From the NCBI GenBank assembly GCA_028706745.1, contig JAQTVM010000014.1, forward strand, positions 1 through 42,765: a DNA stretch of 42,765 nucleotides. The letters are read 5' to 3'. This DNA comes from Candidatus Nanoarchaeia archaeon. GTDB taxonomy: Archaea; Nanobdellota; Nanobdellia; SCGC-AAA011-G17; GW2011-AR17. The notes beneath the pieces were generated by a model. It worked only from the letters and a program-made list of their open reading frames with translations, did not search any database and was not told the origin of the DNA. A program made the position numbers and the translations under genes. The number at the start of each line of letters is the position of its first letter. Within the stretch, counting starts at the first letter, position 1. Shown one piece after another: positions 1 to 42,765 of this stretch.

Positions 1-57
1 AGAAAATCCTTTTGTTTTTAGCTTAAAAAATTCGCGTCTTATGTCTTCTTTTTTCAT
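1..57 (-). CDS. N-terminal fragment of an unidentified protein, cut by the window edge
   Basis: An ATG at 57-55 on the minus strand opens a frame that stays open to base 1 and reads MKKEDIRREFFKLKTKGFS. Only 19 residues are visible, basic and helix-prone, so no family can be assigned. The gene would be divergent from S17e, and a long inverted repeat lies directly upstream of its start. I chose this start because it is the first ATG after that inverted repeat. It could also be a chance frame. Confidence 0.45.
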   Translation of the reverse strand, partial: MKKEDIRREFFKLKTKGFS

Positions 58-61
58 AAAT

Positions 62-103
62 ACCACCAAAATTCAGCAGAAACCGCTGAATTTAAAGGGT
101 GGT
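62..103. repeat. Long imperfect hairpin between divergent genes
   Basis: There are two nested perfect stems. The outer one is ACCACC (62-67) with GGTGGT (98-103). The inner one is AAATTCAGC (69-77) with GCTGAATTT (85-93). The loop is 7 bases. The element lies between the start of the leftward partial gene at 57 and the S17e promoter region, so it could be an operator or a structured leader. No regulator can be named. Confidence 0.6.
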
Positions 104-147
104 GACATATGTCACTATACTATACACCTCACGCCAAAGGCGTAAGC

Positions 148-203
148 TTTATAAAGAAAGGTTTAAATACCTACCTAGCTTATATATAGACTATAAGAAG
201 GAG
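148..203 (+). promoter_or_regulatory. Promoter and ribosome binding site of S17e
   Basis: TATA-like boxes are present at 148-156 (TTTATAAAG) and 162-169 (TTTAAATA). AAGGAG at 198-203 lies nine bases before the ATG at 213 and decides that start. A small hairpin ACGCC-AAA-GGCGT (131-143) precedes the boxes. Confidence 0.55.
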
Positions 204-212
204 AGTAATAAC

Positions 213-407
213 ATGGGACGAATAAAGACGACAATGATTAAGAGAAACACAAAGAGATTGGTAAGAGACCACGGAGAGACGCTTTCTGGGGATTTTACAG
301 CCAATAAGAAGGCTATAGGAAAAGTTACAGTCATATCCTCAAAAAAGCTCAGGAACATAGTTGCGGGTTACGCTGCAAGGCTTATGAAAAAAGCCAAAAA
401 GGAATAA
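213..407 (+). CDS. rps17e: Small ribosomal subunit protein S17e (eS17)
   Basis: This 64-residue basic protein of the archaeal and eukaryotic 30S/40S subunit has no bacterial counterpart. The sequence opens MGRIKTTMIKRNTKRL and later reads NKKAIGKVTVISSKKLRN followed by IAGYAARL, the characteristic S17e pattern. The length is typical for archaea. An open frame extends upstream to 99, but the Shine-Dalgarno AAGGAG nine bases before 213 and the family N-terminus fix the start here. Alba follows after 14 bases with its own strong ribosome binding site, so the two are probably co-transcribed. Confidence 0.93.
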   Translation: MGRIKTTMIKRNTKRLVRDHGETLSGDFTANKKAIGKVTVISSKKLRNIVAGYAARLMKKAKKE

Positions 408-421
408 AAAGAGGAGGACGC

Positions 422-709
422 ATGGACGAAAACGAGCATGTAATCTTTGTAGGAAGCAAGCCTTTCATGAACTATGTTACAGGCGTTGTAATGCAGTTCA
501 CGACCCAGAATGCCGAGAATGTCACTATCAAGGCGCGAGGGAAGTTCATATCAAAGGCTGTTGACATTGCAGAGGTTGCTGCCAAGAGATTCCTTGACAA
601 CACCGTACTTGTGGGAAGCATACAAACGGACAGCGAGGAATTCAAGAACAAGGAAGGAAGGCAGATAAGGGTAAGCACTATTGCCCTTGCATTATTGAAG
701 AAACAATAA
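422..709 (+). CDS. albA: DNA/RNA-binding protein Alba
   Basis: Alba is a small abundant archaeal chromatin protein that dimerises and coats DNA and RNA. The 95 residues begin with acidic MDENEHVIFVGSKPFMNYV, matching the Alba N-terminal strand and the conserved GxKPxMNYV loop. RGKFISKAVDIAEVAAKRF is the conserved helix-2 region that carries the nucleic-acid-binding basic loop. GAGGAGG at 411-417 is a strong ribosome binding site immediately before the ATG. The gene sits directly behind S17e. Confidence 0.93.
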   Translation: MDENEHVIFVGSKPFMNYVTGVVMQFTTQNAENVTIKARGKFISKAVDIAEVAAKRFLDNTVLVGSIQTDSEEFKNKEGRQIRVSTIALALLKKQ

Positions 710-740
710 TTGTTTTCCTTATTTTATTAGTTCTACTATT

Positions 741-1022
741 CTAGCCTATGTAAGACGCATATTCAGGAAGCTTTGTGTGCTCCGGCTCGACGTGAGTCCA
801 CTGAATTCCATTAGGAGTATGCTGGACTTTTCCGCTTTTCCAGAGATAGTGCAAAACAACTTTTAATGTCTGGTGCATTACCTGCTTTGGAAGCTTTTTC
901 TTTAATTCAGGCAATTTAACGGGTGCGTAGCTTTGTTTTAGAATTTCCTCAACCATCATAATAGTGTTAAGATTAGGGCTTCTTGCGTGCTCTGAGTGGC
1001 CTTTTAAGCTATTCTTAACCAT
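741..1022 (-). CDS. Small HTH-like protein, paralogue of the gene at 24340-24627
   Basis: This 93-residue protein has no name I recognise. It contains RSPNLNTIMMVEEIL followed by LPKQVMHQTLKVVLHYLWKS. The same pattern (RxPxLxTIxMVE, then LPKxxMxQTxxVVxxYL) recurs in the 95-residue protein at 24340-24627, so the two are paralogues. The predicted helices and basic character suggest a winged-helix DNA-binding protein. A palindrome lies 12 bases upstream of the start, and the paralogue has one overlapping its start, which suggests autoregulation. It is divergent from the GHKL gene at 1096. Confidence 0.7.
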   Translation of the reverse strand: MVKNSLKGHSEHARSPNLNTIMMVEEILKQSYAPVKLPELKKKLPKQVMHQTLKVVLHYLWKSGKVQHTPNGIQWTHVEPEHTKLPEYASYIG

Positions 1023-1033
1023 ATTAGTATCAC

Positions 1034-1054
1034 TTGATATATATATTATATCAA
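1034..1054. promoter_or_regulatory. Palindromic operator candidate in the divergent promoter
   Basis: TTGATATA (1034-1041) and TATATCAA (1047-1054) are perfect inverted arms with a 5-base centre. They lie between the leftward HTH-like gene (ATG at 1022) and the rightward GHKL gene (ATG at 1096). A TATA-like TATATAAATG for the rightward gene follows near 1060. The arms contain the GATAT half-site also present upstream of the paralogous gene at 24627. Confidence 0.5.
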
Positions 1055-1095
1055 TAAGTATATAAATGTATCTTATAACTATATTATAAAGAAAA

Positions 1096-1593
1096 ATGGC
1101 AAAAATAATGAAATTAGAGGATATGCTGGGCGCAATAGGCGATTCATTTAAAGAGACAAGACTGATTCCTGCCGGAGAAATAGCATATAAATATTTGCTG
1201 CCAAAACAGGAAAATCAATTCAGGTTTTATATCCTTCCTGAAGAAGTAATCTCCAAATTAAGATGGAACAAAAAGAATTTTGTTGATTTCAGCGTATACG
1301 AATTCCTCCTGAATGCGGCAGAGCACGGCAATGATTTTAAAGGCATTGTAAAATTAAGGCTGCACAGCGGGCAAAAAGGAATTGTTGTCGAAGTGGAAGA
1401 TGAGGGAGAAGGAATGCCTGAAAAAATAGTGGATATATTAAAAAAAGACGTATATAAAAGGGAATTTTTATACAATAAAGGAAAAAAAGGACACGGATTT
1501 GACTATGCAAGGGATTACCTCGACAAGGGCATTCTTGACGGAATTGGATTTAACGAAAAAAGAAACGCAATCTACTTAATGGCTTTGTATTAA
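1096..1593 (+). CDS. GHKL-fold ATP-binding protein (RsbW/SpoIIAB-like)
   Basis: This 165-residue single-domain protein of the GHKL ATPase superfamily resembles bacterial anti-sigma serine kinases. The N box is visible at about residues 69-79 (EFLLNAAEHGN), the G1 box at 102-107 (DEGEGM) and a G2-like glycine loop at 129-135 (GKKGHGF). There is no phospho-acceptor His domain or sensor domain, so it is not a two-component kinase. Archaea lack bacterial sigma factors, so the partner must be something else, and I cannot name it. The 3' end overlaps the convergent coaE by 18 bases. Confidence 0.75.
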   Translation: MAKIMKLEDMLGAIGDSFKETRLIPAGEIAYKYLLPKQENQFRFYILPEEVISKLRWNKKNFVDFSVYEFLLNAAEHGNDFKGIVKLRLHSGQKGIVVEVEDEGEGMPEKIVDILKKDVYKREFLYNKGKKGHGFDYARDYLDKGILDGIGFNEKRNAIYLMALY

Positions 1594-2160
1594 AAACCTT
1601 ATATTCTTAACCTGCTTTTCAAGATTATTTAAAGAGCCGTTATTGCTTATCACATAATCCGCTTTCTTCGCCTTTTTGTCCTGCGGCATTTGGATATTGA
1701 TTCTCTTTAAAGCATCCTCTTTTGAAAGCCCCTTGTTTCTTTTAAGAATTCTTTTTAGCTGAATATCTTTATCAGCGCAAACCATTATTGTCTTATCCAT
1801 TTTCTTGTCCATCCCTGATTCAAAAAGCAGGGCAGCTTCAATAATGGTATTTTCATTGCCTCTTACAAGCCTTGCAATCTCCTTATCCACGTAAGGCCAT
1901 ACAATTGATTCAAGCTTTTGCATCTGATTTTTATCAGCAAATACAATTTTTGCCAGTTTATGCCTGTTTACACTCAAATGAAGAAAGTCAATTGAAGAAA
2001 TTCCAAAGGCAAAAAGAATATTCAGTTTTACAACAATGCTTTCAGCATATATCTTATGAACAACCTTGTCAGCATCTATCACTTTTGCGCCTAACGCCTT
2101 AAAAAAAGAGGCAGCCGCCGACTTTCCTGTTGCTATGTTGCCTGTAAGCCCGATTAGCAT
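1576..2160 (-). CDS. coaE: Dephospho-CoA kinase (bacterial-type CoaE)
   Basis: CoaE phosphorylates the 3'-OH of dephospho-CoA, the last step of CoA synthesis. The 194 residues start with a P-loop (GLTGNIATGKS, residues 4-14), then VIDAD (28-31) for substrate binding. IIEAALLFESG is the conserved mid-domain strand, and the C-terminal lid is basic. Length and motif order match bacterial and eukaryotic CoaE. Many archaea use an unrelated GTP-dependent enzyme for this step, so this copy suggests transfer. Some nucleotide kinases are similar, but the DAD motif and LFESG favour CoaE. Confidence 0.85.
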   Translation of the reverse strand: MLIGLTGNIATGKSAAASFFKALGAKVIDADKVVHKIYAESIVVKLNILFAFGISSIDFLHLSVNRHKLAKIVFADKNQMQKLESIVWPYVDKEIARLVRGNENTIIEAALLFESGMDKKMDKTIMVCADKDIQLKRILKRNKGLSKEDALKRINIQMPQDKKAKKADYVISNNGSLNNLEKQVKNIRFLIQSH

Positions 2161-2196
2161 ATTATTTTAAGGCTTAGTAAGAATTTAAGCATTTGC

Positions 2197-3975
2197 TTAG
2201 TCTGTATAATAATATCTTCCCTTGCTTCTCTGTTCTGAATCCAGCTGCGAGCCCGGCTTGTTTATTCTGGGGCGCTTTGTCTCATTGTCCTGCCTGTAAG
2301 TGATGTCAAGCATCTTGAGAACCTCGTTCATGCCCTCTGTTTTTGTTACAGGCCCGAACACGTGCCCTTCAATGCCAGGCTTGCCTTCAAATACAAGCAT
2401 TGAATCTCCGATGTAATCAATGAACTGCACATCGTGGTCAACAACAATTGCGCATTTCTCGTTCTTTATGACAAAATCCTTTATCACTTCAGCAACATTC
2501 AGCCTGTCTTCAACATCAATGAATGCAGACGGCTCGTCAAGAGCATAAATTGTGCAGTCCTGCAAAAGAGTAACTGCTATATACAGCTTCTGCAATTCTC
2601 CCCCTGATAATCCTTTTATTTCATTGTCCAAAAGCTTTCCAAGCCCTAATTTTTCCAACAGTGTCTGCCTGTACCAGCCGGACATATACTTTAATCCGCC
2701 TGCCTTCTGCAATGCTTCTTTCACAGTGCCGCCAATGTCAGAAGAGGGGTACTGCACTTTGTAAGAAATCTTAAGCTTTCCTATCTCGCCATTATCCGGA
2801 ATTAACTCGCCTGCAAGCATTTTCAAAAAAGTAGTCTTTCCCAAGCCGTTTGCGCCCATTACGGCAAGAACTTCCCCCTTTTTCACAAGCCCTGCAGTTG
2901 TCTTTAATTTAAATGTCTCAAACTTCTTTTCCATCCCAGGAAACTTTAACAATGTCTCCTTGCTTGCGTATCTTTCAGAGGCATACTGGAAAAAGCGCAT
3001 TGCATAATCCCTGAACCTTACATTGTCGTCAGGCAAAAATCCGTCAAGATACTCGTTTATGCCCCGCCTTACTGCCTTTGACTGGGATATGACTCCATAG
3101 CAGCCTGCTTCCCCGTAAACAATCTGGATTTCATCTGAGATATAATCCAATGTAGCCAAATCATGCTCTACAACCAGCACAGCTGTTTTTTCATCTGCCA
3201 AAGAACGTATGAGCTTTGCAGCCTTTATTCTTGTTGTGATATCCAAAAATGAAGCAGGCTCATCAAAATAATACACCTCTGCCTTTTTTGAGGCGGCAGC
3301 TATTATTGCCACTTTCTGCAGTTCCCCGCCTGAAAGCATTGAAATCTTCCTGTCAGCAAGATGGGATGCATCCAAATCATTGAGCAAATCAAAAGCAATC
3401 TTTTTCTCGTCAACTTTTGTCAGCAGTTCTTTTACAGTGCCTTCATACTGTTTTGGAAGCAGGTCAATCCTCTGGGGCTTGTAGGCAACCTTCACATTGC
3501 CTGAATACAATCTCCTGAAATAGTCGCCCAGGGACACATTGCTGTATTTTTCTATTATATCCTCTTCTTTCGGCTGGGCAGAAACATTGCCAAGATTCGG
3601 CTTCAAGATTCCTGCAAGAATGTTCAATGCAGTTGACTTCCCGATGCCGTTTCTTCCCAGGATTCCAACAACTTTTCCTGCTTTTGGAATTGGAAGATGA
3701 AACAATTCAAACGCGTTTTTGCCGAACCTGTGAATCGGGTCATCCTTGAGCTTTTCAGGCAGGTTGACTATTGAAATGCACTGGACAGGGCACTTCCTTA
3801 CGCAAATGCCGCAGCCTGTGCAGAGTTTCTCATCTATTACGGGCTTCTTGTCTTTCTCATTTATCCCAATGCATTCCTGTCCTGTCCTGTTCACAGGGCA
3901 GTAGTGTCCGCATATGAAGTCGCAGCCCTTGGTGTTCCTGCATTTCAGCCTTTCCAGTATTGCCACCCTTGCCAT
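2197..3975 (-). CDS. rli1: ABCE1/Rli1 ribosome-recycling ATPase
   Basis: This 592-residue soluble twin-ATPase splits 70S ribosomes after termination in archaea. The N-terminal Fe-S domain carries Cys at 12, 18, 22, 26 and 35 plus CTGCGICVRKCPVQC (residues 52-66). Nucleotide-binding domain 1 has Walker A GRNGIGKST (107-115), a signature LSGGE and YYFDEPASF. Domain 2 has GANGLGKTT, LSGGE and YALDEPSAF. There are no membrane segments. The length is family-typical. A T-rich, TATA-containing stretch upstream at about 3976-4020 serves as promoter and also separates it from the divergent CRISPR operon. Confidence 0.96.
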   Translation of the reverse strand: MARVAILERLKCRNTKGCDFICGHYCPVNRTGQECIGINEKDKKPVIDEKLCTGCGICVRKCPVQCISIVNLPEKLKDDPIHRFGKNAFELFHLPIPKAGKVVGILGRNGIGKSTALNILAGILKPNLGNVSAQPKEEDIIEKYSNVSLGDYFRRLYSGNVKVAYKPQRIDLLPKQYEGTVKELLTKVDEKKIAFDLLNDLDASHLADRKISMLSGGELQKVAIIAAASKKAEVYYFDEPASFLDITTRIKAAKLIRSLADEKTAVLVVEHDLATLDYISDEIQIVYGEAGCYGVISQSKAVRRGINEYLDGFLPDDNVRFRDYAMRFFQYASERYASKETLLKFPGMEKKFETFKLKTTAGLVKKGEVLAVMGANGLGKTTFLKMLAGELIPDNGEIGKLKISYKVQYPSSDIGGTVKEALQKAGGLKYMSGWYRQTLLEKLGLGKLLDNEIKGLSGGELQKLYIAVTLLQDCTIYALDEPSAFIDVEDRLNVAEVIKDFVIKNEKCAIVVDHDVQFIDYIGDSMLVFEGKPGIEGHVFGPVTKTEGMNEVLKMLDITYRQDNETKRPRINKPGSQLDSEQRSKGRYYYTD

Positions 3976-4038
3976 AGTGTATTAAGAGGAAAGAGATTGT
4001 TTATAAATCTAATCTTAGCTGTACGTAAACGCAAAAAA

Positions 4039-4064
4039 GGCGGAGACGCCATAAGTTTTATAAG
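4039..4064 (+). promoter_or_regulatory. Promoter of the cas operon
   Basis: TATA-like TTTTATAAG lies at 4056-4064, 32 bases before the cas1 ATG. It is directly preceded by the hairpin GGCG-GAGA-CGCC (4039-4050). A similar GC-rich mini-hairpin followed by a TATA box occurs upstream of S17e (131-156). The whole cas operon probably starts here. Confidence 0.5.
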
Positions 4065-4095
4065 GGATTGATTTTTTGAAGTTTTGGGGGTATAT

Positions 4096-5079
4096 ATGCA
4101 GGTTATAATAAACCAGTTTGGAACTTTTGTAGGAAAGAAAGAAAATAGGTTTACAATAGTCTATAAAGACGTAAAAGACGAACATTCAGCAGACAAAGTT
4201 GACCAAATAAAGATTCTTTGCGCATCATCTATTTCTTCTGAAGCTGTAAAACTGGCTGTAAACAATAATATTGACATTGTGTTTTTGGGCAAATTCGGAG
4301 AACCTTACGCAAGAATTTATCCTTGTAAACTCGGCGGAACTACTTTAACTAGAAAAGAGCAGGCGAAAGCATATCTTAATGATAAAGGTCCATTTTTAGT
4401 CAAAAAATTTCTTGAAGCAAAACTAAAGAATCAATTGTTTCATCTTAAACGGCTGAATAAGACAAGAGAAGGTGCTTTCTTATCGGAAATAGCAAAGATA
4501 GAGGCTAATTTGGGCAATTTTTCAGAGTTTCCAACCGGAGATATGGATAAAATAAGGAATAACTATCTTGGATATGAAGGAAATTCTGCCGCAATATATT
4601 TTTCTTGCTTAAATCAGATTGCTAAATTTTCAAATAGGGATCCTAAATCAAGAGACATATTTAATATTGCATTGAATTATGGCTATGGCATACTTTATTC
4701 TGAAATTGAAAGGGCGTGTATTGTAGCCGGGCTCGACCCTTATCTTGGATTTTTGCATACAGACAGGTATGGAAAGCCATCGATGGTTTTAGATTTAATA
4801 GAGCAGTTCCGCCCAATTATTGACAAAGCTATTTTGAAGCTGTTTGTGCAAAAAAGGGTAGATATAAAAGATTTGGAAATGGTAGAGCAGCAGATAGTGC
4901 TTACAAAAGAAGGCAGGTCAAAGATTATTTCAGAAGTGCTTGAATCATTGAACCTGCAAATGAGTTATAGAGGAAAGAATCTTAGCGTCATGCAGATTAT
5001 ACAAGAGCAAGCTCGAGAAGTTGCAAGGTTTATTGTCGGGCAGTCTGAGAATTATGAGCCATTTGTATGGAGAGAATAA
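4096..5079 (+). CDS. cas1: CRISPR-associated endonuclease Cas1
   Basis: Cas1 is the integrase subunit that inserts new spacers together with Cas2. The protein is 327 residues from the ATG at 4096. An in-frame TTG at 4084 would add four residues, but the ATG after GGGGGT fits better and gives the usual short N-terminus MQVIINQFGTFVG. The metal ligands of the family are visible: Glu161 in LGYEGNSAA, His221 in FLHTDRYGKP, and Asp233/Glu236 in DLIEQFRP. The catalytic set is therefore complete. It is the first gene of the cas operon, and cas2 begins one base after its stop. Confidence 0.96.
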   Translation: MQVIINQFGTFVGKKENRFTIVYKDVKDEHSADKVDQIKILCASSISSEAVKLAVNNNIDIVFLGKFGEPYARIYPCKLGGTTLTRKEQAKAYLNDKGPFLVKKFLEAKLKNQLFHLKRLNKTREGAFLSEIAKIEANLGNFSEFPTGDMDKIRNNYLGYEGNSAAIYFSCLNQIAKFSNRDPKSRDIFNIALNYGYGILYSEIERACIVAGLDPYLGFLHTDRYGKPSMVLDLIEQFRPIIDKAILKLFVQKRVDIKDLEMVEQQIVLTKEGRSKIISEVLESLNLQMSYRGKNLSVMQIIQEQAREVARFIVGQSENYEPFVWRE

Positions 5080-5080
5080 A

Positions 5081-5380
5081 ATGCTATACTGGGTTATATA
5101 TGACATAAGCAGCACAAAAGTAAGGAACAAGGTTGTTTCAGCCTGCAAGAATTATGGACTAATAAGGGCGCAGAAAAGCGCCTTTATAGGCGATTTAACG
5201 CGAAATAAGAAAGAGATGCTTTCTCTTGAGATTGGAAAATTGCAGACAAGCAATACAGACTGCATTTTTATGATACCTTCCTGCAAATGCTGCTTTTCCG
5301 ATAAAGAGATTATAGGCACTCTTGATGAGGAAAGGCTTAAAGAACGAGACTTTGTGATAATACAAGGCAAAAATGAATGA
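5081..5380 (+). CDS. cas2: CRISPR-associated protein Cas2
   Basis: Cas2 is the dimeric ferredoxin-fold scaffold of the spacer integration complex. The 99 residues begin MLYWVIYDISSTKVRNKV, with the conserved Asp8 at the end of strand 1 and a typical length. A longer frame starts at 5021 inside cas1, but ATG 5081 directly after the cas1 stop gives the canonical N-terminus. The C-terminal part contains a Cys-rich run, CKCCF, which is not a usual Cas2 feature and is of unknown meaning. The last eight bases overlap cas4. Confidence 0.94.
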   Translation: MLYWVIYDISSTKVRNKVVSACKNYGLIRAQKSAFIGDLTRNKKEMLSLEIGKLQTSNTDCIFMIPSCKCCFSDKEIIGTLDEERLKERDFVIIQGKNE

Positions 5381-5942
5381 ACTTCTTACTGCTGCGGACT
5401 TTATGAATTATGAATACTGCCCTCGTATAGTGTATTTTATTCATGTTTTGAAACAGCCGCAGACAAAAAGCCCTAAGCAGAATAAGGGGCTTGAGAAGGA
5501 AGCGCTTTTCAAAAGGGAGACAAATAGAACAAAGATAATTAAGAAAGGCCCTGTGCTTGAAAAGAAGTATAATGTTCTGCTTGAGTACAATGGTTTTATT
5601 ACGAAGGTGGATTGCATTGCCTTTAATAAAGAGCAAGGAGAGGCATACCCTATACAGTTGAAGTATAGCTTTAAGCCGAAGTGCATATATTTAACACAAA
5701 AAGTACAGCTTATGCTTGAGTCTTATCTTATTGAAAATGTGCTAAAGTATAAAGTGCCTTATGGCTATATAAAATATGTAAAATCCAATGTGATAGAAAA
5801 AGTATATATAGGAGATAATAGCCTACTTTTTGAGAGAGCAGCATTGATTCGTGACATAATTGGGAAAGAATCCTTTCCTAATGCTACGGAATACAAGAAG
5901 CGATGTGTCGATTGCTGCTACAGGAGAATGTGCAATGGTTAA
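5373..5942 (+). CDS. cas4: CRISPR-associated exonuclease Cas4
   Basis: Cas4 is a RecB-family nuclease with an Fe-S cluster that trims and orients prespacers by PAM. In these 189 residues the cluster ligands are visible as Cys16 (EYCPR) and the C-terminal set Cys178, Cys181 and Cys187 (KRCVDCCYRRMC). The nuclease core shows Asp80 (TKVDCIAF) and Lys97 (IQLKYS). The acidic residue normally two places before that Lys is Gln95 here, which may weaken metal binding. The gene overlaps cas2 by 8 bases and the effector by 8 bases, implying translational coupling. Confidence 0.92.
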   Translation: MNELLTAADFMNYEYCPRIVYFIHVLKQPQTKSPKQNKGLEKEALFKRETNRTKIIKKGPVLEKKYNVLLEYNGFITKVDCIAFNKEQGEAYPIQLKYSFKPKCIYLTQKVQLMLESYLIENVLKYKVPYGYIKYVKSNVIEKVYIGDNSLLFERAALIRDIIGKESFPNATEYKKRCVDCCYRRMCNG

Positions 5943-7446
5943 ATTGCAAAAAACTTTAAAAATCAAGTTAAACCCGACAAAAGAGCAAGCAGAACGCCTT
6001 AAATTTTTAATAGAAGAATATATAAATGTTGCAAATAAGGTCGTAAAAAAAGTTAATGAACTTCAAAACCAATTTTCAGACAGCGGACAGACAAATGGCA
6101 AATGCAGCATATGCGGCAAGGAGAAAGGTTATCATAGTAAACATCTTATGAAAGATACAAATAATGATCTTATTTGTTTAACCTGCTATAAGAAGACTTA
6201 TTCCCAATATACATTACAAAAGAAAAATTTTCAAGAGAAGATCGGCTTGAGAGATGATGCAAAGATTACAAAAACCTTTCTTACTAATGCTGTTAGATTT
6301 GTTTCTAACACAATAAAAGGATTTGATAAAATACAGGATAAAAAGAAAAGTAAGCTATCGTATATGGAACATAAATTGACTTTCTGGAATGGATTGCTTA
6401 CTGAGCCTTCTAAAAGAATAGAGAAAAAGTTCAAAGTAATAAAATATGCGCCAATTACAGATATTCGTGAAAATCCCCACTTCTATTCAGAAGCTGAAAT
6501 TAAATCCAAACTAAAACGATTAGAGAAAAAGATTAAGAAATTCAAGATGCCAAATTATCCTGAATTTAAAAATAAAACAATCAGTTTACAAAAAGAGTGT
6601 TATACTTGGAAAAAACCCGAACATTTAACCCTCAGCTTTATTACTAAAAAAGGAGAAACTATCGACTATTTTGGAAAAACTTATCTGCAATCTTATATGT
6701 CTCTTATTAACATCCAAAATCCAATCATTCTCCTAAAACAAGAAGGCACAGAATTTTATATGTGCTTTCCGATTACAAAAGAAGTAACTATCCCCAAAAT
6801 AGATGAGTCCTTTGACCCAGTAGGCATAGATTGGGGAATTACTAGAAATATTGCTGTAGTAACAATATTAAACCATAAAACAAAGAAGCCACTTTTTGTT
6901 AAATTTTATAAAGCAGGGTTATTGCTGAATAAACGCATTCATTATAAGAATCTGCGGAGAAAATTTGGAACCAAAAAAAGGCAGGACAAAATAAATCAGT
7001 TAGGAAGTAAAGAGGATAAATTCATAGACAGGCAGATACAAGATTTGTCGAGGATTATTATAACTGAAATAACAAAACATACCAAAAAGCCAGCAATATT
7101 CATGGAAAAAATAACCGATAATAGGGAAGAAGCAAGCAAATTTATGAGAGGAAAAGTTTTGCCTCTTTCTGTAAAAGAAAGATTACAAAAATATATCGCA
7201 TATAAATCTTATTGGGAAGGTATACCTATCTTTTTAGTTCCACCAGAACATACTTCACAAATATGTAGTAGATGTGGTAATCAAGATAGAAATAATAGAC
7301 CAAAAGGCAGTAAACTATTTAAATGCACTAATACTACATGTAATTATACCGCTAATAGCGATTTTAATGCTTCGGTAAATATAGCATTAAAGATTTACAA
7401 AGGGGAATATCAACCATTTGACAATTCCCTTTTCAATGAGAAATAG
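5935..7446 (+). CDS. cas12f: Miniature type V effector, Cas12f (Cas14) family
   Basis: This is an RNA-guided RuvC nuclease of 503 residues. The start is ATG 5935, nine bases after CAGGAG within the cas4 end; the frame is open further upstream but lies inside cas4. A basic helical N-terminus carries a first zinc-finger-like set, Cys57, Cys60, Cys81 and Cys84. The split RuvC domain shows Asp299 (VGIDWGIT), Glu391 (IFMEKI) and Asp476 (ANSDFNAS). The second zinc ribbon is Cys444, Cys447, Cys464 and Cys469. Size, double zinc sets, linkage to cas1-cas2-cas4 and a repeat resembling that of Cas14a point to Cas12f rather than free TnpB. It is followed by a hairpin, a putative tracrRNA and the array. 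Confidence 0.9.
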   Translation: MVKLQKTLKIKLNPTKEQAERLKFLIEEYINVANKVVKKVNELQNQFSDSGQTNGKCSICGKEKGYHSKHLMKDTNNDLICLTCYKKTYSQYTLQKKNFQEKIGLRDDAKITKTFLTNAVRFVSNTIKGFDKIQDKKKSKLSYMEHKLTFWNGLLTEPSKRIEKKFKVIKYAPITDIRENPHFYSEAEIKSKLKRLEKKIKKFKMPNYPEFKNKTISLQKECYTWKKPEHLTLSFITKKGETIDYFGKTYLQSYMSLINIQNPIILLKQEGTEFYMCFPITKEVTIPKIDESFDPVGIDWGITRNIAVVTILNHKTKKPLFVKFYKAGLLLNKRIHYKNLRRKFGTKKRQDKINQLGSKEDKFIDRQIQDLSRIIITEITKHTKKPAIFMEKITDNREEASKFMRGKVLPLSVKERLQKYIAYKSYWEGIPIFLVPPEHTSQICSRCGNQDRNNRPKGSKLFKCTNTTCNYTANSDFNASVNIALKIYKGEYQPFDNSLFNEK

Positions 7447-7462
7447 AGAAACTCTCTATTTT
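7441..7462 (+). terminator. Hairpin across the cas12f stop codon with a T-tract
   Basis: AAATAGAGA (7441-7449) and TCTCTATTT (7453-7461) form a perfect 9-bp stem with a 3-base loop. The TAG stop (7444-7446) lies inside the 5' arm and TTTT ends the 3' arm. It could end the cas mRNA or mark a processing point before the downstream non-coding RNA. Confidence 0.55.
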
Positions 7463-7722
7463 GATGTAATATTCATTAGGCGAAGATATATGTACCTATA
7501 TGGTATGCATACCGGGCATCCGTTGTTTTGCCCTTAAGTTGTCTTGCTCGCAAGCCTAAAAAGAGCAGATCTCGCAAGAGATAGAACAACAATCTTTAAT
7601 TCCGTTCAACGCTAAGTGGTAAATAAAGAATCTCTTTAAAAATAAATGTGCAAAAAGCTGATATTCCAATATTGCTTTCGTGGAAAGCGTTCTTTAATCG
7701 TTTAAATGTAGTTTAGGGTGCT
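7463..7722 (+). ncRNA. Candidate tracrRNA of the Cas12f system
   Basis: This 260-base non-coding stretch sits between effector and array, where Cas14a systems encode tracrRNA. Several local folds are visible: GGGCA/TGCCC (7514-7518, 7529-7533), whose loop GTTGT (7522-7526) can pair with the repeat end GCAAC; CTTG-CTCG-CAAG (7543-7554); and ATCTC-GCAA-GAGAT with a GNRA loop (7569-7582). GTTGT (7538-7542) and ACAAC (7586-7590) can close the last two into a branched fold. GCTTTC-GTG-GAAAGC (7674-7688) comes next, followed by the anti-repeat TTCTTTAATC (7690-7699). That pairs with repeat bases 22-31 (GATTAAGGAA) with one wobble. Exact ends are unknown. Confidence 0.72.
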
Positions 7723-9027
7723 GTTGCAGAAGGCGAATATAGGGATTAAGGAATGCAACCGTAGACCCTAGCTTTAAAGCAAAGCTAAAGAAGGAGGGTT
7801 GCAGAAGGCGAATATAGGGATTAAGGAATGCAACTGACAGAAGGAACAATGGCTTCTGCTAATTGGATAACAGTTGCAGAAGGCGAATATAGGGATTAAG
7901 GAATGCAACTTACCTTATAATCTTCAGGAAGCTGGCTTGAATATTTGTTGCAGAAGGCGAATATAGGGATTAAGGAATGCAACTAATGCTCGGGAGTTTC
8001 CCCCTTTAAAACCATCTGCGGTTGCAGAAGGCGAATATAGGGATTAAGGAATGCAACCCAAGTTCATACGGCCACTGCTGCAAAGCTGGCAGGGGTTGCA
8101 GAAGGCGAATATAGGGATTAAGGAATGCAACTACGGCGTTGAAGATGCCACAGAAACACCCGATTATAGTTGCAGAAGGCGAATATAGGGATTAAGGAAT
8201 GCAACTATGTCATGTATCTTAACCCGAAGCAAAACCAATAAAAGTTGCAGAAGGCGAATATAGGGATTAAGGAATGCAACTACTCTGCTGTTGGTTAATA
8301 TTCTGCGTTCCCTGCTGTGTTGCAGAAGGCGAATATAGGGATTAAGGAATGCAACAAAGAAGCTTCTAAAATAATAATCAAACATCACAAAGGTTGCAGA
8401 AGGCGAATATAGGGATTAAGGAATGCAACAACAGGATTATTGAGCATCTTGACAATTACAGGTTTTAGTTGCAGAAGGCGAATATAGGGATTAAGGAATG
8501 CAACTGGCAAAAGCTGCATAAACACATCAGATTCGAATCTTTGTTGCAGAAGGCGAATATAGGGATTAAGGAATGCAACACCGCATTTATATCCGTCTTT
8601 AATTCTGTTGCTATTTGTTGCAGAAGGCGAATATAGGGATTAAGGAATGCAACTATCGTGGCAAAACATCTATGTAATATAGGAGAGTGCGTTGCAGAAG
8701 GCGAATATAGGGATTAAGGAATGCAACATGCAGTTTATCCTTCTTTCTTGGTGCTTAATGCAAAGGTTGCAGAAGGCGAATATAGGGATTAAGGAATGCA
8801 ACATCCCGTCGGGCAATCTTGATTTATTGCGTGAACAAAGTTGCAGAAGGCGAATATAGGGATTAAGGAATGCAACGTCTGCTAGGAATATTTTTCGGAA
8901 TCATTATTGCAACATGTTGCAGAAGGCGAATATAGGGATTAAGGAATGCAACCGACCTCCTTAACAACAAAGCGCCACTTCCAACGCCTAGTTGCAGAAG
9001 GCGAATATAGGGATTAAGGAATGCTCA
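7723..9027 (+). CRISPR. CRISPR array, 18 repeats of 37 bases and 17 spacers
   Basis: Repeats start at 7723, 7798, 7873, 7947, 8021, 8095, 8169, 8244, 8319, 8393, 8468, 8543, 8617, 8691, 8766, 8840, 8916 and 8991. Each begins GTTGCAGAAGGC and ends GGAATGCAAC, so the six terminal bases at each end are self-complementary. Seventeen are identical by eye. The last one reads ATGCTCA instead of ATGCAAC at its end, marking the trailer. Spacers are 37-39 bases and all different. The leader side faces the cas genes. The repeat closely resembles, from memory, that of the characterised Cas14a1 system. Confidence 0.98.
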
Positions 9028-9111
9028 CGAAGTTTTTGTCATAAAAGCAGAGCAGATTTCGTGAGAGGTGGGTTTACGAGTCTTACCCTTCCTGTTTTGT
9101 ATCTGCTCTGC
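9024..9111. other. Interleaved inverted repeats at the array trailer (pseudoknot-like)
   Basis: CTCACGAA (9024-9031) matches TTCGTGAG (9058-9065), and GCAGAGCAGAT (9047-9057) matches ATCTGCTCTGC (9101-9111). The order A-B-A'-B' with B ending exactly where A' starts is the layout of an H-type pseudoknot, or of two mutually exclusive hairpins. A smaller hairpin GGGT/ACCC (9070-9073, 9085-9088) lies in the last loop. The first arm begins in the degenerate end of the final repeat. Confidence 0.65.
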
Positions 9112-9116
9112 ACCTT

Positions 9117-9182
9117 ATTTTAGAGTTTATAATCTAAAATTCAAAAAAAGAACAAGCATAACACTTTTAAACCCTATATATC
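9117..9182 (+). promoter_or_regulatory. Inverted repeat and promoter before the DUF2130-like gene
   Basis: ATTTTAGA (9117-9124) and TCTAAAAT (9133-9140) form an 8-bp inverted repeat. TATA-like TTTTAAAC (9165-9172) and CTATATATC (9174-9182) follow, 14-31 bases before the ATG at 9196. The gene therefore has its own promoter and is probably nearly leaderless. Confidence 0.5.
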
Positions 9183-9195
9183 TCCTTTTTTACAT

Positions 9196-10437
9196 ATGAC
9201 AACCTATTTTTGCCCATTATGCAAGCAGACTGTTTCAAAACAGATTTATGATAAAATCACGGGAATCTGGTCAGCAAAACAGAAGATGCAGGAAGAAATA
9301 AAGAAACAGCTTAAGGCACTTAAAGAAGAAAAAGCAAAAATAAAGCATGAATTAAAATCAAAAACGAGAAATATCCAATTAAAATATAAGCAGATTTCAG
9401 CAAAAGAAATTCTTCAGAAAACTAATGCATTAAATCACAAGATAGCATCATTAAAGAAACAAACTGCAATGATAGAAAAAAGAGCAGAAGATAAAATTAG
9501 CAAGGCAATCCATCTAACAGAACAAAAAGAAAAAAGAAATTATGTCAATCAAATTTCATTGCTTAAAAAGAAAATGAGCCTGTCTATTAAAGATGAAGTT
9601 ACAAAGGCAAAAACTAAGTTTGAGAAGGTTTTTAAAAATAAAGCCGATTTGCGCATCTTAAAATTGGAACGCAGCAGAAATGCCGCCTTTAAGCAGATGG
9701 GCACATTACAAAAACACAGCTTTGCGCAACAAAAGAAAATACAAGAATTAGAAAATCAATTAGCAAAAGAAACAACCCCTCAAATAGAAGGCTTGCTTTA
9801 TGAAGATAAACTTCTTTCCGCATTAAAAAAAGAATTTAAAGAAGATTTATTTGAGCATACCGGAAAAGGCGGAGACATCATACATACAATAATACATAAG
9901 GAATCTGTTGCAGGGATTATAGCTTATGAATGCAAAAGAGTAAGCCATTTTCAAACAGCACATATAAAACAGACAGCAGAAGCAAAAGTTAAGCGAAAAG
10001 CCGATTATGGCGTCTTAGTCACAAATGCCCCAAAAAAAGGCAAGGGGCAATTTTTTATTGAAAGTGGTATCTTGATAGTGCACCCTGCCGCAGTATTATA
10101 TTTGGCACAGCTATTGCGAAAGCAGCTTATTTCAATCGCAGATATGAAATTAAGCAAAGCTCAAAGAGATGAAGCAGTCAAACAGACAATAGAATATTTA
10201 GAAGGGGCGGAATTTAAAAATGGCATAGAATTAATTATACAAGAGACCATACAGTTATATGAAGAATTAAAGCATGAAATACAAAATCATGCAAAAAGTT
10301 GGAAAAAAAGATATGAATCATATAAGCACGTATACGAAAGCACATCTGCAATAAAGGATAAAACAATGAACCTCCTTTCTGGTAAAAAGCAACATTTAAT
10401 CTCTAAAGAAGAATATCCTGAATTGCCATCACCTTAA
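9196..10437 (+). CDS. DUF2130-like protein with coiled coil and PD-(D/E)xK nuclease fold
   Basis: This 413-residue protein starts with a CPLC knuckle (residues 6-9). A long Lys/Glu-rich coiled coil follows at about 28-190. A C-terminal domain begins GLLYEDKLLSAL and contains GGDI (Asp227), YECKR (Glu245, Lys247) and VKRKADYGVLVTNA. The E...D...ExK spacing is that of the restriction-endonuclease fold seen in DUF2130 proteins. Function is not established. It lies directly downstream of the CRISPR array on the same strand but has its own promoter, so a defence or DNA-processing role is only an inference. Confidence 0.75.
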   Translation: MTTYFCPLCKQTVSKQIYDKITGIWSAKQKMQEEIKKQLKALKEEKAKIKHELKSKTRNIQLKYKQISAKEILQKTNALNHKIASLKKQTAMIEKRAEDKISKAIHLTEQKEKRNYVNQISLLKKKMSLSIKDEVTKAKTKFEKVFKNKADLRILKLERSRNAAFKQMGTLQKHSFAQQKKIQELENQLAKETTPQIEGLLYEDKLLSALKKEFKEDLFEHTGKGGDIIHTIIHKESVAGIIAYECKRVSHFQTAHIKQTAEAKVKRKADYGVLVTNAPKKGKGQFFIESGILIVHPAAVLYLAQLLRKQLISIADMKLSKAQRDEAVKQTIEYLEGAEFKNGIELIIQETIQLYEELKHEIQNHAKSWKKRYESYKHVYESTSAIKDKTMNLLSGKKQHLISKEEYPELPSP

Positions 10438-10482
10438 AAGTTTTGATGCTGCTTTTTTCTTATCGTGTTTAGCAACCTTTAA

Positions 10483-10510
10483 ATATTAGTATGAATTATC
10501 ATACTAATAT
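10483..10510. promoter_or_regulatory. 28-base palindromic operator overlapping a start codon
   Basis: Perfect 12-base arms ATATTAGTATGA (10483-10494) and TCATACTAATAT (10499-10510) surround ATTA. The right arm covers the first two bases of the ATG at 10509, and TTTAAATA (10478-10485) is the TATA box. A protein bound here would block the transcription start; the HTH-nucleotidyltransferase that follows is the obvious candidate. Confidence 0.75.
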
Positions 10511-11045
10511 GGAAGACAGGATAAAACATCTCTTTTTTGAAAGCCCGGCAAGGCAATGGCACTTTGAAGAGATTGTAAAAAAAGCAAAGCTAAGCAGGGA
10601 AAGGGCAAATTACTACCTTAAACAGCTGATAAAGGAAGGCTATATCAAAAGAGTAAAGCCGAAAGGCGAGATGCCTTATTACATTGCCCTCTATGAATCA
10701 GAGAAGTTTAAAAATGAAAAGCGCATATACGGGCTCGCATTGCTTCAAAAAAGCGGGCTTTTCGCACATATCTGCGAAAACAAGAGAATAAAATCAGCCA
10801 TATTGTTTGGCAGCTTTGCAAGCGGATATTGGCTTGATGAAAGCGATATAGACCTCTTCATTTATGGGAAGGCAGATAATTTTGAGAAAAGTAAATACGA
10901 ACTGATTCTGGGCAGGGAACTACAACTGTTCTGCTACGATGACAAAGATAAAATGAAAAGGGAGCTGGCGCCAGGGCTTCCGTCTAACATTGCAGCAGGC
11001 TTTAAGATAAAAGGGAATTTAGAGCCATTTTTGGTTAATGTATAA
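10509..11045 (+). CDS. Winged-helix regulator fused to a MNT-type nucleotidyltransferase
   Basis: The protein is 178 residues from ATG 10509; a start at 10491 is possible but lies inside the operator. Residues 1-60 form a winged helix (HFEEIVKKAKLSRERANYYLKQLIKEGYI). Residues 95-120 carry the nucleotidyltransferase motif LFGSFASG...DESDIDLF with Gly101-Ser102 and Asp113/Asp115. Such HTH-MNT proteins are often antitoxins or self-regulating. No HepT-type partner follows, since the next gene is an unrelated regulator. The palindrome over its start supports autoregulation. The substrate is unknown. Confidence 0.8.
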   Translation: MEDRIKHLFFESPARQWHFEEIVKKAKLSRERANYYLKQLIKEGYIKRVKPKGEMPYYIALYESEKFKNEKRIYGLALLQKSGLFAHICENKRIKSAILFGSFASGYWLDESDIDLFIYGKADNFEKSKYELILGRELQLFCYDDKDKMKRELAPGLPSNIAAGFKIKGNLEPFLVNV

Positions 11046-11070
11046 AAATTATGGCTGAAAGAATTGCTCG

Positions 11071-11093
11071 AGGGGGTTTAATGGGCGCCCCCT
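11071..11093 (+). terminator. GC-rich hairpin with downstream T-rich tract
   Basis: AGGGGG (11071-11076) and CCCCCT (11088-11093) form a stem that also contains the palindrome GGGCGCCC. TTATCGCTTTCTTG follows. It lies between the HTH-nucleotidyltransferase gene and the next promoter. Confidence 0.45.
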
Positions 11094-11166
11094 TATCGCT
11101 TTCTTGTTTCGTTTCCCGCCTAAACAAAAAACAGCATTTATATACTCTTTTAGCATTTTATTTCAT

Positions 11167-11799
11167 ATGGAAGAGAAAGTCACAATTGACATGGGAACGC
11201 TGAAAGCCATTGTAGTGGAAACAAGATTAAATATCCTCAAGCTGCTTTCCGAAAAATCATATACTTTGACTGACATTGCAAACCTCCTTGAGATGAAGCC
11301 CTCAACTGTCAAAGAGCATCTGGACATACTTGTTAAAGCAGGATTGATTGAAAAAGAAGAGACAGAAAGGAAGTGGAAGTATTACTCATTGACATTCAAG
11401 GGCAAGATGATTGCAAAGCCAATGGAAATAAAGATAATGTTCATGTTTGGCGTTGCTTCAATCGCTTCAATAGCCGCTGCTGCTTATTTCCTGAAACAGC
11501 TGATGGTGCAAAAAACAATGATGGATATTGGGCAATCAGCCTTGAGGGGAATTGCCGAGAAGGCTTCTGACACTGCCTTGCTTGTAGCAATCCCTTCAGA
11601 TGAAGCATTGGAGGCAGCGCCAATGATGCAGAATTTGATTGAAGAATCAGCCCCTGCCATTGTTCAGTCTGCTTCAGTATCGCCCTGGACGCAAATCCTG
11701 CTTTCATTCTTTATACTCCTGTTTCTTGTTTCAATAAGCGCCTTTCTGCTGGGGTTATATTTAAAAAGGAGAACAGTCATTATAAATAACAGAAAATAA
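11167..11799 (+). CDS. Membrane-bound ArsR-type HTH regulator
   Basis: The protein is 210 residues. The first 80 residues form a winged helix of the ArsR/MarR type (RLNILKLLSEKSYTLTDIANLLEMKPSTVKEHLDIL, then the wing ERKWKYYSLT). Two hydrophobic segments follow, about 90-113 and 177-200, the last ended by KRR. The DNA-binding part would face the cytoplasm, with the intervening 60 residues outside. ATG 11167 was chosen because a TATA box (TTATATA) lies about 30 bases upstream; the frame extends to 11104. The gene ends 9 bases before the next, a membrane-anchored Cys-rich protein that may be its partner. Confidence 0.75.
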   Translation: MEEKVTIDMGTLKAIVVETRLNILKLLSEKSYTLTDIANLLEMKPSTVKEHLDILVKAGLIEKEETERKWKYYSLTFKGKMIAKPMEIKIMFMFGVASIASIAAAAYFLKQLMVQKTMMDIGQSALRGIAEKASDTALLVAIPSDEALEAAPMMQNLIEESAPAIVQSASVSPWTQILLSFFILLFLVSISAFLLGLYLKRRTVIINNRK

Positions 11800-11808
11800 G
11801 GTGATACC

Positions 11809-12393
11809 ATGGCTGTAAAAAAGAAACCAGTAAAAAAAGTCGCGCCCAAAAAGGCAAAGCCGATAAAACAAATGCCGGCGGAACAAGCTTATGAACCAAA
11901 AGCGGCTGAAAAACCAAAATTTTCCCTTAATAACAAATTTATCATAGGCGCTTTTGCCTTGGTTGTATTAATCGGCGCATTAATCCTGATTGCAAATGCA
12001 AATATAGACGCAGAAAGAATCCTGCCTGTAAAGGAATATGCAAAGGCGGCAGTTGGAATTGCATGCACAGACAAGTGCGGAGACGGATTTTGCGATGAAG
12101 TAGTGTGCATGGCAGAAGGATGCCCCTGCTCTGAAAACTACAGGACCTGCCCAAGAGACTGCCACGAGGCAAGGTTTGAAGATTTAGCAGAGTTTGCAAA
12201 AGATTCTGAATGCATTGAGAAAGGGGAATTGACTCCAAACTATGCATTTAACCCTGAAACAAGAACTTGGTGGATTAACATGAAGATGAAGCCCGAGTTT
12301 GAGAAAGAAGGATGCAACCCTGCCTGTGTCATATATGAATCAGACAAGAAGGTAGAGCTTAACTGGAGATGCACAGGGCTGGTTGCAGAGTAA
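11809..12393 (+). CDS. Membrane-anchored Cys-rich extracytoplasmic protein, function unknown
   Basis: The protein is 194 residues. A Lys/Pro/Ala-rich cytoplasmic tail (1-40) precedes one membrane helix (about 45-64). The remainder should lie outside the cell. It has two Cys clusters: CTDKCGDGFCDEVVCMAEGC with CPC and CPRDC close behind, and a C-terminal set (GCNPACVIYE, WRC). Paired Cys spacing suggests disulfides or metal binding. It follows the membrane-bound regulator by 9 bases with AAGGTGAT as ribosome binding site, so the pair probably forms an operon. No function is known to me. Confidence 0.75.
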   Translation: MAVKKKPVKKVAPKKAKPIKQMPAEQAYEPKAAEKPKFSLNNKFIIGAFALVVLIGALILIANANIDAERILPVKEYAKAAVGIACTDKCGDGFCDEVVCMAEGCPCSENYRTCPRDCHEARFEDLAEFAKDSECIEKGELTPNYAFNPETRTWWINMKMKPEFEKEGCNPACVIYESDKKVELNWRCTGLVAE

Positions 12394-12421
12394 AAGCCTA
12401 TTTTTCTTTTTTTAAATTATT

Positions 12422-12775
12422 CTATGCATACTCAACCTGAAAATCCATTCCCAGGTTATATCCCAATGTTTTGAATATCTCCTCTGCCTTTTTGCCGTAA
12501 TATCCGCTGTCATGCAGTATTACCCTTGGAGTTATCCATTCTGCGCTGTTGTCGTGGATTGTGAATATCTTGTTTCCCATCAATTTTCCAAGCAGCCCTT
12601 TTCCTTCCCTTGCTGTATAGTTTGCCTCAAGAGAGCCGAATTTTCCGTATCCTGTCTGCATGCTTGTAATGCCATACTCCAGGATTATCGGAATCTCTTT
12701 CACAAGCTCATCTTTTACTGTGTCTCCTATGAAGGCAATAAACTCTGCCCAATGCGTCCCGTGATATGTTTTCAT
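12422..12775 (-). CDS. Conserved-looking hypothetical protein downstream of rdgB
   Basis: This 117-residue soluble protein opens MKTYHGTHWAEFIAFIGDTV. I do not recognise the family. The frame is open upstream to 13012, but that part lies wholly inside rdgB in another frame. ATG 12775 is preceded by AGGAGGAATAAG, which decides the start. It follows rdgB by 1 base and is surely co-translated with it. The mixed alpha/beta composition has no membrane segment and no obvious catalytic motif. Confidence 0.75.
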   Translation of the reverse strand: MKTYHGTHWAEFIAFIGDTVKDELVKEIPIILEYGITSMQTGYGKFGSLEANYTAREGKGLLGKLMGNKIFTIHDNSAEWITPRVILHDSGYYGKKAEEIFKTLGYNLGMDFQVEYA

Positions 12776-12776
12776 C

Positions 12777-13340
12777 TTATTCCTCCTTTTTTGTTGACTT
12801 ATGCCACCTGATGAATTCTTCAAGCGCCTTTGCCCTGTGCGAATGCTTTTCCTTTTCCTCCTTGCCCATCTCAGAGAATGTTCTTGATTCTCCATCCGGA
12901 ATGAAAATAGCGTCGTATGCAAAATCAATGACTTCGCTTGGCTTTTCTGCAATCCTTCCTTCGCATTCGCCGATGAATGCCACAGGATGCATTTTTGGAG
13001 TTGCAAACGCAAATGAAGTAACGAATTTTGCCTTTCTTGGCTTTCCTTCCAATAGCTTTAATATGCCGTTAATCCCTACGCCGTTGAACACAACCTTCGC
13101 ATTAGGGCCCGGAAAATCCCTGTATGCTTCAAAATAAATGCCTGTGTCCTCAACCAAAACAGGCTTATTGAGTATTTTTAATGCAGAAAGAGCTTTTGCA
13201 ATGGAAACCTCTTTTTCTGTTTTGAGCTTCTGCTCAACCACGTCAACGTCAGACCATTCAAGCTCAATGCCGTGCCTGTCAGTGACTTTCTTGACTTCCT
13301 CGAACTTGTCCCTGTTTCCTGTTACGAAGAATAGTTTCAT
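12777..13340 (-). CDS. rdgB: XTP/dITP diphosphatase (RdgB/Ham1)
   Basis: The enzyme hydrolyses non-canonical purine triphosphates (XTP, dITP, ITP) to monophosphates, keeping them out of nucleic acids. The 187 residues show the family signatures: FVTGNRDKFEEV at the N-terminus, VEDTGIYF, FPGPNAKVVF, FAYDAIFIP and the C-terminal SHRAKALEEF. The length is typical. A TATA box lies about 25 bases upstream (TTTATAAATC on the minus strand near 13365), giving a near-leaderless transcript. The stop is 1 base before the next gene. Confidence 0.94.
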   Translation of the reverse strand: MKLFFVTGNRDKFEEVKKVTDRHGIELEWSDVDVVEQKLKTEKEVSIAKALSALKILNKPVLVEDTGIYFEAYRDFPGPNAKVVFNGVGINGILKLLEGKPRKAKFVTSFAFATPKMHPVAFIGECEGRIAEKPSEVIDFAYDAIFIPDGESRTFSEMGKEEKEKHSHRAKALEEFIRWHKSTKKEE

Positions 13341-13384
13341 AAGATAGATAGAGAGATATAAGATTTATAAACCTTGCTTCTTCT

Positions 13385-13515
13385 GAGCAGATGTTTTTCC
13401 GGCAACCCGCCATTTCAAGCAGTTTCTTGATTGCCTCATTCTACGCCATTCCTGCCGCGAATACAAAAGCAGTCGTGATGAACATCGCGAAATTGTCTAT
13501 CATTTCCTTTTTCAT
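13385..13515 (-). pseudogene. Decayed DUF5654-like small membrane protein, interrupted by TAG
   Basis: From ATG 13515 the minus strand reads MKKEMIDNFAMFITTAFVFA then AGMA, then TAG at 13443-13441, then NEAIKKLLEMAGCRKN in the same frame. Archaeal DUF5654 proteins, as I remember them, have ITTAFG...ALAWNEAIK, with Trp exactly where the TAG stands, so a TGG to TAG change is likely. The tail runs into the rdgB promoter. It could still make a 24-residue peptide. It lies beside another gene fragment, consistent with a decaying junction. Confidence 0.6.
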
Positions 13516-13528
13516 GCTAACTCACAAT

Positions 13529-13628
13529 AGCTTAGCACTCTTTACCCTTTCCATGAAATAATCATCCTTGACAACCGCTTTCAGCAGGCTCTTTGCGTCC
13601 CTGAACTTCCTCTTTGCAAGGACGTAAG
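13529..13628 (-). pseudogene. Orphan copy of the 3' end of cca
   Basis: These 100 bases match 14811-14910, the end of the intact CCA-adding enzyme gene, at 92 of 100 positions. Translated in the same frame they give AKRKFRDAKSLLKAVVKDDY then FMERVKSAKLL and a stop. Only one residue differs (Ala for Ser), so six of eight base changes are silent. Similarity ends abruptly at 13628. It is the left member of a direct repeat that brackets the fic gene. Confidence 0.85.
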
Positions 13629-13637
13629 TGCGCTATC

Positions 13638-13675
13638 TGTTACATAAATGGAATATCTATGACAAAAATGTAACA
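13638..13675. repeat. Inverted repeat TGTTACAT/ATGTAACA
   Basis: Perfect 8-base arms at 13638-13645 and 13668-13675 have a 22-base centre. The repeat lies just inside the left cca fragment and upstream of the fic promoter. It could be an operator or a remnant of a mobile end. Confidence 0.4.
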
Positions 13676-13679
13676 ACGG

Positions 13680-13720
13680 GTTTCCCCTTACACTATGTAT
13701 ATTCATTTGTAGGGGGAAAC
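13680..13720. repeat. Left 37-base inverted element beside the fic promoter
   Basis: GTTTCCCCTTACA (13680-13692) and TGTAGGGGGAAAC (13708-13720) match at 12 of 13 positions, with a 15-base A+T-rich centre. The same structure in reverse orientation occurs after fic at 14764-14800. The fic TATA box TTTAAATA (13722-13729) follows at once, so the right arm would also occupy the BRE position. Confidence 0.7.
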
Positions 13721-13752
13721 ATTTAAATACTTAAACTGCGCTCTTAAGGAGC

Positions 13753-14763
13753 ATGGCATTCATACATGTAAAGCGGGTAGGGGACACAAGCTATTACACT
13801 TTAAGGGTTTCCACAAGAAAGGGGGACAGAGTTATTACAAGGGACTTATGCAATCTGGGCAGCGACCTTTCAAAAGTTGATTTGGGCAGCCTTGAAAAAA
13901 AGTATCATGATGAAATAAGAAAATCTTATAAAACCCTCAATAGATTTCTTGAAACAAACCATTATCTTGAAAAGGCAAAGAAAGAAAAGCCCGTTTCAGA
14001 TGCATATTTCAATAAAGAGCAGATGCTTGAGATAAGCGCAATACATTTGCATTATCGTGCGCGCTTCCTAAAGCTTGATAATCTTACGCAGACAGAAATT
14101 ATGGAAAACTTTACGCTTAATTTTGCCGTAAACAGCACCTCCATTGAAGGCAATACAATCACAATGAAGCAGGCGCATGCCTTGTTTAAAGAAGATATTA
14201 TGCCTAAGGACAGGACTTTGCGTGAAGTGCATGACCTTACAAACACAAAGAAAGCATGGGAATATCTAATGGCAAAAAAGCCCAAGATAGATATTGGCCT
14301 TGTTGAATATTTGCATGATATGCTTCTCGAAGGCATTGATGCAAGAAAAGGGTTTAGAATGCATGATATTCGCATATTCGGGCAGCCATTTAAGCCTACT
14401 CCTGCAAGGTATGTTATACCCGACGTAAAAATGTTATTGAGATGGTATGAAGAAAATAAAAACAAAATACACCCTTTGGCTTTATCTGCTTTTGTTCACC
14501 ATAAATTTGAGAACATACACCCTTTTTCAGACGGCAACGGCAGGACAGGCAGAATGCTTATGAGCTATATCTTATTCCTGTCAGGATATCCTCCAATGGT
14601 AATTTCCAGACGATTCCGGAAAGAATATCTTGATGTAATGAATGAAGCTGATAAATCACTTAAGCAGGGCATTACAAAAGTAGATATGAATTATTACAAA
14701 GAACTTTTGGAATTCATCTATTCGCAATACAGGCTGTCTTATTGGGACATATTTCTTGTATAA
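13753..14763 (+). CDS. Fic-domain AMP-transferase (adenylyltransferase)
   Basis: Fic enzymes transfer AMP or related groups onto Ser/Thr/Tyr of target proteins. The 336 residues have an N-terminal beta-rich region (1-45). The inhibitory helix motif SxxxEG is at 128-133 (STSIEG), and the catalytic motif HPFSDGNGRTGR at 256-267, with His256 as catalytic base. Both signatures are intact, so it should be an autoinhibited, active Fic protein. AAGGAG lies just before ATG 13753. No antitoxin-like partner is adjacent. The gene is bracketed by inverted elements and by duplicated cca ends, which suggests it arrived as a module. Confidence 0.92.
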   Translation: MAFIHVKRVGDTSYYTLRVSTRKGDRVITRDLCNLGSDLSKVDLGSLEKKYHDEIRKSYKTLNRFLETNHYLEKAKKEKPVSDAYFNKEQMLEISAIHLHYRARFLKLDNLTQTEIMENFTLNFAVNSTSIEGNTITMKQAHALFKEDIMPKDRTLREVHDLTNTKKAWEYLMAKKPKIDIGLVEYLHDMLLEGIDARKGFRMHDIRIFGQPFKPTPARYVIPDVKMLLRWYEENKNKIHPLALSAFVHHKFENIHPFSDGNGRTGRMLMSYILFLSGYPPMVISRRFRKEYLDVMNEADKSLKQGITKVDMNYYKELLEFIYSQYRLSYWDIFLV

Positions 14764-14800
14764 TTCCCCCTACATTTATAAATATCAATTGTAAGGGGAA
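14764..14800. repeat. Right 37-base inverted element after fic
   Basis: TTCCCCCTACA (14764-14774) and TGTAAGGGGAA (14790-14800) flank 15 A+T-rich bases. The arm sequences, lengths and spacing equal those of 13682-13718 but in reverse orientation. It lies between the convergent fic and cca stops, so it can also act as a two-way terminator. Confidence 0.7.
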
Positions 14801-14803
14801 AAA

Positions 14804-16039
14804 TTAAAGCAGCTTAGCGCTTTTAACCCTTTCCATGAAATAATCGTCCTTGACGACTGATTTCAGCAGGCTCTTTGCGTCCCTGAACTTTCTCTTTGCA
14901 AGGACGTAAGCTCTTCCATTCTCTTCAAGAACTTCTCTCTTGTGCCAGGATTCCCTAAATTGCTTTAATCTTTCTGTTTCATTTACAGGCGGCCCGCGGT
15001 GCTTGTAAAGCAGTGAAAGCTTTTCTTTCGGCACAATGAACCAGAACAATGCTTCCTTCTCCCATTCCCATCCTGAATCAACTACCTTGAACTCGCCTGA
15101 CAAAAGCTCTTTCTTTGCGTGCTCAAAGCATTTCATTAATTTCGCGCCCACAATGTCTTTTTTTCCGTCAACAGGCTTTGCCTCTATCATGAAAACAGCA
15201 TTCTTGCCTGCTTTCTTCTTCAATACAGCCTTTGTGATGTTTTCCTTTTCAAAAAACTTCAATGACGGCTTTTTAAGATAAGATTTAGCCAATTCAATCG
15301 CCTTTCCATAAACTTCCCAGGACAATCCGGCTGCGGCATTTCTCTCCTTTTGCACAGGGTCAATTAAAATTAAAGGAGAAAACAGCTTTGCCTTGTTTAA
15401 CTCAGCAATCAATGCCTTTCCCTTATGATATCCTTCAATATCAATGACAACTCTTTTGGAAGTATCCCATTTTGCAATGTTCTGCATAAGCTCTTCAAAG
15501 CCGGAATAATATACTGTGAGAATCTCCAGCACATATCCTGAAAAGCCCTGTATGTAAGACTCAGCGCCATAGATTCTGTTTGCCTTGAAAAATGCCTTCG
15601 CCATCCGCATGTCGTCAAGCAATTGCCTGTGGCGAGAAACCCACTGGACATGCAATAACGAGACGTCTGTTATGTTTTCTGCCTCATCTGAGTGATTGAT
15701 TTCAATAATAGGAACTATCTCAATTGTGAAGTCCTTCATCTTCATTTGAAAATAATCCCTGCTGCCGTGCAGTAATTCAATGTCCTTAAAGCTCTTCTTA
15801 AGCTCTTTTTCAAGAAGTATTGAAATATTCTTGCCTGAATAAGATGCTTTTGAGAATTTCACGTAGATGTCAACATCGTGGTTGCCTTTCAACCATGTTC
15901 CTTTTGCAAAAGAGCCGCCAAGAACAGGTGTTGCGTTTGGAATCCTTATCTTTTGCATTACAGCTGACGCTATTGTTAATACGCTTTTCTCTTCCGCTGA
16001 AGAGGGCTTTATTTTCTTTAAGACGTCGTCCCTGAGCAT
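14804..16039 (-). CDS. cca: CCA-adding enzyme, archaeal class I
   Basis: The enzyme adds or repairs the CCA 3' end of tRNA without a template. The 411 residues start with a nucleotidyltransferase domain: LGGSFAKGTWLKGNHDVDIY (40-59), with Asp55 and Asp57 as metal ligands. The helical tRNA-binding and tail domains follow, including SYIQGFSGYVLEIL and DPVQKERNAAAGLS, both typical of archaeal CCA enzymes. The length is slightly under the usual 430-450. Its last 100 bases recur at 13529-13628. Confidence 0.94.
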   Translation of the reverse strand: MLRDDVLKKIKPSSAEEKSVLTIASAVMQKIRIPNATPVLGGSFAKGTWLKGNHDVDIYVKFSKASYSGKNISILLEKELKKSFKDIELLHGSRDYFQMKMKDFTIEIVPIIEINHSDEAENITDVSLLHVQWVSRHRQLLDDMRMAKAFFKANRIYGAESYIQGFSGYVLEILTVYYSGFEELMQNIAKWDTSKRVVIDIEGYHKGKALIAELNKAKLFSPLILIDPVQKERNAAAGLSWEVYGKAIELAKSYLKKPSLKFFEKENITKAVLKKKAGKNAVFMIEAKPVDGKKDIVGAKLMKCFEHAKKELLSGEFKVVDSGWEWEKEALFWFIVPKEKLSLLYKHRGPPVNETERLKQFRESWHKREVLEENGRAYVLAKRKFRDAKSLLKSVVKDDYFMERVKSAKLL

Positions 16040-16170
16040 AGGGTAGAAAAGGTTGGATGTATTATTAAAGCTTGCGGGGACGTTGGGAAGGCGGGCCTCC
16101 GGCGTAAATGATTATATTTAAATCCGCTTATTCCCTTTGTCCTAATTTCCATAAAATTTACCCTTTTTTC

Positions 16171-16240
16171 AAAAAGCCGCGCTTTTTTCCAACTTCTTTG
16201 CAAATCTTGCTTTGACGACGGAAAAAAGAGCGTTTTTCCG
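16171..16240. repeat. Two hairpins upstream of the AlbA_2 gene
   Basis: AAAAAGC-CGC-GCTTTTT (16171-16187) is followed by CGGAAAAA (16219-16226) and TTTTTCCG (16233-16240). Both are perfect stems with T-runs, and either strand could use them as terminators. They lie in the 258-base gap between cca and the next gene; a TATA-like TTTATATT follows at about 16250. Confidence 0.5.
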
Positions 16241-16297
16241 GACAAAACTTTTTATATTAGTTCATGCAATAGAAGTCGGCACAAAAAGAGGTAAATA

Positions 16298-17671
16298 ATG
16301 GACAAGCAAGAGCTAAAACTTATCCTGAACGAAGGAGAAGGATACAAGATTGAATTCAAGGAAAGCATCACTGACATAGAAAGAGAAATAGTGGCTTTTG
16401 CAAACTCGTCAGGCGGAAAGATTCTATTGGGAATATCAAACGACGGAAAAATAAAAGGGATAAGCATTACAAACGAGTTAAAATCCAGAATACAGGACAT
16501 GGCAAACCACTGCAAGCCAAAAGCCCATATCCTGTTTGAAGCAATAGACAATGTCCTGATAATCAATGTAAAGGAAGGGATTGACAAGCCTTACAGCTGT
16601 TCGTCAGGATTCTACATAAGAATTGGCCCTAATGCACAGAAGATGGCAAGAGATGAGATAATAGAATTCATCAAGTCAGAAGGAAAAATCCGCTTTGATG
16701 AGCTTATAGAGCCAAGATTCAGCTATCCGAAAGACATTGACAAAGGAAAGATAAGGGCATTCCTAAGGCTTGCAGGCATTTCGGCAAAAACAAGCGCTGA
16801 AAAGGCATTAATCAACCTTAATGCGGCTGAACAGCAGGAAGGAAAGATAATAGTAAACAATGCAGGCGTATTATTTTTTGCAAAACAGCCGCAAAGGTTC
16901 ATTCCTTGGTCAGTGTTCACTGTTGCGCTTTTCAAGGACATGGAAGGCGTTGACATAATAGACAGAAAAGAGATTACAGGAAGCCTGTTTGAGATTGTAG
17001 ACAGCGTAATGGACTTTGTAAAGCTTTACGCAAAGGTGGCTTACAGGTTTACAGGCAACCCGCAAAGGGAAAACATATACGAATACCCTTTTGATGCTAT
17101 AAGGGAAGCTGTGATAAACTCAGTGGCGCATAAGTATTACTTTGAGCACGGGCATAACACTATCTTAAGGTTTCTTCCAGACAGGATAAGGATTGAAAAC
17201 TATTGGGCAAAACCCAAAACATTCAGGATAGGAAGCACTGTGCTGAGAAGAAACCCGATTATCTGCGAATTGTTTGCAAGAATCCATTTTGGCGAGAAAA
17301 TGGGCACAGGATTCAGGAGAATGAAAGACATTTGCAAAAGGGAAAATTCACCAATGCCTGAAATTGAGTACGACGAGTGCTATTTCTATATCATATTCAA
17401 GCAAAGCCATGAATATTTGAAGATGGCTGGCAAAAAACAGATCGAACAAGAAGACGATATATTAAACACAAGACAACAAAATGCCTTCTTATTTGCTCAA
17501 AAAAATGGCTCAATTTCCATACAAGAGTATATAGAAATAAATAAGGTAAGCGACAAAACTGCAAGAATAGATCTAAAGGAAATGGTAAAAATGGGCATTT
17601 TCAAAAAAGAAGGCATCACTACCGGGCTTAAGTTTAAGCTAACTTCGGTAAACTTCGGTAATCTTCGGTAA
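16298..17671 (+). CDS. AlbA_2/Schlafen-domain protein with GHKL-like region and winged helix
   Basis: The protein is 457 residues. Residues 10-115 form an AlbA_2 (divergent AAA-4, Schlafen) domain: EGYKIEFKESI, FANSSGGKILLGI, GFYIRIGPNAQKM. Residues about 230-360 resemble the ATPase-like C-terminal region of RecG-like AlbA_2 proteins (AIREAVINSVAHKYY, KMGTGFRRM). A winged helix closes the protein (about 395-450). These proteins are commonly annotated as ATP-dependent DNA helicase-like or transcription regulators; the true role is unclear. The last codons consist of a 10-base tandem repeat. Confidence 0.85.
   Translation: MDKQELKLILNEGEGYKIEFKESITDIEREIVAFANSSGGKILLGISNDGKIKGISITNELKSRIQDMANHCKPKAHILFEAIDNVLIINVKEGIDKPYSCSSGFYIRIGPNAQKMARDEIIEFIKSEGKIRFDELIEPRFSYPKDIDKGKIRAFLRLAGISAKTSAEKALINLNAAEQQEGKIIVNNAGVLFFAKQPQRFIPWSVFTVALFKDMEGVDIIDRKEITGSLFEIVDSVMDFVKLYAKVAYRFTGNPQRENIYEYPFDAIREAVINSVAHKYYFEHGHNTILRFLPDRIRIENYWAKPKTFRIGSTVLRRNPIICELFARIHFGEKMGTGFRRMKDICKRENSPMPEIEYDECYFYIIFKQSHEYLKMAGKKQIEQEDDILNTRQQNAFLFAQKNGSISIQEYIEINKVSDKTARIDLKEMVKMGIFKKEGITTGLKFKLTSVNFGNLR
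17641..17670 (+). repeat. Three tandem 10-base units at the 3' end of the AlbA_2 gene
   Basis: AACTTCGGTA, AACTTCGGTA and ATCTTCGGTA follow one another and include the stop codon. Because the unit is 10 bases, loss or gain of one unit shifts frame and changes the C-terminus. Confidence 0.8.
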
Positions 17672-17715
17672 TTAGTACTGCCCTGAAAACATCGGAGAAA
17701 ACATCCTTGCGGGTT

Positions 17716-17784
17716 CAAGGGCAGAGCCGGCGAAAATGAGTGATTTTCGCGGCACAGGAAATCCGGGATTTCCAAGTGCCCTTG
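17716..17784. repeat. Branched inverted-repeat structure between convergent genes
   Basis: The outer stem CAAGGGCA (17716-17723) with TGCCCTTG (17777-17784) encloses two hairpins. The first is GCC plus GCGAAAAT (17726-17737) with ATTTTCGC plus GGC (17743-17753). The second is GGAAATC (17757-17763) with GATTTCC (17767-17773). All stems are perfect apart from one bulged G, giving a three-way junction. It may be a two-way terminator or a small mobile repeat. Confidence 0.7.
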
Positions 17785-17791
17785 CCTCCTT

Positions 17792-18460
17792 CTACCTTAC
17801 TTTCTCTGCCTCTTTCACAATCCTGTCCATCATCTTAACCGATTCAACAGGATACTTTCCTATTGCAGTTTCCTCAGAAAGCATCAGGGCGGAAGAGCCG
17901 TCAAGCACGGCATTCGCAACATCAGTGACTTCAGCCCTTGTCGGCTCTTTTGAGCTTTGCATTGAAAGCAACATCTCAGTCGCAGTAATGACAAATTTTC
18001 CCTTTTTGTTGCATTCCTTTATTATCATCTTCTGGAAAAAAGGCAGTTTCTCTAAAGGAACATTGTCGCCCAAATCACCCCTTGCAACCATCACGCCGTC
18101 GCTTGCCTTTATTATCTCATTGATATTCCTTACTCCCTTTGCTGTTTCAATCTTTGCGATGATTTTGGCAGACGGAACAATCTTTCTCAGGCATTCAACC
18201 TGTTCAGCGCGCTCTGTAAAGGCAAGCGCAATGTAATCAAACTCCAGATGCCTTGCTTTTTCAGCAGAAGAAACATCAAGCACGTCAACAAGGGAAGCGC
18301 AGTTTATCTTTTTCAAGATATCAAGCAGGCGAGAGCATTCAGCCGCAGAGGCATACTTCATGTTGATTCTTGCAATGTCCATGCCTGCCTTTTTCATTGC
18401 TTTCAGCATAGAAAGCGAACTGCTTGAAGGGCCTAATGTGGCGATTATCTGCGTTTTCAT
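17792..18460 (-). CDS. Minimal pyruvate-kinase-like protein (barrel domain only)
   Basis: Pyruvate kinase moves phosphate from PEP to ADP. This protein has only 222 residues against about 450-480 normally. Barrel motifs remain: ATLGPSS (7-13), ARIN (30-33), IIAKIETAKGV (100-110), GVMVARGDLG (122-131), ITATEML (158-164) and PTRAEVTDVANAVLDG (173-188). The lid domain B with the DTKGPE motif and the C-terminal domain are absent. NFSHG after ARIN is replaced by NMKYA. It may be a reduced enzyme or have another role. It is in-frame and intact, so not an obvious pseudogene. Confidence 0.85.
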   Translation of the reverse strand: MKTQIIATLGPSSSSLSMLKAMKKAGMDIARINMKYASAAECSRLLDILKKINCASLVDVLDVSSAEKARHLEFDYIALAFTERAEQVECLRKIVPSAKIIAKIETAKGVRNINEIIKASDGVMVARGDLGDNVPLEKLPFFQKMIIKECNKKGKFVITATEMLLSMQSSKEPTRAEVTDVANAVLDGSSALMLSEETAIGKYPVESVKMMDRIVKEAEKVR

Positions 18461-18507
18461 GCTGATAATAAGGCTTTTTTGCTTTATTAGACTGCCGATA
18501 ATAGTTA

Positions 18508-18535
18508 TGCATTATAATGCAAAACATTTAAATAC
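18508..18535 (+). promoter_or_regulatory. Palindrome and TATA box of the NifX/MinD-like operon
   Basis: The perfect 14-base palindrome TGCATTATAATGCA (18508-18521) is followed by CATTTAAATAC (18525-18535), about 25 bases before ATG 18556. The palindrome next to the TATA box suggests a repressor or activator site. The DUF134 HTH protein encoded later in the operon is a plausible ligand. Confidence 0.55.
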
Positions 18536-18555
18536 TAAAAGCATACATTAATGTT

Positions 18556-18891
18556 ATGAAAATCGCAATAAGCTCGACAGGAAAGGGATTAAAAGACAAT
18601 ATAAACGCCGAATTCGGAAGATGCCCTTATTTTATCATTGCAGAAATAAATGATAAGAAATTGATAAAATTCGAGGCAATCGAGAATATAAATGCAAACA
18701 AGCCGGGCGGGGCAGGCGTATCTGCTGCGCAGGCAGTTGCTGAAAAGGGAGCAGAAGCTGTCATAACCGGCAATATGGGCCCGAGGGCGCTTGATGTGCT
18801 GCGTCAGTTCAAGATTCCCATTTACAAGGCAGAAGGCAAGATAGATACTGCCGTTAAAATGTTTATTGAAGGAAAGCTTAAGAAAATATAA
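18556..18891 (+). CDS. NifX/NifB-like metal-cluster-binding protein 1
   Basis: This 111-residue protein is of the dinitrogenase iron-molybdenum cofactor family (PF02579). Typical features are MKIAISSTGKGLKDNI, NAEFGRCPYFIIAE, NKPGGAGVSAAQAV and EAVITGNMGPRALDVL. These small ribonuclease-H-like folds bind Fe-S or other metal clusters. There is no nif gene nearby, so the role is not nitrogen fixation. It is the first gene of a tight operon, with the second NifX-like gene 9 bases downstream after an AGGAG site. Confidence 0.88.
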   Translation: MKIAISSTGKGLKDNINAEFGRCPYFIIAEINDKKLIKFEAIENINANKPGGAGVSAAQAVAEKGAEAVITGNMGPRALDVLRQFKIPIYKAEGKIDTAVKMFIEGKLKKI

Positions 18892-18900
18892 GGAGAAAAA

Positions 18901-19260
18901 ATGAAAATAGTAATACCCACAGACGGCAAAAAAGGAATTAAGGAAACTGTCGCAGAACATTTTGGAAGGTGCAATACATACACTTTTCTTGATGAGAATG
19001 GAAAGCTTATTGAAGTGATAGACAACACCAGCGAGCACATGGGCGGAACAGGGCTTCCCCCTGAGCTTATGAAACAGCACGGCGCAAATGTCCTGCTTTG
19101 CAGGGGGCTGGGCCCGAGGGCGCTGGAGCTTTGCAGGCAGTTTGGAATCAAGGTTTATGTTGCTGATGCAAAAACAGCCGGCGAAATCTTTAAGCTTTGG
19201 AAAGACAACAGGATAAAGCAGGCAAGCAATAATGATGTCTGCGAGGAGCACAGGGGATGA
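18901..19260 (+). CDS. NifX/NifB-like metal-cluster-binding protein 2
   Basis: This 119-residue protein is of the same family as its upstream neighbour. It reads MKIVIPTDGKKGIKETVAEH, FGRCNTYTFLDENG and CRGLGPRALELCRQFGIKVY. Extra Cys residues (Cys23, and CRG/LCRQ in the second half) could take part in cluster binding. The stop overlaps the ATG of the MinD-like ATPase (ATGA), so the two are translationally coupled. In other anaerobes this family accompanies ferredoxin-containing MinD-like ATPases. Confidence 0.86.
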   Translation: MKIVIPTDGKKGIKETVAEHFGRCNTYTFLDENGKLIEVIDNTSEHMGGTGLPPELMKQHGANVLLCRGLGPRALELCRQFGIKVYVADAKTAGEIFKLWKDNRIKQASNNDVCEEHRG

Positions 19261-20123
19261 GGATAGCAGTAACAGGAGGCAAGGGAGGAACAGGCAAATC
19301 AATGGTTGCAACCTCGCTTGCGGTTGAGCTTGCGAGAAAATCAACTACAATGCTTGTTGATGCTGACGCAGAATGCCCAAATGACCATCTTTTGCTTTCA
19401 ATAAAGCTGAAGAAATATTCTGCTGTAAAGCAGATGATTCCCAAATGGGATTTTAAAAAATGCATAAAATGCGGCAAATGCGCGTCTGTCTGCAAGCAGG
19501 ATGCAATCGCATTTGTAAAAGGAAAATATCCTGCATTTGTAAAGGACATCTGCATCGGGTGCAAGGCGTGCATTGTTTCCTGCCCTGTCAATGCAATAAC
19601 TGAATCAAGCAAGGAAATAGGAACAATTTACACTGGCACAAATTACGGGGTAAATCTTGTTTTATCAGAGCTTAAGCTTGGCGAACTTGCCTCGGGAGAG
19701 GTTGTTGCTGACGTGAGAAAGCAGGCGGAAAAGATTAATGAAAAAATCAAGGCAAAGAATATGCTTATTGATTCATCTGCAGGAATAGGGTGCCCTGTGA
19801 TTGCCTCATTGGCAGGCACTGATTATATTGTTGCAGTGACAGAGCCAACTCCTTCTGCACTGCATGACTTAAAGAGAGTCATGTACCTTGCAAAACATTT
19901 TAAGATTAAATGCGGCATTGTGATAAACAAGCACGATTTGGAGCAGTCATTCTGCTCAAAAATAGAAAGCTATGCAAGGCAGTCCAAGATACCGATTATA
20001 GGCAGGATTCCTTACAGGAAAGATTTCGTTGATGCAACGCTGAAAATGAAGCCTGTTGCTGAAATAAATCCTGAATACAGAAAAATATTTGCAGAGATTA
20101 TCGGCAATATAGGGGTGGCTTGA
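19257..20123 (+). CDS. MinD/Mrp-like P-loop ATPase with inserted double ferredoxin domain
   Basis: The protein is 288 residues. A deviant Walker A, TGGKGGTGKS, is at 6-15, with VDADAECPN after it. Two 4Fe-4S motifs are inserted at about 62-110: CIKCGKCASVCKQDAI and CIGCKACIVSCPVNAI. The MinD fold then resumes (IDSSAGIGCPVIASL, VTEPTPSALHDLKR, VINKHDL). Such proteins are thought to assemble or carry Fe-S clusters, linked to NifX-like partners. It overlaps both neighbours by a few bases. It is not a chromosome-partition ParA, because of the ferredoxin insert. Confidence 0.9.
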   Translation: MRIAVTGGKGGTGKSMVATSLAVELARKSTTMLVDADAECPNDHLLLSIKLKKYSAVKQMIPKWDFKKCIKCGKCASVCKQDAIAFVKGKYPAFVKDICIGCKACIVSCPVNAITESSKEIGTIYTGTNYGVNLVLSELKLGELASGEVVADVRKQAEKINEKIKAKNMLIDSSAGIGCPVIASLAGTDYIVAVTEPTPSALHDLKRVMYLAKHFKIKCGIVINKHDLEQSFCSKIESYARQSKIPIIGRIPYRKDFVDATLKMKPVAEINPEYRKIFAEIIGNIGVA

Positions 20124-20449
20124 TGGCAAGACCGCAAAAAGTAAGGATGGTTTCAGAAGAGCCGGAAGTGAACTATTTCAAGCCAAGAGCTGTACCTCTA
20201 AGCGAGCTTGAAGAAGTAACAATAAAAGTGGACGAGTTTGAGGCATTAAGGCTTAATGACTTGGAAAAACTCAGCCAGACAGAGGCTGCCGAGAAAATGA
20301 AAGTTCACCAGTCAACAGTGCAAAGGATTCTTGAGTCAGCAAGGCAAAAGATAGCAGACGCGCTTTGCAACGGCAAGGCAATAAGGATTGAAGGCGGAAT
20401 GTACAAAACATTCAGCCGCGGAAGAAACAGGTTTAGAGGAGGTTGGTAA
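20123..20449 (+). CDS. DUF134 helix-turn-helix regulator
   Basis: The protein is 108 residues, opening MARPQKVRMVSEEPEVNYFK. It has the DUF134 hallmark VKVDEFEALRL-type segment (VDEFEALRLNDLEKLSQTEA) and the HTH AAEKMKVHQSTVQRILESAR. It is similar to sigma-70 region 4 and is expected to bind DNA. The start is the ATG at 20123, overlapping the preceding stop by one base. It is likely to regulate this metal-cluster operon, possibly through the palindrome at 18508. The C-terminus ends in an Arg/Gly/Phe-rich tail. Confidence 0.88.
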   Translation: MARPQKVRMVSEEPEVNYFKPRAVPLSELEEVTIKVDEFEALRLNDLEKLSQTEAAEKMKVHQSTVQRILESARQKIADALCNGKAIRIEGGMYKTFSRGRNRFRGGW

Positions 20450-20450
20450 A

Positions 20451-20918
20451 ATGAGAAAAATAGGAGTAACGTCAACAGGACAGGGCATAGACAGCATGGC
20501 AAGCATGGGATTCGGGCAAAGCCCTTATTTCTGCATTGTTGAATGGGACAATGGACAAATAACAGGATACAAGGCAATTGCAAACAATTGGTTAAATGCC
20601 AATTGCAGCGCCGCCTGCACAAAACAGCTTGCGGCTGAAGGAATAGAATCCATTGTAACGGGATTTATAGGCAACAATTCCTATAATGCCCTGAAAGCAA
20701 ACAACATCGAGGTATACGCCCTGCAGTCAGCAGGAAAAGTGGAAGACATTGCAAAAGACTATTTTGCAGGAAACCTTCCGCCAATGAACGGGCCAAACTC
20801 ACCGGGCAGAGGCACGGGAAGAGGACAAGGTTCAGGCATGGGGCAGGGAAAAGGACGCGGCCAAGGCAACGGAAGGGGCCAAGGCAAAGGACAAGGAAGA
20901 GGAAGAAACAGGCCTTAA
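20451..20918 (+). CDS. NifX-like protein 3 with Gly/Arg/Gln-rich tail
   Basis: The protein is 155 residues. Residues 1-105 form a NifX-like domain (MRKIGVTSTGQGIDSMAS, GFGQSPYFCIVEW, ANCSAACTKQLAAEGIESIV). The last 45 residues are a low-complexity run of Gly, Arg, Gln and Lys that may bind nucleic acid or metal, or be disordered. ATG 20451 follows AGGAGG at 20436-20441, which fixes the start; the frame also opens upstream inside the DUF134 gene. Confidence 0.85.
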   Translation: MRKIGVTSTGQGIDSMASMGFGQSPYFCIVEWDNGQITGYKAIANNWLNANCSAACTKQLAAEGIESIVTGFIGNNSYNALKANNIEVYALQSAGKVEDIAKDYFAGNLPPMNGPNSPGRGTGRGQGSGMGQGKGRGQGNGRGQGKGQGRGRNRP

Positions 20919-20941
20919 TAAAAGGCAAGGAGGAAACTAAA

Positions 20942-21223
20942 ATGCCAGGCGGGGATGGAACAGGACCAAACGGAACATACAATAATTGTATGCCAACAGA
21001 CGAGCCAAATTTTGGAAGAGGACGGGGATTTGGAAGAAGGAGCCAAGGAATGGGCGGCAGAGGCAGAGGAAGAATGAACAGGTTTTATGCAACCGGCCAG
21101 CCGGGCTGGATGAGATATGAAAACAATTACCGCGCTCCTGCTGAAGAAGATACAATTGACAGCCTGAGAAAAGAAATAGAAGGGCTTGAAAAAAGGCTGA
21201 AAGAACTGGAGAATAAGGAATAA
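20942..21223 (+). CDS. DUF5320-like small Gly-rich protein
   Basis: This 93-residue protein opens MPGGDGTGPNGTYNNCMPTD. It continues with Gly/Arg-rich GRGRGFGRRSQGMGGRGRGR and ends with a short coiled coil (DSLRKEIEGLEKRLKELENK). The MPGGDGTGP start is the mark of the DUF5320 proteins that accompany NifX-like and MinD-like genes. The role is unknown. AAGGAGG precedes the ATG. It is the last gene of the operon. Confidence 0.85.
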   Translation: MPGGDGTGPNGTYNNCMPTDEPNFGRGRGFGRRSQGMGGRGRGRMNRFYATGQPGWMRYENNYRAPAEEDTIDSLRKEIEGLEKRLKELENKE

Positions 21224-21289
21224 ATAAGCCAATAGCCGAATAAATCAGCAACATTTATTAACCCTAAAACTAAAGGAATTAAGGTAAAA

Positions 21290-22444
21290 ATGAAGCTAAA
21301 ATTAATAATGCTATTGAGTTTAATGCTGTTAAGCATTAACTTGGCTGCGGCAGAAGACAAGCACGTAGATCTTATTGTATTTTACGGGCAGGGATGCCCG
21401 CATTGTTTATCAGAATTAAGCTTTTTGGAAAGCATACAGGATAAATATCCTTCACTGCACATAACTGAATACGAGGTTTATTTCAATGCAGAAAATAACG
21501 CCTTGTTTCACAAGATTTCAGAAGCATTCAACACAGAAGTTCACGGAGTGCCTACCGCGTTTATTGATGACAAGGTAATAGCGGGATTCAGCACATCAGT
21601 AGGGCAGGCAATTGAGCAGGAAATACAAAAGTGCGCAAAAGAAGGGTGCGTTTCACCCTTGGAAAAAATAGGGCAGGAAGAACCTTCAGATGAAACAGTT
21701 GTATCTATCGGAGACATATCGCCGTCAGAAAATCCTGAAAAAACTGAATTAAAAAATAAAATAACTTTGCCGGCTCTTATTTCAGCAGCAGCTGTTGACG
21801 CGATAAACCCCTGCGAGTTCGCGGTTTTAATCATACTTCTTACCACCATATTGGCGGCAGGAATTAAAAAAAGGGCATTGTATGCAGGGCTTGCATTCAC
21901 GCTTTCAATATTCATATCATATTATCTGATGGGTATCGGGCTTTATTCAGCAATACAGGCAGCGGGGCTTGCAAGAGGATTTTACACTGCAATGGCTGTG
22001 CTTGCAATAGCAATAGGGCTGTTTAATCTTAAGGATTACTTATGGTACGGCAAGTGGTTCATTATGGAAGTGCCTTTGACTTGGCGTCCGAAAATGAAAT
22101 CGCTTTTGAGAGGAATAACATCTGTGCCTGGTGCTTTTCTAATCGGATTTGTAATAAGCTTATTCCTTTTGCCTTGCACTTCAGGGCCTTATATTGTAAT
22201 ATTGGGGCTATTGGCAGAAACAACAACAAGAAACCATGCAATGCTGCTTTTGCTTTTATACAATTTCATATTCATTATTCCGATGCTTGGAATCACGCTT
22301 GCAATCTATTTCGGCTTTACAACAACTGAACAAGCAGAAGAATGGAGGCAGAAAAAACTTAAGTATCTGCACCTTGCAACAGGCGCCATACTTCTCTTAT
22401 TGGGAATAGGAATGTTCATTGCAATGAAGATGGGAATGATTTAA
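21290..22444 (+). CDS. Thioredoxin-like domain fused to CcdA/DsbD-type membrane domain
   Basis: The protein is 384 residues. A signal-like segment (1-21) precedes a thioredoxin-like domain with Cys36-Pro-His-Cys39 and a cis-Pro loop HGVP (85-88). A linker of about 70 residues then leads to a membrane domain of about six helices with the paired Cys of CcdA/DsbD transporters: INPCEF (Cys175) and LLPCTSGPY (Cys297). It should carry reducing equivalents across the membrane to extracytoplasmic thiols. The many Cys-containing exported proteins in this window are possible clients. The next gene starts 1 base after its stop. Confidence 0.88.
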   Translation: MKLKLIMLLSLMLLSINLAAAEDKHVDLIVFYGQGCPHCLSELSFLESIQDKYPSLHITEYEVYFNAENNALFHKISEAFNTEVHGVPTAFIDDKVIAGFSTSVGQAIEQEIQKCAKEGCVSPLEKIGQEEPSDETVVSIGDISPSENPEKTELKNKITLPALISAAAVDAINPCEFAVLIILLTTILAAGIKKRALYAGLAFTLSIFISYYLMGIGLYSAIQAAGLARGFYTAMAVLAIAIGLFNLKDYLWYGKWFIMEVPLTWRPKMKSLLRGITSVPGAFLIGFVISLFLLPCTSGPYIVILGLLAETTTRNHAMLLLLLYNFIFIIPMLGITLAIYFGFTTTEQAEEWRQKKLKYLHLATGAILLLLGIGMFIAMKMGMI

Positions 22445-23182
22445 ATGAATACTTTAATCTGGATTCTGATTGCAACGCTTGCAAACAGCCTTGTGGGCTT
22501 TATCGGCGTTATCTCATTATGGCTTAGCGACAGGCTAATGAACAAGCTGCTTGTCCTGCTCATGGCATTCTCAGCAGGCACTTTGCTTGGCGGAGCTTTC
22601 TTCCACCTTTTGGCAGAATCAGTTGAAAAGATTGAGCCATTCAATGCAATGGCTTACACATTAATCGGGTTTATTGCCTTTTTCTTTATAGAAGGATACT
22701 TCCACTGGCACAGGTGCAGCCACTGCGAGCACCCTTTCACTTATCTTATGCTTATCGGCGATGCAATACATAACCTGATTGACGGGCTTGTGATTGCAGC
22801 TTCCTTTTTTGTAAGCCCTGCGCTTGGATTCATTACAGCTTTAATGATTATTGCGCACGAAGTGCCACAGGAGATGGGGCTTTTTGCTGTTTTGCTTTAT
22901 GGAAAGCACAAGAAGCCGAAAGCGCTGCTTTATTCATTCCTTGCGCAGTCAACCTGCATTATTGGCGGCATAATAGGGTATTTCCTTTCAGCAAGAGCAG
23001 AAGTATTTTCACATTTCCTGCTGCCGTTTGCAGCCGGCGGGTTTATCTACATTGCAGCATCTGACTTGATACCTGAAATGCACAGGATGCATGAAGGCAA
23101 TATGAAGAGGGCTTTACTGAGCATAATCCCGTTTCTTATAGGCATAGGGCTTATGCTTGCAATAAAACTGCTTTTTGAATAA
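22445..23182 (+). CDS. ZIP-family metal transporter
   Basis: This 245-residue membrane protein has about eight hydrophobic helices. The ZIP metal site is visible in helices 4 and 5: GDAIHNLIDGLVI and IIAHEVPQEMG. A His/Cys loop (FHWHRCSHCEH, about 87-97) probably binds zinc or another divalent ion. ZIP proteins import Zn or Fe into the cytoplasm. It is contiguous with the thioredoxin-CcdA gene, so the two are co-transcribed. Confidence 0.92.
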   Translation: MNTLIWILIATLANSLVGFIGVISLWLSDRLMNKLLVLLMAFSAGTLLGGAFFHLLAESVEKIEPFNAMAYTLIGFIAFFFIEGYFHWHRCSHCEHPFTYLMLIGDAIHNLIDGLVIAASFFVSPALGFITALMIIAHEVPQEMGLFAVLLYGKHKKPKALLYSFLAQSTCIIGGIIGYFLSARAEVFSHFLLPFAAGGFIYIAASDLIPEMHRMHEGNMKRALLSIIPFLIGIGLMLAIKLLFE

Positions 23183-23263
23183 ATAGTCTTAATTAATCAA
23201 GTGCAGTTTCCTGAATTAATCCAAGAGTAAAATATATAAATAAGAAAATAAACAGGATTCCTT

Positions 23264-23392
23264 ATGACTCACTGCAACAGATGCGGAACAGAATTTGATA
23301 ATTACTTTAACGGCTTGCATTGGTGCCCTGCCTGCGGCAGGCAGTTTGCATTTGATGAGAATGCGCTGAAAGAGATGCAAAAGAAGAAATAA
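23264..23392 (+). CDS. Small double-CxxC zinc-ribbon protein
   Basis: The protein is 42 residues: MTHCNRCGTEFDNYFNGLHW then CPACGRQFAFDENALKEMQK. The two CxxC pairs (Cys4/Cys7, Cys21/Cys24) form a compact zinc ribbon. TATA-like AATATATAAATA lies about 28 bases upstream. It is short, but promoter, composition and complete zinc motif support a real gene. The function is unknown. Confidence 0.7.
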   Translation: MTHCNRCGTEFDNYFNGLHWCPACGRQFAFDENALKEMQKKK

Positions 23393-23435
23393 TTCTTTGG
23401 AAAGCTATATAAACAGCAAGAGAATCACCCGCCTT

Positions 23436-23861
23436 ATGAAACTGAGATATGCACTACCATTAATAGGGCTTATTGGATGCACTGAAGAGCCAAGGAACTC
23501 CCTTGAAATTGTTTCCATTGAGACAGAAGCCCCTGCGTGCAATAACACGCCCTTGGCTGTATTCTATGGCACGGGATATATGATTGAATGCGGAAGCTAT
23601 CATTTCATACACGATGAAAGCGAATCCTGCGTTGAGATTCTCACTGATGAGATACCCGAAATAAGGCAGCTTTGGCAGAATCCGGGCTGTGATGCAGTTA
23701 TTGACTCGTGGATGCTCTGGGGATACAGCGAAACAAGGGATGAATACATTTTTGTTGACGAAAGCAGGCCTGCAGGAGATTTGGAGACAGGAGCTTACTC
23801 CAGGATTCTTGGCAATATAGGGCAGAAAGCAGTTGAGCAGAAGTGGAAAGAGTGGCTTTGA
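23436..23861 (+). CDS. Exported lipoprotein-like protein of the D/CDG repeat family (member 1)
   Basis: The protein is 141 residues. It begins with a short signal peptide and lipobox-like LIGC (MKLRYALPLIGLIGC). The mature part contains YMIECGSYHFIHDES then NPGCDAVIDSWMLWG and ends with IGQKAVEQKWKEWL. The same pattern, Y-x-I-x-C-x-x-Y-x-F-x-H then C-D-G-x-x-D-x-W, recurs in the four proteins encoded at 25233-27388. A promoter (CTATATAAAC) lies about 30 bases upstream of ATG 23436. The function is unknown; the aspartate loop suggests Ca binding. Confidence 0.75.
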   Translation: MKLRYALPLIGLIGCTEEPRNSLEIVSIETEAPACNNTPLAVFYGTGYMIECGSYHFIHDESESCVEILTDEIPEIRQLWQNPGCDAVIDSWMLWGYSETRDEYIFVDESRPAGDLETGAYSRILGNIGQKAVEQKWKEWL

Positions 23862-23891
23862 TTTATAAATAAAAGTGAATTTTCATAAATC

Positions 23892-23972
23892 CTGAAAAGT
23901 TTTCAGAATTTCCGGACGTATTCGAAAACTGCAGTTTTCGGATATCCGAAAATGCTTCGGCATTTTCGAATA
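23892..23972. repeat. Cluster of overlapping perfect palindromes
   Basis: In 81 bases there are four elements: CTGAAAA-G-TTTTCAG (23892-23906); CGAAAACTGCAGTTTTCG (23923-23940); TTTTCGGATATCCGAAAA (23935-23952); and a 9-bp stem CGAAAATGC/GCATTTTCG with a TTCG loop (23947-23968). In addition TATTCGAAAA (23919-23928) pairs with TTTTCGAATA (23963-23972) around the whole. It lies between an exported protein and the toxin-like gene. Confidence 0.8.
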
Positions 23973-24007
23973 AGGTATTATATATTAGTTCTGTTTTAGT
24001 GCTGTGA

Positions 24008-24343
24008 ATGAAACTTCCAAGCACAATTAAGTTTGCCAGCGACAAGCTATGCAATGAAATCTATGATTTGGAAAAAGGAAATGCGAAAGAAAGAGAATTG
24101 TTTAAGGCAGTACAAAAAGCAATGGATGCAATTGAAGAAAATGCCTTTTGCGGCATACAAATTCCAAAGCGGCAGATTCCAAAAGATTACATCAGTAATT
24201 ATGATGCAGACAATTTATGGAAGCATAACCTGCACAGAGGATGGCGGCTAATATACACAATTACGAGACATGACATAATTGTCATCAGCCTTCTGCTGGA
24301 ATGCCTTAGCCATAAGCAATATGAAAAACGGTTTAATTATTAG
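24008..24343 (+). CDS. RelE/YoeB-like toxin
   Basis: The protein is 111 residues. The C-terminal half NLWKHNLHRGWRLIYTI, VISLLLECLSHKQYEKRF resembles the RelE/YoeB fold: basic-aromatic core and terminal H-x-x-Y-x-K-R. YoeB-type proteins cut mRNA at the ribosome. The N-terminal part is helical and longer than in RelE. No antitoxin lies upstream on the same strand; the only adjacent gene is the convergent HTH-like one, overlapping by 4 bases. TATA-like TATTATATATTAG lies about 25 bases upstream. Confidence 0.7.
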   Translation: MKLPSTIKFASDKLCNEIYDLEKGNAKERELFKAVQKAMDAIEENAFCGIQIPKRQIPKDYISNYDADNLWKHNLHRGWRLIYTITRHDIIVISLLLECLSHKQYEKRFNY

Positions 24344-24627
24344 TATTTTCTGCCTGGCTTTGTCCTAAAGTAATACATTGCTTTCTCAGGATAATATATC
24401 CAGCCAATCTTGCCTTCTGCATCCACTGAGATCTTATGCGAATTAAGCAGGTAGCCAAAAACAACACAAAAAGTCTGGTACATCATCTTCTTGGGAAGAG
24501 ACTCCCAGAGCCTCCTTTTTTTGTATTCGCCATCGTGCTCCTTTATGAAATTTTCAACCATTAGGATAGTGTCCAGTCTCGGAAATCTCAGCACTTCCTG
24601 CTTTTGAATTTGTATTGCTCTTTTCAT
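24340..24627 (-). CDS. Small HTH-like protein, paralogue of 741-1022
   Basis: The protein is 95 residues with RFPRLDTILMVENFI and LPKKMMYQTFCVVFGYLLNS, aligning with the protein at 741-1022. It is expected to be a winged-helix DNA-binding protein. A 22-base palindrome covers its start codon, the usual mark of an autorepressor. It is convergent with the RelE/YoeB-like gene and overlaps its stop by 4 bases. It might act as the antitoxin, but that orientation is unusual and unproven. Confidence 0.7.
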   Translation of the reverse strand: MKRAIQIQKQEVLRFPRLDTILMVENFIKEHDGEYKKRRLWESLPKKMMYQTFCVVFGYLLNSHKISVDAEGKIGWIYYPEKAMYYFRTKPGRKY

Positions 24628-24648
24628 GTTATATCTAATGATATAACA
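24627..24648. promoter_or_regulatory. Palindromic operator over the start of the HTH-like gene
   Basis: TGTTATATC (24627-24635) and GATATAACA (24640-24648) are perfect 9-base arms around TAAT. The left end contains the first base of the start codon of the leftward gene. TTATATATAAAC just beyond is its TATA box. Confidence 0.7.
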
Positions 24649-24683
24649 AGTTATATATAAACATTTTGAATATAAAACAGAAT

Positions 24684-24797
24684 TTACATCTTTTTCTTTA
24701 ATTCCTTTTTCATCTCTTCAATCTTTTCATTAACGCCTTCAATGCTCTCCCTTAATGCCTTGAGCATCTCAGCGAATGCATCGTCGTCTTTTTTCAT
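24684..24797 (-). CDS. 37-residue coiled-coil peptide
   Basis: MKKDDDAFAEMLKALRESIE followed by GVNEKIEEMKKELKKKM: an amphipathic, charge-rich helix. Its ATG overlaps the stop of the upstream membrane protein gene as ATGA, so it is translationally coupled. The coupling and heptad pattern make a chance frame unlikely. The function is unknown. Confidence 0.6.
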   Translation of the reverse strand: MKKDDDAFAEMLKALRESIEGVNEKIEEMKKELKKKM

Positions 24798-25081
24798 TTT
24801 TTCTTCTTTAACCCGATTGCCTCGTGCAGTCCTGTTTTGCCTGCCAATTCAGACAAGCCGGAAGCTGCAAGCCCCAGGGCAATTCCTGTCTTGATATCAG
24901 CAACTTCAACAAGCATTCCAAGAACCAAGCCTGCAACAGCGCATTCAATCAAAGTTACAATAAACTTCCAAGGAAGGAACCTTGTGCCCTTGTCTTTTGC
25001 CTTCCTGTATGCAAAGCCGATAAATGCTCTTAAACAGCCGCCTAAAAGCCCTATGAGAATTCCCAAAACTTCAGGTGTCAT
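24794..25081 (-). CDS. Small membrane protein, function unknown
   Basis: The protein is 95 residues from ATG 25081 (MTPEVLGILIGLLGGCLRAF). Hydrophobic segments lie at about 4-24, 40-61 and 65-82, with a basic loop (YRKAKDKGTRFLPWK) and a KKKK end. It is reminiscent of phage holin-like or small archaeal membrane proteins, but I assign no function. The frame extends to 25141, yet a TATA-like ATATTTAA at about 25105 suggests a start at 25081. It is coupled to the 37-residue peptide. Confidence 0.65.
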   Translation of the reverse strand: MTPEVLGILIGLLGGCLRAFIGFAYRKAKDKGTRFLPWKFIVTLIECAVAGLVLGMLVEVADIKTGIALGLAASGLSELAGKTGLHEAIGLKKKK

Positions 25082-25232
25082 AGCATAATTACAGCATTTT
25101 TTGATATTTAAGCGTTGCCCTAAAAATTTACAGCCAGCCATGCGTCAGCTTTATAAAGGGCAAGGGAATACCTTTTTATGGGGGTAGATTATGATTTCCG
25201 AGTTAACGAGGAAATCCTTGAACGAAGTGAAA

Positions 25233-25736
25233 ATGAAAAAAGCGGCTTTAACAATGGCGGCAATACTGGCAGGATGCTCTTTGCAAAATGCGCCAGAAGC
25301 AAGGCACGTGCAGCCTGTTCAAGCAGTTTCAGCGCAGCCTGCGGCATTTTCACACAATCCGGATTATAATGCGCCCTTATGCAATAACCTCCCTGAAGTG
25401 CGCATTGACAGGATATTCTACACAATTGAATGCTCTGATTACCAATTTTCACACACAGAAGGATTAAGCGGATGCAATGAAAGATTATTGTATGAAACAG
25501 AGGGAGACAGAAAGAGATTTGCTGACTACGGCTGCGACGGCACAATTGACTTGTACTGGCATTTTGAATTAAGAAATAATGGGAGATATGAATATTATGC
25601 GCTTGTTGAGCAAAGCAAGCCTGCGACAGAAGAGCAGACAGCAGAGTATAACAAAAAGCTTGATGAGATAGGACAGCCTGATGTTGATGCAAGATGGAGA
25701 TTTATTTATCATATTCAACCAAGAGGAGGAAACTAA
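25233..25736 (+). CDS. Exported lipoprotein-like protein of the D/CDG repeat family (member 2)
   Basis: The protein is 167 residues from ATG 25233. All relatives start MK[KR]-hydrophobic, and here MKKAALTMAAILAGC ends in a lipobox-like AGC. An upstream in-frame ATG at 25191 would add 14 residues. The mature part has FYTIECSDYQFSHTEG, GCNERLL, YGCDGTIDLYWHF and ends DEIGQPDVDARWRF. It is the first gene of a four-gene run of related exported proteins. A TATA box (CTTTATAAAG) lies near 25150. Confidence 0.75.
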   Translation: MKKAALTMAAILAGCSLQNAPEARHVQPVQAVSAQPAAFSHNPDYNAPLCNNLPEVRIDRIFYTIECSDYQFSHTEGLSGCNERLLYETEGDRKRFADYGCDGTIDLYWHFELRNNGRYEYYALVEQSKPATEEQTAEYNKKLDEIGQPDVDARWRFIYHIQPRGGN

Positions 25737-25737
25737 A

Positions 25738-26310
25738 ATGAAAAGACTCGCCTTAATTGCAGCCCTGATGGGAACTTGCGCTGTTTCAACGGCGTCATTG
25801 CATTATGAACCGATAGTCAGCGAAAGCGAGATATACAGGACAATGCACAACCTGCCTGAAGGGCCTGAGTTCAAGCCCATTCCAACAAGGCTTGGCTTGT
25901 GCGGTGAAACAGCCACAATTGTAATGGATGAATACGGATACCAGGTTTGGTGCGGCGAATACTCATTCATGGCGCCTTCACTGCAAGAAAACGGATGCTA
26001 CGGCCACACGCTTGAGCGCAGGGCAATGCTTGGCAGCAAGATAGAAACCTGGAGCGATATTAACTGCGACGGCATTTTAGACTTATACAAAACAGACGGC
26101 GTTTCAGCAAGCTATATTGATTATTCAACTGTGCAGATGATTGAAAATCTGGGGCTGCATGCAGAAGGGGATATAGTGGAAAATGCCGAAATATTTTTTG
26201 AAGAGGCAAACAAGTACAGCATCCTGCTTTTTGACATGCGCACAGAAGAAGCAAGGATATTATGGAATGATTATAAGGCGAGAAATTCAACAACGGAGGA
26301 ACAAAAATGA
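25738..26310 (+). CDS. Exported protein of the D/CDG repeat family (member 3)
   Basis: The protein is 190 residues with signal peptide MKRLALIAALMGTCAVSTAS. The mature region shows YQVWCGEYSFMAPSL, NGCYGHTL and INCDGILDLYKTDG, aligning with members 1, 2 and 5, then a longer acidic helical C-terminus. AGAGGAGG before ATG 25738 gives a strong ribosome binding site. The upstream gene ends 1 base before. The stop overlaps the next start. The function is unknown. Confidence 0.75.
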   Translation: MKRLALIAALMGTCAVSTASLHYEPIVSESEIYRTMHNLPEGPEFKPIPTRLGLCGETATIVMDEYGYQVWCGEYSFMAPSLQENGCYGHTLERRAMLGSKIETWSDINCDGILDLYKTDGVSASYIDYSTVQMIENLGLHAEGDIVENAEIFFEEANKYSILLFDMRTEEARILWNDYKARNSTTEEQK

Positions 26311-26762
26311 AAAAGGCACTAATAACAATTGTTTTAGGAGCGGCGTATATTGCAGGAAGCAATCTTGCAACAGCAAACGATGAAAGGCAGTGGGAAGGTC
26401 AAATCAGCGTTGAGGCGCCTGCATGCGATAATAACCCTTGGGTGAGATTCAGGGATAATGAGTATCATATAATCTGCGGCGACTATGATTTTCTGCATAA
26501 AGGCGAGGAGGATTATATGGGGAGATTCATTAACCATGAGATATTTCCGGTAGGGCTGGAAAAATGGATAGATACAGATGCTGACGGAACCGCGGACAGA
26601 TGGCAGATGTGGGACATGCCACTTGGAACAACAATTCTTAATCTGACTAGTACAAGGGCTCCGCCTTCTGCAGAAGACCAGCAGAATTATGAAAATGGAC
26701 TTGCAAGCATAGGCAAGAATGAGATACAATCAAAATGGGAAGAATGGAGGACAGGACAATGA
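26307..26762 (+). CDS. Exported protein of the D/CDG repeat family (member 4) with a full Ca-type loop
   Basis: The protein is 151 residues with signal peptide MKKALITIVLGAAYIAGSNL. It has APACDNNPWVRF, YHIICGDYDFLHKGE and then DTDADGTADRWQMW. In place of the Cys seen in relatives, this member has the D-x-D-x-D-G-x-x-D spacing of calcium-binding loops. It ends IGKNEIQSKWEEW like member 1. The start overlaps the previous stop (ATGA), as does its stop with the next start, so members 2-5 form one operon. Confidence 0.77.
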   Translation: MKKALITIVLGAAYIAGSNLATANDERQWEGQISVEAPACDNNPWVRFRDNEYHIICGDYDFLHKGEEDYMGRFINHEIFPVGLEKWIDTDADGTADRWQMWDMPLGTTILNLTSTRAPPSAEDQQNYENGLASIGKNEIQSKWEEWRTGQ

Positions 26763-27388
26763 AAAGAGCAATAATCGGATTAGCAGCGCTGGTTGCGGGA
26801 TGCGCGACGACAGGCGCAGTGCAGGGAGCGGAAAGCCAAAACTTGCCGCCAATGCAAAATATTGTATGGGCTCCCGGAGCTCAGCCTGTGCAGGCAGGCG
26901 CGCCAGTGCAGCAGGCGACTTTAGTTCCGGCTTATTCAGAGGATACGCCGCTGCCTTCAGAGACATTCAGCTATGACACTGCATTTCGCGGAGAAAGCGA
27001 AGAGATAGTAACAATGGACACTCGCGGCTACACAATACAGTGCGGCGATATTTTTTTCATGCATACTGAAAACAGGCCGCAAAGCGATGTATTGGCCCGC
27101 CCTGTAATCCGCGGCGGATGCGAAGACATGCTTGTAGTAAATAACGAAAGCAATTCGCAAAGATGGCTTGACACAGGATGTGAAGGATTGCTTGATGTAT
27201 ACGAAGAATTTGATGCAAATAACCAGCCGCTTGCAAGAGAATCTCCTGTAGGCGCAAGCAACACAGAGTTATACGGTGCGCATTTTGAATTGCTTCTTGT
27301 TGAGGAAGTTGATGCAATCTGGAGAGGCAGATGGAATGTCCAAAATAGAAGGGAAGTAATCCACTGGTGGAATTATCCAAGGCAGTAA
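26759..27388 (+). CDS. Exported lipoprotein-like protein of the D/CDG repeat family (member 5)
   Basis: The protein is 209 residues. The signal peptide MKRAIIGLAALVAGC has lipobox AGC. A Gln/Ala/Pro-rich linker (about 20-75) is followed by YTIQCGDIFFMHTEN, GCEDMLVV, TGCEGLLDVYEEFD and VDAIWRGRW. It is the last gene of the operon; T-rich sequence follows (TTTATTTTTTTCTTT). ATG 26759 overlaps the previous stop. As with its relatives, the role is unknown; export and a Cys/Asp loop are what can be seen. Confidence 0.75.
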   Translation: MKRAIIGLAALVAGCATTGAVQGAESQNLPPMQNIVWAPGAQPVQAGAPVQQATLVPAYSEDTPLPSETFSYDTAFRGESEEIVTMDTRGYTIQCGDIFFMHTENRPQSDVLARPVIRGGCEDMLVVNNESNSQRWLDTGCEGLLDVYEEFDANNQPLARESPVGASNTELYGAHFELLLVEEVDAIWRGRWNVQNRREVIHWWNYPRQ

Positions 27389-27489
27389 TTGCCTTTATTT
27401 TTTTCTTTAACCCTTTTTTTCTTACAATTCTCATTTGCTCTGCATTCATTTAGAAACCATTATAAACTCCTTTAACACACTTCAACACA

Positions 27490-28470
27490 ATGGAAATCGT
27501 GCATATTACCAAGGAATCAGGCATTCCGCTAATAGGATGCATTGCATTCGGCATTATAGACAGGGGAACTGACTTATTGCAGGTAAGGCCCACTTCTGTA
27601 TGCAACCTGCACTGCAAATACTGTTCAGTAAGCGCAAACAATTATGACATTCATCCTGCAAATTTTACAGTTGACAAGGATTATCTTATCGAGGAAGTTG
27701 AAAAGGTTGTGAAGTTCAAGGAAACAGAATGCGAAATTAACCTTGATTCTGTTGGGGAATTGACAACATATGCCAAATTGCCTGAGCTTGTGAAGGGATT
27801 GAAGTCTATAAAGGGGGTAAAAAGCATTTCAATGCAGACAAACGGAACATTGCTTACAGGAGATATGCTTATCGCTTTGGAAAAAGCAGGTGTGAATCAT
27901 ATTAACCTTTCAATCAATTCGCTTGATGCAAACCTTGCTGCTGACCTGAGCGGGCGCCCGGGCTATTCCCTGGATCACATACTGCAGATTGCAAAGATGA
28001 TTGCTGACTCTTCAATAGAACTTTTGATTGCGCCTGTATGGATTCCCAAGATTAATGATGCAGATATTCCAAAGCTGATTGAATTAGCAAAGAAGCTTAA
28101 CGCAAAGATTGGAATACAGAAGTATGAAACTTACCGCTACAGCAGGAAGATAAAGGGGGCAAAGCAAACAACATTCTGGAAGTTCTACAGGCAATTGAAA
28201 GACATGGAAAAGGAATCCGGAATAAAGCTTGTTTTAACCGCTTCTGATTTCCTGATTCACAAGACAAAAAGAATTCCGGCTGTTTTTGAGCCCGGCGAAA
28301 AAGTGCAGGTTAATGTCAAATGCCCCGGATGGATTAAGGGGCAGATGATTGGCGCTGCAAAAGGAGTTTGCGTAAGCGTAAATGACTGCAAAACGCCGAT
28401 TGGAAAGAACGCAAGAGTAAAGATTCTTGAAAACAAGAACAGCATTTATGTTGCAGGCATGGTAAAATAG
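27490..28470 (+). CDS. Radical SAM protein
   Basis: The protein is 326 residues. The cluster motif CNLHCKYC (Cys38, Cys42, Cys45) is followed by a partial TIM barrel: LDSVGELTTYAKLPELVKGL, SMQTNGTLLT, NHINLSINSLDA. The C-terminal about 60 residues (KCPGWIKGQ..., ARVKILENKNSIYVAGMVK) look like a small beta-barrel of the TRAM/OB type, suggesting an RNA or nucleotide substrate. This architecture is found in archaea, but the reaction is not known to me. Rpe follows after 9 bases. Confidence 0.85.
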   Translation: MEIVHITKESGIPLIGCIAFGIIDRGTDLLQVRPTSVCNLHCKYCSVSANNYDIHPANFTVDKDYLIEEVEKVVKFKETECEINLDSVGELTTYAKLPELVKGLKSIKGVKSISMQTNGTLLTGDMLIALEKAGVNHINLSINSLDANLAADLSGRPGYSLDHILQIAKMIADSSIELLIAPVWIPKINDADIPKLIELAKKLNAKIGIQKYETYRYSRKIKGAKQTTFWKFYRQLKDMEKESGIKLVLTASDFLIHKTKRIPAVFEPGEKVQVNVKCPGWIKGQMIGAAKGVCVSVNDCKTPIGKNARVKILENKNSIYVAGMVK

Positions 28471-28479
28471 GGGTCAGGC

Positions 28480-29118
28480 ATGGTTCAGATATTTGCTTCA
28501 TTGCTTGCTGCTGATAAAAACAATCTTGAAAAAGAGATAGATTCTGTTGAGCCTTTTATTGACGGCTTTCACATTGACTTCATGGACGGATTGTTTGTTT
28601 CTGAGAAGTTTTATGACATTTCTATTGTTAAAAGAACATGGCTGAGGACAAGAAAGCCGATTGAAGTGCACCTGATGATGTACAAGCCTGAAATGCATTT
28701 TGAAGAGCTTTTGAATGAGGGTGTTGAAAGGATTATTGTGCATTATGAAGCAGCGGGATTTAATGCAATTTATTCTTTTGAAAAATTAGCAAGTGGAACC
28801 TGTTCTTCTCTCGCATTTGCATATAATCCATCAAGTAAAATAAGGCACGAGTCAATATACCGCTCTTATACCCAGATAATGACTGTGAATCCCGGCAAGT
28901 GCGGACAAAAGTTTGACAGGAAAGGTTTGAAGAAGATTAAGGAATGCAGGAAGTATGGGCATTCCTGCATTTCTGTTGACGGGGGAATAAACGAGAAAAC
29001 AGCAAAGGCCGTCTTGAAAGCAGGCGCCGACATATTGGTTGCAGGAAGCTATATTTTCAATGCAAAGGACAGGATTGAGGCTATTGAGATATTGAGGGAA
29101 TGCTCTTTAGAAAAGTAA
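28480..29118 (+). CDS. rpe: Ribulose-phosphate 3-epimerase
   Basis: The enzyme interconverts ribulose 5-phosphate and xylulose 5-phosphate in the pentose phosphate pathway. In these 212 residues the metal and catalytic motifs are present: FHIDFMDGLFV (30-40), EVHLMM (62-67), IMTVNPGKCGQKF and ISVDGGINEKTA with AGSYIF at the phosphate site. The length is a little short but complete. It is co-directional with the radical SAM gene. Confidence 0.92.
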   Translation: MVQIFASLLAADKNNLEKEIDSVEPFIDGFHIDFMDGLFVSEKFYDISIVKRTWLRTRKPIEVHLMMYKPEMHFEELLNEGVERIIVHYEAAGFNAIYSFEKLASGTCSSLAFAYNPSSKIRHESIYRSYTQIMTVNPGKCGQKFDRKGLKKIKECRKYGHSCISVDGGINEKTAKAVLKAGADILVAGSYIFNAKDRIEAIEILRECSLEK

Positions 29119-29153
29119 ACGCTTAAAAAGACGCAAGCCCTTAATAATAATAT

Positions 29154-29816
29154 ATGCTAAAAAGTATTTATGATTTTATTCATTTAAAAAAGCACAGATT
29201 AGCCGGATTAATAATCAATTGGGTATTCAGGCTGCTTTTTATTGCCGCTGCGCTGGTTTCAGCATATCACTGGGACCTTATGAACCTCGCGCTTTCAGTT
29301 ATTGCGCTTTTCCTAACTTTTCTTCCGGGCATTATATCCAAAAAGCTCAATGCAATTTATCCCCTGGAATTTGAAATAATCCTGCTTTTATTCATTTATG
29401 CTTCAATGTACCTTGGAGAGATAAAAATGTATTACCTCAAATTCTGGTGGTGGGACATAATGCTGCACAGTTTTTCAGGATTGATTATAAGCGTAATAGG
29501 ATTCTCGCTGGTATACATACTGAATAAAGAGCAGAGCATTGAAATAAAACTCAGCCCTAAGTTTATAGCCCTTTTTGCCTTTTGCTTTGCGCTTGCAATC
29601 GGCGCGCTTTGGGAAATATTTGAGTTTTCAATGGATTCTTTTTTCAGATTAAACATGCAGAAGTCCGGACTTGTTGACACAATGTGGGACCTGATTGTTG
29701 ACGCAGCGAGCGCGCTGGTTGTCTGCACAATAGGATATTTTTACATGATTGGCAAGGTAAAATTTATCCGAAGATTCGAGAAACGATTTCTTGAGTGCAA
29801 CCCGAGAAACGCATAA
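29154..29816 (+). CDS. DUF2238/YjdF-like membrane protein
   Basis: This 220-residue protein has about six hydrophobic helices. The polar signature between them, FWWWDIMLHSFSGLIISVIG and GALWEIFEFSMD then VDTMWDLIVDAASAL, resembles the DUF2238 (YjdF) family. The biochemical role is unknown. Conserved Trp, Asp, His and Glu inside helices could form a metal or substrate site. Confidence 0.75.
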   Translation: MLKSIYDFIHLKKHRLAGLIINWVFRLLFIAAALVSAYHWDLMNLALSVIALFLTFLPGIISKKLNAIYPLEFEIILLLFIYASMYLGEIKMYYLKFWWWDIMLHSFSGLIISVIGFSLVYILNKEQSIEIKLSPKFIALFAFCFALAIGALWEIFEFSMDSFFRLNMQKSGLVDTMWDLIVDAASALVVCTIGYFYMIGKVKFIRRFEKRFLECNPRNA

Positions 29817-29903
29817 TAATCGGACAGATTCAAGCTTTTGCAGATTTTGCTTTATTCTTTCAAACCCAAAACATTTATATCCTCTGCTTGCATCTTTAAT
29901 TCT

Positions 29904-31109
29904 ATGAATAAAAAGAGAGATGCCGGCAGGCTTGTTGCAGATGTATGCTTTATTGCAGGCATGCTGGTAATATTCTCAATGGGGATTCTTATTGGAACAA
30001 AAGTGTTTCCTGAGAAGATACAGGAAATTGTTTACTTGAAAGGAGAAGAGCAGTCGGCAACACTCAATGTTCCCGGGGTTGACCAGTACGGCAACGGTGT
30101 AATGACAGAGCTTACCGCAACCCTAAATTCAGGCAGCGGGCAGATGCTCGTAAATGTAAACAACATACTTGCAGGATATGAACTGCAGGTTTATGCAAGA
30201 AATGCAATGCACGCTGTTGAAAATGTGACTGGAAAAAGCCTTAAGAATTATGATGTGAGCTTTTCAATGAAAACAGGAGCCGGAATTGTTGACGGCGGCT
30301 CTGCAAGCGCTGCAATGGCTGTTGCTGTAATGGCAATGAGAGAAGGGGTTGAGTTAAGCAAGGAAACTGCAATGACCGGCGCTGTTGATGAAACAGGCAA
30401 GATTCTGGCTGTCGGGCTTGTTGACAAGAAAGCAGAAGCCGCAAAGATGGCAAACTTGTCTTTATTAGTGGTTCCTGCAGGGCAGGGAGGGCAGATTGAA
30501 TTGGCAAAAACAGAAAATTGCAATGAAGCCCTTTGCGAGATAAGCTATGCGCCATTAATAGGGGGCACAAGCTTGATTCCAATAAAGGAAGTATCCGATT
30601 TAAGAGAAGCGCTGAATGCAATGTCCGAGACAGGGGCTGAGAAGATTATACGGGAAAGCAGAAGCATTGTGCGGTTTGATACTGAAAAAAGGGAATACAA
30701 GAGTCTTTCAGAGTTTGGAGTAAATCTGGAAGATTATTCACCGGCAGATGTTGTATTGTCAGGCACGAATATTTTTGTCAAGGTGGGTTGCAAGGCAGTG
30801 CCTGCAGTTACAACAGGGGAGCAGGCTGACTCTATAGTAAAAGGCATTTATCACAAGATAATAGGAAGACCCAACATGCATGACACTGCGGCTGACTTAC
30901 TTAATGCTTTCGGCATCGAGATAATTGCAGCCACAATAGACAGCTATGACGCAGGTTATTTCAGGGGAAGAGTGTTTGCATTAGATGACGGGAAATTAGT
31001 CAGCATTGACGCAAAGCCTAGCGATGCAGTTGCGCTTGGCTCAAGGCTTGACAGCCCCTTGTATATCAATAATAAAGTTCTTACTGAAAAAGGCATAAGC
31101 GTCTGCTAG
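29904..31109 (+). CDS. Membrane-anchored Lon-type (S16) protease domain fused to a bifunctional nuclease (BFN/DUF151) domain
   Basis: The protein is 401 residues. A membrane helix at about 12-31 precedes a Lon proteolytic domain (about 40-250) without AAA module. It carries DGGSASAAMAVAVM with Ser133 as nucleophile, and GLVDKKAEAAKMA with Lys176 of the Ser-Lys dyad. Residues about 265-401 match DUF151/BFN: RPNMHDTAADLLNAFGIEI, GRVFALDDGKLVSIDAKPSD and AVALGSRLDSPLYI. ATG 29904 has TATA ATTTATAT about 30 bases upstream. The stop overlaps the convergent gene by 4 bases. Confidence 0.87.
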   Translation: MNKKRDAGRLVADVCFIAGMLVIFSMGILIGTKVFPEKIQEIVYLKGEEQSATLNVPGVDQYGNGVMTELTATLNSGSGQMLVNVNNILAGYELQVYARNAMHAVENVTGKSLKNYDVSFSMKTGAGIVDGGSASAAMAVAVMAMREGVELSKETAMTGAVDETGKILAVGLVDKKAEAAKMANLSLLVVPAGQGGQIELAKTENCNEALCEISYAPLIGGTSLIPIKEVSDLREALNAMSETGAEKIIRESRSIVRFDTEKREYKSLSEFGVNLEDYSPADVVLSGTNIFVKVGCKAVPAVTTGEQADSIVKGIYHKIIGRPNMHDTAADLLNAFGIEIIAATIDSYDAGYFRGRVFALDDGKLVSIDAKPSDAVALGSRLDSPLYINNKVLTEKGISVC

Positions 31110-31516
31110 GCAAAGAAGTAAACATAGCTGTACGCAAGGTTTTCAGGAACAGAATTTGCAATAATATTCTCAAGATGATGGTGCCCCTGGCATTTCTTGT
31201 GCTGTTTGCAGAATCTTGGCGCAAGAGCAAGAAAATTGTCATTTTGAGCATAATTGATTAATGCTTCCTTGACAGCCGACTGCTCTTTTTCATTAAGCTT
31301 TTCAAAATAAATGCATCCCTTAAACCTGAAAATCTGCCCGTTATCATCTTCAATTGCATCTATTGGCAGCGCAAAATCAGGGTCAAGAACGAATTTATCT
31401 TCTTGCACTTTCTTTAACTGTCTTTTAGGCATCGGGTGAAGAATATTGTCAAAAGTTTCATAAAGTGCATTAAGGCGGCTGTGATAATCTTTAATTGAAA
31501 CGTTTTCAGGCGCCAT
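31106..31516 (-). CDS. Hypothetical protein with C-terminal Cys/His-rich segment
   Basis: This 136-residue soluble protein has FCKQHKKCQGHHHLENI near the C-terminus, which might bind a metal. FRFKGCIYFEKLNEKEQ lies in the middle. I do not recognise a family. It is convergent with the Lon-BFN gene with a 4-base overlap, and divergent from AK6. A TATA box (TTTATAAGC on the minus strand) lies near 31540. Confidence 0.65.
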   Translation of the reverse strand: MAPENVSIKDYHSRLNALYETFDNILHPMPKRQLKKVQEDKFVLDPDFALPIDAIEDDNGQIFRFKGCIYFEKLNEKEQSAVKEALINYAQNDNFLALAPRFCKQHKKCQGHHHLENIIANSVPENLAYSYVYFFA

Positions 31517-31590
31517 ATAGGCAGATATAAGATTCCAGCTTATAAACCTTGGGTGAAACGCTTATAAAGGGGCAAAATAGAGGTAAAATA

Positions 31591-32073
31591 ATGTCTGTCA
31601 TCATTATAACAGGAACTCCCGGCACAGGGAAGACTGAATTAGCCTTGGCTATTGCCAAACTGCTTAATTACAAGTATATTGACGTGAATGATGTTGTGAA
31701 AAAGGAGAAGCTTGTTGAAAGCTATGATTCCAGAAGAAAGACAAATGTTGTTGATGAGGAAAAGCTTTCCAAAGCATTAGTTAAGCTGATTGAATGCAAA
31801 AAAGAGGCTAATCTTATAATTGATTCTCATATGTCTCAATGCATTCCTGCAAAGCATGCTGATTTGTGTATTGTTACGAAATGTGATTTGAAAATTCTTA
31901 AAAAAAGATTAGAGAATAAGGGTTATAATGCAGATAAGGTAAGGGAAAACCTTGATTCAGAGATATTTGATGTCTGTTTAAACGAAGCGTTTGAAGCAGA
32001 GCATAAACTGCTTATTGTGGATACTTCAAGGAAGATGCCGAAAGAGCTTGCAAAATTATTGAAAAACCCGTAA
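31591..32073 (+). CDS. AK6/Fap7-type adenylate kinase
   Basis: This 160-residue P-loop kinase opens SVIIITGTPGTGKTELALAI. The small AK6 layout follows: YIDVNDVVKKEKL, SYDSRRKTNVVDEEKL, LIIDSHMSQCIP and VTKCDLKILKKRLENKGY. In archaea and eukaryotes this family works in small-subunit assembly together with uS11 and has AMP/ADP kinase activity. ATG 31591 follows GAGGT; the frame opens at 31549. The 3' end overlaps the convergent gene by 18 bases. Confidence 0.88.
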   Translation: MSVIIITGTPGTGKTELALAIAKLLNYKYIDVNDVVKKEKLVESYDSRRKTNVVDEEKLSKALVKLIECKKEANLIIDSHMSQCIPAKHADLCIVTKCDLKILKKRLENKGYNADKVRENLDSEIFDVCLNEAFEAEHKLLIVDTSRKMPKELAKLLKNP

Positions 32074-32853
32074 ATGCCTTTTTCTCTTATTGCGAATTGC
32101 CTTAATCCTGTTCTGCAGCGCCTTGCTCTTCTTGTTTGCATACTTTGCAGCATACCTCAGGAAAATAACAGCCCCTGTTGCATCAAATGTGAAAGGCGCA
32201 ACAAGATAAATGCTTGCAAGCATATGCTTAAGCTTTGTTTCACCCGGATTTTCAAGTATTGCTTTTGCCGCTTTTTTTATTTTTCCTGCGTCTTCCCTTA
32301 AAAACCCGTAAACCTCAGTATGCTGAAGCCTTGCAATCTGTTTCATAAGAAGTTTATTTGCTTTCTGCACTTCCTTCCTGTTTCCAATTGCATTTGACAA
32401 GTTTGAGATTGAATTGTTGACAGATGTTATTATCTGTGCAGCCTGCGCCGCCTGATTCCTGCTTAACCTTATCACTGCTTTCTTTTGTTTAGGATTTGGC
32501 AATTCTTTCTCAAGCCTTGAAACAAGCTCCTGCTCTTTCTTAAGAAGAAGTATTGCCCCCTCTTCCATTGAGGATATTGTACTTGAATAATCCCTTGATA
32601 TAATCCTTGTAATCTTTGCCTCGGAAAGAATCTTTTTCTGCTGCTCAAGCACTTCCCTAAGCTCAATCAGAAGAGTATTGCCTGCGTTTGCCTTTTCAAG
32701 CTTCTTCAGGAGCCTTATCTGGGCTGAAACATAGAGCTTAAGCTTATGAAGTGAAGGCTGCAATGCAATCTTCCCTCTTTTCTTTCCAAACAGGCTGTAA
32801 ATATGGTGCCACTTTTTTTCATATAGCATTATTGCTTTTTGAATCATAAGCAT
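32056..32853 (-). CDS. Helical hypothetical protein
   Basis: This 265-residue protein is almost entirely alpha-helical and basic, with coiled-coil stretches (KILSEAKITRIISR, LLLKKEQELVSRLEKEL) and a weakly hydrophobic segment (MLASIYLVAPFTFDATGAVI) near residue 210. The C-terminus is Lys/Arg-rich (NRIKAIRNKRKRHLRV). I recognise no family. It overlaps AK6 by 18 bases at the 3' end. Confidence 0.65.
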   Translation of the reverse strand: MLMIQKAIMLYEKKWHHIYSLFGKKRGKIALQPSLHKLKLYVSAQIRLLKKLEKANAGNTLLIELREVLEQQKKILSEAKITRIISRDYSSTISSMEEGAILLLKKEQELVSRLEKELPNPKQKKAVIRLSRNQAAQAAQIITSVNNSISNLSNAIGNRKEVQKANKLLMKQIARLQHTEVYGFLREDAGKIKKAAKAILENPGETKLKHMLASIYLVAPFTFDATGAVIFLRYAAKYANKKSKALQNRIKAIRNKRKRHLRVFQ

Positions 32854-32892
32854 AATGACAGAAAATTAAGAATATAAAGCTTTTCAAGCAGA

Positions 32893-33201
32893 TTACTCTA
32901 TTATTTCAATGGACAAATTGACTCTTTCAGGTATATGAACCCTCATAACCAGCCTTAATGCCTTTTCATCAACACCCAAGTCAATCAATCTCTTGTGTAT
33001 TCTCATCTCAAAATTGTCAAACGAGGCTTTTCCCTCTCCGTCAGGCGCTTTTCTGGTTGTAAGCTTTAACCTTTGAGTAGGCAGAGGGATAGGACCCCAG
33101 ATTTTTACCTTGCTTTTCTTTGCAATGTCAATTATGGAGCTGCATATCTCATTCAGCCTGTCGATTTCCGCGCTTGATATCTTGAGTCTTGCTTTTTGCA
33201 T
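32893..33201 (-). CDS. rps10: Small ribosomal subunit protein uS10
   Basis: This 102-residue 30S head protein reads KARLKISSAEIDRLNEIC, then GPIPLPTQRLKLTTRKAPDG, the universal S10 loop, and FEMRIHKRLIDL. The length is typical. It follows EF-1alpha by about 40 bases on the same strand, the classic archaeal tuf-rps10 order. Confidence 0.96.
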   Translation of the reverse strand: MQKARLKISSAEIDRLNEICSSIIDIAKKSKVKIWGPIPLPTQRLKLTTRKAPDGEGKASFDNFEMRIHKRLIDLGVDEKALRLVMRVHIPERVNLSIEIIE

Positions 33202-33243
33202 TTTTTCCCCATATTATATAAAAAAAATAAAAAAAAGAAGAGC

Positions 33244-34530
33244 TTAAAGCTGCTTCTTCACTATGTCTATACACCTGCCGGCTGCCACTGTGATGCCTGC
33301 ATCCCTGATGGCAAAGCTTGCCAATTCCGGAATCTCAGACTGCTTTTCAATAACCAGCGGCTTTGTAGGCCTTAACTTGACAATTGCGGTGTCGCCTGTC
33401 TTGATAAAGTCAGGCTTTTCCTGAAGCACTGCGCCTGTTGCAGGGTCAAGCTTCTTTACAAGCTCAACAAACTGGCATGCAATCTGTGCAGTGTGTATGT
33501 GGAATACAGGTGTGTATCCTACTGCAATGACGCTCGGGTGGTTCAGGACGAATATCTGGGCTGTAAATTCAGAAGCCACTGTAGGCACCTTGTCAACATG
33601 CCCGAGGACATCTCCTCTTGCAATGTCTTTCTTTGTAATGCCCCTTACGCTGAATCCGATGTTGTCGCCCGGCTCTGCTGACTGAATTGATTCGTGGTGC
33701 ATTTCAATGCTCTTTACTTCGCCTGTTATTCCCTTGCCTTCCCTGCCCGGAACAACAATTACCTTGTCATTGACTTTCATAACGCCTGTTTCAACTCTTC
33801 CCACCGGAACAACTCCAATTCCTGTGATGTTGTATACATCCTGGATTGGAACTCTCAAAGGCAGGTTAGTCGGTTTTTCAGGCTCCTTGAACTTGTCAAG
33901 TTGTTCTCTTAATGTCGGACCTGTGTACCAAGGCATGTTTGCTGACTTCTTTACAATGTTGTCTCCCTGGTATGAGCTTGCCGGTATGAACGGAACCTCT
34001 TCAGGCTTGTATCCAACCTGCTTTATCAGGTTGCTTACGTCTGCCTTTACCTTGTCATATACTTTCTGGTCCCATTTCACGACGTCCATCTTGTTCACGA
34101 CAATTCCAATCTGCTTGACACCCTGTGTCCTGCAAAGGAATACGTGCTCTTTTGTCTGCGCCATGACTCCGTCAGAGGCTGCAACAACAAGAACAGCAAC
34201 ATCTGCCTGAGATGCGCCTGTAATCATGTTCTTGATGAAGTCCCTGTGGCCGGGCGCATCAATAATTGTATATTCAAACTTGTCTGTCATGAACTTCTTG
34301 TGGGAAAGGTCAATTGTAACTCCTCTTTCTCTTTCCTCCTTAAGGTTGTCCATTGTGAATGCGAACTCAAAGCCCGCTTTTCCCAATGATGCCGTTGTTT
34401 CCTTAAGCTTCCTCATAGTCTGCTCGTCAATTGCTCCGGAATCGAAAAGCAGCCTCCCGACTGTTGTTGACTTGCCGTGGTCGACGTGTCCGACGAACAC
34501 GATATTTATGTGTGGTTTTTGTTTTGCCAT
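33244..34530 (-). CDS. tuf: Translation elongation factor EF-1alpha
   Basis: This 428-residue GTPase delivers aminoacyl-tRNA to the ribosome. Its G motifs are GHVDHGKST (13-21), a switch region with [27 protein letters not shown] and the SSYQGDN region, followed by the beta-barrel domains 2 and 3. The archaeal length and ERERGVTID are clear. GGAGGAATA precedes the ATG. The promoter TTTATAAACC lies near 34615 on the minus strand. It heads the tuf-rps10 operon. Confidence 0.97.
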
Positions 34531-34790
34531 ATTTTATTCCTCCGTTCTTAGTAGTATTCAGCTAATATCCGTATAGATACAGCTATGTGCTGTGAATAGT
34601 AAAAGAGGGTTATTTATAAACCTTTCGGGTGAATTCAAGGGAAAAATAAAGGAAAAAAGGAGGCTAGCGGTATGAATCGAAGCAGGATAATTAATTAGTA
34701 TTAACCAAAAAAATATTACCCAATATTTATAAGTAATTGATATATAGAATAAATTGAAATAATGGCTATTGTCCAAATGGGGTTGTAACA

Positions 34791-35078
34791 ATGAACGATG
34801 AACAAAAAGAAGAACAGGCAAAACTCCTGAAAAAAGGAGATGGTGCGCATTGCTATTTTTTTGCAAAATGTGTGCAACATGTGAAAGGAGCAGATATTCA
34901 AGCATTACAAGAGCGAGTCATTAAATTTGGAAATGCGCGCGTTTGCTGGTTATTCGCAAGAAATGTTAGTGGGGCAGACATTGAAGCACTCCAGAAAAGA
35001 GTACTAGAATTAGGAAAAGATTGGGAATGCTATGGATCTAATGAGCAATGGATAGCAAAGACTAAACTGAAAAAATAA
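34791..35078 (+). CDS. Small repeat-containing hypothetical protein
   Basis: The protein is 95 residues built from two copies of about 30 residues: FFAKCVQHVKGADIQALQER and LFARNVSGADIEALQKRV, each followed by xLG and a Cys. The GADIxALQxRV motif looks like a helical solenoid repeat. The family is unknown to me. It has its own promoter region (TATTTATAAG near 34725) and sits alone between the tuf operon and a HepT/MntA pair. Confidence 0.65.
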   Translation: MNDEQKEEQAKLLKKGDGAHCYFFAKCVQHVKGADIQALQERVIKFGNARVCWLFARNVSGADIEALQKRVLELGKDWECYGSNEQWIAKTKLKK

Positions 35079-35121
35079 TGCAAAGACACAGAAAACAAGC
35101 GGATTAAGGCTGGAAGCAGGC

Positions 35122-35463
35122 TTACTCTATTTCCTTCATTATCCTTTTTACAGACTCTTTAAGAGAAGGCAGCTTATTCACAACCACATCCCAAACTATC
35201 CGCAAATCAACGCCTGAATACTCGTGGATAAGTATGTCCCTCAGCCCCGCAATCTTTCTCCATTCTATCTCAGGATGCTTTTTCTTTACATCCGCAGGAA
35301 TATTCTTTACAGCTTCGCCTATTATCTCAAGGTTTCTTACAACCCCGTCATAAACAAGGCTCTTCTTTGAAAAAGCAGCGTAATCCATTCCTTTTGTGTA
35401 TTCTTCTACTTTGGATATTGATCCCAAAATGTCGTTAAAATATACCTTACATTCTTTTGACAT
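35122..35463 (-). CDS. hepT: HepT-type toxin (HEPN RNase, DUF86)
   Basis: This 113-residue all-helical HEPN protein has the catalytic Rx4-6H motif as Arg75-DILI-His80 (RDILIHEY) and the preceding RNLEIIGEAVKNIP helix of the DUF86 family. HepT cuts RNA and is silenced by MntA. I start it at ATG 35463; ATG 35472 is also possible. It overlaps mntA by 17 bases, typical for the pair. Confidence 0.9.
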   Translation of the reverse strand: MSKECKVYFNDILGSISKVEEYTKGMDYAAFSKKSLVYDGVVRNLEIIGEAVKNIPADVKKKHPEIEWRKIAGLRDILIHEYSGVDLRIVWDVVVNKLPSLKESVKRIMKEIE

Positions 35464-35746
35464 ACGCCGCATCCTCTTTCACATACCTTAATGCAGGCTT
35501 GAGGCTGTCTTCTGAAACCAAATCCACTTTCCTGCGGAACTTTCTTTCAAGCATAAACTTAAGTCCCATGTATCCGTCAAAAGTAGGCTTTTTAAACCTG
35601 ACTAGAATGTCAACATCACTGCTTCTGCGCGGTCTTCCTTTTAAGTAAGAGCCAAACAAACCTATCTTATTTACTCCAAACCCTTTTATTTCAGCCCTGT
35701 GTGTTTCCAATGTCCTTAATATTTGCTTCTTTGTAAGAGGTCTCAT
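35447..35746 (-). CDS. mntA: MntA-type nucleotidyltransferase antitoxin
   Basis: This 99-residue minimal nucleotidyltransferase has IGLFGSYLKGRPRRSSDVDI with Gly32-Ser33 and Asp44/Asp46. MntA proteins AMPylate HepT to neutralise it. It is encoded upstream of hepT on the same strand with an overlap, the canonical order. The active site is intact. Confidence 0.9.
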   Translation of the reverse strand: MRPLTKKQILRTLETHRAEIKGFGVNKIGLFGSYLKGRPRRSSDVDILVRFKKPTFDGYMGLKFMLERKFRRKVDLVSEDSLKPALRYVKEDAAYVKRM

Positions 35747-35815
35747 GGTTCTAACTCCTTATTGATAATTATGCCCCTCTATGTTTATAAACTTAACTTT
35801 TATACTTCAAAGAAT

Positions 35816-36502
35816 TCACTCGACAATCGTGCCTTCAAACTTCTTCCCTTCGACTGCTTTCTGCAGGTTTTGGGCTCCTTGCAGGATAACAACTTCCATG
35901 TTCTTTTCCCTTGTTATCCTCTCTGCCTCAGAATCCAATACAAAATGCTGCCCAGGCTTTTCCTTCACCTTAACCATCATGTCACGGAATCCTTCGTGCG
36001 AAATAAGCGGTATGAACTTTGCATCCCTGTGCTTTCTAGGGTCTTTTGTGTAAAGCCCTTTCACGTTTGTCATATTATATATAGTATCTGCGCCCAAGAA
36101 GCCGGCAATCTCTGCAGTAGTGCCGTCAGAAGTCTTTCCCGGCCCTAATCCTCCGCAGACAACGCAGTCATTGGCTCCTAAAAGCGCCTTTATTTCGTTT
36201 AGTGATTTAGGGATTTCCTGGTTTGCCTTGATTTTTTTTCCCGCAGACAAAAAAGAGGCAACCAGTCTAGCATTCAATCTTGTTGCATCAATGCCTGCAA
36301 TGTCCTGCGAGTGATTGTCAGCCCCTGCCTTTCTCAATATAGAGATGTATTCCCTTGCAGTCGAGCCTCCGCCTGTGCAGATAACTATCTTGCTTTTCTT
36401 CACTATTGCTTCAACTGCTTTTCTCAATGAGACAAGAAAATTGTAATCAACCTTATCCGGCACTATCATTGAGCCTCCGACTGAGACTACGATTGTTTTC
36501 AT
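35816..36502 (-). CDS. pyrH: UMP kinase, archaeal type
   Basis: UMP kinase phosphorylates UMP to UDP in pyrimidine synthesis. This 228-residue amino-acid-kinase fold carries VVSVGGSMIVP, CTGGGSTAREYI, GGLGPGKTSDGTTAEIA and NVKGLYTKDP, matching the archaeal UMP kinase branch. It is monocistronic with a TATA box (TTTATAAAG on the minus strand) near 36525. Confidence 0.93.
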   Translation of the reverse strand: MKTIVVSVGGSMIVPDKVDYNFLVSLRKAVEAIVKKSKIVICTGGGSTAREYISILRKAGADNHSQDIAGIDATRLNARLVASFLSAGKKIKANQEIPKSLNEIKALLGANDCVVCGGLGPGKTSDGTTAEIAGFLGADTIYNMTNVKGLYTKDPRKHRDAKFIPLISHEGFRDMMVKVKEKPGQHFVLDSEAERITREKNMEVVILQGAQNLQKAVEGKKFEGTIVE

Positions 36503-36612
36503 GGTATATTAGCTGGTTATGAGATTTATAAAGATTTAGCCGATAGATTTTTAAGCAGGCAGGCTATTCTTCCTCTGAAAAAGGGCAGTTGTGCCTTGAG
36601 GAGGAAAATAAG

Positions 36613-37005
36613 ATGAGCATATTAGGAAGAAAAAACTTTGGTAAGGTTTTGGAGGGAATTGGTGAGGTAGGCGTGGTTATTGGCGGCGGCCTGGTATTAT
36701 ATAGCTTACTTAATATGAATGATTCTGCACAAGCCAGATATAATCAAGTTATGCAGCTTAGCGAGAGGGTTTCTGAATGCAATGCTGAAACACAGGTATG
36801 CAGTGAATTGAGAGAAAAATACAAAATGCTTGTGGCACAGGATGATACTCCAAGGCTCATGGCAGATTATGCAGATTTCAAAAACGACCACGACATTTAT
36901 CTCTCTATTTTTCTTGGCGGCATGGTTTTGTCGCTAATTGGCGAAAAACGCATTGAGAGGGGGAAACGAATAGAACTCGAGAAGAAACTCGCCGAGAAGC
37001 AGTAA
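36613..37005 (+). CDS. Small two-helix membrane protein, function unknown
   Basis: This 130-residue protein has membrane helices at about 16-34 and 100-115. An exposed middle loop carries two Cys (ECNAETQVCSEL), and the C-terminus is charged (ERGKRIELEKKLAEK). GAGGAGG at 36598-36604 fixes ATG 36613. The protein at 42055-42495 shares this layout. No function is known. Confidence 0.65.
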   Translation: MSILGRKNFGKVLEGIGEVGVVIGGGLVLYSLLNMNDSAQARYNQVMQLSERVSECNAETQVCSELREKYKMLVAQDDTPRLMADYADFKNDHDIYLSIFLGGMVLSLIGEKRIERGKRIELEKKLAEKQ

Positions 37006-37068
37006 TCCTTTCCTCTTTTTTGTTATTTCTTTGTTTTAGTTTCAGCAGCGAAAAGCTTTTATACTTGC

Positions 37069-37084
37069 GGTACCAATTGGTACC
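37069..37084. promoter_or_regulatory. Perfect 16-base palindromic operator before the RHH gene
   Basis: GGTACCAATTGGTACC is a perfect palindrome ending two bases before ATG 37087. CTTTTATAC (37056-37063 region) is the TATA box, so the operator covers the transcription start. Confidence 0.8.
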
Positions 37085-37086
37085 AT

Positions 37087-37377
37087 ATGGAAGGCAAATC
37101 AATTCATCTTAGGATTTCAGACGAAATGCTGAAGGAGTTTAATTCAATAAAGGGCTCAATGGGCTTTTCAAACATACAGGAATTCATAAAGGACGCAATG
37201 AGAAAGGCAGTATTGGAATACAGGAGGCATGCGGCAATGAGGACTATAAAAAAGCTGCAGGGGTCTTGCCCGAATGCAAGGCACATTACGACAAGAGAGA
37301 GGAATAAGCTAGCAAAACAATTTTTTGAAGAGAAGGAAGCCGGCAGGGATATTTTTAAGGAATACGGCTTAAAGTAG
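37087..37377 (+). CDS. Ribbon-helix-helix regulator or antitoxin
   Basis: The protein is 96 residues. The N-terminal 45 form a ribbon-helix-helix domain: SIHLRISDEMLKEFNSIKGS then GFSNIQEFIKDAMRKAV. The remaining basic-acidic helices could bind a partner. The palindrome immediately upstream supports autorepression. The PIN-domain gene is convergent and overlaps by 9 bases; VapB-VapC pairs are normally on one strand, so the partnership is uncertain. Confidence 0.8.
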   Translation: MEGKSIHLRISDEMLKEFNSIKGSMGFSNIQEFIKDAMRKAVLEYRRHAAMRTIKKLQGSCPNARHITTRERNKLAKQFFEEKEAGRDIFKEYGLK

Positions 37378-37782
37378 ATTTGGCTTTATTATCTTAACTT
37401 TATTCTTTAGCTTATCAAAATGTTTGTCGTTAGTCACAAGGTACTCAGCCCCGCATCTTTCGGCTATTACAAAATGCACGCAATCGCCAAAAGGCGCATT
37501 TTTTGAAAGAAGATGGGCTTTTCTTTTATCCTCGGAAGTAACCGCCTCAAACAGCACTTTGTCTGCCTTTATTAAGCTCTTAAAAGCGCTGTCCACTGTT
37601 TCTTTTTTTGCATGATTCTCTATTTCCATTAAAAGAAAATCGCATATAATTATATGAAATTCGCATTTTAATGCTCTATTTAATATGTTGCGCGCTATCT
37701 CGTCATTAGGCATAAGCCCTGAATGCCTGCCAATCAGCAAATCAAGATACACATTCGTGTCAATATACACCAATTTTGTCAT
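37369..37782 (-). CDS. PIN-domain ribonuclease (VapC-like)
   Basis: The protein is 137 residues from ATG 37782 (MTKLVYIDTNVYLDLL). The acidic site of PIN nucleases is visible: Asp8, Glu53 or Glu55 (LLMEIENH), Asp100 (FGDCVHFV) and Asp119 (VTNDKHF). The frame is open to 38019, but that part overlaps the arginine decarboxylase gene antisense. It is convergent with the RHH gene; their 3' ends overlap by 9 bases. Confidence 0.85.
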   Translation of the reverse strand: MTKLVYIDTNVYLDLLIGRHSGLMPNDEIARNILNRALKCEFHIIICDFLLMEIENHAKKETVDSAFKSLIKADKVLFEAVTSEDKRKAHLLSKNAPFGDCVHFVIAERCGAEYLVTNDKHFDKLKNKVKIIKPNLL

Positions 37783-37870
37783 GTAAAACAGCCGATAATT
37801 TAGCTGTTCATAAAGTTTTGCCACAAATTTCCGCAATATTTCCGTCGTCGCCGGAAAAATACAAAAGCCT

Positions 37871-38422
37871 TCACTCCACGAAAACAGCCGCAGCAATGAC
37901 AGAAGTCCAAAGCCCTCTCTTGTCTCCTTCAGCTGACTGCACTGTATGAGTTGTCTTGAAAATATGCTGAGAAGCATTGTAAATTTGCTTTCTCTCATCC
38001 CACGCTGTTTCAGGATCAAAAGGAACTCCTAATGTGGTTGCAAGCATTGTGGCTGCGAGGTCTTCCGCATACTCGCCTGCAATTTCTCCTTTCTCGCCAA
38101 ACATATGGTGTTCTGAAAGATAACCATAATTCTTTTCCCTGTCAGTTGGAACCGCAATTCCGATTGCAGCCGACATCAGCCTATTTGCTTCATTGGTTTC
38201 GTTTCTCGCCATTACGCAGAATGTAATCTGCCCGGGCTTGAGCAAAGCAATCCCCTGCGCTTTTGGAATTATCTCGCATCCAGGGGGCAAAATGCTTGAA
38301 ACCATTACAAGATTGCACTTTTCAATTCCAGCATCCCTCAATGCAAGCTCAAAAGAGGCAAGCCTGTCCTTATGCACCCCGACGCCTTTTGTTAAAAATA
38401 ATTTCTTCGGAACAAATGCCAT
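37871..38422 (-). CDS. pdaD: Pyruvoyl-dependent arginine decarboxylase
   Basis: The enzyme converts arginine to agmatine, the first step of archaeal polyamine synthesis and of agmatidine use in tRNA-Ile. The 183-residue proenzyme self-cleaves at the Ser-Ser of [10 protein letters not shown] (about Ser42/Ser43) to make the pyruvoyl group. [20 protein letters not shown] and [20 protein letters not shown] are family segments. The length fits archaeal PvlArgDC. Confidence 0.93.
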
Positions 38423-38520
38423 TAGTATTTTTTGTATGAACTCCTTTTTAAAAATATCGGTTTTGGAAAAAGCCGGGTCTTGACATATGTTTATAAATTC
38501 GTGAGAGTATTTCTATTGAA

Positions 38521-39225
38521 ATGGCATTCGACTTCAGCAAGATAAAGCTCGTAATGGCGCCCATGGAAGGGCATACTGATGTAAGATTTAGATTGCTGTG
38601 CAGGCACTACGGAGCTGATTTGGTATATTCCGAGAGAATCAATTCTTATGCAATTGTTCGAGGCAACAAGTCTGCAATGAAGGCAATGGAAATGACAGAG
38701 GCAGAACGCCCGATTGCAATGCAGATATTCGGGGGAAAGACAGACATAATGGTAAAGGCGGCAAAAATGCTTGAGGAAAAGGCAGACATAATTGACATCA
38801 ATATGGGCTGCCCTGCGAAGAATTCAATGAAGATTGGGGCGTGTTCTGCATTGCTGGCAAAGCCTGCAAAGATAAAAGAGATTGTTGAAGCTGTTGTTTC
38901 AGCTGTCAACAAGCCGGTTACAGTTAAAATAAGGGCTGACAACTGCATGAGGAATGCATTAATCATACAGGACGCAGGCGCTTCTGCAATTGCCCTGCAT
39001 GCAAGATATGTAAAAGACGGCTACTCTGGAAAAGCTGACTGGAATTTAATTAGGGAAATAAAAAAGGAATTGAAAATTCCGGTTATAGGCAACGGCGACA
39101 TAAAGAAAGCAGAAGACGCAATTGAAATGCTTAAGATAACTGATGCTGCAATGATTGGCAGGGCTGCCGTGAAGTATCCCAAGATATTCCTTGAAGCAAA
39201 AGAATTAATGAATAAAAATTTCTAA
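38521..39225 (+). CDS. tRNA-dihydrouridine synthase (Dus), short form
   Basis: This FMN enzyme reduces uridines in tRNA loops. The 234 residues cover the barrel: MAPMEGHTDVRFR (12-24), MQIFGGKTDIM, INMGCPAKNSMKIGACSALL (93-112) with catalytic Cys97, VKIRAD and VIGNGDI. The C-terminal helical RNA-binding domain of bacterial Dus (about 80 residues) is missing or very reduced. The upstream promoter has TTTATAAAT about 27 bases before the ATG. Confidence 0.9.
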   Translation: MAFDFSKIKLVMAPMEGHTDVRFRLLCRHYGADLVYSERINSYAIVRGNKSAMKAMEMTEAERPIAMQIFGGKTDIMVKAAKMLEEKADIIDINMGCPAKNSMKIGACSALLAKPAKIKEIVEAVVSAVNKPVTVKIRADNCMRNALIIQDAGASAIALHARYVKDGYSGKADWNLIREIKKELKIPVIGNGDIKKAEDAIEMLKITDAAMIGRAAVKYPKIFLEAKELMNKNF

Positions 39226-39269
39226 AAATTAACAAGCAAAATAAAAAAATAAATGCCCGGGCTGTCTTT

Positions 39270-39947
39270 CTATGCTCTTCTCAAGAGCCTTAACACTGCA
39301 ACATTGTCACAGCAGTTTTCGACAGCATCCCCTACTCCTGCAAGCAATGAAGCAACATCGCAGCAAAGCCATACTACGACAGGATCCATCTTCTTGTCAA
39401 AAATAGCTGTGCCCAAGACGTCCCTCTTCAACAGGTCAAGATTATGCTCTGTAACATTTGCCTTTTTAATGTCATTCATTATGCTGGGACTGCCTTGAAA
39501 AAAGCTGATAAGCACCTTGTTAAGGTCTTCCATTGCAACACAGCACTCCTGCGCCATGTTTACATACAAATCCTTAATTCTATCAGGCACTTTTGCCCTT
39601 TTCAGGTAAATCATCTTGTCAACAGCATCCTGCATGGTGTCAATCACGTCATCAACATAATCAGTAAGGCTGAACAGCCTTGACCTCATTGCAGGCATGA
39701 ATGCGCCGCTGTAAAGCATCCTTGATACTTCCCTTCTCAGCTTGTCAGCATTATTCTCGTGCTTGTTGATTACGCCAATCAACTCGTACATTCTCTTGTA
39801 ATCATTTTTCTTGAATGCCTTTGTGCATTCAATAAAAGGCTGCTTTGCTTCAAGAATCTCGCTTATGAATCTCTTGAAAAGCTCAACTGTCTCTTTTTCC
39901 TTGTCCCTGCCTAATATGGGCAGTATCTTAAGCCACTTGAAATCCAT
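39270..39947 (-). CDS. DUF47/PhoU-like phosphate transport regulator
   Basis: This 225-residue helical protein is of the DUF47 (PhoU-like) family: RFISEILEAKQPF, INKHENNADKLRREVSRMLY, FSLTDYVDDVIDTMQDAVD. The E/DxxxD pairs bind metal in PhoU relatives. It is encoded directly downstream of the PiT permease on the same strand, the usual pairing, and presumably modulates its activity. Confidence 0.9.
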   Translation of the reverse strand: MDFKWLKILPILGRDKEKETVELFKRFISEILEAKQPFIECTKAFKKNDYKRMYELIGVINKHENNADKLRREVSRMLYSGAFMPAMRSRLFSLTDYVDDVIDTMQDAVDKMIYLKRAKVPDRIKDLYVNMAQECCVAMEDLNKVLISFFQGSPSIMNDIKKANVTEHNLDLLKRDVLGTAIFDKKMDPVVVWLCCDVASLLAGVGDAVENCCDNVAVLRLLRRA

Positions 39948-39983
39948 GCTTATTACCTCCTATTTCTTTCTATTTAAACATTG

Positions 39984-40940
39984 CTATATGAACCGGCTTG
40001 CTATAAGGTATATGACTATTGCCAGCAAAGCCGAAATAACAGGCGTAACAACCCAGCCAAGCGCAATTTTCTTTAATGTGTGCTTGTTCAGCATGCCCAC
40101 GCCCTTGACAAGCCCGACACCTGCCACTCCGCCGACAATCCCGAATGATGTTGAAGTGGGTATTCCAATCAATGTAAGCATATAAATAGAAATTGCGCAG
40201 CCTGCCTGCGCTGCAAACGCTGTCTGCGCGCTTAATTCAGTAATGTCATTCCCTACTGTCTTCATGACCCTCTTCCCAAGCGTGATGCTTCCCAGGGCTA
40301 TTGCAGTCCCGCCAAGAACGCTTGCAAGGAATATTGGAAGAGAATTGCTTCCGACAACAAGCCCCATTGCATTGCCAAGATTATTTGCGCCAAGGCTGTA
40401 GGCAAGGAAAGCCCCGCTCAAAAGAACAGCCCAGCCAAGAAATTTTTCAATGAAAAGGAAAGACCTAAGCCTGATTATTCTTCCGTACATGCTGTAAATG
40501 AAAAAGCTGCACAACAAAGCGATAACAGGAGTAACAAATCCAAGGAAAAATATTTTTGCCACAGTTGCCCAGCTTACATCCGCGCTTATCACAAGCCCCA
40601 CTCCCGCTATTCCGCCGATAACTGCCTGTGTTGAGGATATTGGCAGCCCGAGAATGGTAATAGCGGTGACAAACAGGGAAGCTGAAAACAGCACTGCAAT
40701 AATTGCGGCAAGGGGAACTGAAGAAGAATCAATAATTCCGCTGCCCACTGTGGCTGTTGTCGCCTGCCCGTGAGTCACTGCGCCTAAAAATGCAAAAAGG
40801 GCGACAATCACGACTGCTTTTTTGTAATCAATCAATCCTGCGCCCACAGAAGTTCCGAGGCAGTTGGCTGCATCGTTTGCCCCGATTGTCCACCCCACGA
40901 ACAATCCGCATAGAACAATCAGGATTGTTATTATTTCCAT
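39984..40940 (-). CDS. pit: PiT-family inorganic phosphate permease
   Basis: This 318-residue membrane protein has about ten helices. Both PiT signatures are present: GANDAANCLGTSVGAGL (about 19-35) and the second-half GANNLGNAMGLV, plus GIPTSTSFGIVGGVAGVGL. It imports phosphate coupled to H+ or Na+. ATG 40940 is chosen over 40997 because the longer form would lie in the divergent promoter (TTTAAATAT near 40965). Confidence 0.93.
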   Translation of the reverse strand: MEIITILIVLCGLFVGWTIGANDAANCLGTSVGAGLIDYKKAVVIVALFAFLGAVTHGQATTATVGSGIIDSSSVPLAAIIAVLFSASLFVTAITILGLPISSTQAVIGGIAGVGLVISADVSWATVAKIFFLGFVTPVIALLCSFFIYSMYGRIIRLRSFLFIEKFLGWAVLLSGAFLAYSLGANNLGNAMGLVVGSNSLPIFLASVLGGTAIALGSITLGKRVMKTVGNDITELSAQTAFAAQAGCAISIYMLTLIGIPTSTSFGIVGGVAGVGLVKGVGMLNKHTLKKIALGWVVTPVISALLAIVIYLIASRFI

Positions 40941-41030
40941 TTGTAATAAGGGTATAAACTTGTTTAAATATATTACGAAGTGTGACAGTAATAACAAATG
41001 TTTAAAAACAGGGCGTGTTTCCTAATCCTT

Positions 41031-42044
41031 ATGAGCCTGCCGTTTGAGTCAATAAAGCGCGAAATCATTGTAAAGAAAGAAGCAAATACAGACAAAAGGA
41101 TAAGCTGCCGGCCTGAAGAAAGGGATGTTGAAGAGCTTATTAATTATGGCATCATTAATTTAAACAAACCCGCAGGACCCACATCCCATCAGATTTCTGA
41201 TTTTGTGAAAAAAATACTGCACATTAACAAGGCAGGGCATTCAGGCACTTTGGACCCCGGAGTCACAGGGGTATTGCCGATTGCAACAGGAAACGCAACA
41301 AGAATCGTGCAGGGCTTATTGACAGCAGGAAAGGAATATGTCTGCCTTATGTATCTGCACAAGCCGATTGAAGAAAGCTTGATAAGAAAAACAATGCAGG
41401 GCTTTATCGGAGAAATTACCCAATTGCCTCCTGTAAAGTCAGCTGTAAAAAGGCAGTGGAGAAAAAGAAACATTTATTCTTTGGAAATCATAGAAATTGA
41501 AGGGCAGGAAGTTTTGTTCAGGATGGGATGCCAGGCAGGCACTTATGTAAGAAAATTCGTGCATGACTTTGGATTGAAGCTGGGAATCGGCGCTCATATG
41601 GCTGAATTGGTAAGGACAAAAGTTGCATCCTTCACAGACAAGGACATGGTTACCCTGCACGATTTGAAAGACGCTTACACCTTGTGGAAAGAATCAGGAA
41701 GAAAAGACTGCATAAAGAAATGCATCCAGCCGATGGAAAGGGCTGTAGAACACCTGCCAAAAGTATGGCTTTTGGATACGACTGTTGACACCCTTGCTCA
41801 CGGAGCTTCACTTTCTGTTCCCGGCATTACAAAATTGCATTCAGGAATTCAAAGAGGCGACTTGGTTGCAGTAATGACATTGAAAGAGGAATTGGTCTGC
41901 ATAGGGCAGGCATTGATGAGTTCTGAAGACATTGAGAAGAGCGAGAAAGGGCTTGCCGTAAAGAACTGGAAAGTCTTCATGAAGCCGGACATTTATCCCA
42001 AGTTTATAAGAAAGAAAGAACAAACAGAAAATAAAGAAGAATAA
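41031..42044 (+). CDS. cbf5: Cbf5, catalytic subunit of H/ACA RNP (tRNA pseudouridine synthase)
   Basis: The enzyme converts uridine to pseudouridine in rRNA, guided by H/ACA RNAs, and in tRNA position 55. The 337 residues have a catalytic domain with HSGTLDPGVTGVLPI (catalytic Asp75), then KEYVCLMYLHKP, LPPVKSAVKRQWRKRNIY and CQAGTYVRKFVHDFG. The C-terminal PUA domain covers about 245-320. ATG 41031 was preferred over 40998 because TTTAAAAAC at about 41002 is the likely TATA box. Confidence 0.94.
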   Translation: MSLPFESIKREIIVKKEANTDKRISCRPEERDVEELINYGIINLNKPAGPTSHQISDFVKKILHINKAGHSGTLDPGVTGVLPIATGNATRIVQGLLTAGKEYVCLMYLHKPIEESLIRKTMQGFIGEITQLPPVKSAVKRQWRKRNIYSLEIIEIEGQEVLFRMGCQAGTYVRKFVHDFGLKLGIGAHMAELVRTKVASFTDKDMVTLHDLKDAYTLWKESGRKDCIKKCIQPMERAVEHLPKVWLLDTTVDTLAHGASLSVPGITKLHSGIQRGDLVAVMTLKEELVCIGQALMSSEDIEKSEKGLAVKNWKVFMKPDIYPKFIRKKEQTENKEE

Positions 42045-42054
42045 AAAAAGAGGA

Positions 42055-42495
42055 TTAATCTTCCTCTTCGTCGTCCTTTTCTGCAGCTTCTTTTTCCAGC
42101 TGTGCTTTTCTTGCTATTGCTTTGCCCCTTCCATTAACAACTGCTCCAATCAAAAATAGCCCCAAGGGGCTGTATCTTAAAATATCACTGCTGTAAAAAT
42201 CAACGTTCTCAACAGCCGCCTTTGTTTCCGGTTTTTCATTAAATGCCTTGTATTCCTGCAGTTTTGCATAACATTCCTGGGGCATTGACGCAACCTTTGT
42301 TGCCTCATCATAAGAAACTTCTTTCTCAATGCATTCAAAAGCCTGCTGCATGAGCTTTGGACCTTCATTTAAAAGCTGAGTATTGTCATATACCTTGTAT
42401 AGTGAGTATCCCCCTATTCCCATGCCTGCCACTATGCATGCCAAGCCAACGCTCCTTAATGTTTTTGCCTTTTTAATCTTGTCTTCAAATCCCAT
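42055..42495 (-). CDS. Two-helix membrane protein resembling that at 36613
   Basis: This 146-residue protein has helices at about 17-33 and 108-122. The exposed loop has two Cys (FECIEKEV, PQECYAKLQEY), and there is a charged tail ending EEED. The layout equals the protein at 36613-37005 although sequence identity is low. It is convergent with cbf5. The function is unknown. Confidence 0.65.
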   Translation of the reverse strand: MGFEDKIKKAKTLRSVGLACIVAGMGIGGYSLYKVYDNTQLLNEGPKLMQQAFECIEKEVSYDEATKVASMPQECYAKLQEYKAFNEKPETKAAVENVDFYSSDILRYSPLGLFLIGAVVNGRGKAIARKAQLEKEAAEKDDEEED

Positions 42496-42565
42496 TTGTT
42501 TAGCCCCCTTTGGTTAATTGATACTGGTGTAATGGAGAAGGGTTATATAAAGGTTTGCTAAAAAA

Positions 42566-42765
42566 TCATTGGCAGGGCGCCTGCTCAGAAAAATTTTCAG
42601 CAGACCTGATGCCCTTAAGCTCGTCAATATTTTTAGTTGGAAGCCCTCTCAATATGTCAGAAGTAATATCCTGCACTGTCCTTATTGTCTCTGGCGGAGC
42701 ATTGTTCCTTTTCGCGTTCAGCTTCTCAAACTCCTCGGGATTAGTGTACCATACAAGGAAAAATC
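42566..42765 (-). CDS. C-terminal part of an unidentified protein, cut by the window edge
   Basis: The minus strand is open from the edge to TGA at 42568-42566, giving 65 residues: FFLVWYTNPEEFEKLNAKRN ... IRTVQDITSDILRGLPTKNI ... AENFSEQAPCQ. The Phe/Leu/Val/Trp start may be the end of a membrane helix; the rest is polar. No family recognised. Confidence 0.55.
   Translation of the reverse strand, partial: FFLVWYTNPEEFEKLNAKRNNAPPETIRTVQDITSDILRGLPTKNIDELKGIRSAENFSEQAPCQ

What the first reader, a model, noticed from the sequence alone, without database searches (positions are those of the whole stretch)
13529..14910. Fic gene bracketed by duplicated cca ends and inverted 37-base elements
Positions 13529-13628 and 14811-14910 are direct repeats of the cca 3' end (92% identical, mostly silent changes, stop codon kept). 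Inside them, 13682-13718 and 14764-14800 are mirror copies of one element with 15-base centres. fic fills the space. The nested arrangement suggests integration of a module at the 3' end of cca, with the host tail left behind and a diverged allele brought in.
Basis: partly seen in the sequence, partly recalled or inferred. Interest (0 to 1): 0.76.

Follow-up and report, generated by a model that had tools for sequence, protein, structure and literature searches.

The report
Mobile Fic module at cca tail
In this tiny archaeon a toxin-like Fic gene, bracketed by two copies of its own probable control site, has been slipped in behind an essential tRNA-repair gene by a process that duplicated the last 100 bases of that gene, and the same design recurs across the archaeal phylum.

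Summary
In detail: a 100-bp, 92% direct repeat of the cca 3' end and two palindromic 37-mers bracketing fic.

(1) The 37-mer (E) belongs to fic. Fifty Woesearchaeota homologues carry it about 32 nt before the ATG, against the TATA box; 18 of 53 carry a second copy behind the stop. E varies specifically with the Fic N-terminal domain, so E is probably a self-read operator.

(2) In other genomes E1 and E2 are direct repeats. One species has a single E exactly where two sisters have E-fic-E.

(3) Outside E-fic-E, direct repeats of target DNA (30-111 bp, often gene or tRNA 3' ends) flank 8 of 54 loci, against 1 of 2862 control pairs. This matches "insertion with long target duplication", described for restriction-modification genes.

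(4) A sister species carries an MNT/HEPN-type pair in the same cca slot behind its own tail stub; an MNT operator remnant lies beside the window's stub.

(5) The cca tail is a recombinant tract, but both tail copies are equally "foreign", so which was native is unresolved.

Verdict: an exchangeable toxin-module slot; new variant of a known kind.

The parts
14804..16039 (-). cca (archaeal CCA-adding enzyme), intact host gene; its 3' end is the target
   Evidence: TIGR03671 E=5.7e-84 (above cut-off); PF09249
14811..14910 (-). intact-gene copy of the duplicated cca tail; lies in a recombinant tract beginning about 121 nt from the 3' end
13522..13628 (-). orphan cca tail (stub) with its own stop codon; 92% identical to the intact tail over 13529-13628
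13634..13675 (.). remnant of the upstream operator of an MNT operon (34/39 identical over 13637-13675 to the region upstream of MNT in sister G001; also matches G002, where it lies beside its cca stub)
   Evidence: score 58 versus at most 30 in 400 shuffles
13682..13718 (.). E1, palindromic element (11-nt arms, 15-nt centre), probable fic operator abutting BRE/TATA
13722..13729 (+). TATA-like box TTTAAATA of the fic promoter
   Evidence: sequence; same layout in homologues
13753..14763 (+). fic, 336 aa, class II Fic protein (inhibitory motif STSIEG, active-site motif HPFSDGNGRTGR)
13753..13902 (+). N-terminal three-strand beta-sheet domain of Fic (residues 1-50); probable E-reading domain
   Evidence: structure models; co-variation with E
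14764..14800 (.). E2, second copy of the palindromic element, starting at the base after the fic stop and ending 3 nt before the cca stop codon

Best explanation
E1-fic-E2 is a small horizontally moving module: a self-regulated class II Fic toxin-like gene. It was inserted at the 3' end of cca by recombination with incoming DNA that carried a cca 3' end, leaving cca intact and one extra cca tail on the far side (insertion with long target duplication). Steps shown: duplicated tail, recombinant tract in cca, different cargo in the same slot in a sister species, remnant of an earlier MNT operon beside the stub, and recurrence of target duplications and of a single-E empty site elsewhere. Steps inferred: E is the operator that the Fic N-terminal domain binds to repress its own promoter; the second E lets the module be deleted exactly by recombination between the two copies, leaving one E; and the joining reaction is homologous recombination at the cca tail, with or without an illegitimate second crossover, not a dedicated integrase.
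For: Tail repeats and elements. Same slot, different cargo: G002 has cca, MNT, a 133-aa partner and a cca stub; G001 and G003 have fic-E2-cca. MNT operator remnant beside the window's stub. Recombinant cca tail: (no permutation of 2000 reached the observed value). E in 50 homologues, at 30-35 nt from the ATG in the 47 measured, and a second copy in 18 of 53. E-arm differences follow Fic residues 1-50 after allowing for the rest of the protein (partial r 0.31, none of 2000 permutations; no window clear of residues 1-50 above 0.115). Precise empty site: G099 and G101 have E-fic-E, and G100 has one E between the same flanks (84-90% identical to G101). Target duplications at 8 of 54 loci versus 1 of 2862 cross pairs, none inverted. 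Several are gene 3' ends including the stop (L168, L195, L179) or tRNA 3' parts (L187, L007, L176). Sparse distribution, 44 of 371 genomes.
Against: No empty cca site with one tail was found in the genus. The stub is not of the sister-species (native) type, so the direction of import is unresolved. No circular or transferred form was seen. Binding of E by Fic is statistical only; the N-terminal domain has no significant match in Pfam or PDB. Only about a third of modules have the second E. All genomes appear to be metagenome assemblies.
Confidence: 0.62

Rival explanations
1. A site-specific recombinase supplied in trans (an integrase or Xer-like enzyme) inserts these modules into gene and tRNA 3' ends, the duplicated tails being att sites; the modules are tiny satellites of an integrative element.
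For: Targets are often gene 3' ends and tRNA 3' ends; the target gene is kept intact; E abuts a tRNA 3' end within 2 nt at two fic loci and one solo site (L007, L176, L236).
Against: Duplication lengths (9-111 bp) and targets vary with no shared core seen; no recombinase in the module; repeats are often 80-93% identical, like alleles, not identical att cores; MNT modules without E show the same duplications.
Confidence: 0.2
2. Two separate accidents: a local tandem duplication of the cca tail, followed by fic landing between the copies, with no import of a cca allele.
For: Tandem duplications are common; the L168 repeat (63 bp) is 100% identical, as a fresh duplication would be.
Against: The window copies differ mostly at silent sites, as two separately selected alleles would; the intact tail is a recombinant tract; the same arrangement recurs around unrelated toxin modules far more than in control pairs.
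Confidence: 0.1
3. E1 and E2 are terminal inverted repeats of a DDE-type transposon whose transposase is lost or acts in trans.
For: Paired 37-mers bracket one gene, and solo copies exist elsewhere.
Against: The copies are direct repeats where orientation can be told; E1 sits at a fixed 30-35 nt from the ATG in all 47 measured and only a third have E2; flanking duplications are of variable, long length.
Confidence: 0.05
4. Assembly chimera in one metagenome bin.
For: The genome is a 32-contig assembly.
Against: G001 and G003 independently have fic-E2-cca, and G002 has a cca stub joined to the same kind of operator.
Confidence: 0.03

Closest known systems
Restriction-modification gene units that insert with long target duplication (Nobusato 2000 and Furuta 2010, as summarised in PMC3874152 and PMC3031569)
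   Same: Self-sufficient addiction-type genes without a transposase, flanked by direct repeats of about 100 bp of target DNA, length variable; PMC3874152 notes that some RM units also bear imperfect inverted repeats.
   Different: Cargo is a single Fic gene (or an MNT pair) in DPANN archaea; targets are often gene 3' ends including the stop codon; paired operator-like palindromes and a single-palindrome empty site.
CccR, a class II Fic protein that represses its own promoter through a palindrome (PMC9755527)
   Same: Class II Fic protein with a separate DNA-binding domain; spaced palindrome beside the core promoter.
   Different: CccR uses a C-terminal HTH and a palindrome with a 26-nt spacer; here the candidate DNA-reading part is an N-terminal beta-sheet domain, the spacer is 14-15 nt, and a second copy often follows the gene. 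Binding is untested here.
Sequential displacement of effector-immunity modules by homology-facilitated illegitimate recombination (PMC5361080)
   Same: Repeated replacement of toxin-type modules at one chromosomal slot anchored by a conserved sequence, leaving remnants of earlier occupants.
   Different: The anchor here is the 3' end of a housekeeping gene, and the remnants are gene tails and an operator.
Integrative elements at tRNA and protein-gene 3' ends (general knowledge)
   Same: Insertion restores the target gene 3' end and leaves a copy on the far side.
   Different: No integrase gene and no shared att core found; modules are about 1.2 kb.

Membership tests
Class II Fic proteins | Fic core motif HPFx(D/E)GNGRxxR | tested here: met
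   HPFSDGNGRTGR, residues 256-267, nearly all invariant; Pfam Fic E=1.1e-18
Class II Fic proteins | Inhibitory motif (S/T)xxxE(G/N) N-terminal to the Fic motif in the same chain | tested here: met
   S128-TSI-E132-G133; E132 and G133 invariant in 12 homologues
Class II Fic proteins | AMP transfer to a target | not testable with these tools
   needs a bench assay
Insertion with long target duplication (as in RM units) | Direct repeats of target DNA, roughly 100 bp and variable, flanking the unit | tested here: met
   window 100 bp; others 30-111 bp
Insertion with long target duplication (as in RM units) | A related genome with a single copy of the target and no insert | tested here: inconclusive
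   not found at cca; at another locus the empty site keeps one E
Insertion with long target duplication (as in RM units) | The mobile unit is a restriction-modification system | tested here: not met
   unit is Fic or MNT; so not filed as an RM unit
DDE transposon / MITE | Terminal inverted repeats with constant short target duplication | tested here: not met
   direct orientation of E, variable long duplications
Integrase-dependent genomic island | Integrase gene or recognisable att core | tested here: not met
   window insert holds only fic; no common core seen by eye among repeats; an enzyme acting in trans is not excluded
Self-regulating toxin module | Operator at own promoter bound by own product | tested here: inconclusive
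   position and co-variation support it; binding untested

The most novel reading that the evidence does not exclude
E-fic-E is a minimal mobile genetic element in which the Fic protein itself, through its N-terminal DNA-binding domain, pairs the two E copies and promotes exact excision and re-insertion at E or at gene 3' ends, without any known recombinase.
Probability: 0.07. Interest if true: 0.92.

Novelty: new variant of a known kind. Interest (0 to 1): 0.68.

Why it matters
It would extend "insertion with long target duplication" from bacterial restriction-modification genes to single-gene Fic and MNT modules in DPANN archaea, show how toxin-like genes could spread in small genomes without a transposase while sparing the target gene, and give a sequence signature (orphan gene tails beside a toxin module) that can be searched for. 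It also offers a testable archaeal case of a Fic protein that may control its own gene through a palindrome, with a beta-sheet domain that matches no known family.

Tried and rejected
Transposon TIR model: rejected because E copies are direct repeats with a fixed distance to the ATG. Native-stub / foreign-intact polarity: tested by tail distances and not supported. N-terminal domain homology: no Pfam match for the window sequence, no significant PDB fold match (weak look-alikes such as integrase arm-binding domains 3rmp and 3jtz at E about 2 were not used). Rfam for the unidentified repeats in L013, L184, L192 and others: no RNA family at the repeats. A second empty site by flank search in the genus of G177: no orthologous flank found. 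Solo E sites against fic flanks: a solo site between shared flanks on both sides only at G100; G149 shares one flank (70%, 998 bp) with the fic locus L073 and was not followed. Bacterial Fic loci as a no-repeat control: unsuitable, since some show the same design.

Full report
Observation. The repeats and elements exist as described. The cca tail repeat is 100 nt at 92%. Read in frame the two copies differ at 8 sites, 6 silent, with one amino-acid change (S/A) and a stop codon kept in both. The two 37-mers are each palindromic, so their mutual orientation in the window cannot be decided (centre match 10/17 direct, 11/17 inverted).

What the window is. The window is a contig of a 1.24-Mb, nearly complete assembly. 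The nearest named relatives found with the Fic protein are MAGs labelled Woesearchaeota, Nanoarchaeota and Diapherotrites. fic encodes a 336-aa protein with a class II inhibitory motif and a full Fic motif. The structure model is confident (pLDDT 92). Solved relatives by sequence are FICD, the C. elegans homologue and bacterial Fic proteins, and by fold FICD and BT_2513. An N-terminal three-strand sheet (residues 2-36) has no significant family or fold match.

The element belongs to fic. Fic of this kind occurs in 44 of 371 genomes of the phylum. Fifty of the 51 homologues of at least 40% identity have, by program, a palindrome TWCCCYYTACA-N14/15-TGTARRGGGWA or a variant of it; a looser copy is visible by eye in the remaining one. 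In the 47 measured it lies 30-35 nt before the ATG, directly before a TATA-like box. That position covers the archaeal BRE/TATA region, as a repressor site would (inference from promoter anatomy). Eighteen of 53 have a second strict copy within 150 nt after the stop. Where copies are close they are direct repeats including the non-conserved centre: 14/14 in L008, L012 and L183, 14/15 in L155, 13/14 in L009. The element differs between genomes but agrees within a genome. Its arm differences follow Fic residues 1-50 after correcting for the rest of the protein (partial r 0.31, none of 2000 permutations), and no window clear of residues 1-50 shows this. I take this as evidence that the N-terminal domain reads E. 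A known class II Fic, CccR, represses its own promoter through a spaced palindrome (PMC9755527).

Solo elements and an empty site. Pattern searches over 371 genomes found E mostly at fic, with none in the reversed control. Several copies lie away from any fic. The decisive case is one genus: G099 and G101 hold flank-E-fic-E-flank, while G100 holds the same flanks (84-90% identical to G101) with exactly one E between them. G100 and G101 are closer to each other than to G099, so loss of fic in G100 by recombination between the E copies is the simpler history. In the window's own genome a solo E lies within 5 nt of the stop of a HEPN gene on contig C30.

Target duplications. Comparing 700 nt upstream of E1 with 900 nt downstream of fic at 54 loci gave same-strand repeats of 41 bits or more at 8 loci, against 1 of 2862 mismatched pairs, and no inverted repeat above 33 bits. 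The window is the strongest. In L168 the repeat is the last 63 nt of the upstream gene, stop included (a phosphoglycerate mutase by my reading). In L195 it is the tail of a HAD-like gene, close against E1 and E2. In L179 there are three copies of one gene's tail, with fic between the first two and an MNT/HEPN-like pair between the second and the intact gene. In L187 it is part of a tRNA-Gly gene. Short copies of a tRNA 3' end also recur downstream in L007 and L176. Some repeats (L013, L184, L192) could not be identified. MNT/HEPN loci show the same design (L260, L264, L288), as do some bacterial Fic loci (L114 beside a ParB-like gene, L127 with a tRNA fragment).

History of the window slot. 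rdgB and cca lie in the same order in G000, G002 and G003 with different material between. G002 has cca, a 133-aa partner gene, MNT and a cca stub. The 42 nt beside the stub there match 13634-13675 of the window, and the region upstream of an MNT gene in G001 matches 34 of 39 nt. So an MNT module probably stood here before fic. The intact cca tail is a recombinant tract: informative sites switch from G001-like to G002-like about 121 nt from the 3' end (61/278 versus 18/23, none of 2000 permutations), about the length of the repeat. The stub is also G002-like (92%, against 81% to G001).

Mechanism. Most likely DNA carrying a cca tail plus a toxin module recombined at the cca tail, leaving cca whole and an extra tail on the far side. 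This resembles insertion with long target duplication, reported for restriction-modification units at about 100 bp (PMC3874152; PMC3031569), and homology-facilitated illegitimate recombination proposed for module displacement (PMC5361080). Whether a recombinase acts in trans is open. I found no paper on this Fic group in DPANN archaea, within an open-access library only.

Limits. The genomes are draft assemblies. Fic toxicity, E binding and module movement are untested. The G002 partner gene has no Pfam match and is called HEPN-type only from its place beside MNT. Names of target genes other than cca and tRNAs are by eye.

Noticed in passing
window 13340-13520, minus strand: Between rdgB and the cca stub lies a short reading frame (MKKEMIDNFAMFITTAFVFAAGMA*NEAIKKLLEMAG...) broken by an internal stop; looks like a small membrane-protein pseudogene.
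   Followed up: no
L179 (G114:C3) 2118-4271: Array of gene tail, fic, gene tail, MNT/HEPN-like pair, intact gene: two toxin modules separated by copies of one gene's 3' end.
   Followed up: partly
L114 4796-5924; L127 4856-5813; L149 4902-5770: Bacterial Fic genes are also bracketed by direct repeats: a ParB-like gene tail, a tRNA fragment, and a terminator-like hairpin.
   Followed up: partly
G013:C25 (L240) and G044:C16 (L295): A 2.9-kb fic region is 97% identical between MAGs of different families: recent transfer or bin contamination.
   Followed up: partly
L236 (G343:C38) 2249-2407: A solo E begins 2 nt after a tRNA gene 3' end with no fic nearby.
   Followed up: no
L018, L019, L189: More distant Fic homologues (33-37%) lack E but have repeated TGTAAYCCCTAAA motifs before and sometimes after the gene.
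   Followed up: no
window 16298-17671: Schlafen/AlbA_2-type protein directly beyond cca, and a lone MNT-like gene at 10491-11045.
   Followed up: no
genus g1 (G000-G003): Very many MNT-type nucleotidyltransferase genes, 16-24 matches per genome.
   Followed up: no
L065 (G003:C14) 8500-9160: In sister G003 the fic gene at cca has lost its 5' part and is joined to unrelated sequence, while E2 is kept.
   Followed up: partly
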